Assembly: GCF_012849375.1 (NCBI RefSeq)
Contig: NZ_CP051684.1
Coordinates: 3,968,001-4,032,000, forward strand
Length of the DNA: 64,000 nt
Origin: Duganella dendranthematis
GTDB taxonomy: Bacteria > Pseudomonadota > Gammaproteobacteria > Burkholderiales > Burkholderiaceae_D
Reading direction: 5' to 3'
The translations under genes and the position numbers were made by a program. The notes beneath the pieces were generated by a model that was not told where the DNA came from, searched no databases, and saw only the letters and a program-made list of their open reading frames with translations. Each line of letters begins with the position of its first letter. Within the stretch, counting starts at the first letter, position 1. Positions 1 to 64,000 of this stretch are shown here, piece by piece.

Positions 1-562
1 CGCCTCCGCTCGCGGTGCGCGCCGTGACCAGCGCTTCGCCGGCGTTGAAGACGATGTCCAGGTCGAAGCCTTCACCCGAATGCACGGTGCCCAGCGCGGT
101 GGTCGCTTCCTTGCCATCGGTGCCGAGGATGCGCACCAGGATGTCGAACACGCCGTTGCCGGCCTTGCCGTCCAGTCCCTGTTTGTCGGCCGTGTCCTGC
201 ACGTAGACCTTGAGGATGGTGTCCAGTCCTTCCACATGATATTGGGCGACGATGGTCTTGGCGCCGGCGGGCAGCGTTGGCGTCACGCGCGCGGCGAAGT
301 GTTCGTGCGTTTGCGCGGCGCTGAGGCGCTGCTTGTCGGTGACCTTGATTTCGTTGCGGTAGCCGTGGCCGTGGCCGGAATCGTATTTCGACGTCAGCGC
401 GCTGAAGTTCAGCGTGCCGACGTATGGCGATGGATAGGGCGAGTTGCCTTCCACCGCGAACAGTTTTTGCAGCGCGGCCTGCGGCGTGTAGCTTTGCGCG
501 GCGGCGGGCAGCGCTATCGTGGCCAGCAGCGACAGGGCGGCGGCGTGGAGGGCGGTTCTCAT
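1..562 (-). CDS. PL7-like polysaccharide (alginate) lyase, 3' end missing
   Basis: Secreted lyase of probable PL7 (alginate lyase 2, jelly-roll) type; the window edge removes its C-terminus, leaving about 187 residues. It begins with a Sec signal peptide ending near AAAQ. RNEIK (about residue 70) matches the PL7 R(S/T/N)EL block and QYH (about residue 109) matches the Q(I/V)H block, where catalytic residues sit in this family; the third block, YFKxGxYxQ, would lie beyond the edge. The ATG overlaps the stop of the upstream esterase gene (ATGA), so the two are probably translationally coupled. It is the last visible gene of a uronate operon. Family assignment rests on two short motifs plus context; PL18 or another jelly-roll lyase is possible. 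Confidence 0.65.
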   Translation of the reverse strand, partial: MRTALHAAALSLLATIALPAAAQSYTPQAALQKLFAVEGNSPYPSPYVGTLNFSALTSKYDSGHGHGYRNEIKVTDKQRLSAAQTHEHFAARVTPTLPAGAKTIVAQYHVEGLDTILKVYVQDTADKQGLDGKAGNGVFDILVRILGTDGKEATTALGTVHSGEGFDLDIVFNAGEALVTARTASGG

Positions 563-1311
563 TTCAGCATTCCTTCCAGGGTGGGTTGCATGGCGTCGGC
601 CCACAGCTGGTAGCCGGCGGCGCCGGGGTGCAACTGGTCGGGCATGATGGTGTTTGGGATGCGGCCGTCCTGGCCGAGGAACACGTGGTTGATGTTGAGG
701 AAGCGGATGGTCTTGCCGTCATCGAGCTTGGCCAGGTCCTGGTTGACGGCGTCGATGGTCTGCATGCGTTTGGCCGCTTCGGCGACGCCAGCCTCGGTCA
801 CCGGCGCGCCTTTCGGATCGCGCGGTCCGCGTGGGAATATGCCCAGCAGCAGAATCTTCGTCTGCGGCAGCTTGGCGCGGATCATCTCGACGATCTTGCG
901 GTCGGCGGCGGCGATTTCCTCGGCCGTGTAGTCGAGGCTGTTATTGGTGCCGAGCATCAGCACCGTAACCTTGGGCGAGATGCCGTCCAGCTCGCCGTGC
1001 TCGATGCGCCAGATGACGTTCTGCGTGCGGTCGCCGCCGATGCCGAAGTTGGCTGGCTGATATTTGCCGTAGTAGGCGTCCCAGATATGCGGGGCAATCT
1101 TCCAGCGCTCGGTGATGGAGTCGCCAAGGAACAGCAGGCCGACCGGGCCGCTTTTGCCGCGCGCGAGAATGGCTTCATGCTTTTTGAGGAAGGTGCCGTC
1201 GTCCTTTTTCTCGAACGCTTCCGAGGCGCTGAGCTTGGGACCGGCGGCGTAGGCGGTGAATTGGCTACTGGTCAGCAGCAGCGCCAGCAGCAGGCTTTTA
1301 TAGAAATTCAT
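559..1311 (-). CDS. secreted SGNH/GDSL esterase
   Basis: Predicted exported SGNH hydrolase of 250 residues, probably a carbohydrate acetylesterase. The start ATG is the one with a signal peptide (NFYKSLLLALLL...AYA); a longer upstream reading frame has no export signal. Visible catalytic blocks are GDSITERW (Ser, block I), GIGGDR (block II), LGTNN (block III) and DQLHP (Asp-x-x-His, block V). It lies between the MFS carrier gene and the lyase gene, overlapping the latter by 4 bp, which suggests it deacetylates the polymer or oligomers handled by this operon; bacterial alginates are often O-acetylated. It is clearly related to the SGNH domain encoded at 19447-20877. Substrate is inferred, not shown. 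Confidence 0.8.
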   Translation of the reverse strand: MNFYKSLLLALLLTSSQFTAYAAGPKLSASEAFEKKDDGTFLKKHEAILARGKSGPVGLLFLGDSITERWKIAPHIWDAYYGKYQPANFGIGGDRTQNVIWRIEHGELDGISPKVTVLMLGTNNSLDYTAEEIAAADRKIVEMIRAKLPQTKILLLGIFPRGPRDPKGAPVTEAGVAEAAKRMQTIDAVNQDLAKLDDGKTIRFLNINHVFLGQDGRIPNTIMPDQLHPGAAGYQLWADAMQPTLEGMLK

Positions 1312-1324
1312 GGTGGTCTCCTGT

Positions 1325-2596
1325 TTAGTTATTCGGCTGCACGCGCACCACGGCGCCGCCCAGCCAGATTGACACAAATACCAATGGCAGCAGCAGCGCG
1401 CCAAGGATGAAGAACGGGGTGTAGTTGCCGCCGGTGGTCAGTTCCGGCACCAGCTGCATGCAGATGATCACGCCTAGCACCGCCGACGTACCGCTTAGTC
1501 CGGCCAGCGTGCCGACGGTTTTGCCGGAGAAGAAGTCGCTGGGCAGGGTCTGGATGTTGGTGATGGCAGCCTGGAAGCCAAACAGGATCACGCCGATGGC
1601 CAGCACGGCCAGCAGCGGCGTCTGCGCGGCGGCGCTGAGCAGCAGGGCAGGCAGCATCAGCAGCAGGCCGATGGCGATCACCAGCTTGCGGGCGCGGTCG
1701 ACCGACCAGCCGCGTTCCAGCAGGCTGCCGCACAGCCAGCCGCCGGACAGCGCGCCAGCCGCCGCGCCAACGTACGGCACCCAGGCGAACATGCCGATCT
1801 GCTTGACGTCGAAGTGGAATTTTTCATTGAGGTACAGCGGCAGCCAGCTGACGAACAGCCACCACACCGGATCGATGAAGAAGCGCGCCGCGATCACGCT
1901 CCAGCTCTGGCGATGGCGCAGCAACTGGCCCAGCGTGGGCACGTATTCGTTCTGCACTGTCTGCACCGTTTGCTGCTGGCCGTGCAGAATGTACTGGCGC
2001 TCTTCTTCGCTGATCCACGGATGCGTGCCGGGGCCGGATTTGTAGACGATCAGCCATGGCACGATCCAGATGAAGCCCAGGCCGCCGATGAGGATGAAGG
2101 TGGTCTTCCAGCCCACGTAGGCATACAGGAAAGCCACCAGCGGCGGCGCGATGACCGAGCCGAGCGAGGCGCCGGCGCCGAAGATACCTTGCCCCAGCGC
2201 GCGCTCGCGCACCGGAAACCATTCGGCGATGGCCTTGGTGGCGCCGGGCCAGTTGCCGGCTTCGCCGACGCCCAGCATGATCCTGAACAGGCTGAACGAC
2301 AGCGCCGAGCGCGCCACGAAGTGCAGGGCGATGGCGCCGGACCAGACCACGATCGATAGCAGGAAGCCGATGCGCGTACCGAGCGCGTCGAACAGTTTGC
2401 CGAACAGCGACTGGCCGACCGCGTAGCCGATCAGGAACACGGTGATGATGTTGGCGTAGTCGCGCTTGTCCATGCCCAGATCGGCCGCGATGCCCGGCCA
2501 CATCACCGCCAGCGCCGAGCGGTCGATGTAGTTGATGATGGTGGCGATGGCCACCAGTGTGATCACCAGCCAGCGCAAACCTTTGATTGTTTTCAT
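1325..2596 (-). CDS. MFS hexuronate-type transporter (ACS family)
   Basis: Inner-membrane major facilitator of 423 residues with about 12 hydrophobic segments, of the anion:cation symporter branch that includes ExuT-like hexuronate carriers. INYIDRSALAV in TM1 and the loop GEAGNWPGATKAIAEWF are typical of that branch. It sits 13 bp upstream of the esterase and 35 bp downstream of the kinase gene, so it is operonic. In context it should import the unsaturated uronate monomer or a short oligomer released by the two lyases. The transported compound cannot be read from sequence. Confidence 0.85.
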   Translation of the reverse strand: MKTIKGLRWLVITLVAIATIINYIDRSALAVMWPGIAADLGMDKRDYANIITVFLIGYAVGQSLFGKLFDALGTRIGFLLSIVVWSGAIALHFVARSALSFSLFRIMLGVGEAGNWPGATKAIAEWFPVRERALGQGIFGAGASLGSVIAPPLVAFLYAYVGWKTTFILIGGLGFIWIVPWLIVYKSGPGTHPWISEEERQYILHGQQQTVQTVQNEYVPTLGQLLRHRQSWSVIAARFFIDPVWWLFVSWLPLYLNEKFHFDVKQIGMFAWVPYVGAAAGALSGGWLCGSLLERGWSVDRARKLVIAIGLLLMLPALLLSAAAQTPLLAVLAIGVILFGFQAAITNIQTLPSDFFSGKTVGTLAGLSGTSAVLGVIICMQLVPELTTGGNYTPFFILGALLLPLVFVSIWLGGAVVRVQPNN

Positions 2597-2631
2597 GCCT
2601 TTGTCTCCGTTATTTTTGTGGGGCAGGCGTG

Positions 2632-3576
2632 TCAGGCGGAAGCCAGTTGTGCGCGGGTGGGCAGGCCTTCGCAGTCGCCGCGGAACTGCACCACGCGCGC
2701 GCCGATGGCGTTGCCGCGCGCGGCCGCCTCGCTGAGCGGCAGGCCGTCGAGCAGGCCGCTGATGACCCCGACCGCGAAGCCGTCGCCGGCGCCGACCGTG
2801 TCCACCACTTCGCGCACCGGCAAGCCGGGAATGATGCAGCTGCCACCGTCGGCGCTGGCGGCATAGGCGCCGCGCGGCCCCAACTTGACCACCACGTGAC
2901 GCGCGCCGCGCGCCAGATACCAGTCGGCGATGCCGGCGGCGTTGTGGCAGCCGGTCAGCAGCTGTCCTTCGGCCAGTCCGGGCATCACCACGTCCGCCTG
3001 GCTGGCCAGCGCATTAATACTGGCTATCATCTCCTCCCGCGACGGCCACAGGCGCGGCCGCAGGTTGGGATCGAAGCTGACCAGCCGCCCCTCCGCGCGC
3101 GCCTGCCGCGCCAATGCCAGCGCCAGCTCGCCGCAGCCGGTCGACAGAGCCGGCGAAATACCCGTCAGGTGAAGCAGACGCGCCTGCTGGAATTCGCTCC
3201 CCGCCGCCGGCAGATCGTCCAGCGACAAATGGCTGGCGGCCGAACCGCGCCGGAAATACTCCACCTGCGGATCGCTGCCGTCGGCCACCATCTGCTTGAG
3301 CATGAAGCCGGTGGGGTAGCGCTCGTCCGTGCGCAGATTACGCAGGTCCAGGCCCTCGGCCATCATGAACGAGCGCAAATGCCGGCCCAGGCTATCCTGC
3401 CCCAGGCTGCTGATGTAGCCGACCTTAAAACCTAGCCGGCTCAGTCCCACCGCCACGTTCAGCTCGGCGCCAGCGGTGGCGCGTTCGAATTCGCTCACCT
3501 CCTCCAGCAAGCCGGGCTGACGGGCGATCATCAAGGCCATCGCTTCGCCCATGGTGACTACATCAGGTATCTGCAT
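2632..3576 (-). CDS. kdgK: PfkB-family sugar kinase, probable 2-dehydro-3-deoxygluconokinase
   Basis: Cytoplasmic 314-residue PfkB/ribokinase-family kinase. The N-terminus carries VVTMGEAM, and the C-terminal signature VDTVGAGDGF holds the catalytic Asp and the anion hole. Members of this size next to polysaccharide lyases usually phosphorylate 2-keto-3-deoxygluconate (KDG) to KDPG, the last dedicated step of alginate and pectin breakdown before KDPG aldolase. Flanked by the lyase (12 bp) and MFS genes on the same strand. No KDPG aldolase gene is visible in the window. Other PfkB sugars cannot be excluded, but the reductase-kinase-lyase context favours KDG. Confidence 0.82.
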   Translation of the reverse strand: MQIPDVVTMGEAMALMIARQPGLLEEVSEFERATAGAELNVAVGLSRLGFKVGYISSLGQDSLGRHLRSFMMAEGLDLRNLRTDERYPTGFMLKQMVADGSDPQVEYFRRGSAASHLSLDDLPAAGSEFQQARLLHLTGISPALSTGCGELALALARQARAEGRLVSFDPNLRPRLWPSREEMIASINALASQADVVMPGLAEGQLLTGCHNAAGIADWYLARGARHVVVKLGPRGAYAASADGGSCIIPGLPVREVVDTVGAGDGFAVGVISGLLDGLPLSEAAARGNAIGARVVQFRGDCEGLPTRAQLASA

Positions 3577-3588
3577 GCGTGAGGCTCC

Positions 3589-5583
3589 TTAGAACTTCAG
3601 TGTGGTGGTCAGCGTGGCGGCCTTGCTTGCCGGCAGGGACAAGCGCAACACGGAGCCGCGTTCTTCCTTCGGTCCCTTGTCGACGTTGCCCGGCGGGCCT
3701 GCCGCCACCACGATGCCCGGGGCGATGATGGCTTTGACGCCGGCGGTGGCGACATCCACTTTCAGCGATGCCGGCTGGCCGGGCACGACGAAGCTGTGCG
3801 CGCCGGTCTGCGTGATGGCGCGGTCGCCGTGTACCTGCGCCGTCAGTATCACCGGCTTGCTGGCGCTGAGGGTATCGGTCACGGTCCACACGCCGCGTGC
3901 GTAGCTGAAGCGGCGCTGCAGCTTTTCCACGCCCAGTTCCGGGCGGTAAGCGCCGGCCAGGTCGGCGACGATGTCGGCGCGGTCACGCTCCAGTTTGGCG
4001 CTGGCGATGCGGATGCTGTCCAGCCGTGCGTACGGATAGTCGCGGAAGGCGTCGTGGCCGCCGCCTTCGTTGGCCTGGCCCTGGTCATCGATCAGCAGCG
4101 TGTTGCTCAGGTTGCTTTTCGGGATGCCGGCGTAGCCCATCGGGCCGGTCAGGTAACTGCCGCCGCCGAACAGGATGAAGCTGCCCGCGTCGGGATGCGA
4201 GTGGCCCATTTCCAGGTGCCAGTCTGGCAGCTTGTCGAGCACGTGCGCCACGTGGTGGCCTTCCGGCGGACCGGCGCGGAAGGCGAAGGCGGTGGCCTTC
4301 GGCGTCCAGTCGCTGCGCCAGTAGACGGTGCCGAGGTCTTCGAAATGGTGGTGCGGCGTCATGGCCGACATCGGCGACGATTTCAGCGCTGGATCGCGCC
4401 ACAGCAGGGTCCAGAAATCTTCCGCGCAGACGTGGCCCAGGGAAGCCATCCAGTCGGCCACGCCTTGCGCTTCCGGATTCTTGAAGCGCGCCGCCAGGCG
4501 GTACAGCAGGTTGTAGTTGGAGTTGAGCTTGCTGCCCGGGTGCGTGCGTGCCGGCTCTTCGCCGACGCGCGAACGCGTAATCGGGCCTTCGAAGGCATCG
4601 CCGAAGTCGTAAATGTCCTGGCCGTTCGGCGTGATCGAGTGGGCGATGTACAGGTGCGCCTTGCTCAGCGCCGGCGTGTCGTACAAGTCGTCGCCGGCGG
4701 CGTGGGCGAAGGCGTCCAGCGCGTGGATGATCCATGGCATGGAGAAGATCCAGTATTCCACGCCTTCGTAGAAGTAGCCGTCCGGCGACGCGACTTCCAG
4801 CACGCGCGTGAAGATGGCGCGTGACAGCGCCGCCCACTGTGCCGCCTCCGGGGTGTCGTCCCACACCGCATACGCCGCAACGGCCAGGCCGGCGATCGGG
4901 ATGAAGCAGTGGTTCTGGCTGTACGAGTACGACTTGCCCGGCTTCGGCGAAAAGTGCCTGGCCAGGATGCCGGCCTGGCGAATCAGCTTGTCGCGGTAGC
5001 GCTTGCGTTCTTCCTCGGTCAGCGCGTCGTACAGCAGGTCGTAGCCGGCGCCCAGACCGTACAGCAGATGGCCGGCGGCGAGGTCGATGTCCGGCTTGCT
5101 GAAGGTGTAGCCCCAGACTTCATAGCTGACCGCTGCGTCCATGTAGCGCTTGGCCGCTTCCAGGTATTTGGTGTCGCCTTCGATCTGGTAGGCCAGCGCC
5201 GCGCCGATGATGCCGATGGCGGTGTTGTTCTGCGCGCGGCGTTTCTGCGCCGGCGCGGCGGCTGGCGCTTCGCGCATGGCGATCAGGCCGGCAAGGCCCT
5301 TTTGCCATTCGGCGCGCTGGCTGCCCTTGGCGCGCTGGCGCAGGTCATCCAGGCCGGCCTTGGTGGTGTAGACGCGCGGGTGCACGCCGCGCAGTTCGGC
5401 GCGCAGTGCGGCCGGGTGCGCTTGCATCAGCGTTTCCAGCGGATGCGGACCGCCAGTCACTTTGCCCTGCATGGTGCCCAGCGACTCGCGCGCATCCTGC
5501 GCCAGCGCACTGGTCAGCGAAAACGCGGGCAAGGAGAGGGCCGCAGCGCCAAGGAAACGGCGCCGTGTGAAGGTGTGATTCAT
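3589..5583 (-). CDS. heparinase II/III-family polysaccharide lyase, Tat-exported
   Basis: Predicted periplasmic lyase of 664 residues. I chose the ATG giving a twin-arginine leader (TRRRFLGAAAL...SALA); an upstream in-frame extension lacks any signal. The N-terminal two thirds is an alpha-helical toroid type region, followed by a heparinase II/III-like beta region with MGHSHPDAGSF and KSNLSNTLLIDD. Families PL15, PL17 and relatives have this layout and exolytically cleave oligouronates to unsaturated monomers. Together with the PL7-like endolyase, the SDR reductase and the KDG kinase it fits an oligoalginate lyase role. Exact PL family is uncertain; hyaluronan or glucuronan is an alternative substrate. 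Confidence 0.78.
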   Translation of the reverse strand: MNHTFTRRRFLGAAALSLPAFSLTSALAQDARESLGTMQGKVTGGPHPLETLMQAHPAALRAELRGVHPRVYTTKAGLDDLRQRAKGSQRAEWQKGLAGLIAMREAPAAAPAQKRRAQNNTAIGIIGAALAYQIEGDTKYLEAAKRYMDAAVSYEVWGYTFSKPDIDLAAGHLLYGLGAGYDLLYDALTEEERKRYRDKLIRQAGILARHFSPKPGKSYSYSQNHCFIPIAGLAVAAYAVWDDTPEAAQWAALSRAIFTRVLEVASPDGYFYEGVEYWIFSMPWIIHALDAFAHAAGDDLYDTPALSKAHLYIAHSITPNGQDIYDFGDAFEGPITRSRVGEEPARTHPGSKLNSNYNLLYRLAARFKNPEAQGVADWMASLGHVCAEDFWTLLWRDPALKSSPMSAMTPHHHFEDLGTVYWRSDWTPKATAFAFRAGPPEGHHVAHVLDKLPDWHLEMGHSHPDAGSFILFGGGSYLTGPMGYAGIPKSNLSNTLLIDDQGQANEGGGHDAFRDYPYARLDSIRIASAKLERDRADIVADLAGAYRPELGVEKLQRRFSYARGVWTVTDTLSASKPVILTAQVHGDRAITQTGAHSFVVPGQPASLKVDVATAGVKAIIAPGIVVAAGPPGNVDKGPKEERGSVLRLSLPASKAATLTTTLKF

Positions 5584-5602
5584 CGATGGCTCCGGAAGGG
5601 AA

Positions 5603-6358
5603 TCAGTAGAGGCCGAGGCCGCCGTTGACCTGGATGATTTCGCCGGCCAGGAAGGCGGCGCGTTCGGAGGCAAGGAACACCACCACGTTAGCGACGTCTT
5701 CCGGCATGCCTTCGCGGCGCGCCGGTGTGCGTTCGGCAATGGCCTGGCGGTTGGCTGGCGTGTTGAAGGTGTCGTGGAAGCGGGTGGCGATCAACCCCGG
5801 CGAGACGCCGTTGACGCGGATGCCCAGCGGGCCGACTTCCTTGGCCAGCGCGCGGGTGAAGGTAGCAATCGCCGCCTTGGAGGCCGCATAGTGCGCCGAA
5901 CCCGGGCCGCCGCCGTCGAACGCCGCCAGCGACGACATGGTGATGATGGCGCCACGGCCGCGCGGCTCCATGCGCTTCAGCGCCGCCTGGCTGATCAGGA
6001 AAGTGGTGGTGAGGTTGAGGTTCAGCGCCTCGTTCCACAAGGTCAGCGGCATTTCCGACACGCGGCAGCGCTGGATCAGGCCGCCGATGTTGGCGAACAG
6101 GATGTCGATCTCGCCGATGGCGCCTTCCGCTTCGGCGAACACCTGTTCGGCGATCTTGTCATCGGTCAGGTCGGCCTTGATGGCCTGGGCGTTGCGGCCG
6201 AGCGCGCGGATCTGCGCCACCACGTCCGCCGCTTCGTCGGCGCTGCTCCAGTAGGTCAGTACGACGTCGGCGCCGGCCTGCGCCAGTGCCAGCGAGCTGG
6301 CTTTGCCGATGCCCGAGGCGCCGCCCATCACAAGTGCACGTTTTCCGATAAGTTCCAT
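5603..6358 (-). CDS. SDR-family oxidoreductase, probable DEH (unsaturated uronate) reductase
   Basis: Classical short-chain dehydrogenase of 251 residues. The Rossmann glycine motif GGASGIGK is at about residues 11-18, and the active site has Ser plus YxxxK (HYAASKAA). NGGLG near the C-terminus closes the usual SDR pattern. In alginate pathways an SDR reduces 4-deoxy-L-erythro-5-hexoseulose uronate to KDG, exactly the step needed between the lyases and the downstream KDG kinase. The gene lies 19 bp upstream of the lyase gene. KduD-like activity on a pectin intermediate is the main alternative. Confidence 0.78.
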   Translation of the reverse strand: MELIGKRALVMGGASGIGKASSLALAQAGADVVLTYWSSADEAADVVAQIRALGRNAQAIKADLTDDKIAEQVFAEAEGAIGEIDILFANIGGLIQRCRVSEMPLTLWNEALNLNLTTTFLISQAALKRMEPRGRGAIITMSSLAAFDGGGPGSAHYAASKAAIATFTRALAKEVGPLGIRVNGVSPGLIATRFHDTFNTPANRQAIAERTPARREGMPEDVANVVVFLASERAAFLAGEIIQVNGGLGLY

Positions 6359-6391
6359 GGCTATGTTCTTTCAGGTAAAAGGTTGAGTGGA

Positions 6392-7429
6392 CTACTTGGG
6401 TGGCGCCGCGGTGGACGCCCGTACGATCAGTTCCGGCGCAAACAGCTCGCCGCCCGCCGTCGCCGTGTTCGGCGCGAGGATGCGTTGCACCGCCGCGTCG
6501 GCCATGGCCTGGATCGGCTGGCGTAGCGTGGTCAGCGGCGGGTCGTTGGCGGCGGAGAAGAAAATATCGTCGATGCCGATCAGCGAGAAATCCTGCGGCA
6601 GCCGCTTGCCCAGTTGCTTGAGGCCGATGCCGATGCCGATTGCCATCATGTCGTTGATGGCGATGGCGGCCGTGGGCTTGCTGGCGGCCGACAGCAGGCG
6701 CGCCGCCGCGCTGCGGCCCAGCTCGAACAGCTGGGTGTCGCCGTGCAGGTCGGTCGGTGCATCGGTGGCGTCGGCGATGACCAGCTCGCCGCTGACACCG
6801 GCCGCCGCCGTCGCCTGCTGGAAGCCCTTCACGCGGTCCTGGCGGTTCAGCGTGAACGGCGGCGGCGTTACCAGCGCGATGGCACGGTGGCCCAGCGCCA
6901 CCAGGTGTTCCACCGCCTTGGTGGTGGCCGCCACGTTGTCGACCGAGATGGTGGTGATGCGCTCGTGGCTGTCATCGGAACGCTTGATGTCGAACGCCAC
7001 CACCGGGCAGCGCGCCGTCATCGCCACCAGGTGGTCGGTGTCGTTCAGCGCCGAGCCGGTGATGATGCCCTGCGCGCCATAGGCCAGCAGGTCGGCCATC
7101 ACGGCACGTTCCCGCTCCGGATCGCGGAAGGTGCTGAAGGTCATCACGTGGCAGTGGTGGCGCGCGGCGGCCGTCTCCACCGCGCAAGCCAGCGAACCGA
7201 AGAACTGATTGGCCAGCGACGGCACCAGCAGTCCCACCATGGAAGCCACACCCGTTTTCAGCTGGCGGGCGGCGTTGTTGGGCCGGTAGCCCAGCTGTTC
7301 GATCGCCTGCTGGATCTTGCGCTGGGTGTCGGGCCGCATCTGCTCCATGCGGTTGTTCAGAAAATTCGAGATGCTGGTGGTCGATACGCCGGCCAGTCTC
7401 GCTACATCCTGAATTTTTGGTTCGCTCAT
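6392..7429 (-). CDS. LacI-family transcriptional regulator
   Basis: 345-residue LacI/GalR regulator. An N-terminal helix-turn-helix and hinge (IQDVARLAGVSTTSISNFL, then NAARQL) is followed by a periplasmic-binding-like effector domain with the usual GIIT...D and IGIDD segments. It is the second gene of the operon, 25 bp after the TonB receptor, so it is probably autoregulated with its targets. The perfect palindrome at 9951-9978, with a central TATCGATA, is the type of site this family binds and is the likely operator. The inducer is presumably a uronate such as KDG or its precursor; this is inference. Confidence 0.9.
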   Translation of the reverse strand: MSEPKIQDVARLAGVSTTSISNFLNNRMEQMRPDTQRKIQQAIEQLGYRPNNAARQLKTGVASMVGLLVPSLANQFFGSLACAVETAAARHHCHVMTFSTFRDPERERAVMADLLAYGAQGIITGSALNDTDHLVAMTARCPVVAFDIKRSDDSHERITTISVDNVAATTKAVEHLVALGHRAIALVTPPPFTLNRQDRVKGFQQATAAAGVSGELVIADATDAPTDLHGDTQLFELGRSAAARLLSAASKPTAAIAINDMMAIGIGIGLKQLGKRLPQDFSLIGIDDIFFSAANDPPLTTLRQPIQAMADAAVQRILAPNTATAGGELFAPELIVRASTAAPPK

Positions 7430-7454
7430 GATTTCCTTGTTGAGTGTTATGCGC

Positions 7455-9911
7455 TCAGAACGCCACGTCCAGCCGGATCGAGGTGTAACGGAACGCGTCG
7501 CGGGCGGGTTGCCAGCCGTAAGATCTGATATCGGAACCGCCGGTGGCCTTCTTGAAGTTCAGGAAGGAGCCGACGTTGCCGACAGCATAATGGTGGTCGA
7601 ACAGGTTTTTGACGCCGAACGACAATTTATATTTACCCTTGGCGTCCTTGATCGAGGCGCCGAGGTCGAAGATGCCATAGCCGGGCCGCTGCAACGACGG
7701 GTCCTGGCTGATCGCGCCCTGCACCTTGGCCTGGGTGCGCCACTGGGCGTTGATCGCCGCCACGTACGGCATCCACGACACCGCCGGCAGCGTGTATTCG
7801 CCGCCCATGCTGGCTTTCCATTTCGGCGCGTTCGGCATCATGCCGCCGCTGGCGTCGCGCAGGAAGGAGCCGGGTACCAGCTGGTTGGGAATGGTGCAGT
7901 CGGTGGCGCCGCTGTAGCACGGGCCCTGGGTCCAGTCGCGCACCACGGCGCGGGTGTAGGCCATGCTGGCGTTGACCAGCAGCGCACGGGTGGCCAGCAC
8001 GGTGGCGTCAGCCTCGAAGCCGCGCGTCTGCAGCGATGGAATGCTGTACAGCACGCTGGCCTGGCTGCCGTCGGTGAAGCGTTCGGTGGCCGAGGTCTGG
8101 TAGTCGCGGAAGCGGGTCTGGAAGATCGCCGCGTTCAAGGTCGCGCGGTTGTTCCACAGGTTGGCCTTGAAGCCGGCCTCGAAGCTGGTGGCTTTTTCCG
8201 GCGCCAGCGGCAGGTGGGCGAATACGTTGACGTTGTTGGCGCCGCTGGTCATGTCGTAGGCCACGCCTTTGTGGCCGGTGGAGGCGGTGCCGTACACCAT
8301 CATCTCGTCGTTCAGGTGATAGGTGTAGCCGACCTTGCCGGTGACGGCGTTTTCCTTGTTCTGCGGCGCCACGTACAGGTTCTCGCCGGTGTGTACGTTG
8401 TTGGCAGCAGTCGACGACAGGCTGTCGATGGTGTGGAACGAGTAGTCGTTGGCCTCGTGGTTGTAGCGCAGGCCGGCGCTCAGGCTTTGCTTCGGCGCGA
8501 AATCCCAGTTGGTGTTGGCGTAGATCGCGTGCGTCAGGCTGCCCGAGTTGGTGTCGTAGTTGGTGTAGTTGGTTTCCTTGACGAAGGCATTGCCGCGCAA
8601 ATAGGTGCGGTACAGCGTGTTACGCGCCGCCCACAGGCCGACCAGGTAGCGGAAGTTGCCGCTGTCCGGCGACGTCAGGCGGAATTCCTGGGTCGAGGTC
8701 TTGCTCTCGAGCGTGCCGTTAATCATCGGCGACTCGGCGATGCCCGATGGCTTGCCGGCGGCGTTGACCTGGTAGTAGGTGGAGATCAGGTCGATGTTGT
8801 CGTTGTCGCGGAAGTCGTTGGACAGGTTGTTGTCCACCGACGTGATCGAGGTCAGCGAATGGCCGGCCAGCGGCGAGCTCTCCGGGAAGGCGTAGTTGAC
8901 GCGCACACCCAGCGCACGGTCGGTCGCTTCCAGGCCGGTCGGCGAGTCGTTGCGGATCTCGCGGTTCCACTGGCTGACGTGAATGCCGCGCAGCACGGCG
9001 GTATTGGACAGCGCCGTGTAGTTCTTGTTGTACAGGTAGCCGACGCCGTCGCCAATCGAGGTGATGGCGGCAGTGTTGCCGGTGGCCAGCGAATGGTCGA
9101 AGCGCGGCGTGATCAGCACGTCCAGGTCGTTCGACAGTTTCCATTGCAGCTTGGCCATAAAGGTCTTGGCGCCGGAGCCGTTCTGCATGCTGTCGTTGGT
9201 CAGGTTGTGCAGCATGCCGGGGAAGTTGGTCTTGCTGGCGTACAGACGCATGCCGAAGGTGTCGGTCAGGCGGCCGCTGAGCGAGGCGGCGACGCGGTAT
9301 TCGTGGTCGCTGGTGTCGTAGACGCTGACGCGGGTCTGCATCGGGCCGGCGCCGATCGGCTTGGTGGTCATGACCACGGCGCCGGCGATCGCGCTCTTAC
9401 CGAACAGCGTGCTTTGCGGGCCTTTCAATACTTCGACGCGGGCCATGTCGGTCATGTCCTTGAACGCCTGCTGGGTCTGGGCGTAGGGGATGTCGTCGAC
9501 CAGGATGGCGACGTCGCCCTCGATGCCGAGGTTGTTCGACGTGGTGCCGATGCCGCGCATATTGATGCTGTTGGTGCCGACCTGGGTGCCGACCGAGACC
9601 GACAGCGCCGGCGACAGATTGATGATGTCCACCAGTTCGCGCACGTTGTTGCGCTGCATGGCTTCTTCGCTCAGTACCGAGATCGAGGCCGGCACGTCTT
9701 CCAGTTTTTCTACGCGGCGGTTGGCGGTCACCACCACCGATTCCAGCTTCAGCTGGTCGGCGGCGGGCGCTACTGGTGCAGAATCGCCGGATTGCTGGGC
9801 ATGCGCGGGCAGGGCGCCCAGCAGGCTCAGCGCCACGGCGGAGGCGAGCGGCGTCAGCCGGAAAGAGGGGCGGCGGCGCAACGCGCCGGGCGTAATTGGT
9901 CCAGTCATCAT
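7455..9911 (-). CDS. TonB-dependent outer-membrane receptor (uronate locus)
   Basis: Outer-membrane receptor of about 818 residues. The start is one of two adjacent ATGs preceded by GGAGA. A Sec signal ends near AHAQ; a TonB-box-like stretch ESVVVTANRR follows, then a plug domain (SINMRGIG, VEVLKGPQ, LFGKSAIAGAV) and a 22-strand type barrel ending in aromatic Phe. It heads the minus-strand operon with the lyases, carrier and kinase, so it should import oligouronides into the periplasm. The two operator-like palindromes lie 40 to 156 bp upstream. The plug sequence resembles receptors of the OMR family in Alpha- and Betaproteobacteria rather than SusC. Confidence 0.9.
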   Translation of the reverse strand: MMTGPITPGALRRRPSFRLTPLASAVALSLLGALPAHAQQSGDSAPVAPAADQLKLESVVVTANRRVEKLEDVPASISVLSEEAMQRNNVRELVDIINLSPALSVSVGTQVGTNSINMRGIGTTSNNLGIEGDVAILVDDIPYAQTQQAFKDMTDMARVEVLKGPQSTLFGKSAIAGAVVMTTKPIGAGPMQTRVSVYDTSDHEYRVAASLSGRLTDTFGMRLYASKTNFPGMLHNLTNDSMQNGSGAKTFMAKLQWKLSNDLDVLITPRFDHSLATGNTAAITSIGDGVGYLYNKNYTALSNTAVLRGIHVSQWNREIRNDSPTGLEATDRALGVRVNYAFPESSPLAGHSLTSITSVDNNLSNDFRDNDNIDLISTYYQVNAAGKPSGIAESPMINGTLESKTSTQEFRLTSPDSGNFRYLVGLWAARNTLYRTYLRGNAFVKETNYTNYDTNSGSLTHAIYANTNWDFAPKQSLSAGLRYNHEANDYSFHTIDSLSSTAANNVHTGENLYVAPQNKENAVTGKVGYTYHLNDEMMVYGTASTGHKGVAYDMTSGANNVNVFAHLPLAPEKATSFEAGFKANLWNNRATLNAAIFQTRFRDYQTSATERFTDGSQASVLYSIPSLQTRGFEADATVLATRALLVNASMAYTRAVVRDWTQGPCYSGATDCTIPNQLVPGSFLRDASGGMMPNAPKWKASMGGEYTLPAVSWMPYVAAINAQWRTQAKVQGAISQDPSLQRPGYGIFDLGASIKDAKGKYKLSFGVKNLFDHHYAVGNVGSFLNFKKATGGSDIRSYGWQPARDAFRYTSIRLDVAF

Positions 9912-9950
9912 AGTCTCCGTTATCTTATATTTATCATCTTGGAACTGCAA

Positions 9951-9978
9951 CGATTTACTGTATCGATACAGTAAATCG
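9951..9978. promoter_or_regulatory. 28-bp perfect palindromic operator, likely LacI site
   Basis: Perfect inverted repeat with half sequence CGATTTACTGTATC and centre TATCGATA, 40 bp before the TonB receptor start. The CG-centred symmetry is typical of LacI-family operators. The cognate regulator is probably the one at 6392-7429. Confidence 0.8.
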
Positions 9979-10033
9979 GGAAAAAAATATAGCGGTGAAA
10001 CGTACGGCGAAAATCCGGGTATGGCTGAATCGG

Positions 10034-10067
10034 TTTACTGTATCGATTTACTGTAACGATGCAGTAA
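10034..10067. promoter_or_regulatory. second operator region: half-site plus imperfect palindrome
   Basis: TTTACTGTATCGA at 10034-10046 repeats half of the first operator and runs straight into TTACTGTAACGATGCAGTAA at 10048-10067, a palindrome with two mismatched pairs. The distance between operator centres is about 93 bp, which would allow looping or promoter bracketing. Confidence 0.65.
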
Positions 10068-10119
10068 GCATAAACCAACGAGTGACGATGTCAACAGTTT
10101 TTTGTGCTCGCCAATAGAC

Positions 10120-10155
10120 AAGAGCCGCACGGAGGCGGCTCTTTGCATTTTTACA
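10120..10155 (-). terminator. hairpin downstream of uridine kinase
   Basis: A 9-bp stem (AAGAGCCGC with GCGGCTCTT, loop ACGGAG) at 10120-10143 lies just past the kinase stop codon. The better T-tract (TTTGCATTTTT) is on the plus-strand side, so it may act in both directions or better on the plus strand. On the minus strand only a weak T-rich stretch follows. It separates the kinase from the operator region. Confidence 0.5.
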
Positions 10156-10164
10156 TGAACGAAA

Positions 10165-10806
10165 TCAGGACCGTTTCAACTGCCCGATAACGCTGGCTAC
10201 TTTGGTGGTAATCATATCCACTGCCGGGCCATTGGCGCCGTGCGGAATGATGATGTCGGCATTGCGCTTGGTTGGTTCGATGAATTGCTTGTGCATCGGA
10301 CGCACCGTTTCCAGGTACTGGCCGACGACACTTTCCACCGAGCGGCCGCGTTCGGTGATATCTCGTTGCATGCGGCGGATGAAGCGGATGTCGGAGGCGG
10401 TGTCGACATAGATCTTCAGCGACATCATGTCGCACAAGTCCGCGTCATACAGCGCAAACAGGCCTTCGATCACGATGACCGGGGCCGGTTTGACGGTGAT
10501 GGTACGGTCCGAGCGGTTGTGCAGCGTGAAGTCGTACTCCGGCATTTCGATCGTTTCGCCATTGCGCAACGCCTGGATGTGTTGCACCAGCAACGACCAT
10601 TCGAAGGCCTGGGGATGGTCGTAATTCTGCTGGGGACGCACTTCAGGGCTGAGGTGGGTCTGGTCGCGGTAGTAATCGTCCTGCATTACGACCGAGACCA
10701 TGTCTGCGCCGAACGCGGCAAGCACTTTCTGGGACACAGTGGACTTGCCACTGCCGCTACCGCCTGCGACGCCAATAATAAACGGTTGGAAGGAAATCGT
10801 ATTCAT
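10165..10806 (-). CDS. udk: uridine kinase
   Basis: Cytoplasmic pyrimidine salvage kinase (uridine/cytidine to UMP/CMP) of 213 residues from the start chosen. The P-loop GGSGSGKST is at about residues 14-22; MQDDYYRD, NYDHPQAF and EGLFALYD are characteristic of the uridine kinase family. The start at 10806 matches usual family length. The frame stays open upstream to a GTG at 10926 preceded by GAGGTG, and an ATG at 10887 has AAAAGGG before it; both would add a Ser/Val/Gly-rich extension of 27 to 40 residues. The 10926 start would leave only 34 bp for the divergent neighbour's promoter, so I favour the short form. Confidence 0.88.
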   Translation of the reverse strand: MNTISFQPFIIGVAGGSGSGKSTVSQKVLAAFGADMVSVVMQDDYYRDQTHLSPEVRPQQNYDHPQAFEWSLLVQHIQALRNGETIEMPEYDFTLHNRSDRTITVKPAPVIVIEGLFALYDADLCDMMSLKIYVDTASDIRFIRRMQRDITERGRSVESVVGQYLETVRPMHKQFIEPTKRNADIIIPHGANGPAVDMITTKVASVIGQLKRS

Positions 10807-10960
10807 GCCGAATGATACCGGAACCGCGACCGAACTAACAGAGACCGGCCCGGTCCCCAATGAACCGTATGATGAAGAACTGACCATGATTGCGCCCTTT
10901 TCATTGCCGAACTGATATGCTTTCACGGGGCAGTCACCTCATCTATTTACGGGAGCGCTT

Positions 10961-11659
10961 TTGAACGTGCGTTTGAATATCCTTGCAGCCGCATGCTTGT
11001 CGATTGCCTTGTCCGCCTGCGCCGCATTGGAGTCGTGGAAGCCGGACGACAGGTACAGAGAGCTGCCGTATGCCCAAGGCAAACTCGTGGAGGCTAAATA
11101 CACGCGGCATAGTTGTGCGATGTGCCCGACGGGTAGCACTGGAGAGAGCGCGTATTTTTTAGGGGATAAAAGATACGCCATCCAAGATGTTGGTCCGCAG
11201 GCCGAGCGACTGATTGTCGCGATTCAAAAAAAGGAAGGCTGGCAGAAGTTAGGGACGAACTTCTACAAGGAGGATCGCTACTTCTCACCCATCAGGATTT
11301 TGTTGATCAGTATCGATCCCATCGTGGTCGTGATGGTGCCTTGGCAACACAAGACGAACCTGCATACCGGTTTTGCTGAACATAATTTATTGGAAGAAGC
11401 GCACTCGTTTTCCGAGACTGTTTATCAAGGCAATAACTACACCTTCATTCCGCTGTATTGGCCACGCAATCTTGATATGCCCATCGAGATCCGGCATTCT
11501 TTGCCAGCTGGCGTCTCACAAGCAAGGGTGGTCACCGCTAACCGAGATATAACGACTGTCATTCGCGACGGCAGGACTGTTGTGGAGCTCGATGCGTACA
11601 GACTGGTATTCAATCCCGCAGCGGATGGCAAGGTACTGACATCGTTCGAGCCGCGTTGA
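10961..11659 (+). CDS. hypothetical lipoprotein
   Basis: 232-residue predicted lipoprotein of unknown function. The TTG start is preceded by GGGAG at good spacing. A signal sequence ends in the lipobox LSAC, so Cys at about residue 20 would be lipidated. The mature part has two further Cys in CAMCP, a hydrophobic stretch RILLISIDPIVVVMV, and no motif I recognise. It is followed 10 bp later by another small exported protein, suggesting a two-gene unit. Codon use is less GC-biased than in the neighbours. Confidence 0.7.
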   Translation: MNVRLNILAAACLSIALSACAALESWKPDDRYRELPYAQGKLVEAKYTRHSCAMCPTGSTGESAYFLGDKRYAIQDVGPQAERLIVAIQKKEGWQKLGTNFYKEDRYFSPIRILLISIDPIVVVMVPWQHKTNLHTGFAEHNLLEEAHSFSETVYQGNNYTFIPLYWPRNLDMPIEIRHSLPAGVSQARVVTANRDITTVIRDGRTVVELDAYRLVFNPAADGKVLTSFEPR

Positions 11660-11669
11660 AGGAGCTGAT

Positions 11670-12035
11670 GTGAAAAAATATGCTGGATGGTTGCTGTTGA
11701 TGCTGGCATTGCCGGTGCATGCGGGCGATCCCTCGTCCGCCGTGGCTGCGGTGGCCGACGCGCCGCCCGAAACACAGGTGCGTATCCTGAAGATTGTCTT
11801 CAACGATATGTTTGGCTCGCGCGCCGAGTTAAAGGCGAAATTCGTCGCGGCTTGCCAGGCGCGGGAAAAGGCTGCGCCAGCATCGGCCGCCACGCCGGCC
11901 AAACCAGCCAAGCCGCTATCGGAGGCTGCCCAGCAGAAGGCGGGAGAGCTTTCGCAGGAGGTAGTATTGGCTGCGCTGTGCAGCGGCCCCGCGCGCCGGC
12001 AGGTGGAAGCGGCTTTGACGCCGCCGGCACGCTAA
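11670..12035 (+). CDS. small secreted protein of unknown function
   Basis: 121-residue protein starting at GTG with GGAGCTG upstream. A short signal peptide (KKYAGWLLLMLALPVHA) should direct it to the periplasm. The mature part is Ala/Pro-rich in the middle (about residues 66-85) and contains two Cys (CQAR, ALCSG) that could form a disulfide. I do not recognise the family. It lies 10 bp downstream of the lipoprotein gene and is probably cotranscribed with it. Confidence 0.65.
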   Translation: MKKYAGWLLLMLALPVHAGDPSSAVAAVADAPPETQVRILKIVFNDMFGSRAELKAKFVAACQAREKAAPASAATPAKPAKPLSEAAQQKAGELSQEVVLAALCSGPARRQVEAALTPPAR

Positions 12036-12454
12036 TCAGTCGCCGAGCGCTTATGTTTTGCGCAAGGCCAAACTCATACTCTGCTTAATTTTCAAGAATA
12101 GGACCTCTGAATTCCACAAGAGGTGTCGCCATGCTTGGAATGGGCTGTCCTGGCTTCTTATGCAAGGCGCGGCAGCGACTTCACTCAGCTTGACGTGTCC
12201 AGAACGATATCCGGATCGGGGTTCTACTGTGATTATCAGTCAGCAGACGGGACTCGGCTGGTATATCAGCTTCCGATGATGATAAAGAAGTGTGTAACTG
12301 CCGAGAAGATCGTTCGACACCAGCTGGTCGCTGCCAGTATTCGGTGTGAATAGCCAAATTTATTTTTCTGTGACCGAAACTTTTCCGCTGCCGTTGACGA
12401 ACCTCCGATATGGCCATGATCACATGGTCACTAATCCATCAACAGGAGTTCACA
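12036..12454. other. intergenic region with at most one doubtful small gene
   Basis: About 420 bp lower in GC than its surroundings. It could encode a 76-residue protein from GTG at 12123 to 12353 on the plus strand, but AAGAG abuts the start codon and no family or signal peptide is recognisable. A short inverted repeat (ACCTCT/AGAGGT) lies around 12102-12127. The promoter of the peroxiredoxin operon should be near the end of the stretch; AGGAG precedes that gene's start. Confidence 0.4.
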
Positions 12455-13015
12455 ATGGCACGTCTCGGGACCTATCTGGCGCAAGCTACGCTCTCAACTT
12501 TCCTGGCGCTTTCGGCGTCCTATGCGCTGGCGGCGCTGCCTGAAGGCGCGAAAGCCCCGGATTTCCAGTTGGATGCGGCGCTGGCCGGCAAGCCGACTAC
12601 GTTCGCATTAGGCAAAGCACTGCGCCAGGGTCCTGTGGTGCTGTATTTCTTCCCAGCCGCATTCACCCAGGGCTGCACCCTGGAAGCGCATGAGTTCGCC
12701 GAGGCAACGGATGACTTCCGTAAATTGAACGCCACCGTCATCGGCGTCACGGCCGGTAATGCCGACCGCGTTGCCGAGTTCTCGAAGCTGGAATGCCGCG
12801 ACAAATTTGCCGTTGCCGCCGATCCGGGCGCCAAGGTTGCCGCGCTGTATCACACCCAGTTCACCACCAAGGACGGTAAAGCGCTGTCCGAACGCACCTC
12901 GTTCGTGATTGCGCCGGACGGCAAAATTCTGCTCAGCTACACCGATCCAAACCCGGAACTGCACATCAAGAAAGCGATGAGCGCTGTCGAAGCTTGGCAT
13001 AAGACCGCCAAATGA
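12455..13015 (+). CDS. exported peroxiredoxin (AhpC/TSA-Bcp type)
   Basis: 186-residue thioredoxin-fold peroxidase. The start is preceded by AGGAGTTCACA; a signal peptide ending near ALAALP places it in the periplasm. PVVLYFFPAAFTQGCT holds the peroxidatic Cys in the TxxC position, with a second Cys (LECRDKF) that may resolve. Its stop overlaps the start of the DsbD-like gene (ATGA), which would supply electrons across the membrane. The next two genes are an ECF sigma factor and its anti-sigma factor, so the set looks like a periplasmic peroxide or thiol stress regulon. Confidence 0.85.
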   Translation: MARLGTYLAQATLSTFLALSASYALAALPEGAKAPDFQLDAALAGKPTTFALGKALRQGPVVLYFFPAAFTQGCTLEAHEFAEATDDFRKLNATVIGVTAGNADRVAEFSKLECRDKFAVAADPGAKVAALYHTQFTTKDGKALSERTSFVIAPDGKILLSYTDPNPELHIKKAMSAVEAWHKTAK

Positions 13016-14265
13016 CCATGCTGACCACCCTTGCGGCCGCCTTTCTGGGCGGACTGATCCTCAACTGCATGCCGTGCGTCTTTCCGGTGATTTCACTGAA
13101 AGCGTTCGGCGTGATCCGTCATACCGGCGACCCGAGGGCGGTGCGTATTGATGGCCTGGCGTTTCTGGCCGGCGTGGTCGTCACCATGATGCTGCTCGGT
13201 GGCGCGCTGCTGATGGCGCGTGCTGGCGGGGCGGCGGTCGGGTGGGGCTTCCAGTTGCAGTCGCCCGTGCTGATTGCGGCGCTGGCACTCGTCATGCTCG
13301 GTTCGGCGCTGAATCTGATGGGCGTATTTGAAGTCGGCCTCTCGGTGCAACGCATCGGCGGCGTTGGCGCCTCGCAAACGGGGCCGCTTGGCGCGGCGCT
13401 GACCGGTGCGCTGGCCATTATCGTTGCCACGCCTTGCACGGCGCCGTTTATGGCTGGCGCGATCGGCGCGGCGTTGGTGCGTCCGCCGGTTGAGGGCATG
13501 GCGATTTTCCTGGCGCTCGCGCTCGGCTTTGCCGCGCCGTTCACGGCGATTTCCCTGGTGCCTGCCTGTGCCCGGCTTTTGCCTAAGCCCGGCGCATGGA
13601 TGGCAGTCCTCAAGCATGTGCTGGCTTTCCCGATGCTGGCTGCCGCTGCGTGGCTGGCGTGGGTGCTGGATCAGCAGGCAGGTTCCTCCGCGCTGGGAAC
13701 GTTGCTGGCTTCATCGGTCGTACTGGGCTTTGCCGCCTGGATTTATGGACTGGCGCAACAGCGTCTGCTGGCTGGACGATCGTACCGGTTGCTGCTGGGC
13801 TTTTCGATTGTGCTGCTGGTTGGTCTGACGGTGCCTCTGGCCGATTTACCCAAGACCAGCGCTGATGGCGCTATCGCCAGCGCTGGCCCGTCCAAACCGA
13901 TGTCGTCGGCAGCGCCAATCGCATGGACGCCGCAGGCGGTAGAGGCACAACGCAAAAGTGGCAAGCCGATCTTCGTCAACTTCACTGCGTCCTGGTGCAT
14001 TACTTGCCAGGTGAATGACAAGGCAGCGTTATCCACCTCGGCGGTGAAGCAAGCCATGGCGCAAACAGAAACAATTTACATGGTCGCGGATTCAACCAAA
14101 TATAATCCCGATATTGACCAGGCCATCAATCAGTTCGGCCGAGGCGGACTTCCGGTGTATGTTGTCTATCCAGCTGACGGCGGCGAGCCCACGCTGCTGC
14201 CGCAACTTCTGAGTCCGGAAATCGTCATATCCGCCTTGCAGCACGCCTCAAAAAAACGGTCGTAA
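13012..14265 (+). CDS. DsbD-like thiol:disulfide interchange protein without alpha domain
   Basis: 417-residue inner-membrane electron shuttle. It has the CcdA/DsbD-beta transmembrane core (about residues 1-270) with Cys pairs in NCMPCVFP and ATPCTAPF, then a periplasmic thioredoxin-like gamma domain with the redox motif ASWCITCQ at about residue 330. The N-terminal DsbD alpha domain is absent, so the partner probably takes its place. The overlapping peroxiredoxin gene suggests that partner is the secreted peroxidase. Reducing power would come from cytoplasmic thioredoxin, as established for DsbD. Confidence 0.87.
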   Translation: MTMLTTLAAAFLGGLILNCMPCVFPVISLKAFGVIRHTGDPRAVRIDGLAFLAGVVVTMMLLGGALLMARAGGAAVGWGFQLQSPVLIAALALVMLGSALNLMGVFEVGLSVQRIGGVGASQTGPLGAALTGALAIIVATPCTAPFMAGAIGAALVRPPVEGMAIFLALALGFAAPFTAISLVPACARLLPKPGAWMAVLKHVLAFPMLAAAAWLAWVLDQQAGSSALGTLLASSVVLGFAAWIYGLAQQRLLAGRSYRLLLGFSIVLLVGLTVPLADLPKTSADGAIASAGPSKPMSSAAPIAWTPQAVEAQRKSGKPIFVNFTASWCITCQVNDKAALSTSAVKQAMAQTETIYMVADSTKYNPDIDQAINQFGRGGLPVYVVYPADGGEPTLLPQLLSPEIVISALQHASKKRS

Positions 14266-14284
14266 ATAACATTGGGAACGAGAT

Positions 14285-14869
14285 TTGATCGATACCTCGC
14301 CAGCGGAGAGCCTTGCTTCAGGAGCTGCCTGGGCGCAGCTCATGGTGCGGGCTCAGGATGGCGATCAAATTGCCTATGCCCGTTTGCTGAAGGCGATCGT
14401 TCCCATCATTCGCGGCATGGTGAGGCGCAAGATCTATCACGATGACGCCTTCGTGGAAGACGTGATACAGGACGTCTTGCTGACGGTGCATCGGGTGCGC
14501 CACACCTATGACCCAGCCCGCCCGTTTTTACCCTGGCTGGCGGCGATTGCTTCCGCGCGCGCGATTGACGCGTTGCGCGCGCGTGGCCGCCGCCAAGGCT
14601 GGGAAGTGCTGGACGAGGAGGCCGTGTTCGCGCATCCCGATGGATCGATCGCCGAGGCGCATGACACCATGGCGGCCCATCAGCAACTCGACGGCATGCT
14701 GAGCCGTCTGCCCGACCGTCAACGGCGGATGGTCGAACTGGTGCATATATCTGAATTGAGCCTGACTGAAGCAGCGACGGCCACCAGCATGACGCTGTCG
14801 GCGGTGAAGTCCTTGCTGAACCGCGCTTTCACTACGCTTCGCCGAAATGGAAACACAGACCATGAATAA
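14285..14869 (+). CDS. ECF-type RNA polymerase sigma factor
   Basis: 194-residue sigma-70 family ECF factor. Region 2 lies at about residues 20-95 (DVIQDVLLTVHRVRHTYDP) and region 4 at about 130-185 (LPDRQRRMVELVHISELS...AVKSLLNRAF). The start used is TTG 19 bp after the DsbD-like gene; an internal ATG is possible. The stop overlaps the DUF1109 anti-sigma gene by 8 bp, the standard arrangement of sigma/NrsF-type pairs. It probably drives its own operon, including the peroxiredoxin and DsbD-like genes, under redox or metal stress. Confidence 0.9.
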   Translation: MIDTSPAESLASGAAWAQLMVRAQDGDQIAYARLLKAIVPIIRGMVRRKIYHDDAFVEDVIQDVLLTVHRVRHTYDPARPFLPWLAAIASARAIDALRARGRRQGWEVLDEEAVFAHPDGSIAEAHDTMAAHQQLDGMLSRLPDRQRRMVELVHISELSLTEAATATSMTLSAVKSLLNRAFTTLRRNGNTDHE

Positions 14870-15515
14870 CCATGATGCCCTGATTGAACGCCTCAGCCGC
14901 GACGCGACTCCGGTGACAAGACCCGCGTCGCCGTGGCAGCGGGCGCTGGGCTGGATGCTGGTGGCGCTGCCATGCGGTTTTCTGGCCTCGTTGACGATGC
15001 CCTCGGCAGCTGCGAACTGGTCTGACCCCGGCGCACTGTGGGCGGGCTTGGGCATGCTGTTGTCGCTGGGCCTGGGTGCATTCGCCTTGAAGAGCGCATT
15101 TGCGCTGAGCATCGCCGGTCACAAGGCGCAGTGGCGATGGCTGGCCGCGTTTTCGGTGGCGTGGTTGCTGGTAGAGCTGCTGCAAATCACCAGTTCAGGC
15201 GATCCCATCGGGCACTTTGGCGAGGGGATCTACTGCTACACCTTCATGATGATTGCCGGCATACCGATGATGGTGGTCGTGGTCGCAGCACTGCGACGGA
15301 CACGTTCACTGTATCCCGCCAGGAGCCTGGCGATTGCTGGCCTAAGCGTCGCGGCGATGTCGCAGATTATCCTGGGGTTCTGCCACCCGGTGGCGGGCGA
15401 GTTGATGGATTTGATGATGCACTTCGCCGCCTCCCTCACGCTGATTGCCGGGGCAGTGCTGGCGGGCCGGCGCTGGATTGCCGTGCCGCTGCTACAGCGG
15501 CACCGGCTGCGCTGA
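14862..15515 (+). CDS. DUF1109 (NrsF-like) anti-sigma factor
   Basis: 217-residue inner-membrane protein with about six hydrophobic helices and a short cytoplasmic N-terminus, matching DUF1109/NrsF proteins that hold ECF sigma factors at the membrane. Cys residues in membrane or periplasmic parts (PCGFLA, YCYTF, GFCHPV) are candidates for redox or metal sensing, as reported for this family. An alternative ATG 15 bp upstream exists. Its 3' end overlaps the convergent PEP-CTERM gene by 24 bp. Confidence 0.85.
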   Translation: MNNHDALIERLSRDATPVTRPASPWQRALGWMLVALPCGFLASLTMPSAAANWSDPGALWAGLGMLLSLGLGAFALKSAFALSIAGHKAQWRWLAAFSVAWLLVELLQITSSGDPIGHFGEGIYCYTFMMIAGIPMMVVVVAALRRTRSLYPARSLAIAGLSVAAMSQIILGFCHPVAGELMDLMMHFAASLTLIAGAVLAGRRWIAVPLLQRHRLR

Positions 15516-16043
15516 CCAGGCTTGCGCGCGGCGGCGGGCGACCACGCCGATCAAGCCCAGGCCGACCAGCAGCATGGCGTAGGTTTCCGCTTCCGGCACG
15601 ACGGCCGTCAGTGTCCAGTTGGCCGGGACAGTCCATTCAGACGGCTCGCCGGCTGTGCCGAGGATTTGTGCCAGATGATCAGGCGGGCCGTAAGGAACCA
15701 GCAGGAAGCCATGGGTAGCTGCCCCAGTGGAAGGGTCGTCATCGAAGAAACCGAAGTTATTGTGCACCGCGTTGAACGACGCGACAGCATGGCCCGCCCA
15801 GTCGCCCTCCGGGGTAAAGAAATACGAACTCAGCGAGCCGCTATGCGGGAAGGCGACGCCGTTCACCGATACCGAAATATGCGACAGGTCGACTACCAGG
15901 TCACCGACGGTGGTGCCGTCGAACGAGCCGGTGGCTTTATTGCCGTCGCCAAAGGTGTAGGAAAAATTATAAGTCATCGCCTGGGCGGCGGCGCCAGCCA
16001 GCAAAGACAGAGCCAGTGCGGCCACACGTACAAACCTATTCAT
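15492..16043 (-). CDS. PEP-CTERM exosortase substrate protein
   Basis: 183-residue exported protein with a Sec signal peptide (ALALSLLAGAAAQA), a beta-rich middle, and a C-terminal PEP-CTERM sorting tail: VPEAETYAMLLVGLGLIG followed by VARRR. Such proteins are anchored and then cleaved by exosortase EpsH/XrtA, and are linked to exopolysaccharide biofilms. No exosortase gene is in the window. The middle domain has no recognisable function. The gene is monocistronic and convergent with the anti-sigma gene. Confidence 0.85.
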   Translation of the reverse strand: MNRFVRVAALALSLLAGAAAQAMTYNFSYTFGDGNKATGSFDGTTVGDLVVDLSHISVSVNGVAFPHSGSLSSYFFTPEGDWAGHAVASFNAVHNNFGFFDDDPSTGAATHGFLLVPYGPPDHLAQILGTAGEPSEWTVPANWTLTAVVPEAETYAMLLVGLGLIGVVARRRAQAWSAQPVPL

Positions 16044-16192
16044 CGGAATCCCCTAGTTAGTTGGTTGTTAGACTGCCTAGACTGCTTGTTAATTTTACAT
16101 TTAATTATGAAAAAGAAAACACTTTTCCAGGACAGATGCTAATTCCGTAATCATTTCCGAAAAGAGTGTGTTATCGTCGCAACCATTACAAA

Positions 16193-16208
16193 ATGATTGC
16201 GCAATCAT
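16193..16208. promoter_or_regulatory. 16-bp palindrome overlapping the MFS start codon
   Basis: ATGATTGCGCAATCAT is a perfect palindrome whose last bases include the first two bases of the MFS start codon. Just upstream, CCATTACAAAATG weakly resembles the reverse complement of the repeated XylR-type element of this locus. Confidence 0.4.
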
Positions 16209-17448
16209 GAAAATACGGGGACTACGCTGGTGGATGATCAGTTTGATCATGCTCGGGGCGGTAATTAACTATTTAACGCGCAGCACGCTGGCGGTGGCGG
16301 CGCCAACGTTGCTGACGGAACTGGGCATCAGCACCAGGGAATATTCCTATATCACGGCAGCCTTCCAGGGCGCCATCATGCTGCAACCGCTGTGCGGCTA
16401 CGTGCTCGATGTGATCGGCCTGAAGTTTGGCTTTGCCATGTTTGCCGCTGCCTGGTCGGTGATCTGCATGGCGCATGGTTTCGCTACCAACTGGCATACG
16501 CTGGCGGTGCTGCGCGGTATGCTGGGGCTGGCGGAAGGCTCGGCCAATCCGGCCGGCATGAAGGCGGTATCCGAATGGTTCCCGGCCAAGGAGCGCGGCA
16601 TGGCCGGCGGGATTTTCAACATCGGCGCTTCGTTCGGCTCGATGCTGGCGCCGCCGCTGGTGGTGTGGGCCATCCTGCATTACAACTGGCAGTCGGCGTT
16701 TGTGATCACCGGCGCGCTGGGCCTGGTCTGGGTGGCGGCGTGGCTGCTGCTGTATGACGCGCCGGCGCGCCATCGCCGCCTGTCGCAAGAGGAGGCGCAG
16801 CATATCGCGGCCGGGCAGGAGCAGCATCTCGAAGGCGACGGCAAGCGGCCGTCCATTCTCAGCATTTTGAAGATGCGCAATTTCTGGGGCATCGCGCTGC
16901 CGCGCTTCCTGGCCGATCCGGCGTGGGGCACGCTGTCGTTCTGGGTGCCGCTGTACCTGACCACGGTGCGCCATTTCGACCTGGCGCAGATTGCGATGTT
17001 TGCCTGGCTGCCTTTCCTGGCGGCGGATCTGGGCTGCCTGTTCGGGCCGATGGTGGTGCTGGCGCTGCAAAAGCGCGGCGTGCGGCTGATCAATGCGCGG
17101 CGCGGCGCCTTCACGCTGGGCGCGTGCATGATGATGGGCGTGGCGTTTGTCGGCTTTGTCGATAGTCCGTATGCGGCGATTGCCTTGCTTAGCCTGGCCG
17201 GCTTTGCGCACCAGACCTTGTCGGTCACGGTGATCACGATGTCGTCCGATCTGTTCCGCCGCAACGAGGTGGCGACAGTGGCCGGCATGTGCGGCACTTT
17301 CGGCAATTTCGGACTGCTGATTTTTTCGCTGATGATCGGCGGGCTGATGGCCTCCGTAGGCTATACGCCGTTCTTCGTCAGCCTGGCGGTGCTGGACCTG
17401 GTGGCGGCGCTGCTGCTGTGGACTTTGGTGCGAGAGAAAACTTCATGA
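16207..17448 (+). CDS. MFS sugar/uronate transporter (ACS-like)
   Basis: Inner-membrane carrier of 413 residues with 12 predicted helices, paralogous to the carrier at 1325-2596 (shared INYLTRSTLAV and GLAEGSANPAGMKAVSEWF). The start used aligns with the paralogue (KIRGLRW); an upstream start would add 13 unlikely residues. Its stop overlaps the GH43 start (ATGA). In this position it probably imports a product of xyloglucan or xylan breakdown, such as xylose or a short xyloside to be cut by the GH43 enzyme in the cytoplasm. Confidence 0.82.
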   Translation: MKIRGLRWWMISLIMLGAVINYLTRSTLAVAAPTLLTELGISTREYSYITAAFQGAIMLQPLCGYVLDVIGLKFGFAMFAAAWSVICMAHGFATNWHTLAVLRGMLGLAEGSANPAGMKAVSEWFPAKERGMAGGIFNIGASFGSMLAPPLVVWAILHYNWQSAFVITGALGLVWVAAWLLLYDAPARHRRLSQEEAQHIAAGQEQHLEGDGKRPSILSILKMRNFWGIALPRFLADPAWGTLSFWVPLYLTTVRHFDLAQIAMFAWLPFLAADLGCLFGPMVVLALQKRGVRLINARRGAFTLGACMMMGVAFVGFVDSPYAAIALLSLAGFAHQTLSVTVITMSSDLFRRNEVATVAGMCGTFGNFGLLIFSLMIGGLMASVGYTPFFVSLAVLDLVAALLLWTLVREKTS

Positions 17449-19079
17449 TTCAAAATCCCATCCTGCGGGGCTTCAACCCCGATCCGTCCATCGTGCGCGT
17501 GGGCGATGATTACTACATTGCGACGTCCACGTTTGAGTGGTATCCCGGCGTGCAGATTCACCATTCACGCGATCTGGTCAACTGGCGTTTGCTGACACGG
17601 CCGCTCACGCGCGCCAGTCAGCTCAATATGCTGGGCGCCCCCGATTCATGCGGCGTGTGGGCGCCTTGCCTGACGTATGCGGACGGCTTGTTCTGGCTCA
17701 TTTATACGGATGTGAAGCGTTATGGCCGCACCTCCACCGGCGGCGCCTCGGGCAGCGCGTCCTTGCGCGATTTTCATAATTATCTGGTGACCAGTCCGAC
17801 AATTGAGGGGCCGTGGTCGGAGCCGGTGTATCTCAACAGCAGCGGCTTCGATCCGTCGCTGTTTCATGATGACGATGGCCGCAAGTATCTGCTGAACCAG
17901 CTGTGGGATCACCGGCCGGGCAGCAACCGCTTCAATGGCATTGTGGCGCAGGAGTATTCCGAGGGACGATTGATCGGCCAGCGCCAGACTATTTTCAAGG
18001 GCACGGCGCATGGGCTGACCGAGGCGCCGCATCTGTACAAGCGTAACGGCTATTACTATCTGCTCACGGCGGAGGGCGGCACCGGTTGGAATCACGGCGT
18101 GACAATGGCGCGCTCGCGCAATCTGAACGGGCCGTATGAGTTGCATCCGGATCAGACCATGCTGAGTTCACGTCACCGGCCCGACGTGGCGTTGCAGCGC
18201 GCCGGCCATGCGGATCTGGTGGAGACGCAGGATGGCCAGACCCATATGGTGTATCTGTGCGGCCGGCCGTTACGCAATCGCGGCACTTGCACGCTGGGGC
18301 GTGAGACGGCGATTCAGTCAGTGGTGTGGGGCGATGACGGTTGGTTGCGCACGCTAGATGGGCAGGGCACGCCGGAGTTGCAGGCAGCGTCGCCAGGCTT
18401 GCCGGAGCATCGTTTTGCCGATGACCCGGTGCGGGAGGAGTTTGATGCGTCGCAGCTGCCGATAGCCTTCCATTGGCTGCGCACGCCATGGCCGGAGGAG
18501 TTGTTCAGTCTGACGGCGCGGCCGGGGCATTTGCGGTTGTATGGCCGCGAGAGTATCGGCAGCACGTTCCGCCAGTCGCTGGTGGCGCGGCGGCAGCAGG
18601 CGCATTGCTACAGTGCGTCGACGGTAGTGGAGTTTGAGCCGGAGCATTACCAGCAGCAGGCGGGGCTGGTGTGTTACTACAATGCGTCCAAGTTCCACTA
18701 CCTGTACATCTCGCACGATGAGGTGCTTGGCAAGCACTTGCGGGTGATGAGCAGTTTGCCCAACCATGTGCAGACCGATACGTTTACCGCGCCGATTGCG
18801 TTGCCGCCGGGCTTGCCGGTGGAGTTGCGGGTGGAGGTGGATGAGGAGCGCCTGTACTTTGGCTACCGGCTGGGTGACGGCGCGTGGCAATGGTTGGCGC
18901 AGCAGTTTGACGCCAGCATCCTGTCGGACGAGGCCAACGCCCCCGGCATGCCGAACTTTACCGGCGCGTTTGTGGGCGTGGCATGCCAGGATATGGCGGG
19001 CACGGCACTGCATGCGGACTTTGATTACTTCGAGTACCGCGAACGGGCGTACTGCATCAATCCGAAGGCGGCTGTTTAG
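17445..19079 (+). CDS. GH43 beta-xylosidase / arabinofuranosidase
   Basis: 544-residue two-domain glycoside hydrolase. The N-terminal five-blade propeller shows the family triad: Asp in GFNPDPSI (base), Asp in FDPSLFHDD (pKa modulator) and Glu in GLTEAPHLY (acid). The C-terminal beta-sandwich (from about residue 330) is the XynB/GH43_11-type module. No signal peptide is present, so it works in the cytoplasm on imported oligosaccharides. It is translationally coupled to the MFS gene. Size and layout match exo-acting xylosidases; arabinofuranosidase activity is possible. Confidence 0.88.
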   Translation: MIQNPILRGFNPDPSIVRVGDDYYIATSTFEWYPGVQIHHSRDLVNWRLLTRPLTRASQLNMLGAPDSCGVWAPCLTYADGLFWLIYTDVKRYGRTSTGGASGSASLRDFHNYLVTSPTIEGPWSEPVYLNSSGFDPSLFHDDDGRKYLLNQLWDHRPGSNRFNGIVAQEYSEGRLIGQRQTIFKGTAHGLTEAPHLYKRNGYYYLLTAEGGTGWNHGVTMARSRNLNGPYELHPDQTMLSSRHRPDVALQRAGHADLVETQDGQTHMVYLCGRPLRNRGTCTLGRETAIQSVVWGDDGWLRTLDGQGTPELQAASPGLPEHRFADDPVREEFDASQLPIAFHWLRTPWPEELFSLTARPGHLRLYGRESIGSTFRQSLVARRQQAHCYSASTVVEFEPEHYQQQAGLVCYYNASKFHYLYISHDEVLGKHLRVMSSLPNHVQTDTFTAPIALPPGLPVELRVEVDEERLYFGYRLGDGAWQWLAQQFDASILSDEANAPGMPNFTGAFVGVACQDMAGTALHADFDYFEYRERAYCINPKAAV

Positions 19080-19305
19080 GCGGCTTTTTCTCTTCTTGTG
19101 CTCGCTTGAGGAGGATGGCGGTTTCGGCGACGATCCGCCTGACTTCTGCCTGGGTTTCCGCCATTTCCTTGCCGGCGCTCAGCGCGGCCAGCATGTTGGA
19201 GTAGAGTGCGGCGTTGAATGCCGAGATACCGAGAACGGCAGCCAGGACGCTGCTGACGCCGGTGACTACGATGGTGGTGCGTAGACTGGCGATGCTAGTA
19301 CGCAT
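19057..19305 (-). CDS. small membrane protein of unknown function
   Basis: 82-residue protein with one strong transmembrane segment (about residues 10-38) followed by a charged, helical Glu/Lys/Arg-rich C-terminal tail. Its 3' end overlaps the end of GH43 by 23 bp on the opposite strand. No family is recognised. The upstream gap to the repeated regulatory element at 19369 leaves room for its own promoter. It may be a spurious reading frame, but its helical amphipathic pattern argues for a real protein. Confidence 0.5.
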   Translation of the reverse strand: MRTSIASLRTTIVVTGVSSVLAAVLGISAFNAALYSNMLAALSAGKEMAETQAEVRRIVAETAILLKRAQEEKKPPKQPPSD

Positions 19306-19368
19306 CTCTGCAAGGCGTCATGGTGGTTTAGACCGCCGATTGCGAGCACAAGTTCAATATTGTTGTGC

Positions 19369-19393
19369 CGATTGGTGATTTTCGTAATTGCGG
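19369..19393 (+). promoter_or_regulatory. repeated XylR-type element, copy 1
   Basis: Contains ATTGGTGATTTTCGTAATTG, flanked by CG on the left and CGG on the right; the whole 25-mer is identical to copy 2 at 24109-24133. It lies 53 bp before the esterase/GH74 start. ATTG recurs 16 bp apart within it, as expected for an AraC-type direct-repeat site. Confidence 0.75.
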
Positions 19394-19446
19394 TGCGTGG
19401 CGGGGCATCGCACAATGGTGCGCATAAAAATACGTGAGACATCCCC

Positions 19447-20877
19447 ATGAATATCCGCCTTGCCGCTACCCTGGCTGTGCTATCGTCGTCCGCTTTCGCG
19501 GCGGCGCCCAATGATTTGAATGTGTATACCGGCCAGCCGCTGGCGTCCGGTAGTATCGTCATTTCGGATTTCGACTCCGCCAAGACGATGACGGGCGCTG
19601 CGGCCGAGATTCCCAAGGCCGACAATGGCGTGGTCGCCGCCAGCAAGTCGGCCAAGGCGAAGAAGGACGATGCGCTCACACTGAATTTCAACAAAGCCTG
19701 GTACGCCAGCCTGCGCATGCAGGGCGGCGAGCCGGTTGACCTGCGGCCCTATCTGGACAAGGGCGTGCTGGCGCTGGATCTCAAAGTGGATGAATTGGCC
19801 GAAGGCGGCCTGAGTTTTCGCGTCAAGTGCGGCGACCAATGCGAGCGCGGCGTGCCGTATGTGATCCCGGCGCGCGCGGCAGAGGGCAAGGGCTGGCAGC
19901 ATCTGGTGATGTCGGCCAGCTGCTTCTACCACGAAGGCGACGATTTCAGCCAGATTACCCAGCCGTTCGAGCTGAACGGCACCGGCAAAGGCAAGGTCTC
20001 CATCGCCAACGTCAAGTATCAGCTGAGCGGCAAGCCCAACGTTGCATGCCCCGATTACAAGACCGTCTCGGTCACGCCGGACAAATTGAACGAGTCATGG
20101 TCGATCAGTTGGTGGACCACGCGCCACGAGAAAAAGCTGGCCGACGTCAAACAGCTGGGCAAGAGCGCGCAAGTGGTCTTCATCGGCGACTCGATTACCG
20201 AGGGGTGGGAAAAGAGCGGCGTGCCGGTCTGGGACCGCTATTACAAGCCGCTGAACGGCATCGCCCTCGGCTTTGGCGGCGATCGCACCGAGAACGTACT
20301 GTGGCGTGTGCAGCATGGCGAAGTGGACGGCCTGGCGCCGAAAGTCGCGGTGCTGATGTTCGGCACCAACAACACCGGCCATCGCCAGGAAGATCCGAAG
20401 ACCACGGCCCTTGGCATCAAGCGCAATATCGAGGAATTGCAGCAGCGCCTGCCGGACACCAAGATCCTGCTGCTGGCGATTTTCCCGCGCGGCGAAAAGC
20501 CGGACGACAATCTGCGCCGGATTAACGAGCAGGTCAACGCCATCATCGCCGGCTATGCCGACAACCAGAAGGTGTTCTTCCTCGACATCGGCAAGGCTTT
20601 CCTGCAAGCGGACGGCACGCTGTCGCGCGACATCATGCCGGACCTGCTGCATCCGAACGAGAAGGGTTACGAGATCTGGGCCAAGGCCATGGCGCCAACG
20701 CTGCAACAGTTGCTGCCGGGCGCGGAAAAGTATGCGTGGGATAATGTCTCGATCGGCGGCAGCGGCTTTGTCTCCGGCCTGATCACCAGCAAGACCGAGC
20801 CGGGCCTGATCTACGCCCGCACCGATGTCGGCGGCGCTTATCGCTGGGACGTAAAAAAAAACGCTGGATTCCGCTGA
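19447..20877 (+). CDS. N-terminal part of SGNH esterase/GH74 fusion, ends at frameshift
   Basis: 476-residue exported protein. After a signal peptide comes a beta-sandwich sugar-binding-like domain (about 30-210, with DLRPYLDKG and ExoP-like character), then an SGNH esterase (about 230-430: GDSITEGW, GFGGDR, FGTNN, DLLHP). The last 45 residues are the first blade of a GH74 xyloglucanase (IGGSGFVSG, YARTDVGGAYRWD). Reading then stops at TGA after the A run 20853-20861, while the GH74 domain continues in the -1 frame. A -1 shift would join it to the following frame to make about 1,103 residues. The esterase resembles acetylesterases found in Xanthomonas xyloglucan loci. Overlaps the next frame by 1 nt. 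Confidence 0.82.
   Translation: MNIRLAATLAVLSSSAFAAAPNDLNVYTGQPLASGSIVISDFDSAKTMTGAAAEIPKADNGVVAASKSAKAKKDDALTLNFNKAWYASLRMQGGEPVDLRPYLDKGVLALDLKVDELAEGGLSFRVKCGDQCERGVPYVIPARAAEGKGWQHLVMSASCFYHEGDDFSQITQPFELNGTGKGKVSIANVKYQLSGKPNVACPDYKTVSVTPDKLNESWSISWWTTRHEKKLADVKQLGKSAQVVFIGDSITEGWEKSGVPVWDRYYKPLNGIALGFGGDRTENVLWRVQHGEVDGLAPKVAVLMFGTNNTGHRQEDPKTTALGIKRNIEELQQRLPDTKILLLAIFPRGEKPDDNLRRINEQVNAIIAGYADNQKVFFLDIGKAFLQADGTLSRDIMPDLLHPNEKGYEIWAKAMAPTLQQLLPGAEKYAWDNVSIGGSGFVSGLITSKTEPGLIYARTDVGGAYRWDVKKNAGFR
20853..20862 (+). other. A9 run with slippery heptamer at the frame break
   Basis: Nine A residues at 20853-20861 followed by C. In the upstream frame the codons are GTA AAA AAA AAC, so A AAA AAC (20856-20862) is in the correct phase for -1 slippage, after which CGC TGG ATT CCG continues the GH74 domain. 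GGGA lies at 20846-20849. A hairpin with a 7-bp perfect stem (GGTGTCC/GGACACC) lies at 20885-20903, further away than is usual for stimulators. Confidence 0.75.
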
Positions 20878-22757
20878 TGGACTGGGTGTCCGATAAGGAC
20901 ACCGGTCTGCTCGGCATCGAATCGCTGGCGATTGACCCGTCATCGCCCAACAAGCTCTACATGACCGCCGGCGTCGCCTACCTGAACGGCGGCGCCAGCG
21001 CGGTCCTCAAGTCCGACGATTACGGCAACACCTTCAAGCGCATCGACGTCACCAGCCAGTTCAAGGTACACGGCAACGGCATGGGGCGCGGTAACGGCGA
21101 AAAGCTGCAAGTCGATCCGGACAACGGCAAGATCCTGTACGTCGGCACCCGCGCCAACGGCCTGTTCAAGAGCACCGACGAGGGTTTAAGCTGGCATCGT
21201 CTGACTGGGCTCGACATCACCACCACCAACAACCAGAACGGCATCAGCCTGGTGCTGCTCGATCACGGCAAAATCTACGTCGGCGTCTCGCGCTTCGGCG
21301 AAAATATGTATGTATCGGCCGACGGCGGCCAGACTTTCCGCGCCATGACCGGCGGCCCGCAAAAGCTGATGCCGCATCGCGCGGTGGTGGCGAACGGCAA
21401 ACTGGTGCTGACCTTCGCCAAAGGCGCCGGTCCGCATGCGGACAAGGCCAAGGACGAGGGGCTGGAGGAGGGCGGCGTGTGGCAGTACGACATCGCCAGC
21501 GGCAAGTGGGCGGATATCTCGCCGCCGCTGAACGCCGCCTATACCGGCATCACCGTTGATCAGCGCAATCCGCTGCGCATGGTGGTGTCGACCATCTCGC
21601 ACTACGACATGCGCGGCGGCATCGGCGACCAGTTCTACGAAACCGTGGATGGCGGCCGCAGCTGGAACAGCATCGTCGCCAAGGGCGTGCAGATCGATTC
21701 CAACGGCGTTAGCTGGATTGCCGGCAGCTTCATCCACTGGACCGCCAGCATCGAGTTCGATCCGTTCGACAGCCAGCGGCTGATGGCGGTGTCCGGCAAC
21801 GGTGTGTTCGTCTCCGATGACATCCACGGCGACAAGCCGGTGTGGAAGTTCGAGGACATCGGCCTGGAAGAATCGGTGCCGCTGAACCTAGTCAGCATTC
21901 CCGGCGGCCCGGTCATTTCGGCGATCGGCGATTACGATGGCTTCCGCCATACCGACGTCACGCATTATTCGCCGATCCACACGCCGACCATGGGCACGAC
22001 CTGGGGACTGGATTATGCCGCGCGCAATCCGAACGTAGTGGTGCGCGCCGGCAAAGCGATGTATCTCTCGAAAGACATGGGGGTGACGTGGGCGAAGACC
22101 GCCAGCATGCAGGGCGCGCAGGGCCAGGTGGCGCTGAGTGCGGACGGCAAGGTCATCGTGCACTGCCCGGAAAAGTCCAGCACCTGCTACCGCTCTGCCG
22201 ACGAGGGCGCGACCTGGTCCGAGGTCGCGGGTTTGCATACGGAGCGAGGCCGCGCCGTCGCCGATCCCGTTGATGCCCGCAAATTCTATGCACTGGCTGG
22301 TGACCGACTGCTGGTCAGCACCGATGGCGGCGCCAGCTTCGCGCCAACAAAAGCGCGGTTGGCCTCGGCGCGCGGTTCCAAAACCGTGCGCGCCATGCCG
22401 GGCCGTAGCGGCGACGTCTGGGTGGCGCTGTACGACGGTGGCCTGGCACGCTCCACCGATGCCGGCGCCAGTTTCGCCAGCTTGCCCGGCGTCAGCTATG
22501 CGGCGGCGGTCGGTTTCGGCAAGGCCGCGCCGGGGGCCAGCGACCCCACGGTCTACATCTGGGGCGAGGTTGGCGGCGTGCGCGGCGTGTTCCGCTCCAT
22601 CGACAGCGGCGCCAGCTGGCTGCGCATCAATGACGACCAACATCAATATGGCGGCCCCGGCGACGCCCAGTTCGTCGTAGGCGATATGAACACCTTTGGT
22701 GTTGTCTATATGAGCACAGCGGGCCGGGGCATTGTGTTCGGTAAGCCGAAAACGTAA
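20877..22757 (+). CDS. GH74 xyloglucanase, main part in -1 frame
   Basis: Encodes the bulk (626 residues) of a GH74 endo-xyloglucanase: two seven-bladed propellers with repeated sialidase-like Asp-box motifs (SxDxGxTF/W: KSDDYGNTF, SADGGQTF, SADEGATW, STDGGASF, SIDSGASW). It opens with MDWVSDKDTGLLG, which in the family directly follows RWIPL, and that segment is encoded just upstream in this same frame. The ATG is internal to the domain, has no convincing Shine-Dalgarno sequence and would give a protein with no signal peptide and no RTDxGG motif, where a catalytic Asp lies in this family. It therefore needs frameshifting from the upstream frame to be functional. Confidence 0.85.
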   Translation: MDWVSDKDTGLLGIESLAIDPSSPNKLYMTAGVAYLNGGASAVLKSDDYGNTFKRIDVTSQFKVHGNGMGRGNGEKLQVDPDNGKILYVGTRANGLFKSTDEGLSWHRLTGLDITTTNNQNGISLVLLDHGKIYVGVSRFGENMYVSADGGQTFRAMTGGPQKLMPHRAVVANGKLVLTFAKGAGPHADKAKDEGLEEGGVWQYDIASGKWADISPPLNAAYTGITVDQRNPLRMVVSTISHYDMRGGIGDQFYETVDGGRSWNSIVAKGVQIDSNGVSWIAGSFIHWTASIEFDPFDSQRLMAVSGNGVFVSDDIHGDKPVWKFEDIGLEESVPLNLVSIPGGPVISAIGDYDGFRHTDVTHYSPIHTPTMGTTWGLDYAARNPNVVVRAGKAMYLSKDMGVTWAKTASMQGAQGQVALSADGKVIVHCPEKSSTCYRSADEGATWSEVAGLHTERGRAVADPVDARKFYALAGDRLLVSTDGGASFAPTKARLASARGSKTVRAMPGRSGDVWVALYDGGLARSTDAGASFASLPGVSYAAAVGFGKAAPGASDPTVYIWGEVGGVRGVFRSIDSGASWLRINDDQHQYGGPGDAQFVVGDMNTFGVVYMSTAGRGIVFGKPKT

Positions 22758-22876
22758 TTTCCTTAAGGTATTTAGTCAAATTCGTTATGGATGAAGCGAA
22801 ATTTTTCATATCTGCACCACGCGGGCGGGCTGTAGTATCAAGACGGCCAAATTCGTCCTGGAGCGGGGTAGTAGAG

Positions 22877-24097
22877 ATGCAGATGAAGTCACACCGGATT
22901 GCGCTACTGTTCAATGCAAACAAAATCTTCGACCGCGAGGTCATCGCGGGCATCGCCGCGTACCTGAGTTCCACGCGCGCCAGCTGGGATTTGTTCCTGG
23001 AAGAGGACTTCCGCCTGCGCCTGCCCGGCATCGAGAGCTGGCAGGGCGACGGCATCATCGCTGACTTCGACGATCCCGCCGTGGCCGAGGCCCTGACGCG
23101 CAGCCGCGTGCCGGTGGTGGCGGTGGGCGGCTCGTACGAGAATCAGGCCGCCTATCCGGACGACGTGCCCTATGTCGCCACCGACAATTTCAAGCTGATT
23201 AAAATGGCGCGCGATCACCTGATCGAGGCCGGCCTGCGCCACTTCGCCATGTTTTCGCTGCCGGAAGCGCAGACCAACCGCTGGGCGCAGGAGCGTGAAC
23301 ACGCCTTCCGCACGCTGATGGGACAGGACAAGATGGAGCCGCATATCTACCGCGGCCTGGGCACCAGCGCGCCGTCGTGGGATGCGGCGGTGGAGCAGCA
23401 GATCCAGTGGCTGCATAGCCTGCCCAAGCCGGTCGGCATCATCGCTGTGACGGATGCGCGCGCGCGCCAGCTGATGCAGGCTTGTATCATGGCCGGCATC
23501 GCGGTGCCGGAGCAGGTGGCGCTGATCGGTATCGACAACGATCCGCTGGCGCGCATGCTGACCCGGATTCCACTGAGTTCCGTCATCCAGGGCGCGCAGG
23601 AGATGGGCCGCACCGCCGCCCACCTGCTGGACCAGATGCTGCACGGCGTGCGCATGAGCGGCACGCGGGTGCTGGTGCCGCCGGTCGGCATCAATGTGCT
23701 GGCGTCCACCCAGCACGAAGCGCCCAAGCATCCGCACGTGATGCGCGCGCGCCACTTCATTCGCCAGTACGCCTGCCAGGGCATCAAGACGCACCAGGTG
23801 GCGGAGTATGTCGGCATTTCGCGCTCGTCGCTGGAGTCCTACTTCCGGCAGGAGCTCAATTGCAGCGTGCATGATGTGATCCTGCGCTTCAAGCTCGATG
23901 CGGCGACGTCCATGCTGGCGCGCGGTGAACGCAGCATCGCCGAAGTGGCGTTGTGCTGCGGCTTCACGTCGGTGCAGTATATGCACGCGGTATTCAAGCG
24001 CGAGCTGGGATGCACGCCGCGCACTTATCAGGATCGCGCCATGATGGGCATCGTCGATGACGGCTCGGCGCTGCCGCCGCCGGAGCTGGCGGCGTAA
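22877..24097 (+). CDS. xylR: XylR-type AraC-family regulator with LacI-like sensor
   Basis: 406-residue regulator with a periplasmic-binding-protein-like sensor domain (about 5-290; VPVVAVGGSY, GIIAVTDARARQL, LIGIDNDPLA) and a C-terminal AraC helix-turn-helix pair (about 300-395; THQVAEYVGISRSSLESYF, IAEVALCCGFTSVQYMHAVFK). This is the architecture of E. coli XylR, which senses D-xylose and activates xylose genes. It sits amid xylose import and dehydrogenase genes, and a repeated element occurs upstream of three nearby units. The ATG at 22877 is used; 22883 is an alternative. Confidence 0.9.
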   Translation: MQMKSHRIALLFNANKIFDREVIAGIAAYLSSTRASWDLFLEEDFRLRLPGIESWQGDGIIADFDDPAVAEALTRSRVPVVAVGGSYENQAAYPDDVPYVATDNFKLIKMARDHLIEAGLRHFAMFSLPEAQTNRWAQEREHAFRTLMGQDKMEPHIYRGLGTSAPSWDAAVEQQIQWLHSLPKPVGIIAVTDARARQLMQACIMAGIAVPEQVALIGIDNDPLARMLTRIPLSSVIQGAQEMGRTAAHLLDQMLHGVRMSGTRVLVPPVGINVLASTQHEAPKHPHVMRARHFIRQYACQGIKTHQVAEYVGISRSSLESYFRQELNCSVHDVILRFKLDAATSMLARGERSIAEVALCCGFTSVQYMHAVFKRELGCTPRTYQDRAMMGIVDDGSALPPPELAA

Positions 24098-24108
24098 TAT
24101 CATTGCCG

Positions 24109-24133
24109 CGATTGGTGATTTTCGTAATTGCGG
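24109..24133 (+). promoter_or_regulatory. repeated XylR-type element, copy 2
   Basis: Same 25-bp sequence as copy 1, starting 11 bp after the xylR stop and 49 bp before the dehydrogenase start. The spacing to the start codon is nearly equal to that of copy 1 (53 bp), which supports a promoter-proximal activator site. Confidence 0.75.
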
Positions 24134-24182
24134 CTTATGTTTAGGCGGGTCAGAATCCTCCAGCTATTTTGGAGAACAGACC

Positions 24183-24962
24183 TTGGAAAAAAATTACAAC
24201 ACGCCGCGTGAGCAGGCCATCTATCCCAGCCTCGCCGGCAAGCGCGTGGTCGTCACTGGCGGCGGCAGCGGCATCGGCGCCGGTATCGTCGAGGCGTTTG
24301 CGCGCCAGGGCGCGCTAGTCACCTTCCTTGACATCGCCGAGAAGGATTCGCGCGCACTGGCGGCCAGCCTGGCTGCGCTGCCTGCGCCGCCGGCCTTCGT
24401 GCCGTGCGATCTGACCGACCTGCAAAAGGTGGCGCAGATCTTCGAGACCATCGGCGCGGTCGACATCCTGGTCAACAATGCCGCCAACGACGACCGCCAC
24501 GAGATTGCCAACGTCACGCCGGCGTACTGGGAAAACCGCATGGCGGTCAATCTGCGTCACCTGTACTTCTGCGCGCAAGCCGTGGTGCCGGGCATGCGCG
24601 CGGCGGGCGGCGGCGTGATCCTCAATTTCAGTTCCATCTCGTGGCACCTGGCCTTGCCGGAGCTGACCCTGTACATGACCGCCAAAGCCGGCATCGAGGG
24701 CATGACGCGCGGGATGGCGCGCGATCTTGGCCGCGACAACATCCGCGTCAACAGCGTGATTCCAGGCGGCGTGCGGACGCCGCGCCAGGAAGCGTTGTGG
24801 CATACGCCGGACGAGGAGGCGCGCATGCTGGCCGGCCAATGCCTGCCGCGCCGGGTGGAAATCGCCGACGTGGCGGCACTGACCCTGTTCCTCGCCTCCG
24901 ACAGTGCGGCGCGCTGTTCGGGACGCGAATACTATGTGGACGCGGGTTGGTACGGCGCGTGA
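24183..24962 (+). CDS. D-xylose 1-dehydrogenase, SDR family (Caulobacter XylB type)
   Basis: 259-residue SDR oxidising D-xylose to xylonolactone with NAD+, the first step of the Weimberg/Dahms route. Start is TTG, preceded by GGAGA at 7 nt. Motifs: TGGGSGIGAG (cofactor), NNAANDDRHE, SSISWHL and YMTAKAG (catalytic Ser/Tyr/Lys), ending VDAGW. IYPSLAGKRVVVTGGGSGIG and the NDDRH and ISWHL segments closely match what I know of Caulobacter XylB. First gene of a unit with xylFGH. Xylonolactonase and dehydratase genes are not in the window. Confidence 0.85.
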   Translation: MEKNYNTPREQAIYPSLAGKRVVVTGGGSGIGAGIVEAFARQGALVTFLDIAEKDSRALAASLAALPAPPAFVPCDLTDLQKVAQIFETIGAVDILVNNAANDDRHEIANVTPAYWENRMAVNLRHLYFCAQAVVPGMRAAGGGVILNFSSISWHLALPELTLYMTAKAGIEGMTRGMARDLGRDNIRVNSVIPGGVRTPRQEALWHTPDEEARMLAGQCLPRRVEIADVAALTLFLASDSAARCSGREYYVDAGWYGA

Positions 24963-25039
24963 TGTAACATAGCGGTGCAATGCGCGGTGTAGTGTTTAGT
25001 TGGGCATAGAACTCGGCAGCATAATTGGAGACTTAATTG

Positions 25040-26044
25040 ATGAAGAAATTACTGAGCACGGCGGCTATTGCCGTGATGATGGCTTTTGCAGGCGGTAACG
25101 CCATGGCCGACGCCAAAAACCCGAAGATCGGCTTTTCGATCGATGACCTGCGGCTGGAGCGCTGGGCGCGCGACCGCGACTACTTCGTGGCCGCCGCCGA
25201 ACAGCAGGGCGCCAAGGTGTTTGTGCAGTCGGCCGACGCCAGCGAGCAGCGCCAGATCGCCCAGATCGAGAACCTGATCTCGCGCGGCGTGGACGTGCTG
25301 GTCATCGTGCCATACAACGCCACGGTGCTGACCAACGCCATCCGCGAAGCGAAGAAGGCCAAGATCAAAGTCATTTCCTACGATCGTCTGATCCTCAACG
25401 CCGATATCGACGCTTACATCTCGTTCGATAACAATATGGTCGGCCAGCTACAGGCGCAGGGCGTGCTGGCGGCGAAACCGAAGGGTAATTTCTATCTGCT
25501 GGGCGGCGCGCCGACCGACAGCAACGCCAAGATGCTGCGCGAAGGCCAGCTGAAGGTGCTGCAACCGCTGATCGACAAGGGTGACGTCAAGATCGTCGGC
25601 AAGCAGTGGGTCAAGGACTGGAGCCCGTCCGAGGCGATGTCCATCGTGGAAAACGCGCTGACCGCCAACGGCAACAAGATCGACGCCGTAGTGGCCTCCA
25701 ATGACGCCACCGCCGGCGGCGCGATCCAGGCGCTGGCTTCGCAAAAACTGGACGGCAAGGTCGCCGTGTCGGGCCAGGACTCCGATCTGGCGGCCGTCAA
25801 GCGCGTGATCGCCGGTACGCAGACGCTGACCGTGTACAAGCCATTGAAGCTGATCGCGTCGGAAGCGGCCAAGCTGTCGGTGCAGCTGGTGCGCGGCGAA
25901 AAGCCGGCCTTCAACGCCAAGTACAACAACGGCTTCAAGGAAGTCGATTCGGTATTCCTGAAACCGATCGCGCTGACCAAGGCCAATGTGGACGTGGTCG
26001 TAAAAGACGGCTTCTATACCCAGGCCCAGTTGGCGGCCAAGTAA
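25040..26044 (+). CDS. xylF: D-xylose ABC transporter substrate-binding protein
   Basis: 334-residue periplasmic sugar-binding protein (ribose/xylose type I fold). It begins with a signal peptide ending near [21 protein letters not shown] and [20 protein letters not shown] match XylF, which binds D-xylose. The ATG follows a TTG by one codon and GGAGA. It is separated from the ATPase gene by 112 bp holding two stable hairpins, which may favour higher expression of the binding protein. Confidence 0.92.
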
Positions 26045-26060
26045 GGTATGCGTTCTATGG

Positions 26061-26114
26061 GCTCCCGTCTGCGCGGGAGCGACGGTGGCGCGTCATTCCC
26101 GCGCAGGCGGGAAT
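26061..26114. repeat. two adjacent hairpins between xylF and xylG (REP-like)
   Basis: Hairpin one, GCTCCCG-TCTGCG-CGGGAGC, spans 26061-26080. Hairpin two, ATTCCCGC-GCAG-GCGGGAAT, spans 26095-26114. The second, with its GTC prefix and CCATG suffix, resembles the ATTCCCGCG...GCGGGAAT extragenic repeat common in Betaproteobacteria. Neither has a T-tract, so transcript processing or stabilisation is more likely than termination. Confidence 0.65.
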
Positions 26115-26156
26115 CCATGCTGCATACGCTCCGCCTGTCACCTTTCGAGAATCCCC

Positions 26157-27677
26157 ATGTCCGGCTATTTGCTAGAAATGAAGGACATCGTCAAAAAATT
26201 TGGCGGTGTGCCTGCGCTCGACGGTATTGACCTGAAGGTCAGTCCGGGCGAGTGCATTGGTTTGTGCGGCGAGAACGGCGCCGGCAAATCGACCCTGATG
26301 AAAGTGCTGTCCGCCGTCTACCCGCACGGCACCTGGGACGGCGAAATCCTGTGGAACGGCGCGCCGCTGAAGGCGCAATCGATACGTGAAAGCGAAGCGG
26401 CCGGCATCGTCATCATCCACCAGGAGCTGATGCTGGTGCCGGAATTGTCGGTGACCGAGAATCTCTTCCTCGGCAACGAGATCACGCTGCCGGGCGGCCG
26501 CATGAATTATGCGGCCATGAACCAGCGCGCCGAAGCGCTGCTGAAAGAACTCAAGCTGGATGACGTCAACGTGGTGCTGCCGGTGTCGAATTACGGCGGC
26601 GGCCATCAGCAGCTGATTGAAATCGCCAAGGCGCTCAACAAAAACGCCAGGCTGCTGATTCTCGACGAGCCATCGTCGTCGCTGACGGCGGCGGAAATCC
26701 AGGTGCTGCTGGATATTATCCGCGGCCTGAAGGCCAAGGGAGTGGCCTGCGTCTACATCTCGCACAAGCTGGATGAAGTGGAAGCCATCTGCGATACCAT
26801 CGTGGTGATACGCGACGGTAAACACATCGCCACCACGCCGATGCAGCAGATGGATGTGCGGCAGATCATCGCGCAGATGGTCGGCCGCGAGATGAACCAG
26901 CTGTATCCGCAGCTGGAGCGCACGCAGGGCGACATCGCGTTCGAGGCACGCAACGTCACCTGCTACGACGTCGACAAGCCGGAACGTAAAAAAGTGAAGA
27001 ACGTCTCCTTCCAGCTGCGCAAGGGCGAGATCCTTGGCATCGCAGGGCTGGTCGGCGCAGGCCGCACGGAGCTGGTGTCGGCGCTGTTCGGCGCCTATCC
27101 CGGCGTGAGCGAGGCCGAGGTGTGGCTGGATGGCGTGAAGATCGATACGTCGACGCCGCTGAAGGCGATCCGCAACGGCCTGGCGCTGGTGCCGGAAGAC
27201 CGCAAGCAGCACGGCATCGTGCGCGATCTGGATGTGGGGCAGAACATCACGCTGTCGGTGCTGGGCCGCTACTCGCGCTTCAGCCGCATCGACCGCGAGG
27301 CTGAACTGAAAACCGTGAGCGAGGAAATCGCGCGTCTCGGCCTGAAGACGGCCAGCCCCTTCCTGTCAATTACCTCGCTCTCGGGCGGCAACCAGCAGAA
27401 GGCGGTGCTGTCCAAGATGCTGCTGACCCGGCCCAAGGTGCTGATCCTCGATGAGCCCACGCGCGGCGTGGACGTCGGCGCCAAATTCGAAATCTACAAG
27501 CTGATGCTGGAGCTGGCCAGTCAGGGCATGTCCATCATCATGGTGTCGTCGGAACTGGCCGAGGTGCTGGGCGTGTCCGACCGCGTGCTGGTAATGGGCG
27601 AAGGGGAATTGCGCGGCGATTTCGTCAATCAGAATCTGACTCAGGAAATGCTGCTGTCGGCAGCGATACATCAATGA
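26157..27677 (+). CDS. xylG: D-xylose ABC transporter ATP-binding protein
   Basis: 506-residue tandem ATPase of the RbsA/XylG type. Domain one has Walker [10 protein letters not shown] and Walker [11 protein letters not shown]; its signature is the variant [10 protein letters not shown]. Domain two has the degenerate P-loop GLVGAGRTE usual for this family, signature LSGGNQQKA and Walker [15 protein letters not shown]. It energises xylose import with XylF and XylH. Its stop overlaps the xylH start (ATGA). An in-frame upstream extension crosses the REP-like repeat and is rejected. Confidence 0.93.
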
Positions 27678-28816
27678 ATCCAACAAAAATCAAACAGCTG
27701 TTCACGCAGTACAAAATCCTGGCGCTGCTGATCGCCATCGCCGTGATCTGGGCTTTCTTCAGCTTCAAGACTGACGGCGGTTTCATCTCGCCGCGCAACC
27801 TGTCCAACCTGATGCGCCAGATGGCGGTGACCGGCGTGGTGGCGTGTGGCATGGCCTTCGTCATCATCGCCGGCGAGATCGATCTGTCGGTCGGCTCGCT
27901 GCTCGGGCTATTGGGCGGCATTGCGGCGGTGCTGGACGTAACGCACCATATGCCGGTGGCGGCCACCATCGCGGTGGTGCTGGCGTGTGGCCTGGTGCTT
28001 GGTCTGTTCAATGGCTGGCTGACGGCGTATGCCGGCATCCCGTCATTCATTGTGGGCCTGGGCGGCATGCTGGCGTATCGCGGCATTGTGCTCGGCGTGA
28101 CGGATGGCGCGACGGTGGCGCCGGTGTCGGATTCGCTGGTGCAGCTGGGGCAGGGCTATCTGCCGCCACAGATTGGCGTGGCGCTGGGCGTGGCCTTGTT
28201 CGTGCTGGCGGCGGTGCTGATCTGGCGCCAGCGAGTGAACCTGGCACGCCACCATCTGCCGGTGCCTGCCTTATGGCGTCATGGCTTGCGCCTTGCCGCG
28301 ATTGGCGTGGTGTTGTTCGCATTTGTGACCACGCTGAACGAATACGAAGGCATTCCGCTGCCGGTGCTGATGCTGCTGGTGCTGCTGGGGATCTTCAGCT
28401 ACGTGGCGACGCAGACGGTGTTCGGCCGCCGCATCTACTCGGTGGGCTCGAACATGGAGGCTACGCGGCTGTCCGGCATCAACGTGCAGGCGGTGAAGCT
28501 GTGGATCTTCGGGATCATGGGCCTGATGTGCGCCCTGGCTGGGCTGCTGAACACCGCGCGGCTGGCGGCGGGTTCGCCATCGGCCGGTACCTCCGGGGAG
28601 CTGGATGCGATTGCGGCCTGCTTCATCGGCGGCACTTCAATGCGCGGCGGCTCCGGCACCGTGTACGGCGCGCTGATTGGCGCGCTGGTGATGGCGTCGC
28701 TCGACAACGGCATGTCGATGCTGGACGTCGACACCTACTGGCAGATGATCGTCAAGGGCGCGATCCTGACGCTGGCGGTGTGGGTGGATGTGGCGACGCG
28801 CTCGGGCCGTCGTTAA
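27674..28816 (+). CDS. xylH: D-xylose ABC transporter permease
   Basis: 380-residue inner-membrane permease of the BPD_transp_2 (RbsC/XylH) family with about ten transmembrane segments. [14 protein letters not shown] and the late motif [20 protein letters not shown] are diagnostic of the family. It is translationally coupled to xylG and ends the dehydrogenase-xylFGH unit. A GC-rich hairpin follows at 28831-28854. Confidence 0.92.
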
Positions 28817-28830
28817 ACGTTTTTTTTCAA

Positions 28831-28854
28831 CGCGGCCCGCGCAGCCGGGCCGCG
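28831..28854. other. strong GC hairpin after xylH
   Basis: A 9-bp stem (CGCGGCCCG with CGGGCCGCG, loop CGCAGC) follows xylH by 14 bp. The T8 run lies before rather than after it, so it is not a canonical intrinsic terminator on either strand; it may protect the 3' end of the transcript. Confidence 0.5.
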
Positions 28855-28898
28855 TATCTGTAGGATTCTCGCGACGATTGCTGATTATCATTCTGCGC

Positions 28899-28918
28899 AT
28901 TGGTGATTTTCGCAATTG
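28899..28918 (+). promoter_or_regulatory. repeated XylR-type element, copy 3
   Basis: ATTGGTGATTTTCGCAATTG differs from copies 1 and 2 at one base (T to C). It lies about 245 bp before the TonB receptor start, implying a long leader or a second promoter. Confidence 0.7.
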
Positions 28919-29163
28919 CCACTCAATTGTGTAACTTGCACAATGGTCTAAAGTCGCGCGCCGTGGCACCCCGCCGGCCGGCAGCAGCGATAAAAAAATA
29001 CAGACGAGCGAGACCTTATCAATGACGACCAGTTTAATGCGCTGTCCAGCGCCGGCGGGCTCCCTTACCCCGCAGATTCCCTTAACCCCCACAGATGACG
29101 AGAAATACCAATAATAAGTGGCCAAAGAGCCATGACATATTCGTATAACTTTGGAGAGTGTAG

Positions 29164-32151
29164 ATGAAACAGTTCAAAAAAACGGCCATCGCGATGGGCC
29201 TGGCCCAGATGACGATGATGCTGAGCGGCGTAGCCCTGGCCCAGACGACCGATGCACCAAAGACCAATGACGCGCCGGCTGCAGAGCCGGTAGCGGTGAT
29301 CGTGACCGGCCAGCGCGCAGCGCTGCAATCGGCGCAGAAGATCAAACAGAATTCCGATGAAATCGTCGACTCCATCGTCGCCGAAGACATGGGCAAGCTG
29401 CCGGACCGCTCGGTGACCGAGGTGCTGCAACGTGTGGTCGGCGTGACCATCGACCGCACCATGGCCAAGGGCGACCCGGAGCACTTTTCGGTAGAGGGCT
29501 CGGGCGTGTCGATTCGTGGCCTGAGCTACGTGCGCTCGGAACTGAATGGCCGCGATTCGTTCTCGGCCAACGGCGGCCGCTCGCTGAACTTCGAAGACGT
29601 GCCACCAGAACTGGTGTCCGGCGTCGACATCTACAAGAACCCATCGGCGGAACAGATTGAAGGCGGCATCGGCGGCCTGGTGAACCTGCGCACCGCCATG
29701 CCGTTCGACTACAAAGGCTTCAAGGCCGCCATCTCGGCCGACCGCACCTGGTCGGAACTAAAGAAGGGCAAGACCTCGCCATCGTATTCCGGTCTGGTGT
29801 CGGATCGCTGGAAAACCCCGATCGGTGAAGTCGGCGCCTTGCTGGATCTGGCCTACTCGGAAAGCGCGACCCGCACCGACGCCTTCCAGGTCGAGCCGTA
29901 CTATCCACTGAAGGACGCCAACGGCAATTCGGTCTACGTGCCGAAAGGCGCGCAATGGCGCACGCTGGAATTCAACCGCAAGCGCGAAGGTGCTTACGGC
30001 GCGCTGCAATGGAAAAAGGACGAGTGGTCGAGCGGCCTGACGTACTTCAAATCGAAGTACGAAATGAAGTGGGACGAGCAGGCGATCTTCGCCCAATCGA
30101 GCCCGTACAACATCCGCGTCTCGCCTGATTCGACTTTCAATGCGCAGGGCGCGCTGCAGACTGGCACCCTGACCGATTCCACCGGCGCCGGCATCAACTT
30201 CGGCGACGACACGCGCGCCGCCAACCGCAAGTCCGACACCACCGACCTGTCGTGGAATCTGCGCTGGCGCAAGGACAGCTGGACTGTCACCACCGACCTG
30301 CAGCACATCAAGGCCAAGACCAACAGCTTCGACTCCACCGTCGCTACCGCCATCCAGCTGCCGAAGGAAAGGCTGGACCTGACCGGCAGCGTGCCGAATC
30401 TGATCTTCGACGCCTCGGACCGCGCCTACCTGGCCAACCCGAACAACTACTATTGGGCCTTCACCCAGGAGCATCTGGACCGCAGCACGGCCAAGGAAAA
30501 CGCCTGGAAGACCGACGTTAAATACGACTTCGATAATCCGGTGCTGCGCGACGTGCGTTTTGGCGTGCGCTTTACCGACCGTTCGGCCACCACCACCAAC
30601 AGCAACCCAAGCTACAACTGGGCTGCCATCACCCAGCCATGGCAGGGCGAGATTTCGCATCTGGCTTACCTGAGCGATCCGCGCTTCTCGGGTAACACCA
30701 ATCTGCATAGCTTCAATAACTTCTTCAACGGCAGCGTGTCCGTGCCGTCGGTGGTGTTCCCGAACGTGTCGCTGGCACAGGGCTATCCAGGCACCTACGC
30801 CACGCTGCACACCTACCACGATCTGCTGTGCGCGGAAGCGGGCAACACCTGCGCGCCATGGACGCCAGCCACCTTCGGCACCGATCCTGCCGGCACCAAC
30901 GACCAGTCGGAAAAAACCAAGGCGCTCTACGGCCAGATGCGTTTCGGCTGGGATGATCTGAAATACCCGATCGACGGTAATGTCGGCCTGCGCTACGTGA
31001 AGACCGATTCGACCGCGCATGGTTACACCGTGTTCACCGCGAACCTGCCGACCGGCCCAACCCAGGGTGTGCCGATTCCGACCATTTCGCCGTTTTCGAA
31101 GGCCCAGGACTTCGACAACACTTACCACAATGTGCTGCCTAGCCTGAACCTGCGCCTGAAGGCCACCGACACGCTGCAGTTCCGCTTTGCCGCCGCAACG
31201 GCGATCTCGCGTCCGGACTTCACGCAGCTGCAGGCTTACACCACGTTGTCGCAAACGGCCAACACCACCACCGTTAACGGCGTCACCACGGTCAACAGCG
31301 TGGACCTGAGCGGCACCGGCAGCGGCAATCCTAACCTGCGTCCGACCACGTCCAAGCAGCTCGACGTGACCATGGAATGGTATTTCGCGCCTACCGGTTC
31401 GTTCACCGCAGCGGTGTTTAACAAGCGCCTGAAAGACATCATCATCAACCAGGTGTACAACTACCAGTTGCCGGACACCAGCGGCAAGCTGCAGAACTTC
31501 ACCACCACCGGTCCGGTCAACGGCGCCCGTGGTTATGCGCGCGGCATCGAGCTGGCTTACCAGCAGTACTTCGACAAACTGCCAGGCGCCTTGTCCGGTC
31601 TGGGCGTGCAGGCCAACTTCACCTTCGTCGACAGCAAGCGCGATCTGTACAACCCGGTGTACTCGAAATACTGCACCGGCGGCGACAGCGCGACCAACGT
31701 CAACCTGAACCTGAACGGTTGCGACACCAACGGCACCACCTTCGGCAATCTGCCGCTGGAAAACCTGTCGCGCCAGTCGTATAACCTGGCGCTGTTGTAC
31801 GACAAAGGCCCATGGTCGGCGCGTCTGGCCTATAACTGGCGTTCGAAGTCGCTGCAAGGCGTGAACGTCAACGGCACCAAAGGCGGCGACGGCACGGACT
31901 CCAATCCAGCCAGCCCGACCTACGGCCAGACCAATGTGGCCTGGGCGCTGCCTACCTGGGCGGATTCCTACGGCCAGCTGGATGCATCGGCGTTCTACAA
32001 ATTCAGCGACAAGGTGTCGCTGGGCGTGGAAGCGCAGAACCTGACCGACTCCACCTACAAGCAGCTGATGCAGCAGAATATCGGTATGATGGGACGTGCA
32101 TGGTTCAAGACCGGCCGCCGCGTAGTGGCTAAACTGAGCTACGACTTCTAA
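29164..32151 (+). CDS. TonB-dependent receptor (xyloglucan locus)
   Basis: 995-residue outer-membrane receptor of the large Caulobacter/Xanthomonas type. A signal peptide ending ALAQ is followed by the TonB-box region VAVIVTGQRAAL, a plug (LPDRSVTEVLQRVVGVTI, VSIRGLSYVRSELNGR, GGIGGLVNLRT) and a barrel ending in SYDF. It heads the five-gene unit with GH35, GH31, GH39 and GH95, whose products are all exported, so it should bring xyloglucan oligosaccharides into the periplasm for trimming. Shine-Dalgarno GGAGAG precedes the ATG. It differs in subtype from the uronate receptor at 7455-9911. Confidence 0.92.
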   Translation: MKQFKKTAIAMGLAQMTMMLSGVALAQTTDAPKTNDAPAAEPVAVIVTGQRAALQSAQKIKQNSDEIVDSIVAEDMGKLPDRSVTEVLQRVVGVTIDRTMAKGDPEHFSVEGSGVSIRGLSYVRSELNGRDSFSANGGRSLNFEDVPPELVSGVDIYKNPSAEQIEGGIGGLVNLRTAMPFDYKGFKAAISADRTWSELKKGKTSPSYSGLVSDRWKTPIGEVGALLDLAYSESATRTDAFQVEPYYPLKDANGNSVYVPKGAQWRTLEFNRKREGAYGALQWKKDEWSSGLTYFKSKYEMKWDEQAIFAQSSPYNIRVSPDSTFNAQGALQTGTLTDSTGAGINFGDDTRAANRKSDTTDLSWNLRWRKDSWTVTTDLQHIKAKTNSFDSTVATAIQLPKERLDLTGSVPNLIFDASDRAYLANPNNYYWAFTQEHLDRSTAKENAWKTDVKYDFDNPVLRDVRFGVRFTDRSATTTNSNPSYNWAAITQPWQGEISHLAYLSDPRFSGNTNLHSFNNFFNGSVSVPSVVFPNVSLAQGYPGTYATLHTYHDLLCAEAGNTCAPWTPATFGTDPAGTNDQSEKTKALYGQMRFGWDDLKYPIDGNVGLRYVKTDSTAHGYTVFTANLPTGPTQGVPIPTISPFSKAQDFDNTYHNVLPSLNLRLKATDTLQFRFAAATAISRPDFTQLQAYTTLSQTANTTTVNGVTTVNSVDLSGTGSGNPNLRPTTSKQLDVTMEWYFAPTGSFTAAVFNKRLKDIIINQVYNYQLPDTSGKLQNFTTTGPVNGARGYARGIELAYQQYFDKLPGALSGLGVQANFTFVDSKRDLYNPVYSKYCTGGDSATNVNLNLNGCDTNGTTFGNLPLENLSRQSYNLALLYDKGPWSARLAYNWRSKSLQGVNVNGTKGGDGTDSNPASPTYGQTNVAWALPTWADSYGQLDASAFYKFSDKVSLGVEAQNLTDSTYKQLMQQNIGMMGRAWFKTGRRVVAKLSYDF

Positions 32152-32174
32152 TCTCTGAAAAAGGCTTAATCACG

Positions 32175-33824
32175 ATGAAGCAAACCGCCCGCCAGCTTGT
32201 TACCAGTTTCAGTTTTTTAATGGCCGCAGCTGGCGCGGCGGCCGCCGCCTCCCAGCTACCGCAGATCGTGAAGAAGGACGGCCGTTTCGCCTTGATGGTG
32301 GACGGCGCGCCTTTCGTCATCCTCGGTGGCCAGGCGCAGAATTCCAGTAATTATCCGCTGGCCCTGAACAAGGTCTTCGCGGCGATCAAGGACATGCACG
32401 CCAACACCCTCGAAATCCCGGTCGCCTGGGAACAGATCGAACGGGAAGAGGGCAAGTTCGATTTCAGCTACGTCGACACGCTGGTGGCAGAAGCGCGCAA
32501 GAACAAAGTCAAACTGGTGCTGCTGTGGTTCGGCACCTGGAAGAACACCGGTCCAAGCTATACGCCGGAATGGGTCAAGTTCAACAACGCCCGTTTCCCG
32601 CGCATGGTTTCAAAGGACGGCAAGATCACCTATTGCCTGTCGCCGCAGGGCGAAGAGACGCTGAAGGCCGACAAGAAGGCCTTTGTGGCGCTGATGGCCC
32701 ACATTAAGAAGATCGACGAAGCGCAGCGCACCGTGATCATGGTGCAGGTCGAGAACGAAGTGGGCACCTACGGCTTTGCGCGTGATTATGCGCCGAAGGC
32801 CGAAGCACAGTTCAATCAACCGGTGCCGCAGGCGGTGCTGGACTATAAAAAATCCCCTGTGCCGCTGGCCAAGAGCGGCACATGGAAGCAGGTCTACGGC
32901 GACTACGCCGATGAATACTTCCACGCGTACTCCATCGCCAGCTATATCGAGGAAATCGCCAAGGCTGGTCGCGCCGTCTACAACCTGCCGATGTACGTGA
33001 ATAACTCGCAGCGCGATTCGACCGAAGACCCGGTCAAACCGTGGCATGAGAACTTCGCCAGCGGCGGCCCGACCTATGACGTGATCGATATCTACCGCGC
33101 CGCCGCGCCGCATATCGATTTCGCGGGTCCGGATATTTACGGCCCCAACTCGAAGAAATTCAACGCCTCGCTGCGCCTGTTCCAGCGCAAAGACAATCCG
33201 CTGATGGTGCCGGAGATGAGCAACGCCGCCGAATACGTGCGCTACACCTATCTGGTGCTGGGCAAGGGCGCGATCGGCTTCTCGCCGTTCGGCATCGACT
33301 ACGCGGACTACAGCAATTTCCCGCTCGGTCACAAGGCGATCGACAAGACCATGGTGGAACCGTTCGGCAAAATCTACGCCGCTTTCCGTCCGATGGAGCG
33401 CCAGTGGGCCAAGTGGGCGTTTGAAGGCCGCACCTACGGCGTTGCCGAAGGCGACGACCGCGAGCCGCAAACCGTGGACATGAAAGGCTGGAAGGCCACC
33501 GTCTCGTTCCGCGAGTGGCAGTTCGGCGAGCGCGAATACTTCAAGGACATCAAGGACGTACCGGCGGGGACCGAGATCCCGAACGGCGGCGTATCGATCG
33601 CGCAGATCAGCGACAATGAATTCATCATCATCGGCCAGCGCGCGCGCGTGAAGATCGATCAAGCCGAAGGCAAGTCGTCCATGTGGGGCCGGGTTGAAGA
33701 AGGCCATTACGACGCCGCCGGCAAATGGATCATGGAACGCAACTGGAACGGCGACCAGACCGACTATGGCCTCAACCTGACCGGCAATCCGGTGGTGTTG
33801 AAGGTGACGGTTGGTACATACTAA
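32175..33824 (+). CDS. GH35 beta-galactosidase, exported
   Basis: 549-residue GH35 enzyme with an N-terminal signal peptide and a C-terminal beta domain (DUF5597 type). Acid/base Glu is in QVENEVG (about residue 197) and the nucleophile Glu in MVPEMSNA (about residue 347). Bgl35-type enzymes remove beta-galactosyl caps from xyloglucan side chains in Cellvibrio and Xanthomonas, which matches the neighbours GH31 and GH95. It starts 23 bp after the receptor gene and ends 19 bp before GH31. Confidence 0.9.
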   Translation: MKQTARQLVTSFSFLMAAAGAAAAASQLPQIVKKDGRFALMVDGAPFVILGGQAQNSSNYPLALNKVFAAIKDMHANTLEIPVAWEQIEREEGKFDFSYVDTLVAEARKNKVKLVLLWFGTWKNTGPSYTPEWVKFNNARFPRMVSKDGKITYCLSPQGEETLKADKKAFVALMAHIKKIDEAQRTVIMVQVENEVGTYGFARDYAPKAEAQFNQPVPQAVLDYKKSPVPLAKSGTWKQVYGDYADEYFHAYSIASYIEEIAKAGRAVYNLPMYVNNSQRDSTEDPVKPWHENFASGGPTYDVIDIYRAAAPHIDFAGPDIYGPNSKKFNASLRLFQRKDNPLMVPEMSNAAEYVRYTYLVLGKGAIGFSPFGIDYADYSNFPLGHKAIDKTMVEPFGKIYAAFRPMERQWAKWAFEGRTYGVAEGDDREPQTVDMKGWKATVSFREWQFGEREYFKDIKDVPAGTEIPNGGVSIAQISDNEFIIIGQRARVKIDQAEGKSSMWGRVEEGHYDAAGKWIMERNWNGDQTDYGLNLTGNPVVLKVTVGTY

Positions 33825-33843
33825 ATAAAAGAACGGAGACGAT

Positions 33844-36705
33844 ATGCGCTTTACGACGATCGCCACGGCTGTAGCCGTGCTTGCGGCCGGCCATGCGATG
33901 GCTGGCACTTTTGAAAAAACCGCCACCGGTGTGGTGATCAAACCGGACACCGGCGCCGCCAGGGAAGTGCGGCTGGAAGTCATGGCCGATAATATCGTCC
34001 ACGTGGTGAAGCTGGATCAGGCGGCCAAATCGCTGACCCCATCGCTGATGACCGTGGCCGCACCTGTTAGCGGTAACTTCAGTGTCACCCCATCGGGCAA
34101 GGACAGTGTCACGCTGAAGGCGAAAAAAATCTCGGTGGCGGTGTCGCTGGCGACCGGCCAGGTGCAGTTCTTTAACGCCGCCGGTAAAGCGTTCCTGACG
34201 CAACAGGCGGAGAGCATGGCGCCGGTGGATATCGACGGCAAACCGTTCCTGGCGGTGAAGCAGGGCTTCAACTACGGCACCAAGGACGCTTTCTATGGTC
34301 TGGGCCAGCATCAGAATCACCAGATGAACCTCAACGGCGAAGATGTGCTGCTGATGCAGCACAATATGGCGATTGCCGTGCCGTTCGTGGTGTCTGATAA
34401 AAACTACGGCGTCCTGTGGGACAACAATTCGATCTCGCGCTTTGGCGACAGCAAGCCGTATGCGTGGCTGAGCCGCGACCTGCAACTGACTGATGCCGAT
34501 GGCAAGGCCGGCGGCCTGACCGCGCGTTATTACATCGGTGACAAGCTGGTATTCACGCGCCAGGAAAAGGACATCGCCTACCAGTATCTGAAGGACGTGG
34601 CCGAGAACTGGCCGAAGGAAGTCGATCCGAAAGCCGCCAATCTGAAGGTGGTGTGGGATGGCGCGATGGCGTCGCCGAAAGCGGGCGTGCACAAGATGCA
34701 GCTGTATTCATCGGATTACGCCAAGCTGTCGTTGGACGGCAAGGAGATCATGGACGTGTGGCGCCAGGGCTGGAATCCGTGGTATCACAATTTTGAGGTG
34801 AAGTTCGAGTCCAACAAGCCGGTCAAGCTGCACCTGGAGTGGAAGCCGAGTGGCGGCATGGTCGCCATCACCCACAACGATCCGCTGCCGCAGGACGAGC
34901 GTCACTCGCTGACCTTCTCGTCGGAAGTCGCGCAGGGCATCAACTACTACGTGGTGAGCGGCGAGAATATCGATAACGTCATCGCCGGCTACCGTCACCT
35001 GACCGGCCAGGCGCCGATGATGCCCAAGTGGGCATATGGCTTCTGGCAGTCGCGCCAGCGCTACGAAACGCAGGAGCAGTTGCTGGGCGTGCTGCGCGAG
35101 TACCGCAAGCAGGGCTGGCCGGTCGATAATATGGTGCAGGACTGGTTCTACTGGCCGGAGAACGGCTGGGGTTCGCACGATTTCGACAAGGCCCGCTTCC
35201 CTGATCCTAAAGCGATGGTGGATGAAGTCCACAAGGCCAACGCACGCATCATGATTTCGATCTGGGGCAAGTTCTACGCCAATACCGACAACTACAAAGA
35301 GCTGGCGTCCAAGGGGTATATGTGGACCAAGAACGTGGAGGACGGCGCGCTTGACTGGGTCGGCCCTGGCTACAAGAACAGCCACTACGACCCGTACACC
35401 AAGGAGGCGCGCGACATCTACTACCGCCAGATGAAACCGAAGCTGGTGGACCTGGGCTTCGACGCCTGGTGGATGGATAACACCGAGCCGGATGTGCTGT
35501 CGAATACGCGTCCTGCGGACTTCAAGAAGCTGATCGGCCCTACCGTGTATGGCGGCGGCGAGATCACCTTCAATCCGTATAGCCTGGTGCATACGGAAGG
35601 CTTTTATTCGCACCTGAAGAACGATCAACCGGAGAAGCGCCAGTTCATCCTGTCGCGTTCCGGCTTTGCCGGCATCCAGCGTAACGCCACCGCCGTGTGG
35701 AGCGGCGACACGGCCAGCCGCTGGAACAATCTGTATGACCAGATTTCGGCGGGCGTGAGCATTTCGATGTCGGGCATTCCTAACTGGACGCACGACATCG
35801 GCGGCTATGCGCAGGAGACGCGTTTCCAGGTCGGTGAGGTAGGCTCGGCGCAGGAGAATCGCAGCACCGGCATCAAGCAGGGTAATCCGGAGGACATCAA
35901 GGAATGGCGCGAGCTGAATCTGCGCTGGTTCCAGTTTGGCGCGTTCTCGCCGCTGTTCCGTTCCCACGGTGAAGTGGTCAAGCGCGAGATCAACGAGATT
36001 TCGCCGGCCGGTTCGCCGATGCGCGAATCGATGGTCTGGTACGACCAGCTGCGCTATCGCCTGATGCCTTACATTTATTCGACCGCCGCCGAGACGCACT
36101 ACGAGTCCGGCTCCATCATGCGCGGCCTTGTGATGGACTTCCCGCAGGACGACGCGGTGAAGAACATCAACGACCAGTACCTGTTCGGCCACAACATGCT
36201 GGTGGCGCCGGTGTACGTGTACGGCGCGCGCGAACGCAGCGTGTATCTGCCGAAGGGCGCCAACTGGTACGACTTGTACACTGGTGAATTGCACAAGGGC
36301 GGCACCACGGCCACCATCAAGGCGCCGGAGACGCGCATGCCGGTGCTGGTGAAAGCCGGCGCCATCGTGCCGGTCGGCCCGCTGACGCAGTATGTGGATG
36401 AGAAACCGGATGCGCCGATTACGCTGGTGGTCTACACCGGCGCCGACGGCAAATTCAGCCTGTATGAAGATGATGGCGTCAGCAACGCGTATCTGCGCGG
36501 TGAGGCCAGCCGCATCCCGCTCAGCTACAATGACAGGACCGGCGTGGTCACCATCGGCGAGCGCGCGGGCCAGTACAAGGGCATGGTCGCCAAGCGCCAG
36601 TTCAAGGTGCGCTTCATCAAGCCTGGCGTGTCGAGCACCGACAACTTCGACGTGGCTGACAAGACGGTCAGCTACGAGGGTAAAACCGTTACTGTGAAGC
36701 GTTGA
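33844..36705 (+). CDS. GH31 alpha-xylosidase with PA14-like insert
   Basis: 953-residue exported GH31 enzyme. The N-terminal beta domain is interrupted by a PA14-like insert (about 260-370), a feature of Cellvibrio Xyl31A-like alpha-xylosidases acting on long xyloglucan oligosaccharides. In the (beta/alpha)8 barrel WWMDNTEPD carries the nucleophile Asp and VWSGDTAS the acid/base Asp. It would release xylose from the non-reducing end after galactose removal by GH35. GGAGACG precedes the ATG. Confidence 0.9.
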   Translation: MRFTTIATAVAVLAAGHAMAGTFEKTATGVVIKPDTGAAREVRLEVMADNIVHVVKLDQAAKSLTPSLMTVAAPVSGNFSVTPSGKDSVTLKAKKISVAVSLATGQVQFFNAAGKAFLTQQAESMAPVDIDGKPFLAVKQGFNYGTKDAFYGLGQHQNHQMNLNGEDVLLMQHNMAIAVPFVVSDKNYGVLWDNNSISRFGDSKPYAWLSRDLQLTDADGKAGGLTARYYIGDKLVFTRQEKDIAYQYLKDVAENWPKEVDPKAANLKVVWDGAMASPKAGVHKMQLYSSDYAKLSLDGKEIMDVWRQGWNPWYHNFEVKFESNKPVKLHLEWKPSGGMVAITHNDPLPQDERHSLTFSSEVAQGINYYVVSGENIDNVIAGYRHLTGQAPMMPKWAYGFWQSRQRYETQEQLLGVLREYRKQGWPVDNMVQDWFYWPENGWGSHDFDKARFPDPKAMVDEVHKANARIMISIWGKFYANTDNYKELASKGYMWTKNVEDGALDWVGPGYKNSHYDPYTKEARDIYYRQMKPKLVDLGFDAWWMDNTEPDVLSNTRPADFKKLIGPTVYGGGEITFNPYSLVHTEGFYSHLKNDQPEKRQFILSRSGFAGIQRNATAVWSGDTASRWNNLYDQISAGVSISMSGIPNWTHDIGGYAQETRFQVGEVGSAQENRSTGIKQGNPEDIKEWRELNLRWFQFGAFSPLFRSHGEVVKREINEISPAGSPMRESMVWYDQLRYRLMPYIYSTAAETHYESGSIMRGLVMDFPQDDAVKNINDQYLFGHNMLVAPVYVYGARERSVYLPKGANWYDLYTGELHKGGTTATIKAPETRMPVLVKAGAIVPVGPLTQYVDEKPDAPITLVVYTGADGKFSLYEDDGVSNAYLRGEASRIPLSYNDRTGVVTIGERAGQYKGMVAKRQFKVRFIKPGVSSTDNFDVADKTVSYEGKTVTVKR

Positions 36706-36707
36706 AC

Positions 36708-38255
36708 ATGAAGACTTTGACCGCAGCTGTTTTATTTGCGCTGGGTGCGTCGGCCATCGCCGCGCCAGTCGCCGATCGCCATATCGTGGTGGATGCCGCC
36801 GATGCCGGTTCGCCGCGCGACCGCTTCGCCGATCTGTCGGTGGGTTCGGATTATCCGGGCACGCTGATACGCGACGACAGCCTGGCGCAGCTCAAGACTG
36901 CGAAGGACGAACTGGGTTTCCGCTACATTCGCTTCCATGCCATCTTCCACGATGTGCTGGGCACCTACAAGGAGGTGGACGGTAAGCCGGTGTACGACTG
37001 GACCAAGCTGGATTATCTGTACGACCGCTTGCTCAAGATCGGCATCAAGCCGTTTGTGGAGCTGGGCTTTACGCCGCTGGCGATGCGCAGCTCTGACCTG
37101 AGCATCTTCTACTGGAAAGGCAACACCTCGCATCCCGATCCGAAGAAGTGGGCAGCGCTGGTGGATGCGTTTGTGCGTCACGCACAGGAACGCTATGGCA
37201 AGGAAGAGGTGCGCAGTTGGTTCTTTGAGGTATGGAACGAGCCGAATCTGGACGGCTTCTGGGAGAAGGCGGACCAGAAGGTGTACTTCGAGCTGTTCGA
37301 CATCACGTCGCGCACCATCAAGGCCATCGATCCGGCACTGCGCGTCGGCGGTCCGTCGACAGCGGGTGCGGCGTGGGTGCCGGAGTTCCTGGCGCATGCC
37401 AAGTCTGCCGGCTCAGTGGTGGATTTTGTCACCACGCACACCTATGGCGTGGACGGCGGCTTCCTCGACGAGAGCGGCAAGGAAGATACCAAGCTGTCGC
37501 CATCGCCCGATGCTATCGTCGGCGATGTGCGCAAGGTGCGCAAGGAGATGGCGGAAGCCGGCCATCCGGAGATGCCGCTGTACTTCACCGAGTGGAGCAC
37601 CAGCTATACACCGCGCGATCCGGTACACGATTCGTATATCAGCGCGCCGTACATTCTGAGCAAGCTCAAAGCCACCGAGGGCATTGCGCAGGGTATGAGC
37701 TATTGGACTTATAGCGATCTGTTCGAGGAGCCGGGGCCGCCGACCGCGCCGTTCGAGGGTGGCTTTGGTTTGATGAATCCTCAGGGGATACGCAAGCCGT
37801 CGTGGTTCGCTTACAAATATCTGAATCAGCTCGGCGATACGGCGGTCAAGACGGGCGATGTGCAAAGCTATGCGGCGAAGGATGGCCGTGGCGTGCAGGT
37901 GCTGGCGTGGGACTTCCAGACGCCGAAGCAGGGTCGCAGCAATCGCGGTTTCTACACCACGGTGCAGCCGACGCGTGACAGTCAGCAGGTCAGTGTTGAT
38001 CTGAAAGGGCTGAAGCCTGGCGCGTATTCGGTCAATGTGTACCGCACCGGCTTTGAGGCGAATGATGCGCATACGGCGTATCTGAAAATGGGTTCGCCGA
38101 AGACGCTGACGCCGAAGCAGGTGGAGCGCTTGCAGGCCTTGACGACAGACCGTCCGCAGACCAGCACTGTGCGCGTGCCGGCATCCGGCGCGGCCAGCGT
38201 AAAGGTGAAAATGCGCGTCAATGATGTGGTGCTGATCAAGATAAATCCGCAATGA
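36708..38255 (+). CDS. GH39 glycosidase, probable beta-xylosidase
   Basis: 515-residue GH39 enzyme with signal peptide ([11 protein letters not shown]). Acid/base Glu is in FEVWNEPNL (about residue 178) and nucleophile Glu in [10 protein letters not shown] (about residue 296); a C-terminal beta-sandwich follows. GH39 enzymes are mostly beta-xylosidases. It lies 2 bp after GH31 and overlaps GH95 by 4 bp. A TTG 6 bp upstream overlaps the GH31 stop and could also start it. GH39 is not a usual component of xyloglucan loci I know, so its bond specificity is uncertain. Confidence 0.85.
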
Positions 38256-40570
38256 AGTCTGCGCTGTTGATTGCCGCCTTTGTCGCGGCTGGCGCGTCGG
38301 CCGCGCCGGATCTGACCTTGCATTATGCGCAGCCGGCGCCGGATACGGCGGCGGGCTGGGAGAAGGAAGCGCTCCCCATCGGCAATGGCCGCATCGGCGC
38401 GATGATTTTCGGGCAGTTGGCGCGGGAGCGCTTGCAGTTCAATGACATCACCCTGTGGACTGGCGACACCCAGGCGATGGGGGCGTATCAGCCGTTTGGC
38501 GATGTCTACATCAATCTGCCGGGGCATCAGCAGGGGACGACGGGGTATGCGCGCCGGCTGGATATTTCGCAGAGCGTGCACACGGTGAGCTATACGCACA
38601 ATGGCGTGCAGTTCAAGCGCGAGGCGCTGGCCAGTTATCCGGCGCAGGTGATTGCTGTGCGGCTGACTGCCAGCAAGCGCGGTCAGTACACTGGTTCCAT
38701 TGAACTGACCGATATGCATGATGCGCAGATCAGCGCGCAGGGTGATCGCATCACAGCGACAGGCGCGTTGCCGAATGCGCTGAAGTACGCCAGCCAGGTG
38801 CAGGTGCTGAACGAGGGCGGCAAGCTGGCGGTGGCGGGCAACAAGATCACCTTTACCGGCAGCGATGCGATCACGCTGATTCTCGGCGCCGCCACTAGCT
38901 ACGCCAACGACGCCTCCCGCCGCTTTCAGGGCGAGCCGCCGCTGCCGCGCGTGGAAGCACAGGTGGCTGCGGCCAGCGCCGCATCTGGCGCGTGGGCGAA
39001 GCTGCTGGCGGCGCATCAACGCGATTATGCCGCGCAGTTTGGCCGCGTGAGCGTGGACTTCGGCGCTGCCGCGCCGGCCCGTCGCGCGCTGACGACCGAC
39101 AAGCGCATCGAGGCCTACACGGCCGAAGGTAATGATCCCGAATTGGAAGCGCAGTTCTTCCAATACGGCCGCTACCTGCTGATCTCCAGTTCTCGCGGCT
39201 CACTGCCCGCCAACCTGCAAGGCCTGTGGAACAATAGCCTCACACCGCCGTGGAATTCGGACTACCACACCAACATCAATATCCAGATGAACTACTGGCC
39301 TGCGGAGCCGGCCAACCTGTCCGAGCACGCCAAACCTTTCCTCGACTTCGTGCAGGGCATGGCACCGGTTTATCGCCAGCTGGTGGCCGACACCGCCGCC
39401 AAAGCCATCGCCCATCCGGAGTCCGTGCAGATGTCGCAGCCAGACCTGAGCGGCGAAGCGGTGCAGCGCGAAGAAACCTTCGTCAGCGCCAAAGGCAAGC
39501 CAGTGCGCGGCTGGACCGTGCGCACCGAATCCAATCCATTCGGCGCGATGGGCTATGTGTGGAACAAGACCGGCAACGCCTGGTACATGCAGCACTTCTG
39601 GGAACACTACGCCTACACGCAAGACAAGATCTACCTGCGCACGGTCGCCTACCCGATGATGCAGGAAGCCGTCGCCTTCTGGGAAGACTATCTGAAAGAG
39701 CTGCCGGACGGCCGCCTGGTCGCGCCGCTCGGCTGGTCGCCCGAACACGGCCCGATTGAAGATGGCGTCAGCTATGACCAGGAAATCATCTGGGATCTGT
39801 TCAACAACACCGTGGAAGCCGCCGACGCGTTGGGCGACACCGCTTACGGCAACCGCATCGCCGCCATGCGCGACAAGCTCGCCACGCCGGGCATCGGCAG
39901 CTGGGGCCAGTTGCTGGAATGGATGGACGAGAAAAAAGACAAAGTGCTCGACACGCCAGGCGACACACACCGCCACGTCTCGCACCTGTTTGGCCTGTTC
40001 CCCGGCCGCCAGATCTCGCCGACGCAAACGCCGGCATTGGCCAATGCCGCGCGCAAAACCCTGGCGGCACGCGGTGATGCGGGAACCGGCTGGTCGATGG
40101 CGTGGAAGACCGCATACTGGGCACGCTTGCTGGACGGCGACCACGCTTACAAAATGCTGCGCGGCCAGCTGGCCAAACCCGGCGCGCGCGCCGCACAGCA
40201 AAGCGGCCAGGGCACGGAAGTGAATAACGCGGGCGGCACCTATCCGAATATGTTCGACGCCCACCCGCCATTCCAGATCGACGGCAATTTCGGCGCAACC
40301 GCTGCCATGTGCGAGATGCTGATGCAATCGCAGACAGGCGAAATCCATCTGCTACCGGCGTTGCCAACGGCATGGCGCAACGGATCGGTCAAAGGACTGC
40401 GCGCACGCGGTGGCTACGAGGTCGATCTGGACTGGGCCAACGGCAAACTGACCGCTGCCACCATTCGCCGTGTCGCCGGTGAGGGGGCCGGCAAGGTACG
40501 CTATGGCGACAAGGTCGTGTCGCTCGATCTCAAGCCTGGGCAGAGCAAGCGTTTCGGCGCAGGCTTGTAG
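38252..40570 (+). CDS. GH95 alpha-L-fucosidase (or alpha-L-galactosidase)
   Basis: 772-residue exported GH95 enzyme: N-terminal beta-sandwich with [19 protein letters not shown], then an (alpha/alpha)6 barrel with [20 protein letters not shown], the Asn/Asp-rich active-site region of the family, and [16 protein letters not shown] near the end. It removes 1,2-linked alpha-L-fucose from galactosylated xyloglucan side chains. Last gene of the receptor-GH35-GH31-GH39-GH95 unit; start overlaps the GH39 stop (ATGA). Confidence 0.9.
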
Positions 40571-40579
40571 CGCGGGCGC

Positions 40580-41824
40580 TCAAACTGGCGCGGTCCGCGA
40601 GCGCCATTTGCGATAACGCCTTGCCTGCAAGGCGGCACGTAGCTGATCGATGATCAGCGTGAACAGCGGATTATAACGTTCGCCATCGGCGTCGTTCGTC
40701 GCGCTGCCATCGCTCAAGGCGCGCAGCCGCCGCCTGACCAGCGCCATCGCCGCCAGGCTGCCCATTGCCTTGTCTTTCCAGTTGAGCGGCGGTGTTGTCG
40801 CCGATGGCGTGGCACCGGTCTGCCATTGATGCGGCAAGTCCGGCACGACCGATAGCGCCGTCCCAATGCCCGCCATGGCCACGCCGCTCTTGACCACTTC
40901 CTCCGCGATCACCTGGCGTGCGATACCGCCGGTGGTCATCAACGGCATGCGCGCGACGGTGGCCAGTTCTTTTGCAAACTGCAGGAAGAAGGCTTCCCGC
41001 GCCAGCGTTCTGCCATCGGCTGTGCGGCCCTGCATCGCCGGGCTCTCGTAACTGCCGCCAGACAGCTCGATCAGATCCACCGGCAGCTCGTTCAGCATCA
41101 GTACCACCTCGCGCGCATCATCTTCCGAAAAGCCGCCACGCTGGAAGTCGGCGGAATTCAGTTTGACGGCGACGCTGAAGCCCGGCGCCACGCGCTCCCG
41201 GATCGCACGGATCACCTCCAGCAGCAGACGCGCGCGGTTGCGCAAGCTGCCGCCCCATTCATCATCGCGGCGATTGGTCAGCGGCGACAGGAACTGCGAC
41301 AGCAGATAGCCGTGGGCGGCATGGATTTCCACCCCATTGAAACCCGCCTGTTCGGCGGCGGATGCGGTATCGGCAAAGCGCCGGATGACTTCCGCGATGT
41401 CGGCCGCAGTCATGGCGACCGGCTGGGCAAACAATTTACTGTGCTTGCCCAGGTCGAGCGCCACGGCGGACGGCGCCCACGCCAGGCCGCCCAGATTGGC
41501 CATCACCTGCCGGCCCGGATGGCTGATCTGCATCCAGATCTGCGCGCCATGCTGGCGTGCTGCCTGTGCCCATGTGGCGAACGGCGCCAGCGGCGTGCCC
41601 GCTTCCAGCGCAATGGTGCCGGGGCCAGTCAAGGCGCGGCTGTCGATCATCACATTCCCGGTGATGAGCAGGGCCGCGCCGCTTTGTGCCCAGCGCTGGT
41701 ACAGCCGGTGAATGGCGCCGCCGGGGAGTTGGCCGGCATCGGCCATGCCTTCTTCCATCGCGGCTTTGGCGAGGCGGTTGCGCAGGATGCTGCCGTTTGG
41801 CAGGGAGAGTGGAGAAAACAGCAT
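40580..41824 (-). CDS. Old yellow enzyme-like NADH:flavin oxidoreductase
   Basis: 414-residue FMN-dependent ene-reductase family protein. LFSPLSLPNGSILRNRLAKA at the N-terminus is the usual opening, and HAAHGYLLSQFLSP and RRDDEWGGSLRNR are family signatures. MTTGGIARQ near residue 310 binds the FMN phosphate. It reduces activated C=C bonds or electrophiles. It is divergent from a MerR regulator with an operator between them, the usual arrangement for electrophile- or redox-inducible OYE genes. A longer N-terminus from 41857 or 41875 is unlikely because it crosses the operator. Confidence 0.87.
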   Translation of the reverse strand: MLFSPLSLPNGSILRNRLAKAAMEEGMADAGQLPGGAIHRLYQRWAQSGAALLITGNVMIDSRALTGPGTIALEAGTPLAPFATWAQAARQHGAQIWMQISHPGRQVMANLGGLAWAPSAVALDLGKHSKLFAQPVAMTAADIAEVIRRFADTASAAEQAGFNGVEIHAAHGYLLSQFLSPLTNRRDDEWGGSLRNRARLLLEVIRAIRERVAPGFSVAVKLNSADFQRGGFSEDDAREVVLMLNELPVDLIELSGGSYESPAMQGRTADGRTLAREAFFLQFAKELATVARMPLMTTGGIARQVIAEEVVKSGVAMAGIGTALSVVPDLPHQWQTGATPSATTPPLNWKDKAMGSLAAMALVRRRLRALSDGSATNDADGERYNPLFTLIIDQLRAALQARRYRKWRSRTAPV

Positions 41825-41864
41825 GTCACGTCCAGATGAGTGAAGGAGATGAGGCATGCTAAGA

Positions 41865-41886
41865 TTGAAGTTCACTTTAAGGTCAA
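41865..41886. promoter_or_regulatory. MerR-type operator
   Basis: Interrupted inverted repeat from TTGAAGTT to AAGGTCAA (reverse complement TTGACCTT), 22 bp, lying 8 bp before the MerR gene start and 41 bp from the OYE start. This is the spacing and symmetry expected of a MerR-family site within the divergent promoter. Confidence 0.65.
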
Positions 41887-41893
41887 GCGAAAA

Positions 41894-42265
41894 ATGAAGA
41901 TAGGCGAATTGGCCGAACGTTCAGGTATTGCGGCGTCGGCAATCCGGTACTACGAGAAGGCGGGCCTGATGCCCAAGGCGCAGCGTGGTCAAAATGGCTA
42001 CCGCGCATATGACGAGGGTGCGATGGAGCGCCTTCACGTTATTCAGGTAGGGCAGCAGCTTGGCTTTACGCTGGAAGCCATCCGCGCGGTGGTTGCGCTG
42101 GAGGGATCGGCGCTGCACGAAGGCTTGATGCGCAATCTCGATGCCCGTCTTGTGGATATCGACCATATGATGCAGGCCCTGGTCGAGCAGCGCGCGGCGC
42201 TGCTCGACACCAAACAGAAAATTCAGGCGACGTGGGAGAAGCGCGAATGCCCTGCGAGCCTGTGA
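41894..42265 (+). CDS. MerR-family transcriptional regulator
   Basis: 123-residue MerR protein: winged helix-turn-helix (KIGELAERSGIAASAIRYYEKAGL) then a dimerisation coiled coil. The C-terminus has one Cys (RECPASL), so it is neither a SoxR iron-sulfur type nor a classical metal sensor with several Cys. It probably controls the divergent OYE gene in response to an electrophile or drug. The internal ATG at 41894 aligns with the family; the upstream extension would overlap its operator. Confidence 0.85.
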   Translation: MKIGELAERSGIAASAIRYYEKAGLMPKAQRGQNGYRAYDEGAMERLHVIQVGQQLGFTLEAIRAVVALEGSALHEGLMRNLDARLVDIDHMMQALVEQRAALLDTKQKIQATWEKRECPASL

Positions 42266-42271
42266 GCGCGC

Positions 42272-43114
42272 TTACAGCGTACGCGCCAGCCAGTCGGCGG
42301 TGAGGTCCATGACGCGCTGCGCAGCGCTGCTGCCTGGCGCGAAGACGTTGAAGATGTGGTCCGCGCCGCCGATCAGTGCTGCTTCCGCAGGCTTGCCGCC
42401 AACGAGTTTCAGCATCTGCGCATCGGCTTGCGGCAGAAAGTCGCCGCTGCCGCGTATCGTCAGAAAGGCGCCCGGATATTTCGGCAACGACTGGTCCAGG
42501 TTCACGCCACGGAAGCTTTCGTAAAACTCACGCTTGGTGGTGATGCGTTTCCAGCCCTTGACGTCCTCGCTGGCGACGCCGTCGCGCAGCGCTTTCTGCG
42601 CCAGCGGCGAGGAGGCCATCTGCTGCCACTGGTCGCCGCTCGGCGAAGACCACAGCACCATGCTGCGGAACCACTGTGGATGCCGGCCGCTGGTGACGAT
42701 GGCGGTGGTGGCGCCCAGGCTCCAACCCAGCACCGCGCTGTGCGCCGGCTGCACGCCCGGCTGCTTCTGCAGGAAGGCATATGCCGCCTCAGTGTCTGCG
42801 AGGCGCGAGTCCAGCGTCGATTCGATGTCGCTGCGGTTGCGGTCACCTTCGCCACGGAAGTTTACGCGCAGGGAGGCGATGCCCATTTGCGCCAGCCGTG
42901 CCGACATGCGCTTGCTCAGGTCTCCGGCGCCGTTCATGTCGTCGGCAAAGCCGTGCAGGAACAGCACGGTGCGGCCATCCCACGCGCCGTCCGGGGTGAC
43001 CCAGGCGCCGCTGACGTCCGGCGCGATGGTGACGTTGTGTTCTCCGGCGTGCGCCAAGAAGGTGGAAGCGCTCATGGCGATAGCGGCGACGGTGGATGCT
43101 AGGCGGCGCATCAT
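42272..43114 (-). CDS. exported alpha/beta hydrolase
   Basis: 280-residue alpha/beta hydrolase with a signal peptide (ending FLAHA). [14 protein letters not shown] supplies the oxyanion loop, GWSLGA the nucleophile elbow Ser, and GGADHIFN the catalytic His. It resembles acyl-peptidase or dienelactone-hydrolase-like enzymes; the substrate is unknown. Its start overlaps the stop of the next upstream hydrolase, so both are cotranscribed. Confidence 0.78.
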
Positions 43115-43890
43115 GGCTGCTCGGCGACGACTTCGGCGCCGCTCAGGAAGTTGACGATCAGCGGATTCACCACATCGGCATGCGTGATCGGTCCCATATG
43201 GGCGGTCGGCGTGGTCAGCGCGCTGGCGTTGGGCAGCGACACGCCCAGTTGTTCGACCAGCAGGCGGGTGGAGGCGGGGCTGCGCGCGCCGGCCATCACC
43301 AGCGACGGCATTGTCAACATGGACAGATCGTCCAACGTTGCCGGTTCGCCCAGCAGTGCCTGGAAGTCCAGCTTGACCTTGGCGATTTGCGCCGCCATCT
43401 TGGCTTGCGCGCTTTCCGGCGCAGCGTCGAAGGCGCCGGCGCGGTTCCAGTAGTCGATGAAGATGCGGGTGGCGTCGCGGTCGGTGGCGCTGGCCTTGAT
43501 GCGCTCGACCACGCCGACGATTTCCGCCTTGGCCGGATGCGCTGCCGGCAGCAGGTGAAAGGCCACCGGCTCGAACAGCGTGAGCGACTGCACGCGCTGC
43601 GGCATGCGGCGCGCCATGCGCAGCGCGCAGGCGCCGCCGAAGGAATGGCCAACCAGGTGAAACGCTTCGCCCGGTTCCAGCCGCGACGAGATGGCGGCGA
43701 TCACCGCGTCCACCTCGTGCGCGAGTGTGTGCACATAATCGGCGCCGGCGTCGGCCGGGAAGGGCGAAGCGCCGTAACCCTGCAAATCGACCGCGATGCA
43801 GCGGTAGTCATCGCCCAGTTGCGCGGTCAGCGACTGCCATTGGGACTTGGAACTCATGGAGCTATGCAGCAGGACGACAGCAGGTTTCAT
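43111..43890 (-). CDS. cytoplasmic alpha/beta hydrolase
   Basis: 259-residue alpha/beta hydrolase without signal peptide. [12 protein letters not shown] (oxyanion region), GHSFGG (nucleophile Ser) and AHMGPITH (His) mark the fold; Asp is probably around GARSPAS or earlier. It resembles small esterase or C-C hydrolases. First gene of a two-gene unit with the exported hydrolase; function unknown. Confidence 0.78.
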
Positions 43891-44052
43891 TGTCAGCGAA
43901 TCATGAAAAAAGCGAAGCGCAGATTATACCGGGTTGCGCTATCTACCTTGAGAAAGAGACAATCGCCTCCATGTGTGGTCTATACCACGCCGCTGCAAAT
44001 TTTGTACGATACGCGTATGGCGGCATCGTGGGACAAGAGTAGAGTAGGAACT

Positions 44053-44886
44053 ATGAATCATTCTAAAAAAGTCGCGGGCCTGGCAGGCATCGTCAGTGTG
44101 CTCTGGATGGGATTGACCGCAGCGGTGGCCGCCAATCAAAAGCGGATACTGTTTAATCCATTGGGCAGCAGGCGTGAAGTGCTGAAGCCTTACAGTTCTG
44201 GGCACCGCACCCGGCCTATCGTGGTGCGCGCCAAGGACGGAACGCGCCTGTCGGGCTGGTTGATGACGCCGCCGGTGGCGGGGCCGCATCCGGGCGTGGT
44301 CTACTTCGGTGGCCGTTCGGAAGAAGTGTCGTGGGTGGCGCGCGATGCCGGCAAGCTGTTCCCCGGCATGGCGGTGCTGGCGGTGAACTACCGCGGTTAC
44401 GGCGATTCGCACGGCGATCCGGCCGAAGCACACTTTGTCGAAGACGGCCGCATGCTGTTCGACTGGCTGAGCGAGCGCCATCACGTTGATCCGAAGCGGA
44501 TTGCCGTCGTCGGCCGCAGCCTGGGTTCCGGCGTGGCGGTGCAGGTGGCGATGGAGCGCGATGCCAATTCCATCGTGCTGATCACGCCCTACGATTCGAT
44601 CCTGGCGCTGGCCAAGCGCAAGTTCAAGACGCTGCCGGTGGACTACTTCCTCCAGCATAAATTCGAGTCGGTGAAGTATGCGGAGCAGATCAAGGCGCCT
44701 GCCTATGTGCTCCGTGCGGCGGTGGACGACATTGTGCCGCACTCGCACACCGACATGCTGGTGCAGAAACTGGGTACGCTGCACGCCGACGAAACCGTGC
44801 CGGACTCCGATCACCTGAATATCCCGTATCTGGAATCGACCCAGACGCGCATCGCCAGTTTCCTGGTGAGCCGCTTCAGTGCTTAG
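44053..44886 (+). CDS. alpha/beta hydrolase (Abhydrolase/BEM46-like), membrane-linked
   Basis: 277-residue hydrolase starting with an N-terminal hydrophobic segment (VAGLAGIVSVLWMGLTAAVAA) that acts as signal or anchor. GRSLGSGVAVQ carries the nucleophile Ser; VDDIVPHSHTD the Asp; DSDHLNI the His. FNPLGSRREVL near the start matches the BEM46/YfhR-like group. TAGGAACT precedes the ATG. Its end overlaps the convergent DUF3422 gene by 11 bp. Physiological substrate unknown. Confidence 0.78.
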   Translation: MNHSKKVAGLAGIVSVLWMGLTAAVAANQKRILFNPLGSRREVLKPYSSGHRTRPIVVRAKDGTRLSGWLMTPPVAGPHPGVVYFGGRSEEVSWVARDAGKLFPGMAVLAVNYRGYGDSHGDPAEAHFVEDGRMLFDWLSERHHVDPKRIAVVGRSLGSGVAVQVAMERDANSIVLITPYDSILALAKRKFKTLPVDYFLQHKFESVKYAEQIKAPAYVLRAAVDDIVPHSHTDMLVQKLGTLHADETVPDSDHLNIPYLESTQTRIASFLVSRFSA

Positions 44887-46219
44887 CGCTGCCTGATAGC
44901 TGGTGATGCAGGCGGCGCAGGCCTAGCCACACGGCGCCGATCACCAGTGGCACGGCGATGCCGGTCACCAGGTCCGGATTCACCGGCACACTGCCGGCCT
45001 TCAGCGCCTTGCCCACATAGCCCACCAATCCCAATGTGTAGTACGAGATAGCCGCCACCGAAAGGCCTTCGACCGCCTGTTGCATGCGCAGTTGCTGGGC
45101 CGCGCGCGCGTCCAGCGATTGCAGGATCCTGCGATTCTGCTGTTCCTGCTCGATGCCGACGCGTGTGCGCAGCAGGTCATTGCTGCGGGCGATACGCTTG
45201 GCCAGCGCTTCCTGCCGCTGCGCCACCGAGGTACAGGTGTTCATCGCCGGCGCCAGGCGGCGACCCATGAACTCCGCCAGCGTCGGCGTGCCTTCGATGC
45301 GGATCTCGCGCAGCTCCGTGATGCGCGCCTGTACCAGGTTGAAGTAAGCCTGCGAGGCGGCGAAGCGGTAGCCATTGTTGACCGAGATTTTCTCCACCCG
45401 TGCAGCCAGGCCGGTAATGCGCGCCAGCAGATCCTGGTCCTCGTTGCCTGCATCGTTGACCAGCGTCGCGGTCAGCGTCGCCAGCTCGTTCTCGATGCTG
45501 CTCAGGTCCGGCTGCGTGGCTTCCGCCTGCGGAAGGCCGAGCAGCGCCATCATGCGGTAGGTCTCGATTTCCAGCAGGCGGCCGACCAGGCGGCCGGGCT
45601 GGAATTCGCGCAGCCGCTGGTCGCGCACCACGAAGCGGCTGAAGCCATCCGGCTGGATCAGGAAGTCGGTCCACACTTCCGCATTGCCGCCGGTGCTGCT
45701 GCCCACCAGCGACTTGCCCTGGAACAGATCGCGGATGCCTTCGGCGAAGCTGTCGTCGCTGCTGTCGTCCTTGCACAGCAGGACGTGGGCGGCGACGATG
45801 ATCTTGCCGTTCAGGCCCGCCAGCCATTCCTGCGGCACGTGCTGCAGCGGCATGCGCTCGAACGAAGCGCGGCAGTCCAGGCCTGGCTCGCCGGGTTCGA
45901 CGAAGGTGTAAGTGGCGAACTCGGTGTGGCATTCCCACTTGAGGCGGAAGCGGCCGAAATCATGAAAGAAGTAGCGCGCCTGAGGATGCGGTGTCGCCAC
46001 GCCATAGTGTAGGCACAGCTGCTCCAGGATCTGGTGCTGGCTGGCGCGGTGATTCAGGCGCGAGGGCTGGTCCTGTTGCAGGTACAGCGCGAAGTGCGTC
46101 AGGCTTTCCGGCGCCTGCAAATGCAGGAACGGGCGCGAATGAATCTCCGCAGACAGCGGTACCCGCATCGGATGATTCAGCTTGGCGAAATCGGCGTTGG
46201 CGCGATAGGCGAGCGACAT
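44876..46219 (-). CDS. DUF3422 family membrane protein
   Basis: 447-residue protein of the DUF3422 family, common in Proteobacteria and without known function. HPMRVPLSAEIHSRPF near the start and WECHTEFATYTF are diagnostic. Two transmembrane helices lie at the C-terminus (about 380-440), preceded by a long helical region with likely coiled coil (about 240-370), so most of the protein is cytoplasmic. It follows the DinB gene by 16 bp on the same strand. Confidence 0.85.
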   Translation of the reverse strand: MSLAYRANADFAKLNHPMRVPLSAEIHSRPFLHLQAPESLTHFALYLQQDQPSRLNHRASQHQILEQLCLHYGVATPHPQARYFFHDFGRFRLKWECHTEFATYTFVEPGEPGLDCRASFERMPLQHVPQEWLAGLNGKIIVAAHVLLCKDDSSDDSFAEGIRDLFQGKSLVGSSTGGNAEVWTDFLIQPDGFSRFVVRDQRLREFQPGRLVGRLLEIETYRMMALLGLPQAEATQPDLSSIENELATLTATLVNDAGNEDQDLLARITGLAARVEKISVNNGYRFAASQAYFNLVQARITELREIRIEGTPTLAEFMGRRLAPAMNTCTSVAQRQEALAKRIARSNDLLRTRVGIEQEQQNRRILQSLDARAAQQLRMQQAVEGLSVAAISYYTLGLVGYVGKALKAGSVPVNPDLVTGIAVPLVIGAVWLGLRRLHHQLSGSAKH

Positions 46220-46235
46220 GAAGGTCCTTAAAAAA

Positions 46236-46781
46236 CTAAATAATGGGTGGTATGTCCGGCACCCACAGCAGCAAGTCGGTAACGCCGATATCGACGCCGG
46301 CCTGCGTCAGCAAGGTGCTGGCCTGGCCGCGATGGTGGGTCTGGTGATTGAAGAAGTGCAGCAGCACCAGTCCGAACTCCTTGCGGTAGACGTCACCGCG
46401 CGTGCTGCGGTACTCGAAGGTGTGGGCCAGGTCGGCGTCGCTGATCTGCGGTATCCAGTCAGTAATGATGGCATCCAGCGTGGCGCGGTAGGTACGTAGC
46501 GCGGACAGATCGTCGCCGAAGGAGTATGTCAGGCCGGAAGGCTGGGCCAGCGCCTGCGTCGCTTGCAGCGCCGGGAACTGCGCCGGGTGCGTGCTGAATC
46601 GTTTGAGCCAGATGGTGTCAGCCGCCAGCAGGTGATTCAGCGTGCCGGCCAGCGAGCCAAAGAACGCCTTCCGGTCGGCCGTGAATTCGCCTGCCGGCAG
46701 CCTGGCTGCGGCGTCGTACAGGTTCTGGTTCATCCCGGCGTTGTAACGGGCCAGCAGGGCGAAGTACGCGGGTGTCGTCAT
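46236..46781 (-). CDS. DinB-family four-helix metal-binding protein
   Basis: 181-residue DinB/YfiT-like protein. The likely metal ligands are His in LNHLLAADTIW and two His in FFNHQTHHRGQ. Family members include thiol transferases and many proteins of unknown role. Its start overlaps the stop of the upstream 513-residue gene (ATGA), and DUF3422 follows, so the three form one transcription unit. Confidence 0.85.
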   Translation of the reverse strand: MTTPAYFALLARYNAGMNQNLYDAAARLPAGEFTADRKAFFGSLAGTLNHLLAADTIWLKRFSTHPAQFPALQATQALAQPSGLTYSFGDDLSALRTYRATLDAIITDWIPQISDADLAHTFEYRSTRGDVYRKEFGLVLLHFFNHQTHHRGQASTLLTQAGVDIGVTDLLLWVPDIPPII

Positions 46782-48319
46782 GCAGTAATCAGGTTAGGGT
46801 TCGATTGCAGGAAGATCTGGCTGTTCAGCGCTTCCAGCATTTGCGTGCGCTGAGATCCGTTCAGCCTCGGCTCGCCGACGCGCTCCGGCTCCAGCGTGTT
46901 CACCAGGTCGCGCGTCAGCGAGTTGTCGGATGGCGTGCTTTGGTTGCTCTGCATTTTGCCAAGGCTGAACTGCTTTACGCCCATCAAGTGGTGTGCGTGC
47001 TTCTCCAGCGTGGCCGTGGTCAGCACACCCTGATCGTAGCCGATGCTGGTGCTGCTGCTGGCCGTGTCGTCGATGGTGATGTACTTGTAGTTCTGCGATT
47101 GCGGCGCCAACGTCAGCGCCAGTACGGCGCCGGCTTTCACCGGCGCGTGATAGTGCGCGTTGAGGTGCGACTGCTGCTGTTGCGAGATGCCGCGATTCAT
47201 CTGCGAGGTGCCGGTGATGCTGGTCTTCTGCGACAGCTCGTAGGAGAACGTATCCTTCTCCGACGGGCGCGCGGGATTGGACGGCACCTCGGTCTGGGCG
47301 AATGAGGCGGTGAAGTCGGCCAGGCCGGTGGTCATGGCCCGGTCCTGGTCTTCCAGTGCGATGCTTTGCGGCGCGGCGGCGGGCGGCGTGCCGTAGTCGC
47401 TGTTCATGCCGGTGAAGGCGTCCTTGAACATGGCGATCATGGTGCTGTCGCCACGGCCGCGCGCACCCGCTTCGTCTACCTGGCCCAGATAATTTTTCAA
47501 CGCGATGGCCTGCTGTTCCTTGCTGCCCCAGCTGGCGGACTGGCTCAGGTCCACGCCGATTTTGGCGCTGCCCGCCGGACCGTTAAAGCTGACCGTGCGC
47601 TGACTGTTATCGGCGTGGAATGCCAGCGTTTGCGTGTCCTTGGCGTTGATCTTGACCTGGCCCTTCAGGTCCACCGACGCCAGCGCACTGCTGTCGAATT
47701 GCGTCAGGCCGGCCAGGTCGATGCGCGGCGGGTCTTCGGTCAGGCCGTCGATCGATTTCTGGAAGGCGTCCGACAGCTTGCCCAGCGCCTTGCGCTCGGT
47801 CTCGGTGAGGTCGCCGTCCACGGTGGCTTCCACCGCGATGCTGCCGTCGCCGGCATCCAGCTTCAGTTCCACCTTGGTGCCGCTGCGTGTGGTGATGCTG
47901 AGCGAAATCTGGTTGTCGCCCATGCCGTGCTGCGACACCTGCGACGGCGACACCAGCATGTCGTAAGTATCGGCCTGGGTGCCGCCGGGCGCCACCTGCG
48001 CCGTTTGCGAGAAGTTCGCACCGTCGTAGGCCACCTGTTTCAGCAGCTCGCTGCCCAGGCCCTTGAGCCGGCCGGCCAGCGATTCGTTGTCCATGTTCTG
48101 CGCCATCAGGGTGGCGGAGGTGCTGCGGGTGCGGTTTTCCCACACCAGCGCCTTGGTCGACACCGGCGCCGCGCCGTTGGCACCCAGCGACACTACAGTG
48201 GATGAACCATTGCCTGCCTTGCCGGTGGCGCTGGACGTGGACGCGGACGTGTTGACGCCTGCGGCGGCCGAAGTGGCGGCGGCTGGCGTGGTCCGGTTGA
48301 GGGAGGATATCGTTGTCAT
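46778..48319 (-). CDS. 513-residue protein of unknown function
   Basis: Long protein with no signal peptide and no transmembrane segment. Residues 1-50 are a Ser/Thr/Ala-rich low-complexity region; the rest alternates beta-rich stretches (ISLSITTRSGTKVELKLD, SIAVEATVDGDL) and helices, ending in a Gln/Asn-rich part. Style and composition recall flagellar-hook-length or DUF5610-like secreted proteins, but no motif proves it. It heads the unit with DinB and DUF3422. I do not recognise it. Confidence 0.7.
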   Translation of the reverse strand: MTTISSLNRTTPAAATSAAAGVNTSASTSSATGKAGNGSSTVVSLGANGAAPVSTKALVWENRTRSTSATLMAQNMDNESLAGRLKGLGSELLKQVAYDGANFSQTAQVAPGGTQADTYDMLVSPSQVSQHGMGDNQISLSITTRSGTKVELKLDAGDGSIAVEATVDGDLTETERKALGKLSDAFQKSIDGLTEDPPRIDLAGLTQFDSSALASVDLKGQVKINAKDTQTLAFHADNSQRTVSFNGPAGSAKIGVDLSQSASWGSKEQQAIALKNYLGQVDEAGARGRGDSTMIAMFKDAFTGMNSDYGTPPAAAPQSIALEDQDRAMTTGLADFTASFAQTEVPSNPARPSEKDTFSYELSQKTSITGTSQMNRGISQQQQSHLNAHYHAPVKAGAVLALTLAPQSQNYKYITIDDTASSSTSIGYDQGVLTTATLEKHAHHLMGVKQFSLGKMQSNQSTPSDNSLTRDLVNTLEPERVGEPRLNGSQRTQMLEALNSQIFLQSNPNLITA

Positions 48320-48373
48320 AACCTGATTATAGGCCGGTTTGGCAGCGTTGAAACCTCCGCGAAGGGAGGCCTT

Positions 48374-49084
48374 TCAGGCTGCCTTGTGCAGGCCCGGCGC
48401 CGGGCGTTGCTGATCCGGCGTGTACGGGCTGGCCTGCAATTCATGCAGGGCGTCGAAGGTGATGAACTGGCGTGGCCGCACCACGTCGGTGCCGTAAGGC
48501 GCTACCGAGACGGTCCACAGGCCGGCATCGGCGGCGGCGCGCAGGGCCGGCACGGCGGTGTCGATGACGATGGCGTCCTGCGGCTGCACGCCCATGGCGT
48601 TGAGCGCGTAGGCATACGGGCCGGTGCCGGCCGGGCCGTCGAAACTGGCGGCGCCGGCGACCACGCTGAACAAACTGGTGACGTCGGCACCGAAGTAACG
48701 CTCCAGCAGCGCGCCGGTGGCGGGCGCCGGCAGGTCGGTCAGGATGCAGATTTTGCAGCCGGCGGCTGCCGCGTCTTCAATCAGTGTCAGCGCGGCGGCT
48801 TGCGCCTGCGGTGGACGCGACAGGATCGCCTGATGAAACTCGCGGTGCTTGTCTTGGAATAGTTCTGCCACGCGCTGCTTGTCGCGCGACAGGGGCGGCG
48901 TGGCGACGGCGGAACCGATGGCGCGGGCGTAGCCATGTCTGGCGGCGGCTGCGCGCAGCGCCGGCAACGTCCATCGGAGAGACAGGCCGGCGTTGGCAAA
49001 CGCCGCGTTGCAGGCTGCCAGGTGCAGGGCCTCGGTGTCGAACAAAACGCCGTCCAGGCCCAGGAAGATCACGTCGATGCTCAT
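48374..49084 (-). CDS. HAD-superfamily (CbbY-like) protein lacking the nucleophile Asp
   Basis: 236-residue HAD-fold protein of the CbbY/phosphoglycolate-phosphatase branch. Motif I should read hhhDxDGVLxDT but here is IFLGLDGVLFDTE: the first Asp, the phospho-accepting nucleophile, is Gly (codon GGC). Motif II (CILTDLP), with Thr/Asp in place of the usual Thr/Ser, and the motif IV-like Asp (VIDTAVPALRAAADAGL) remain. It is divergent from a CbbR-like LysR gene by about 100 bp. Either it is not a phosphatase or the family uses another residue. Confidence 0.8.
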   Translation of the reverse strand: MSIDVIFLGLDGVLFDTEALHLAACNAAFANAGLSLRWTLPALRAAAARHGYARAIGSAVATPPLSRDKQRVAELFQDKHREFHQAILSRPPQAQAAALTLIEDAAAAGCKICILTDLPAPATGALLERYFGADVTSLFSVVAGAASFDGPAGTGPYAYALNAMGVQPQDAIVIDTAVPALRAAADAGLWTVSVAPYGTDVVRPRQFITFDALHELQASPYTPDQQRPAPGLHKAA

Positions 49085-49181
49085 GCCACGCTCCCCTTAA
49101 TGATGTCAGATAGGCTTCAATATAGAGGTACAATCGGCAAAAGAAAAATTAAAGATTCTGGATAATTAATAAGGAATGCTT

Positions 49182-50138
49182 ATGCATCACGTCAGTTTTC
49201 GCCAGTTGCAGTCGCTGGTCCTGGTGGCGCGGCACGAGAGCGTGTCGCGCGCGGCGGACGCCATGCACCTCACGCAGCCGGCGGTCTCGCTTCAATTGCG
49301 CACGCTGGAAGAGATCACCGGCATGGCGCTGACGCGCAAGGACGGCCGCAACATCCAGCTGACGGCGGCGGGGGAGGTGATGGCCGACTTCTCCGAGCGC
49401 ATCCTGCGTTTGTGGGAGCAGGCCACGGACGAACTGGCGGCGCTGCAGGGCGTCACCTCCGGTACGCTGCGCATCGGCGCGGTGACCACGGCGGAGCACC
49501 TGCTGCCGCCGTTGCTGGTGCCGTTCACGCTCAAGCGGCCGGACGTGCGCCTCAAGCTCCAGGTGGGCAACCGCACGGAGATCATCAACATGCTGGCGCG
49601 GCACGAGATCGAACTGGCCATCATGGGCACGCCGCCGCGCGAGCTGCGCACCAACGCGGCCCGCTTCGCGCGCCACCCGATGGCTTTTGTCGCCAGCCCG
49701 TCGCATCCATTGATGAAGAAGAAAAAAATCACGCTCAACGACGTGATGGCGGCGAACCTGCTGGTGCGTGAACGCGGCTCGGGCACGCGCACGGCGGTGG
49801 AAAAGCTGCTGCGCGAGGAAGGCCACGCGGCGGAATTCGGCTCCGAGGTGTCCAGCAACGAGGCAATCAAGCGCATGGTGTCGGCAGGGCTGGGCGTCGG
49901 CTTCCTGTCGGTCCACGCCTGCGGACTGGAATTCGAAACCGGCTTGCTGGCCATGCTGCCGATGGCGCACAATCCGGTGGAAGCGGACTGGCATATCATG
50001 CACCTGACCGACCAGCCGATTCCCAAGGTGGCCGCCTCGTTCCAGGACTTCGTCATCGAAAACGGCCAGGAGCTGGTGCGCAAGGAACTGGAGAGCTTCT
50101 ACAAGCAGCTGCGCAAGCGTCCGGCCGCGTACCGGTAA
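49182..50138 (+). CDS. LysR-family transcriptional regulator (CbbR-like)
   Basis: 318-residue LysR regulator: N-terminal helix-turn-helix (RQLQSLVLVARHESVSRAAD, LTQPAVSLQLRTLEE) and a two-lobed effector domain (LRIGAVTTAEHLLPPLL). The pattern is close to CbbR/CysB-type members. I chose the second ATG because AAGGA lies at ideal spacing from it; the ATG six bases earlier overlaps that site. Divergent from the CbbY-like HAD gene, which it may regulate. No cbb genes are in the window. Confidence 0.88.
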   Translation: MHHVSFRQLQSLVLVARHESVSRAADAMHLTQPAVSLQLRTLEEITGMALTRKDGRNIQLTAAGEVMADFSERILRLWEQATDELAALQGVTSGTLRIGAVTTAEHLLPPLLVPFTLKRPDVRLKLQVGNRTEIINMLARHEIELAIMGTPPRELRTNAARFARHPMAFVASPSHPLMKKKKITLNDVMAANLLVRERGSGTRTAVEKLLREEGHAAEFGSEVSSNEAIKRMVSAGLGVGFLSVHACGLEFETGLLAMLPMAHNPVEADWHIMHLTDQPIPKVAASFQDFVIENGQELVRKELESFYKQLRKRPAAYR

Positions 50139-50171
50139 AGTTGCCTATACAGTGGTGGCGACTGTTTGTGA

Positions 50172-50199
50172 AAGTGTACTGGTCAATGCCAGTACACTT
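50172..50199. promoter_or_regulatory. 11-bp inverted repeat upstream of lysE-like gene
   Basis: AAGTGTACTGG, spacer TCAATG, CCAGTACACTT, ending 40 bp before the LysE-type start. It reads as an operator for a GntR/MocR-like or other dimeric regulator encoded elsewhere; alternatively it is an mRNA hairpin of the leader. Confidence 0.55.
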
Positions 50200-50239
50200 C
50201 ACCGTACAATGCAAGCACACCTTACGAACGGATACCGTC

Positions 50240-50836
50240 ATGTCGCCCGAACTGTTGCTGCCCCTGTGTACCTTTGTTGCCGTCAGCTCCATCACGCCCG
50301 GCCCGAACAACACCATGATCCTGGCCTCCGGCCTGAATTACGGCTTTGTACGTTCGCTGCCGCATCTGTTCGGCATTACCTGCGGTTTTTCCTTCATGAT
50401 TTTTGCCACGGGACTGGGACTGCATGCGGTGTTCGAGCAGGTGCCTATGCTGCAAATCATCCTCAAATACGGCGGCGCGATCTATTTGCTCTGGCTGGCG
50501 TGGAAGCTGGCGCACGCGGCGCCGATGACCACCAACGAGGCCGCGCTGTCCAAGCCGATGGGCTTCTGGAACGCCGCTGCCTTCCAGTGGATTAACCCCA
50601 AGGCCTGGGTGATGTCGCTGACGGCGCTGACCACTTATCTGCCGCAAGGCTTCGGCGCGGGCGACGCGGGCCTGCTGGCCGGCCTGTTTGGCGTGATCGG
50701 CACCTTCTGTGTCGGCTGCTGGGCCCTGTTCGGCGTGGCCATGCGCCGGGTGCTGCAAAATCCGCGCTCGGTGCGCATCTTTAACGTGGTAATGGCATTG
50801 GCGCTGGTGGCCACCCTGTATCCGCTGCTGGCCTGA
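50240..50836 (+). CDS. LysE/RhtB-family amino-acid exporter
   Basis: 198-residue inner-membrane protein with about six helices. The N-terminal signature SSITPGPNNTMILASGLNYG is that of the LysE/RhtB family, which exports amino acids or related compounds; WINPKAWVMSL is a second family motif. The start at 50240 is preferred over an upstream frame that would run through the inverted repeat. Substrate not predictable. Confidence 0.87.
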   Translation: MSPELLLPLCTFVAVSSITPGPNNTMILASGLNYGFVRSLPHLFGITCGFSFMIFATGLGLHAVFEQVPMLQIILKYGGAIYLLWLAWKLAHAAPMTTNEAALSKPMGFWNAAAFQWINPKAWVMSLTALTTYLPQGFGAGDAGLLAGLFGVIGTFCVGCWALFGVAMRRVLQNPRSVRIFNVVMALALVATLYPLLA

Positions 50837-50872
50837 TACCATAGCGTTTTACCGGATTTTTAGGGAGTGCCC

Positions 50873-51265
50873 ATGTATCGTCGAATTGCGCTGGCGTTGA
50901 GCGCCACCTTGCTGTCTGCCGCCGCCGGCGCCGCCGCCATTACCGTGCCATCCAACCTGATGTTGCCGGAAGCAGACCGCGCCGCGCGCGGCTATGTGGA
51001 AAGCTGGATCTTCAGCATCGAGCTGGAAGGGGAGGAGCTGACCGGCATGAACGCCTGCCGCAAGATCCTGACGGAGCGCGGCTTTGCGCCGACCCTGTCC
51101 AAGACCGCCAGTTCGGCCTTGCCGGCGCTGCACTTCAAGATCTCCGGCCAAAAGGAATACGCGCAGGCCAGCACCGAAGCGGATGATGCTCTAGCCGCCG
51201 TGCAGCAGGCCAAGTGCAAGGGCACGCTGAGCTGGACCGTGACCTCCAAGCCGTCCCGCCGCTGA
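50873..51265 (+). CDS. small exported protein of unknown function
   Basis: 130-residue protein with a signal peptide ending GAAA. Start ATG is preceded by AGGGAG at 5 nt. The mature part is charged and contains two Cys (NACRKIL, AKCKGTL) likely paired in the periplasm. No family recognised. It follows lysE by 36 bp and is convergent with the CYTH-CHAD gene (1 bp apart). Confidence 0.72.
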   Translation: MYRRIALALSATLLSAAAGAAAITVPSNLMLPEADRAARGYVESWIFSIELEGEELTGMNACRKILTERGFAPTLSKTASSALPALHFKISGQKEYAQASTEADDALAAVQQAKCKGTLSWTVTSKPSRR

Positions 51266-51266
51266 T

Positions 51267-52760
51267 TCAGCGCGTGTGCGGCAAGCGCAGCGCGTGCAGG
51301 CGGCTGCTGATGGCATTCAGGTCGGCCGGCTGCATCAGCTGCTGCGCCACCAGGTAGCCACGCGCGAACTGGATCGCGCCGTCGGCTGGCGGGTGCTGCT
51401 GCGCCAGTTCTTGCAGCAGGCGGTCGGCCACCACCAGATCGTTGTGCTGCCCCAGTTCTTCCTGCGCGGCGGCGAGCGCTTTCAGATAGGTGCGCGTGCC
51501 CTTGTCGCGATACAGCGCGTGGAAGAACTCCAGCGCGTAGCGGCCGCGCTTGGCGGCGATGCGGGTGCGGTGCGCGCTGGCCGGATCGCTGTCGTTCATG
51601 CGGGCCGCGCGCTTCAGCAGCGATTTGTGCAGTTGCTGCAAGGTCTGGCGCGAGAACTGCGCGGCCGAGCCATTCAGCAACGGCGCGGTTTGCAGCATCC
51701 ATGACCCCAGTGTCAGCATCAGTTTGGTGTAGCGCGGCGACAGCAAGGCTTGCGCAGCCTCGCGCCGCTTGGCTTGCGCGGTCTGCTGCGCCAGCGATTG
51801 CAACTCCATCAGGCTGTGCTGGCCGCCGGGGGAGGCGTCGATGTGCTGTAGCGTGGAGGTCAGCATCACGTCCCAGTCGCGCGCGGCGCCCAGCACCGTG
51901 CCCAGCCAGCTGATGTCTTCTTGCAGTGCCGGCGGACATGGCGCCACCGGGTCGAACAGTTTGATGGCCGACCGCAGGCGGCGCACGCCGACGCGCATCT
52001 GGTGCAGCGTTTCGGGATCGTCGCTGTCGATGACGGCCTGTTCATTGCGCTGGATGTGCTCCAGGCAGTTGCCCAGCACCGCCGGCAGCGCATCGGACAG
52101 CGTGGCGTCGGCGTCCAGCTCCAGCGCCCTTGCGCGGAATGGCGCCTGGCCGGTGTCGCGCACCAGCTGGTAGCCGCGCTGGGCCTTGTTGATGTTGCTG
52201 ATGCGCAGCGGGATGTCTTCCAGTAGCTGCAATGCAAACGCGTACAGCCCGGCCGGATCGCCGTCCTTCAATTCCAGTTCGATTTCGTTGACCGGCACGC
52301 GCTGCGTCTTGCGCTCGATGTGGCCGACGTCCAGCGCCACTTCGATGCGATTGCCGTCGATTTCCAGATCCCATATGTGACGCTGCACGTCCACCAGAAA
52401 CAGCGGCTCCAGCCGCTCCTTGAGGTTGGTCTCGTCCAGCACGGCCAGCCATTGCGGATCGTCGCCGATCAGCTTGCGCAGCTTGCCGAGACGCGGCCAC
52501 GAGCGGTCGACCACGCCTTCCCATTCATTGCGGCTATGCAAGCCGCTTTGCACGCTGCCGCCGGCCTTCATGGTCTGTATCCATTCGCCATCGACCTTGC
52601 GCACGCGCAGGCCGGCGCCGTGGCGCAGCAGGTGCAGATCGGGCGTGTCGAAATAGCGCGCCGTCAGTTGCTGCACGCGCGTGGGCTCGCCGAGCAGCGG
52701 ATGATGCTGTACTTGCTCGTTGTGTTCCGGCGCCAGCAGGAGTTTGAGTTCGACTTCCAT
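51267..52760 (-). CDS. CYTH and CHAD domain protein (inorganic triphosphatase-like)
   Basis: 497-residue fusion. The N-terminal CYTH domain (about 1-200) opens with the triphosphate tunnel signature ExExK (EVELKL) and hydrolyses triphosphate, as in E. coli YgiF. The C-terminal CHAD domain (about 220-490) is helical with conserved His/Arg (LHQMRVGVRRLRSAIKLF, HRTRIAAKRGRYALEFF) and binds polyphosphate. Cytoplasmic. Separated by 42 bp from the GluQ-RS gene upstream on the same strand. Confidence 0.9.
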   Translation of the reverse strand: MEVELKLLLAPEHNEQVQHHPLLGEPTRVQQLTARYFDTPDLHLLRHGAGLRVRKVDGEWIQTMKAGGSVQSGLHSRNEWEGVVDRSWPRLGKLRKLIGDDPQWLAVLDETNLKERLEPLFLVDVQRHIWDLEIDGNRIEVALDVGHIERKTQRVPVNEIELELKDGDPAGLYAFALQLLEDIPLRISNINKAQRGYQLVRDTGQAPFRARALELDADATLSDALPAVLGNCLEHIQRNEQAVIDSDDPETLHQMRVGVRRLRSAIKLFDPVAPCPPALQEDISWLGTVLGAARDWDVMLTSTLQHIDASPGGQHSLMELQSLAQQTAQAKRREAAQALLSPRYTKLMLTLGSWMLQTAPLLNGSAAQFSRQTLQQLHKSLLKRAARMNDSDPASAHRTRIAAKRGRYALEFFHALYRDKGTRTYLKALAAAQEELGQHNDLVVADRLLQELAQQHPPADGAIQFARGYLVAQQLMQPADLNAISSRLHALRLPHTR

Positions 52761-52802
52761 CGGTTCAGTGTACGAAAAAATGATGAGATACGGCGCACCG
52801 TT

Positions 52803-53714
52803 TCAAGGCTGGCGCGGCAGGGTTTGCAGAAGTTGCGCCCAGGCAGGCGTGGCGTCGCGCCAGAAGGCATCGATCGTTTCCGCCTGTATATCCAGGCTGA
52901 GAAAGCGGGCGGCCGGCAGCATGGCGTCGCGCAGCAGAACCTGCGGATCGGCGCCGGTATCGAAGGCTTGCGCGCCGGTTTGCTTGGACAGCTTTTCGCC
53001 GACGTCGTTGACCACCACCGGCACATGCAGATAGGTCGGCTGCGGCAGGCCCAGCACCTGTTGCAAATACAGCTGGCGCGGCGTGGAATCGAGCAGGTCG
53101 GCGCCGCGCACGATGTCGGTGATGCCTTGCGCACCGTCGTCCACCACCACCGCCAGCTGGTAGGCCCAGTAGCCGTCAGCCCGGTGCAGCACGAAGTCGC
53201 CGACCTCGGCGGTCAGATCCTGGCTGTAATGGCCGGCCCAGCGGTCCTCGAAGGAGAGCACGCAGTGCGGCGTTTGCGGCACTTTCAGGCGCAACGCGCG
53301 GCCGACTTTGCCCGGCGCCAGGCCGTCGCGGCAGATGCCGGGGTAGATCAGCGCCTGCGCTTGCTGGCCGGTCAGATTGAGCTGCGAATCGGCGATTTCG
53401 CGGCGCGAGCAGCCGCAGGGATAGACCAGGTCGCCCAGTTGCTCCATGGCCTGCTGGTACAGCGTATAGCGTTGGGTTTGCCAGGTGACCTCGCCGTCCC
53501 AGTGCATGCCGCAGCGTCGCAGTGAGGCGAGAATGTGTTCGTCAGCGCCGGGCACGTTGCGGCCGACGTCGACGTCCTCGATGCGCACCAGCCATTGTCC
53601 GTGATGGACTTTTGCGTCGAGATAGCTGGCCATGGCCGCCACCAGCGAACCGATGTGCAGAGGGCCGGTAGGCGACGGCGCAAAGCGGCCGATGTAGGAA
53701 GTGCGTGCAGTCAT
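52803..53714 (-). CDS. gluQ: glutamyl-Q tRNA(Asp) synthetase
   Basis: 303-residue paralogue of the GluRS catalytic domain that attaches Glu to queuosine-34 of tRNA(Asp). GRFAPSPTGPLHIGSL contains the HIGH-class motif; EKLSKQ is the KMSKS-class motif. CGC at about residue 100 together with a Tyr and the Cys in YPGICR is the zinc-binding set of GluQ-RS. The anticodon-binding domain is absent as expected. Confidence 0.94.
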   Translation of the reverse strand: MTARTSYIGRFAPSPTGPLHIGSLVAAMASYLDAKVHHGQWLVRIEDVDVGRNVPGADEHILASLRRCGMHWDGEVTWQTQRYTLYQQAMEQLGDLVYPCGCSRREIADSQLNLTGQQAQALIYPGICRDGLAPGKVGRALRLKVPQTPHCVLSFEDRWAGHYSQDLTAEVGDFVLHRADGYWAYQLAVVVDDGAQGITDIVRGADLLDSTPRQLYLQQVLGLPQPTYLHVPVVVNDVGEKLSKQTGAQAFDTGADPQVLLRDAMLPAARFLSLDIQAETIDAFWRDATPAWAQLLQTLPRQP

Positions 53715-53810
53715 GCCGCCATTCTAACGCGGTGGTCGGTTGCGATTGCAAATCGCATACAATGTGCGCGCGGAAAAACCGCACTCACCACTGACCAGGA
53801 CATCACAACA

Positions 53811-55433
53811 ATGAAGACCTCCTACGTAGCATCCGCGCTGGCCATGAGCCTGGCGCTGGCATTTCCCGCTTACGCTGCCGACGCCGGCAAAACTGCCGTG
53901 GTGCAGGAAGCGCCGTTGCGCGCGCATCTGCAGTTTCTCGCCAGCGATTTGCTGGAAGGCCGCGGCACCGGTCAACGCGGCGGCGACCTGACGGTGGCGT
54001 ATCTGGAAGCGCAAGCCATGGCGCTGGGACTGAAGCCGGGCAACGGCAACAGCTTCCGCCAGCCGGTGCTGATCGCGGGCGTCAAGACGCAGCCGGCCGA
54101 CAGCACGCTGAAGCTGGAAGCGGGCGGCAAGCCGCTCGACATTTCCTTCGGCAAGGATTGGGTGTTTTCGCCAGGCGATGCAACCGCAGTGCACAGCTTC
54201 AATGCGGACCTGGTGTTCGTCGGTTACGGCATCACCGCACCGGATGAACAGTGGAACGATTACAAGGGCATGGACCTCAAAGGCAAGATCCTGGTCATGA
54301 TGGTCAATGACCCGCAGCCGACCGCCGAGCAGCCGAACCGTTTCAACGGCAAGGGCCTGACGTACTACGGCCGCTGGACCTACAAGTTTGAAGAAGCACA
54401 GCGCCAGGGCGCGGCCGGTGTGCTGCTGATTCATACCACGCCGACGGCGTCGTACGGCTGGAGCGTGATCCAGAACAGCTGGTCGGGCGTCGAGCGCTTC
54501 CAGCTGGCGGCCGGCACGCTGGGAACCCAGCTGCAAGGCTGGATGACGGACGACACGGCGCGCGCGCTGTTCACTGCGGCCGGACAGGATCTGGATGCAT
54601 TGCGCGCGGCTGCCGAGAAAAAGGACTTCAAGCCGGTACCGCTGGCCGCCAGGCTGAACGGCGAAATGAAGGCGGCGGTGCGCAAGGTCGAACAATTTAA
54701 CGTGGCGGCAGTGGTGCCGGGCACCGATCCCAAGCTGAAGGATGAAGTGGTTATTTACAGCGCGCACTGGGATCACTTGGGCAAGCAGGGCGATACGGGA
54801 GACACGATTTTCAACGGCGCGGTAGACAACGCCTCCGGCTCGGCGGCCCTGCTGGCGATGGCGGCGGAAGCGCAACGCGTGCCGGCCAAGCGCAGCCAGA
54901 TGTTTCTGTGGGTAGCGGCTGAAGAGCAGGGATTGCTGGGCAGCGCCGCCTACGCCTCGTCGCCGCTGTGGCCATTGGCCAGGACGGCGGCCAATCTGAA
55001 TCTGGACAGCCTGAACTTCGTCGGCGCCACGCGCGACATCGGCACGCAAGGCAGCGAACGTACCGAGTTGGGCAAGCTGGCCGAGACGGCAGCCAAAGCG
55101 ATGGGCATGCAGATCGCGGCCGCCAAGCCGGATCTCGCCGGTGGCTATTTCCGCAGCGACCACTTCAACTTTGCGAAAAATGGCGTGCCGGCGTTCTCGA
55201 TCGAATCGGGCCGGGACTACATCAAAGATCCGGCAGCGGCGAAAGCCAAGGCGCAGGCCTACGGCAAGCGCTACCACCAGGTCAGCGACGAATACGATGC
55301 GAGCTGGGACTTGTCGGGCATGGTGCAGACGGCCCAATACACGCTCAACCTCGGCCGCCTGATCGCCAACGCCGCCAAGCTCCCCGAGTGGAAAGCCGGC
55401 GACGCCTTCGCCGTCCCGCGCAACGCGAAGTGA
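53811..55433 (+). CDS. M28-family zinc aminopeptidase, exported
   Basis: 540-residue peptidase with signal peptide (ALAFPAYAAD). A PA domain insert (about 125-300; GKILVMMVNDPQ) precedes/interrupts the M28 catalytic domain. Zinc ligands and catalytic residues are visible: SAHWDHLG (His, Asp), GAVDNASGSAALL (Asp), AAEEQGLLG (Glu), NLDSLN (Asp) and RSDHFNF (His). Acts in the periplasm or outside on peptides. A long hairpin follows the gene. Confidence 0.92.
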   Translation: MKTSYVASALAMSLALAFPAYAADAGKTAVVQEAPLRAHLQFLASDLLEGRGTGQRGGDLTVAYLEAQAMALGLKPGNGNSFRQPVLIAGVKTQPADSTLKLEAGGKPLDISFGKDWVFSPGDATAVHSFNADLVFVGYGITAPDEQWNDYKGMDLKGKILVMMVNDPQPTAEQPNRFNGKGLTYYGRWTYKFEEAQRQGAAGVLLIHTTPTASYGWSVIQNSWSGVERFQLAAGTLGTQLQGWMTDDTARALFTAAGQDLDALRAAAEKKDFKPVPLAARLNGEMKAAVRKVEQFNVAAVVPGTDPKLKDEVVIYSAHWDHLGKQGDTGDTIFNGAVDNASGSAALLAMAAEAQRVPAKRSQMFLWVAAEEQGLLGSAAYASSPLWPLARTAANLNLDSLNFVGATRDIGTQGSERTELGKLAETAAKAMGMQIAAAKPDLAGGYFRSDHFNFAKNGVPAFSIESGRDYIKDPAAAKAKAQAYGKRYHQVSDEYDASWDLSGMVQTAQYTLNLGRLIANAAKLPEWKAGDAFAVPRNAK

Positions 55434-55459
55434 TCTGTTGATGTGCCTAAGTAGCTGAG

Positions 55460-55507
55460 TTCATGCAGCGGATACGGTGTCAGGATTGACACCGTATCGT
55501 GCATGAA
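55460..55507. repeat. 48-bp near-perfect hairpin after the M28 gene
   Basis: Inner stem of 12 perfect pairs (GATACGGTGTCA/TGACACCGTATC, loop GGAT) and an outer stem of 8 (TTCATGCA/TGCATGAA), joined by a GCG/G bulge. AACAAAAATG follows rather than a T-tract, so simple intrinsic termination is unlikely. Confidence 0.7.
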
Positions 55508-55534
55508 CAAAAATGAGCTACAGGATCAGGCATT

Positions 55535-55745
55535 ATCTGTCTCCCAGCGGCCAGGACGAAGTGAGCGTCTGACTATCGCGTCTGCGCGACAGGCAAGCGC
55601 GCGTAAGCATTACGCGCCGCCTGAATCGGCTTGTGGGCGGCAATTTTGGCGATCACCATTATTGCCGGGATGGCGTGTAGGAGTTGCGGATCTCTGTAGC
55701 CCGCGCCTGTTCACACTGGCAGGATTGGAAACAAAGAGGCACGAT
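55535..55745 (+). pseudogene. decayed RelE/HI1419-type toxin gene
   Basis: In one frame the translation gives RLRDRQARVSITRRLNRLV then GGNFGDHH and GV-stop-ELRI. This matches the LRDRxAR...RL.RL..GNFGD...GV.ELRI pattern of HI1419/HigB-like (RelE/ParE) toxins. It carries in-frame stops (TGA near 55574, TAG near 55679) and lacks the C-terminal GGDKS region; the sequence after ELRI shifts frame. It directly precedes an antitoxin-like gene in the usual toxin-first order of this family. Confidence 0.6.
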
Positions 55746-55988
55746 ATGAGAGACCGGGACCATGATACGGCGATGGCGGAGCTACTGGCAGCAGATCACG
55801 CCTACGCGACTGAATTGTTGCGCAGCGTTCTGTCTGACGGTAATGCGGCTGAACTGGATGTCACTTTGCGCCAAATGTGGCTCGCCTTCGGTATTGAAGG
55901 CGAGACAACATCGTTAAAAATGCTGCTCGCCGTCGTCGATCATATGGGAATGCAGCTCTCCATCGCGCCTAATGAAAGCCGAGGGTGA
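55746..55988 (+). CDS. remnant antitoxin-like protein (HI1420-type)
   Basis: 80-residue frame. Its first half (about 1-40, helical, LRSVLSDGNAAELDV) and its end (MLLAVVDHMGMQLSI) match the flanks of HI1420-type antitoxins, whose middle helix-turn-helix seems deleted or diverged. It overlaps the 3' end of the MshEN gene by 20 bp on the opposite strand. Possibly non-functional; a longer frame beginning at 55503 is an artefact through the toxin remnant. Confidence 0.5.
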   Translation: MRDRDHDTAMAELLAADHAYATELLRSVLSDGNAAELDVTLRQMWLAFGIEGETTSLKMLLAVVDHMGMQLSIAPNESRG

Positions 55989-56646
55989 TGGTGGTGCCGG
56001 TCAGGTCGATGCCTTTGATCGAGATGCTGCCGAAGCTGCTGCCTTCGGTGCCACGCACGCGGATGTTGTTGAAGGCGATTTCGCCGATCGATGACGGTAG
56101 GTTCAGCGTCAGGCTGCCGTCCTTGTTGAGCGTGGCGGCGGCTCTGCTGGCGTCGTAGACGACGTTTTTCATGCTGGTGTCGGCTTCGAGGAAACCCAGC
56201 ACCGGATTCAGTAGCTTGCTGATGTCGCCCACGACTTCCAGGTTGTTGCTCCTGGCGTGTTTGACGGCGTTGACCAGGTCGTCGCTCAAGCCCTGCGCCG
56301 AGGTGTCGCCCAGTTCTTCTTCGCTCAGCGCGCGCAGCGCACGGGTAGCGGGGGCGCTGGAGCTCATGGCTGCCGCAGGCAACGCGGTGGCGGCGTAGGT
56401 CTCCATCGGCGCCAGCAGCGAGGTGGCGATGGCTGCCGCCAACCGCAGCCGTCGTTGCTTGCGCAGTGCGTCTTCGATGTGCTGGTGGGTGATGAGGTTG
56501 AGCTCGGCGAAGATGTCGCCCAGCCGCTGGCCGGTCTGCCGTTGCAGCGCGATCGCGCTGGCCAGTTGGTCCTCGGTAATCAGCTTCTGTTTGACCAGCA
56601 GCTGACCCAGCAGCGATTTATTCTGATTGTTTGTTAGCCATCCCAT
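55969..56646 (-). CDS. MshEN-like domain / transmembrane / FilA-like C-terminal chimera
   Basis: 225-residue protein. Residues about 10-62 are a MshEN (GspE N-terminal) domain with two repeats (LLGQLLVKQKLITEDQL, RLGDIFAELNLITHQHI), a fold that binds c-di-GMP in MshE. A hydrophobic segment follows (LRLAAAIATSLLAPMETYAA), then LSEEELGDTSAQGL. The last 35 residues (SSFGSISIKGIDLTGTTI...) align with the C-termini of the FilA-like proteins at 62005 and 62646 (ASFGSVAMNQIDMRGTTV...). The start has AGGAGACA upstream. Last gene of the fil-like minus-strand operon. Function unknown; membrane topology is inferred. Confidence 0.75.
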   Translation of the reverse strand: MGWLTNNQNKSLLGQLLVKQKLITEDQLASAIALQRQTGQRLGDIFAELNLITHQHIEDALRKQRRLRLAAAIATSLLAPMETYAATALPAAAMSSSAPATRALRALSEEELGDTSAQGLSDDLVNAVKHARSNNLEVVGDISKLLNPVLGFLEADTSMKNVVYDASRAAATLNKDGSLTLNLPSSIGEIAFNNIRVRGTEGSSFGSISIKGIDLTGTTITLGFH

Positions 56647-57598
56647 GGCTGTCTCCTTTTTTATGCTGGATGTCCGACGGCGCCATGCCGAACCAGCGTT
56701 TGCATGCCCGGTAAAATGCGCTCGGCTCCGAGAAGCCCAATTGGAAGCTGAGCATCTTCAGCGACAGCTCGCCCGCGCTCAGCGATTGCCGCGCCAGTTC
56801 GCGCCGGGTGTCGTCGACCAGGTTGGTGAAGCTGGTGCCTTCTTCGGCCAGCCGGCGCTGCAAGGTGCGTTCGCTCATCATCATCTGGGCGGCGACGTCG
56901 TCCCGGTGCGGCGGGCCTTTCGGCAGCAGGCTGGCCAGCAAGGTCTGCACCTTGGCGCTGAAGGTTGGCGGTTCGGCCGCCGCCAGCGAGGCCAGTACCT
57001 GTTCGCCGCCGCCGTTGATTAGCGGCGGAGTGGCGGGCAGCGCGGCGACCAGGTCGGTATCGGAAAATTCCATGACGTTGTGCGGCATGGCGAAGCGCAC
57101 CGGGCAGCCGAAGGTGTCTTCATAGGCGCGGGCGTTGGCCGGTTCGGGGAACGCGTATTCCACCACCACCGGCGCCACGTCGTCGCGGCCGGCGGCGCAG
57201 CGTAGCGAGCGCAACAGCACGCACCAGACGAAGTCGTAGCGCTGCTGCGGCACCTCGCGCCGCGCACCGGGCAGCAGCAGGCCAACGCGGGTGTGGCCCT
57301 GGAAGCGCTCGATCGAGCTTTGCACCGTCGGCGACACCAGCATGATGTGGCCCATCACGCCCAGCCAGCCGAGCCGGTGCGGCGCCGAGATTTTCAGGCC
57401 GATCAGCGGATCGCCCGACTGCGCCACCAGCAGTTCCCACAGGTGGCTCAGTTTGTCCGACAGCGTCAGCGCATCGCACGCCAGGCCGTCGCCTTCGTCC
57501 AGGCCGGCTTGCTGGAACAGCGCATCGGCCTGCACGCCGGACTGCGCCAGCCGTGATTTCACGCCGCGCACCAGATGCAGGGCGGAAGAGTACGTCAT
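56618..57598 (-). CDS. AraC-family regulator with arabinose-binding-like domain
   Basis: 326-residue regulator of the OruR/ArgR-like AraC group. The N-terminal half is the PF12625-type sensor (LWELLVAQSGDPLIGLKI, LGWLGVMGHIM); the C-terminus has the AraC helix-turn-helix (MMSERTLQRRLAEEGTSF, LGFSEPSAFYRACKRWFG). It overlaps the DUF2059 stop (ATGA) and the following MshEN gene by 29 bp, so it is part of the fil-like operon and probably its regulator. Ligand unknown. Confidence 0.87.
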   Translation of the reverse strand: MTYSSALHLVRGVKSRLAQSGVQADALFQQAGLDEGDGLACDALTLSDKLSHLWELLVAQSGDPLIGLKISAPHRLGWLGVMGHIMLVSPTVQSSIERFQGHTRVGLLLPGARREVPQQRYDFVWCVLLRSLRCAAGRDDVAPVVVEYAFPEPANARAYEDTFGCPVRFAMPHNVMEFSDTDLVAALPATPPLINGGGEQVLASLAAAEPPTFSAKVQTLLASLLPKGPPHRDDVAAQMMMSERTLQRRLAEEGTSFTNLVDDTRRELARQSLSAGELSLKMLSFQLGFSEPSAFYRACKRWFGMAPSDIQHKKGDSHGMANKQSE

Positions 57599-58137
57599 GG
57601 CGTGACCGCAGCGCGCAGGCGCAGGCCGATTTTTTCTTTCAACCCTTGCAGCTTGGGATCGATTACCGCGCGGGTGTCGGTCGCCACGCCTTCGCCCAGG
57701 GTTTTCTGCATTTCCGGCAGCATGGCTTCAAACTTTTTCTTGACCGGCGACTCCAGGATGGCGATCAGCTGCTTCAGCTCTTCTTCCGTGTAGCGTTCGG
57801 CCAGCATCGGCGCGATGGTGATGGGAATCAGCTTGTCCGCGCTGGCGCGGGTGATCGGCGTGGCCTCGTTCATGAACTGCTTGGCTTCGCCGACGATGTC
57901 GGTCATGGCCGCGTCGCGCTTGTCCGCTGCGGCGCGTCCTTGCAGCATGGCGCGCGCCTGCTGCACGGCGTCGGCCACCGGCACTTGCAGCATCGATTGG
58001 CCGATGTTGTCGATGTTCCACAGCTTCAGCACGTGGTCCACCAGCGCCTGCTTGGACGCCGAGACCGGCGCCGCGTGCGCGTGCAGGCAAGCCGCGCTCA
58101 ACGTCAGCAAGGCCAGGTGATGTTTTATTTTTCTCAT
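57595..58137 (-). CDS. DUF2059 exported protein
   Basis: 180-residue predicted periplasmic protein with a signal peptide (LALLTLSAACLHAHA). The second half carries the DUF2059 pattern (IAPMLAERYTEEELKQLIAILESPVKKKFEAML), helical and of unknown function. The internal ATG giving a signal peptide is chosen over an upstream frame. It lies between the FadL-like gene and the AraC gene in the fil-like operon. Confidence 0.82.
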   Translation of the reverse strand: MRKIKHHLALLTLSAACLHAHAAPVSASKQALVDHVLKLWNIDNIGQSMLQVPVADAVQQARAMLQGRAAADKRDAAMTDIVGEAKQFMNEATPITRASADKLIPITIAPMLAERYTEEELKQLIAILESPVKKKFEAMLPEMQKTLGEGVATDTRAVIDPKLQGLKEKIGLRLRAAVTP

Positions 58138-58153
58138 GATGTGCTCCTCCAGA

Positions 58154-59752
58154 TCAGAAACGCTTGTTGATTTCAAAGCCAAAATAACGGACGTGGATGT
58201 CGCCGCGCACGTCCTGTCCCGCGTACGGGTTGTAGATGATGTTGAGGAAGGTGTTGCAGTTCATATTGCAGCTGGTATTGGCCGGTGCGTTGAACTTGCC
58301 GGTCATGTACGAACCGGTGATGTTGATGTCGGTATTCTTGTTCAGCTTGAAGCCGATGCCGGCGCTGAGCAGCCGGGTGTCCGGCAGCGGCGCCAGCAGA
58401 TCGATCTTGTCGGTCGGGACCGAACTCTTGCGCGGCTCGAAGCCGAGCCGGATCGACAGCCGGTCGATCGGATTCAGTTGCAGCCCGTAAGCGAAGTTGA
58501 CCACGCTCTTGTAGCCGCGCGGGATCACCAGCTTGCCCGAGTCCGGAATCCCGTACAGCCGCGCCACCTCCAGCAGCTTGACGCTCTGGTCGAACTGGAA
58601 GCGCAGCGCATCCCATTCGCTCCAGCGGGCATAGCTGGCGTCGACGTTCAGCTGGATGTATTTCACCGGCTTGAGCTTGATGCCGACTTGCAGGTGGGCA
58701 GGGAAAGGAATGGTCGCGCTCATATTGCCCTTCTGCTCGGCCGGAATCGACGACGGAAAGCCCAGCACCGCGCCGGCGATCGGTCCCAGCAGGCTGGCGT
58801 TCATGCCGCGTACAAAGTTGCGCAACATTGGATCGGTGGTGAACACGTAGTTGCCGGTGTAGTGGGTTTTCGAGCCGCCCTGGTAGACCGCGCCGATCGC
58901 CAGCTTGGGCGACGGTTCCCACAGCACGCCGAAGTTGATGGTGGGGTCGAACGGCGCGGTCAGCTCCACCCGCATATTGGCCGCCTTCTTGAACGGGCTG
59001 ACCATGCCGTCCTTGCCGCCGCCGCACACGCCAAAGCCGAACACGTCGATGATGTTGCCGCCGTCTTCCGGACACCAGCCTTTTTGCAGCTGGCCGAACA
59101 CGCCCAGCAATTCGTTGGGGAAGCGCATGTTGGTGTCGACCACAAACGCCGCGTGCGCGATCGGCACCGAGACGCCGAAGCGCAGCGTGTCCGAATACTT
59201 GTAGCCGACCGACGGCGCGGCGTACACCAGCCGCTGGATCTGCAACTGCCGGCCCTGGTACTGGCCAGGATCGTTGGGATCGGTGGTGCGGTCCAGGCTC
59301 ATCGCCTGCGCCATATAGCTGTCGGTGGCGAAGGTCCACGGCGAGCCGGCCTTGTTCCACGCCATGCCGATGCCGGGCACGGCCACCGCCGGCAAGCGCC
59401 AGCCCGGCATGCCGTAGCCGGGCACGTACATGATCTGCCGCACCGGTCCGGTGGAGGTGTTGGACAGCGGATCGTCGCGCCAGCCGCCGACGTCGAAACC
59501 CTGGCCGGGCGTGAAGCTGGCGCTGGTGCGGATCGACGCCACGAAGTTGTGGATGCTTTCGCTGTCGCCGGTCAGCCGCGCCAGCCCGGCCGGGTTGAAG
59601 TGGATCGACTGGATGCCGGGCGGATCGGCCGTCACGGCATTGCCCATCGCCATGGCCACCACGCTGGTGGTCAGGTTTTCGGTCAGCGCAGCATGGACCG
59701 GCGCAGCAAACGCGCAGGCCACGGCGGCGGCGATGGCGAGACGGCGCATCAT
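58154..59752 (-). CDS. FadL/OmpP1-family outer-membrane protein (FilD-like)
   Basis: 532-residue outer-membrane beta-barrel of the FadL/OmpP1/TodX type. After the signal peptide, AMAMGNAVTADPPGIQSIHFNPAGLARL is the family's N-terminal hatch region (quoted here in part: NAVTADPPG and HFNPAGLARL). The barrel ends in NKRF. FadL proteins pass hydrophobic molecules, but in the fil (putative pilus) cluster of Acinetobacter a FadL-like protein accompanies a C39 peptidase, as here. Start overlaps the upstream gene's stop (TAATG). Confidence 0.8.
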   Translation of the reverse strand: MMRRLAIAAAVACAFAAPVHAALTENLTTSVVAMAMGNAVTADPPGIQSIHFNPAGLARLTGDSESIHNFVASIRTSASFTPGQGFDVGGWRDDPLSNTSTGPVRQIMYVPGYGMPGWRLPAVAVPGIGMAWNKAGSPWTFATDSYMAQAMSLDRTTDPNDPGQYQGRQLQIQRLVYAAPSVGYKYSDTLRFGVSVPIAHAAFVVDTNMRFPNELLGVFGQLQKGWCPEDGGNIIDVFGFGVCGGGKDGMVSPFKKAANMRVELTAPFDPTINFGVLWEPSPKLAIGAVYQGGSKTHYTGNYVFTTDPMLRNFVRGMNASLLGPIAGAVLGFPSSIPAEQKGNMSATIPFPAHLQVGIKLKPVKYIQLNVDASYARWSEWDALRFQFDQSVKLLEVARLYGIPDSGKLVIPRGYKSVVNFAYGLQLNPIDRLSIRLGFEPRKSSVPTDKIDLLAPLPDTRLLSAGIGFKLNKNTDINITGSYMTGKFNAPANTSCNMNCNTFLNIIYNPYAGQDVRGDIHVRYFGFEINKRF

Positions 59753-60762
59753 TACAGGCTCAGCGGAATGTTCATGCCGACCACCAGGTTAGGCGAATCC
59801 GGCGTGACGCCGATGCCGACCGAGAAATTGACCGTGGTCTTGGGTGAGATGCGGTAGCCCAGTCCCAGGTTGAGGATGCCCGAAGTCTGCATGTGCGTCT
59901 TGGCCTCCAGGCCGTCGGCAAAGCGCAGCTTGGAACCGGCCGAAATCGCTTCCTGGAACGACACCGTGGTCGAGATGCCGTACGACAGCGCATAGGCGAA
60001 GCCGACGCCGAAACCGAAGCTGCTGCCGGGCTGCACACGCGTCAGGATGCGCGAGCCGTTGATCTGCCACAGGTCTTTGGCCGGCGCGCTGACCGTGTAG
60101 TTGAGCGAACCGAACAGCGCGACCGGGTCGACGATCTTGTTGACGTTGAGGCCGACCGTCAGCGCGCCGACGCCGCTGCCGGTCGCTTCGCCGGTGCCGG
60201 CGATGATCTTGAACGGGCTGCGGCCGGTCGGCAGGCGGACGTTGCTGACCACGGTGAGATTCGGCGTGTCGCGGCGCGCCTCGAACGGCTGCCAGCGCAC
60301 GCCGGCGCTGATGTCGCCGAGCGAATTGGACATGCCGCTGCGCGCCGCCGTGTCGGCATAGCGCGAGATCAGCGGCAGCGTAACGTTGGTGGTCAGGTTG
60401 TCGCGCAGGCCGTAGTCGGCCGACAGCGTGTTGGTGACCGTGTGCGAGTTGTTGTTTTCGATGTTGAACAGCGTGGCGTTGCCGTTGGCGATGTCGGTGA
60501 CGATGCGCTCTTCGCCGACGTAGCTGTAGCTGAGGTCATAGTTCAGCGCGATCTGGCCGGTGCGGATTAGCGAGTATTGCTTGTCGACGGCGGTCAGCGT
60601 CTGTTTCAGCAGCGCGCTCTGGTCGCCTTCGCCTTCCTTCTTGGCCAGCGCGTCGCGCGCATCGGCGGTGGTGGCGGTGGCCGCAGGGGGCGTTTGTTGG
60701 GCGAGGGCAGAGGTCGCGGTCAGCGCAACGGCGACGGCAATAGCAGTGGTACGGAACATCAT
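59752..60762 (-). CDS. outer-membrane beta-barrel protein (FilC-like)
   Basis: 336-residue exported protein with signal peptide (ALTATSALAQ), a helical linker (about 30-65) and beta-barrel-like repeats of alternating residues ending in NIPLSL. It resembles transporter-like proteins of the MetA-pathway/phenol type barrel annotated as FilC in Acinetobacter; naming is from memory of that cluster. GGAAG precedes the paired ATGs. Translationally coupled to the FadL-like gene. Confidence 0.72.
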   Translation of the reverse strand: MMFRTTAIAVAVALTATSALAQQTPPAATATTADARDALAKKEGEGDQSALLKQTLTAVDKQYSLIRTGQIALNYDLSYSYVGEERIVTDIANGNATLFNIENNNSHTVTNTLSADYGLRDNLTTNVTLPLISRYADTAARSGMSNSLGDISAGVRWQPFEARRDTPNLTVVSNVRLPTGRSPFKIIAGTGEATGSGVGALTVGLNVNKIVDPVALFGSLNYTVSAPAKDLWQINGSRILTRVQPGSSFGFGVGFAYALSYGISTTVSFQEAISAGSKLRFADGLEAKTHMQTSGILNLGLGYRISPKTTVNFSVGIGVTPDSPNLVVGMNIPLSL

Positions 60763-60800
60763 ATCGGCTTCCTTGTGAGAGTGAGTGCGCTGGGGAGGGG

Positions 60801-61568
60801 TTAGTTACGGTGCATCCAGGTGCCGGCCGCGCCGGAATTGACGGCGCGCATCAGCAGCAGGGCGCTGTTGCTGAGCGCTTCCTGCCGGCCCTTGCCGGTC
60901 ACGCGGTCCATGTCGACCACGCCCAGTTCCTGGTCGTTGAGGGCCAGCTGGCCGAGCGGCGCCTGGCCCTTGGCCGGCGAGATGATGAACAGGGTGTTCT
61001 TGTCCCACCAGCGGGCGAACTCTTCGACCGAAAACACGATGTTGCCGGCCGAGGGATCGGCCAGGTAGACCACACCGTCGCGGATGCCGCGCAGCACCAC
61101 GAAGTGCTTGGCGCCGGCATAGTCGATCGGCACGATGGCCGGCTCGGTCAGTGTCTGCAAGTCCTTGATCTCGGCCTTGAAGCCGGCGCCGGACAGGCCC
61201 ATCGAGCCGACGTAGCGCTTCATGTCGAGCAGCGAAAAGCCGCGCCGCTCGATGATCTTGTCCTTCTCGCCCTTGTCCAGCATGCCTTCCATGGCTTGCT
61301 GCTCGTTGACCATCACGCCCAGGTGGTAGTTGAGGATGGTGACCAGCGCCGCCGAGCCGCAGCTGTAGTCGAACGCCTGACGGACGATGTGTTTGTACTT
61401 GAGTTCGGAGAACGGCTCCATCTGCACCGACTGCACGTAGCCGCCGCCGCCCAACTGCGTTTGCGGCATCTCGAACTGGCTCTTGGGCCGGTCCTGCGGT
61501 TCGTGTCGCGACATGACACCGGCGCCGCCGATCAGCACGGCGACCACACCCAGCAATAGCATCAGCAT
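60801..61568 (-). CDS. membrane-anchored C39 family peptidase (FilB-like)
   Basis: 255-residue protein with one N-terminal transmembrane helix (LMLLLGVVAVLIGGAGVM) and a C39 peptidase domain predicted to face the periplasm. Catalytic residues are visible: Cys in DYSCGSAAL (about residue 70) with upstream Gln in VRQAF, His in KHFVVLRG and Asp in YLADPSAG. No ABC transporter domains are present, unlike bacteriocin exporters. First gene of the minus-strand fil-like operon, divergent from the FilA-like genes, which are candidate substrates. Confidence 0.82.
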   Translation of the reverse strand: MLMLLLGVVAVLIGGAGVMSRHEPQDRPKSQFEMPQTQLGGGGYVQSVQMEPFSELKYKHIVRQAFDYSCGSAALVTILNYHLGVMVNEQQAMEGMLDKGEKDKIIERRGFSLLDMKRYVGSMGLSGAGFKAEIKDLQTLTEPAIVPIDYAGAKHFVVLRGIRDGVVYLADPSAGNIVFSVEEFARWWDKNTLFIISPAKGQAPLGQLALNDQELGVVDMDRVTGKGRQEALSNSALLLMRAVNSGAAGTWMHRN

Positions 61569-62004
61569 GGGCTAGCCTCTTACGCGGGCGCGCGAAAACG
61601 TGTCGGCTTGCGTAGCGCTGGCGTGCGCTCCGCCCAGAGGCGTCGGGCGCCCCGTTGTTGTGTTCATGCTGTCTCCGTTATTCTAGATTAGTACGGTCGT
61701 GCTTTATTTAAGCGGCAACTCGTCTTTTCATTTTTGTAATTTATTAACGCATGTTTGGGCTTGCCATCGCAGCTACTTTTTTAGAAATGTGACTCTAGGT
61801 TTTCTTCTGCAACTTATGCTATCGCGCGCAACAGTGCAGCAACCGCCGCGTCGCTCTGCTGGCTCCCGGGGCCAAGCGGTTGGCTTTGGCGGTCAGCGCG
61901 ACGAACTGGACCCGTGGCGGCAACGACTCATAAGATTGTTTTTAATTAATAGTCAAATATTAAGAGTTTTACGAAAAAAACCAACCACAACCGGAGATAC
62001 CCAC
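61569..62004. promoter_or_regulatory. divergent control region of the fil-like cluster
   Basis: 436 bp between filB-like and filA-like starts without a credible gene. The part next to filA (61680-61760 and 61940-61990) is AT-rich, unlike the genome, and should hold the filA promoter. GGAGA precedes the filA-like ATG at 62005. No perfect palindrome longer than about 8 bp was noticed by eye. Confidence 0.5.
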
Positions 62005-62514
62005 ATGCAGACCATCAAAACCATTCTGGCCGCCGCCCTCGCCACCGCAGCTTTCTCGGCCTCGGCCATGACCCCGATCCAGGATGCCGAGCTGAGCACC
62101 GTCAGCGGCCAGGACGGCGTCTCCATCGCCGCCAACCTGAACATCAAGATCAACTCGTTCACCTACACCGACACCGATGCGCTCGACGCCAACGGCCTGG
62201 GCGGCGGTTCGGTGTCGTTCAACGGCATCAAGGTCAACGGCCTGATCGCTGCCAACATCGACATCCTGTCGCGCAACTCCTTCCTGGCAGCGGCGACCGC
62301 CGCCGGCGTGACCAATCCAGGCACCTTCTACAACGCCACCACCGGCGGCGACGTGGTGCAGATCGCCATTCCGCAAAGCGTGGTGGCCGATGGTCACTAC
62401 CTGAACGTGTCGGTTGACGCCATCAAGATGGGCAACAACGCTGCCTCGTTCGGCTCGGTCGCGATGAACCAGATCGACATGCGCGGCACCACCGTCTGGA
62501 TCTTCGCGCACTAA
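62005..62514 (+). CDS. DUF6160 / FilA-like exported protein, copy 1
   Basis: 169-residue protein with a Sec signal peptide ending FSASA, followed immediately by TPIQDAELSTVSGQDG, an ELSxVxGQ motif like a double-glycine leader with Gln in place of the second Gly. The remainder is a beta-rich, Asn/Asp/Gly-rich domain (NLNIKINSFTYTDTDALD, FGSVAMNQIDMRGTTVWIF). Matches DUF6160 proteins, called FilA in the putative pilus cluster of Acinetobacter. Nearly identical to copy 2. May be the major surface or fibre subunit; inferred. Confidence 0.8.
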   Translation: MQTIKTILAAALATAAFSASAMTPIQDAELSTVSGQDGVSIAANLNIKINSFTYTDTDALDANGLGGGSVSFNGIKVNGLIAANIDILSRNSFLAAATAAGVTNPGTFYNATTGGDVVQIAIPQSVVADGHYLNVSVDAIKMGNNAASFGSVAMNQIDMRGTTVWIFAH

Positions 62515-62645
62515 TCGCGCGGCGGCTCGTGACGCATGTAGCTTGGCTTGGTGCGTCATGGCGCTGGCAGTAACGGCGGCCTAACATGGTTGTCGCGGTA
62601 ACCAAAAAACATAACCCAAACATACATATTTAGGAGACTGATTCC

Positions 62646-63155
62646 ATGCAAATCATCAAAACCGCAGTCGCAGCAGCCCTGGCAACCCTGGCCTTCTCGG
62701 CGTCGGCCATGACCCCGATCCAGGACGCTGAACTGAGCACCGTCAGCGGCCAGGATGGCGTGTCGATCGCCGCCAACCTGAACATCAAAATCGATTCCTT
62801 CACGTACACCGATACCGATGCGCTGGACGCCAACGGTCTGGGCGGTGGTTCGGTATCGTTCAACGGCATCAAGGTCAACGGCCTGATCGCGGCCAACATC
62901 GACATCCTGTCGAAAGCCTCGTTCCTGCAGGCTGCCGGCGCCGCGGGCGTGACCAATCCAGGCACCTTCTACAACCCAGCCACCGGCGGTGACGTGGTGC
63001 AGATCGCCATCCCGCAAAGCGTGGTGGCGGATGGTCACTACCTGAACGTGTCGGTCGACGCGATCAAGATGGGCAACAGCGCCGCTTCGTTCGGCTCGGT
63101 CGCCATGAACCAGATCGATATGCGCGGTACCACCGTGTGGATCTTCGCTCACTAA
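62646..63155 (+). CDS. DUF6160 / FilA-like exported protein, copy 2
   Basis: 169-residue tandem duplicate of copy 1. The mature region differs at only a handful of positions (for example NSFT to DSFT, SRNSFLAAAT to SKASFLQAAG), while the signal peptides differ more (TILAAALATAAF versus TAVAAALATLAF). It keeps TPIQDAELSTVSGQDG. Its own GGAGACTG lies before the ATG, and a 131-bp spacer separates the copies. Followed by a terminator-like hairpin. Confidence 0.82.
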   Translation: MQIIKTAVAAALATLAFSASAMTPIQDAELSTVSGQDGVSIAANLNIKIDSFTYTDTDALDANGLGGGSVSFNGIKVNGLIAANIDILSKASFLQAAGAAGVTNPGTFYNPATGGDVVQIAIPQSVVADGHYLNVSVDAIKMGNSAASFGSVAMNQIDMRGTTVWIFAH

Positions 63156-63167
63156 TTGGCTGAGCGA

Positions 63168-63198
63168 CGGCGGTTCCTACCGGAGCCGCCGCTGTTTT
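63168..63198 (+). terminator. terminator-like hairpin after filA copy 2
   Basis: Stem of 10 pairs (CGGCGGTTCC with GGAGCCGCCG, one G-U), loop TACC, followed by CTGTTTT. It lies only 6 nt before the ATG of the next gene, so it may attenuate read-through and reduce expression of the downstream gene relative to filA. Confidence 0.6.
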
Positions 63199-63203
63199 CC
63201 TCC

Positions 63204-63995
63204 ATGATTTTTCCTCCATTGCGCCGGCTGCTGCCGGGCCTGGCCCTGCTGTGCGGCATGCACGCGGCCACGGCCCAGATGCAGCCCATGAGCGAAGACG
63301 AACTGTCCAGCATTCACGGACAGGGCATCGTCACGATGACCAATACCAGCCTGGGCGGATACGATTTCAGCAAGGTCGCGCTGGAGGCGGATATTTCGCT
63401 GAGCGCCAACCTGCGCAATATGCGGTTGGGCCAGTACGCCTACGCGCCGCGCAACGGCGGCGGCGCCGATCTCGACATCTCGCTGATGCAGTTCGGCCGC
63501 AGCGACGGCACCGACGCGCAGCGCCTGGTGCAGATCAGCAATCCCTATTTCGAATTTGTGTACAAGAACGCGGCCGATGGCGCTTCGCGCGAGGCGATCG
63601 GCATGCGCTTTGGCTTTGAGTCGATCAGCGGCGATATCGGTTTGCAGATCAAGACCCTGTCCGGCTCGATGCGCGTGACCGGCACGGCGGCCGACGGCAG
63701 CGCGCTGGTGCTCGACTCGCGCACCGACGCCCTGGGTGGCAAGCGCTGGGATGGTGCGTGCAGCGGCTCGTGCCTGTCGCTGGCGCAGCTGGGCGGCGTG
63801 ACGGCCGGCGACGCCAGCGGCGGCAGCCGGGATTTCTGGGTCTCCATGCTGAAGACGGCCGTGCAATTTCCGACAGCGGCGGGCTTGCCGGCGTCCGATC
63901 CGGCGCAGGCCGGCGTGTGGCTGAACTGGCGCGATAAATTGCAGGCGCTGAACACCAGCGGCATCACGCCGCCCAACTTGCCGAAGGGGCGTTGA
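63204..63995 (+). CDS. exported FilA-related protein with ELSSIHGQG motif
   Basis: 263-residue predicted exported protein. A signal peptide (RLLPGLALLCGMHAATAQ) is followed by MSEDELSSIHGQGIV, the same ELSxxxGQ-type motif as in the two FilA-like proteins, and a large beta-rich domain with two Cys close together (ACSGSC). The ATG at 63204 gives the signal; an upstream TTG frame crosses the terminator. No clear Shine-Dalgarno sequence. A further gene probably starts at 63995 (TGATG). Function unknown; it may be a minor component of the same surface structure. Confidence 0.72.
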   Translation: MIFPPLRRLLPGLALLCGMHAATAQMQPMSEDELSSIHGQGIVTMTNTSLGGYDFSKVALEADISLSANLRNMRLGQYAYAPRNGGGADLDISLMQFGRSDGTDAQRLVQISNPYFEFVYKNAADGASREAIGMRFGFESISGDIGLQIKTLSGSMRVTGTAADGSALVLDSRTDALGGKRWDGACSGSCLSLAQLGGVTAGDASGGSRDFWVSMLKTAVQFPTAAGLPASDPAQAGVWLNWRDKLQALNTSGITPPNLPKGR

Positions 63996-64000
63996 TGCGG

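Follow-up and report, generated by a model that had tools for sequence, protein, structure and literature searches.

The window, that is, the whole stretch of 64,000 nucleotides that was analysed, contains a Fil-type cluster that encodes FilB, FilC and FilD together with FilA proteins. The features are listed below in order of position.

55969..56646, minus strand: protein with an MshEN (c-di-GMP-type) domain, a membrane helix, a second leader and a FilA-like C-terminal strand (NF053729 60.4 bits, above cut-off 38)
56293..56337, minus strand: second leader of the MshEN protein, LRALSEEELGDTSAQ, then GLSDD
56618..57598, minus strand: AraC-type regulator, on the same strand as filB, filC and filD (PF12625 and PF12833 above cut-off)
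57595..58140, minus strand: small protein with weak DUF2059 similarity, on the same strand as filB, filC and filD (PF09832 19.1 bits, under cut-off)
58154..59752, minus strand: FilD-like protein of the OmpP1/FadL family (NF050080 414 bits, below cut-off 970; PF03349 127 bits, above cut-off)
59752..60762, minus strand: FilC-like outer-membrane protein, likely secretion pore (NF050079 258 bits, below cut-off)
60801..61568, minus strand: FilB-like periplasmic C39 peptidase, 255 aa, with N-terminal membrane anchor, catalytic domain and C-terminal helical tail
62005..62514, plus strand: FilA1, pilus subunit precursor, 169 aa (PF19657 74.8 bits, over gathering cut-off 27)
62068..62112, plus strand: second leader of FilA1, MTPIQDAELSTVSGQ, predicted cut after Q36, then DGVSI
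62646..63155, plus strand: FilA2, pilus subunit precursor, 169 aa, a relative of PDB 9XFV (PF19657 73.4 bits, over cut-off 27)
62709..62753, plus strand: second leader of FilA2, MTPIQDAELSTVSGQ as in FilA1, predicted cut after Q36, then DGVSI
63204..63995, plus strand: third leader-bearing exported protein, 263 aa (PF19657 19.1 bits, under cut-off 27; leader profile E 7.8e-14)
63279..63323, plus strand: second leader of the third exported protein, MQPMSEDELSSIHGQ, predicted cut after Q40, then GIVTM
63992..64000, plus strand: start of a fourth leader-bearing gene (SSVRGRDG), which continues beyond the window end (L004:4192-5019)
L004:5016-5477, beyond the window end and after the fourth gene: fifth leader-bearing gene, with the canonical ELSQVRGGDG

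The original prediction described a neighbouring C39 peptidase with intact Cys/His/Asp, one membrane anchor and no ABC exporter, and this description was confirmed. The catalytic set of FilB is complete (Gln64, Cys70, His155 and Asp171), a single N-terminal helix is predicted at residues 2-19, and the catalytic domain covers approximately residues 57-205. No ABC part is present within its 255 residues; FilB is a stand-alone protein, unlike the PCAT/AMS exporters. It scores 69.1 bits against Peptidase family C39 (PF03412; curated cut-off 22) and has the papain-like C39 fold. The scores against NCBIfam FilB (NF050078, 219.9 bits) and FapD (NF058616, 128 bits) lie below the curated cut-offs of 475 and 330, respectively. 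The value of 475 was reached by no genome in the three samples searched, and the FilB-type class was delimited here by at least 170 bits against NF050078, with an observed gap from 174 to 133. The Gln/Cys/His/Asp set is kept in 91 of 91 Fil-type FilB sequences, and this bears on two other readings. In one, the leader is an unremoved docking tag for FilB or FilC, and FilB has a chaperone role of the kind that C39-like domains play in some exporters. Inactive C39-like domains do exist (PMC5557850, PMC6363468, available portions); those described in the available portion of PMC6363468 lack the catalytic Cys, whereas FilB retains it throughout. In the other, FilB only guides or activates, and the leader is cut by a different periplasmic protease, against which the invariably complete catalytic set also argues. 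A C-terminal LxLxDxELxxV of FilB (Asp at -2/-3) was considered as an internal pseudo-substrate and dropped, the tails scoring low on the leader matrix (median 3.1 versus a shuffled-FilB 99th percentile of 9.5); none of the 91 tails exceeded the other-protein 99th percentile, a control that held leader proteins and hence was too strict.

The leader motif claimed for the three exported proteins and the MshEN protein was found in all four. Fil leaders comprise about 15 residues behind the Sec signal, with a hydrophobic residue at -12, D/E at -10, L/M at -7, V/I at -4, G at -2 and Q/R at -1. In 213 distinct leaders, -12 is L/M/I, -10 is D/E (97%), -7 is L/M, -4 is V/I (90%), -2 is G (95%; Ala about 5%) and -1 is Q (62%) or R (24%), the residues at -7 and -2 being imposed by the motif-placing pattern and -12 merely raising the pattern score. 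G and A also occur at -1, and double-glycine-type ends are represented by GG (13), GA (11) and GS (2). Counted from A/V/S-x-A, the length is 15-17 residues in 185/213. The set was derived from 301 leader matches, of which 5 were lost (no motif placed) and 296 were reduced to 213 by removal of identical 40-residue stretches; the leader profile (40 positions) was built from leaders of that same pattern. In the window the three exported proteins have leaders ending in GQ and the MshEN protein has one ending in AQ; none of these ends in GG, GA or GS. The MshEN leader (T at -4, A at -2) was missed by the genome-wide profile, and its protein scores 11.4 bits against the FilA model at the C terminus (E 0.16, below cut-off) and 16.8 bits against PF19657 (under 27). 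A pattern search of the named fil loci found the leader kept in 11/11 copies of the MshEN fusion. Among paralogues the leader is 39-59% identical and the following 40 residues 9-12%, as compared in five of eight genomes; G000, G006 and G008 yielded nothing, probably since the copies retained on de-duplication came from unmapped loci.

The hydrophobic -4/-7/-12 residues of double-glycine leaders recur in the Fil leaders, with T at -4 in the MshEN protein. Pockets for these three leader positions are solved structurally for the C39 peptidase LahT150, and cleavage by the known enzymes of family C39 follows GG, GA or GS (available portion of PMC6363468). The register of the Fil leaders is the same, with Gln/Arg at -1 as opposed to Gly/Ala/Ser in LahT150 substrates. 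No precedent for Gln or Arg at P1, nor for Ala at -2, was found in the available portions of the C39 literature. The cut might instead fall at the neighbouring bond, between G and Q with Gly at P1: small P1 residues are favoured by C39 enzymes (PMC6363468, available portion), and Gly at -2 is nearly invariant (95%, at a position set by the placing pattern). On the other hand, the hydrophobic residues fall at -4, -7 and -12, as in LahT150, if the cut is placed after Q, and at -3, -6 and -11 if it is placed after G. Cleavage at that bond or by another protease is, taken together, considered unlikely.

FilB, the leader and DUF6160, the FilA family, are linked at the level of genomes. Of at least 711 genomes, 31 have both FilB and DUF6160, and none has FilB without DUF6160. 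DUF6160 genes regularly lacking a C39 peptidase had been named as evidence against the processing scheme; among the 33 genomes with DUF6160 matches (E ≤1e-3) in samples that were searched for FilB as well, 31 contain FilB, the two others being G423, whose leader gene is truncated by a contig edge, and G572, whose match is an unrelated protein. G423, a fragmented assembly, has seven leader matches, no FilB and one weak C39 match of a different kind. In G795, a fragmented MAG of another class, a leader protein lies at a contig end, FilB was not found, and the C39 matches fall in frames of at least 334 aa. The leader exceeds chance expectation because its profile matches 29/29 FilB-positive genomes (G637 and G679 excluded) but 1/38 FilB-negative ones, which were hand-picked, non-randomly, from the same samples, some with FapD-type enzymes. 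A leader gene lies near filB in 59/80 named loci and is absent nearby in 21/80; whole-genome search found leader matches elsewhere in 21/21 of the latter genomes, where the sets overlap, since at least two genomes look identical to genomes of other samples (G886/G626 and G876/G670, same coordinates). Fisher values, which presuppose independent genomes and were computed with a total of 711 and an estimated family number, are given no weight as evidence. The sole match in G883 is weak (E 6.6e-4). The same search resolved the seeming absence of such genes close to filB in Marinobacter and its neighbours. Leader proteins are often unlinked to filB, with up to 21 matches per genome.

The Fil system is kin to Fap amyloid secretion. 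In a search of FilC against the PDB, the four matches at E up to 1 were all FapF, the best at 8.6e-19; the score against the FapF transporter model (NF058560), 87.4 bits, is below the curated cut-off of 700. The Duganella source genome encodes a second stand-alone C39 peptidase; it belongs to a Fap-like operon that also encodes an ELEQVRGG protein. FapE, encoded directly downstream of fapD, carries a similar leader, e.g. ELKDQELATLRGR followed by Y; its identity was given by NCBIfam above cut-off in 3/3 proteins tested, and no DUF6160 match was found in it. FapE has R/G/K at -1, with R at -3 and an aromatic residue at +1, whereas in Fil -1 is mostly Q/R and the other two are not the rule. Hydrophobic -4 is not strict in the FapE-type stretches (n=32), with Gln in six and Tyr in one. 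By the strict pattern, leaders lie directly beside 18/42 non-Fil C39 genes; when the directly downstream protein was scored, 28/42 exceeded the control 95th percentile, several top-scoring controls being leader proteins themselves (MshEN fusions). The starting set for this scoring was 52 C39 genes; in ten cases no signal-bearing ORF followed directly. No N/Q-rich-repeat FapB/FapC amyloid subunits were noticed among the ORFs read around filB, as judged by reading alone. As far as the available portions indicate, the FapD substrate was left open in 2017/2018, when canonical C39 sites were not seen and the N terminus of FapE was missing (PMC5557850, PMC6173800), and a December 2025 review names FapE and FapF as presumed targets of FapD processing (PMC12822426). 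The leader pattern of FapE, the suspected FapD substrate, bears on this question. Kinship with Fap, R, G or A at -1 and genome-wide use of the tag go beyond the original prediction.

PDB 9XFV is a native pilus-like filament built of a FilA relative (profile E 7.1e-50). Its chain, numbered 38-210, begins with DGVSIAG, of which the D is the residue following GQ; the nearest relative found here is 85.5% identical, a 210-aa precursor with the corresponding junction between Q37 and D38. A mature protein starting at the Sec site had also been named as evidence against a second cleavage; the 9XFV chain starts after GQ instead, although the deposited sequence may be trimmed to modelled residues only. 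No publication on 9XFV was found. The first residue is D and not Q, which speaks against the G-Q bond as the cut site, and the leader is absent from the filament model, which together with the conserved Cys makes the docking-tag reading very improbable. In the AF2 model of FilA2 the leader, which includes a short helix at 27-31, has low confidence, and the strands of the beta domain run from residue 39. GQDGVSI stands at the start of this domain, as would be expected if the motif simply formed the opening strand of the DUF6160 fold, independently of the peptidase. That reading is already disfavoured and of the lowest probability: the leader precedes the predicted fold, it alone is common to proteins with unrelated following parts, its presence tracks FilB, and a similar pattern precedes FapE, in which no DUF6160 match was found.

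Removal of the Gly-Gln-ending second leader from the pilus-like surface proteins is very probably carried out by FilB. The original prediction of a second, post-Sec cleavage after GQ is largely supported. The full scheme, in which the periplasmic, membrane-anchored FilB trims the second leader of Sec-exported Fil proteins and FilA exits via FilC into a filament, is held with good confidence. Fil proteins would leave the cytoplasm via Sec and be cut by signal peptidase after A-x-A, as their sequence suggests; the remaining leader of about 15 residues would dock in the C39 groove through its hydrophobic -12, -7 and -4 residues and be cut by FilB after G-Q (or G-R, G-G). Trimmed FilA, starting D-G-V-S-I, would exit through the FapF-like pore FilC and assemble into the pilus-like filament. 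Three parts of this scheme are inferred: the role of FilB as the protease, the precise bond that is cut, and the passage through FilC.

A broader proposal, for and against which the chances appear evenly divided, is a general post-Sec N-terminal sorting, in which one FilB matures up to about 20 unlinked, otherwise unrelated exported proteins via a portable Phi-x-D/E-x-x-L-x-x-V-x-G-Q/R leader. This system, FapD (with ELxxLRG[GRK] in FapE) and a third class, marked by [ML]-D-x-[VIM]-x-A-G, would then belong to one family of C39 systems in the periplasm, each having its own P1 code. Within the Fil branch, the c-di-GMP-sensing, membrane-tethered subunit would itself be a substrate, and the cut could gate pilus assembly. 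From the common leader code of Fil, exact cut sites can be predicted for FapE and for more than 200 Fil leaders. The proposal would give a recently solved pilus-like filament both its machinery and a step of maturation, assign a role to DUF6160, and widen C39 processing from bacteriocin export to post-Sec envelope biogenesis.

The Fil "putative pilus system" (NCBIfam FilA-FilD) is known from Acinetobacter. The NCBIfam models for FilA, FilB, FilC and FilD are all matched at the locus, every score being under the curated cut-off. Relative to Fil of Acinetobacter, known here through these models, the locus differs in its divergent filA genes, MshEN fusion and AraC regulator. Like Fil, the Fap system of Pseudomonas (FapD, FapE, FapF) has a periplasmic C39 peptidase with intact catalytic residues and an adjoining FapF-type pore; it differs in its N/Q-repeat amyloid, as against the solved pilus-like filament of beta subunits for FilA relatives, and in the many unlinked leader proteins of Fil genomes. 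The karst cave filament 9XFV ("Pilus-like-alpha") resembles the FilA of the window in family and in its chain start after GQ; the entry is named just "bacteria pilus (like)", and the entry text as displayed draws no link to Fil or C39 processing. In contrast to the ABC transporters PCAT1, ComA and LahT with their double-glycine leaders, Fil lacks an ABC exporter, would act post-Sec, and has GQ/GR rather than GG/GA/GS. In the exosortase/PEP-CTERM and rhombosortase/GlyGly-CTERM systems one protease serves many unrelated exported proteins through a short portable tag. Fil sorting would be alike in this respect, but with the tag at the N terminus, following the Sec signal, and with a C39 enzyme as the protease.

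The fil genes of the window genome (6.5 Mb, one contig) lie in two divergent groups, as listed below. The peptidase, the FilA proteins, the pore and the FadL protein are nearest to NCBIfam FilB, FilA, FilC and FilD ("putative pilus system"), all under the curated cut-offs. The C39 protein is 100% identical, across 255 residues, to its Duganella levis counterpart. The tail of the window protein (60804-60947) is leader-like, with Asp replacing Gly; as a leader mimic this tail did not pass a score test.

Genes of the fil locus (window positions)
60801-61568, minus strand: C39 peptidase (FilB-like), the first minus-strand gene, reading down from 61568
59752-60762, minus strand: FapF-related outer-membrane protein (FilC-like)
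58154-59752, minus strand: FadL-type protein (FilD-like)
After the FadL-type gene, minus strand: small DUF2059-like protein
Between the DUF2059-like gene and the MshEN fusion, minus strand: AraC regulator
55969-56646, minus strand: MshEN fusion
62005-62514, plus strand: FilA1, divergent from the minus-strand genes
62646-63155, plus strand: FilA2, likewise divergent
63204-63995, plus strand: third exported protein, likewise divergent
Beyond the window end, plus strand: two further leader proteins

Behind a Sec-type signal, FilA1 and FilA2 both carry DAELSTVSGQ|DG (predicted cut marked |), the third exported protein carries EDELSSIHGQ|G, and the two proteins past the window end carry DSVLSSVRGR|DG and DQELSQVRGG|DG. 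The residues before the cut in these five plus-strand proteins of one cluster are thus GQ, GQ, GQ, GR and the canonical GG. These five proteins account for every match of the leader profile in the window genome; the MshEN leader of the window gave none in this genome-wide search. Applied to further stretches as well as the 80 named filB loci, a leader profile gave 301 matches, of which 296 were placed and 213 remained after de-duplication. In these 213 distinct leaders, placed by a pattern that required a hydrophobic -7 and G or A at -2, with -12 and -10 adding to the score (the profile itself having been built from such leaders), -12 is L, M or I, -10 is D or E in 97%, -7 is L or M, -4 is V or I in 90%, and -2 is G in 95% and otherwise A. 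Position -1 is Q in 62%, R in 24%, G in 6% and A in 6%, and 185 of the 213 leaders sit 15-17 residues behind A/V/S-x-A. Judged by these position statistics and the C39 leader code, the Fil leader therefore has the register of that code and an unusual P1. No description of it was found in the available parts of the open-licence literature matches listed.

Among 204 complete leader proteins, 94 terminate in His (e.g. GTTVWIFAH, QVRFWGH) versus 5.2% of 2240 control ORFs, many of the leader proteins being orthologues; the last codons of FilA1 and FilA2 are at 62509-62511 and 63150-63152. The leader of a small exported protein (L091:10599-11075) matches the lantibiotic model TIGR03898 under the cut-off (E 4.1e-4), which hints at some resemblance to the leaders of bacteriocins.

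Co-occurrence of leader and peptidase was determined in 276 genomes of the class, 250 of the window genome's order and 195 of the order of genome G006, together at least 711 distinct genomes (G000-G710). FilB-type was set by us at 170 bits or more (observed gap from 174 to 133), and DUF6160 matches at E 1e-3 or better. FilB-type proteins were found in 31 genomes, DUF6160 in 33 and both in 31; no genome of the three samples had FilB without DUF6160. The original prediction, which proposed a check of this kind, named DUF6160 genes regularly found without a C39 peptidase as evidence against it. Only two genomes had DUF6160 without FilB: G423, where a leader gene runs off a contig, and G572, where the match is an unrelated protein. 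A DUF6160 search of 199 genomes of the phylum matched 10, one of them new: in the fragmented MAG G795 one contig ends in the gene of a convincing leader protein, and FilB was looked for and not found.

A leader-only profile of 40 positions matched in all 29 FilB-positive genomes searched (of 31) and in G423, with 221 matches over these 30 genomes (2-21 per genome); by handle, 11 of the 30 had supplied profile rows and 19 had not. Among 38 hand-picked FilB-negative genomes, one (G154) had two weak matches. At 59 of the 80 named filB loci a leader gene lies within the fetched stretch; for each of the remaining 21, leader matches stand elsewhere in the genome (1-13 each, one genome having a single weak match). 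At L109, L144 and other Marinobacter loci no leader gene lies by filB in the fetched stretch and leader proteins are encoded elsewhere in the genome; at L109 and L144 filB stands after a transporter-like gene.

The leader is a portable tag: when the paralogues within each of five genomes are compared, the 16 residues that close the leader share 39-59% identity, a figure inflated because the proteins were picked by their leader, whereas the 9-12% identity of the following 40 residues is not inflated. Long leader proteins (ORFs of about 770-900 aa) recur in FilB-positive genomes (G602, G679, G699, G565, G870, G879-G881 and others), often adjoining shorter ones, and could be adhesins of the fil system.

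The MshEN fusion, whose N terminus scores 60 bits against NF053729 (cut-off 38), bears the leader: a membrane helix, recognized by eye, follows the MshEN domain, then come LRALSEEELGDTSAQ|G and a weakly FilA-like C-terminal strand. A pattern search of the named loci gave 11 MshEN copies, all of which keep the leader; among other copies, one in Massilia reads LSDAELGEVTAQ|G. Besides the window copy, fusions are at L104:13975-14709, L093:13939-14673, L085:14058-14846, L081:14900-15601 and L099:11527-12291. The fusion is possibly a c-di-GMP-controlled, cleavable pilus component; as a guess, a FilB cut would release its outer part from the c-di-GMP-type sensor.

The proposal of Sec export followed by a second periplasmic cleavage after GQ holds up well. 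Second-step processing by FilB after GQ is the most likely account, and a highly probable one; in kind, this would be the C39 processing of leaders in a variant form that acts after Sec.

Kinship with Fap is seen in FilC, for which each of the four PDB matches is a FapF entry (best E 8.6e-19), and in FilB, which scores 128 bits against the FapD model. A second stand-alone C39 of the window genome lies in a Fap-like operon (L005:6033-10655, equal to G000:C1 5070032-5074654), under the FapD and FapF cut-offs. This operon encodes a Gly-rich 634-aa protein, a small protein with RLARLRGG, the FapD-like C39, a protein whose signal is followed by ELEQVRGG, and a FapF-like pore; a sigma-54 type regulator is encoded upstream of it. 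A scoring matrix trained on Fil leaders alone (positions -12 to -2) was applied next to 52 stand-alone C39 genes outside the Fil type, each time to the protein encoded immediately downstream; 42 genes had a usable protein there, and 2227 controls were scored. The 95th percentile of controls was exceeded by 28 of the 42, the 99th by 12, and in 32 the stretch selected has RG[GRK][FY] at its end. In these 32, -12 is L, V or I, -10 is D (22 of 32), -7 is L or M, -3 is R and -2 is G throughout, and seven have Gln or Tyr at -4. Eight exported proteins in four loci (L161, L165, L168, L176), near other stand-alone C39 genes, have a putative leader of a third kind, [ML]-D-x-[VIM]-x-A-G, with the same -12/-10/-7/-4 spacing.

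In four fap operons of family f144 (L250-L253), ELKD-x-E-[LM]-A-x-LRG[RK]|Y follows the signal of FapE and is, on its residue pattern, a C39-type leader. NCBIfam assignments over cut-off were FapE in 3 of 3 tested, FapD for the C39 in 3 of 3 and FapF for the next protein in 4 of 4. Two FapE proteins tested had no Pfam match, so FapE is not a DUF6160 protein by this test. The passages available from the Fap literature do not mention a FapE leader. Those of a 2017 study report that canonical C39 sites are absent from Fap proteins, that secretion requires the FapD Cys, and that mass spectra gave complete N-terminal processing for FapE alone (PMC5557850); in the part available of a December 2025 review, FapD is thought to process FapE and FapF (PMC12822426). 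C39 leader processing behind Sec would be common to the Fil and Fap systems.
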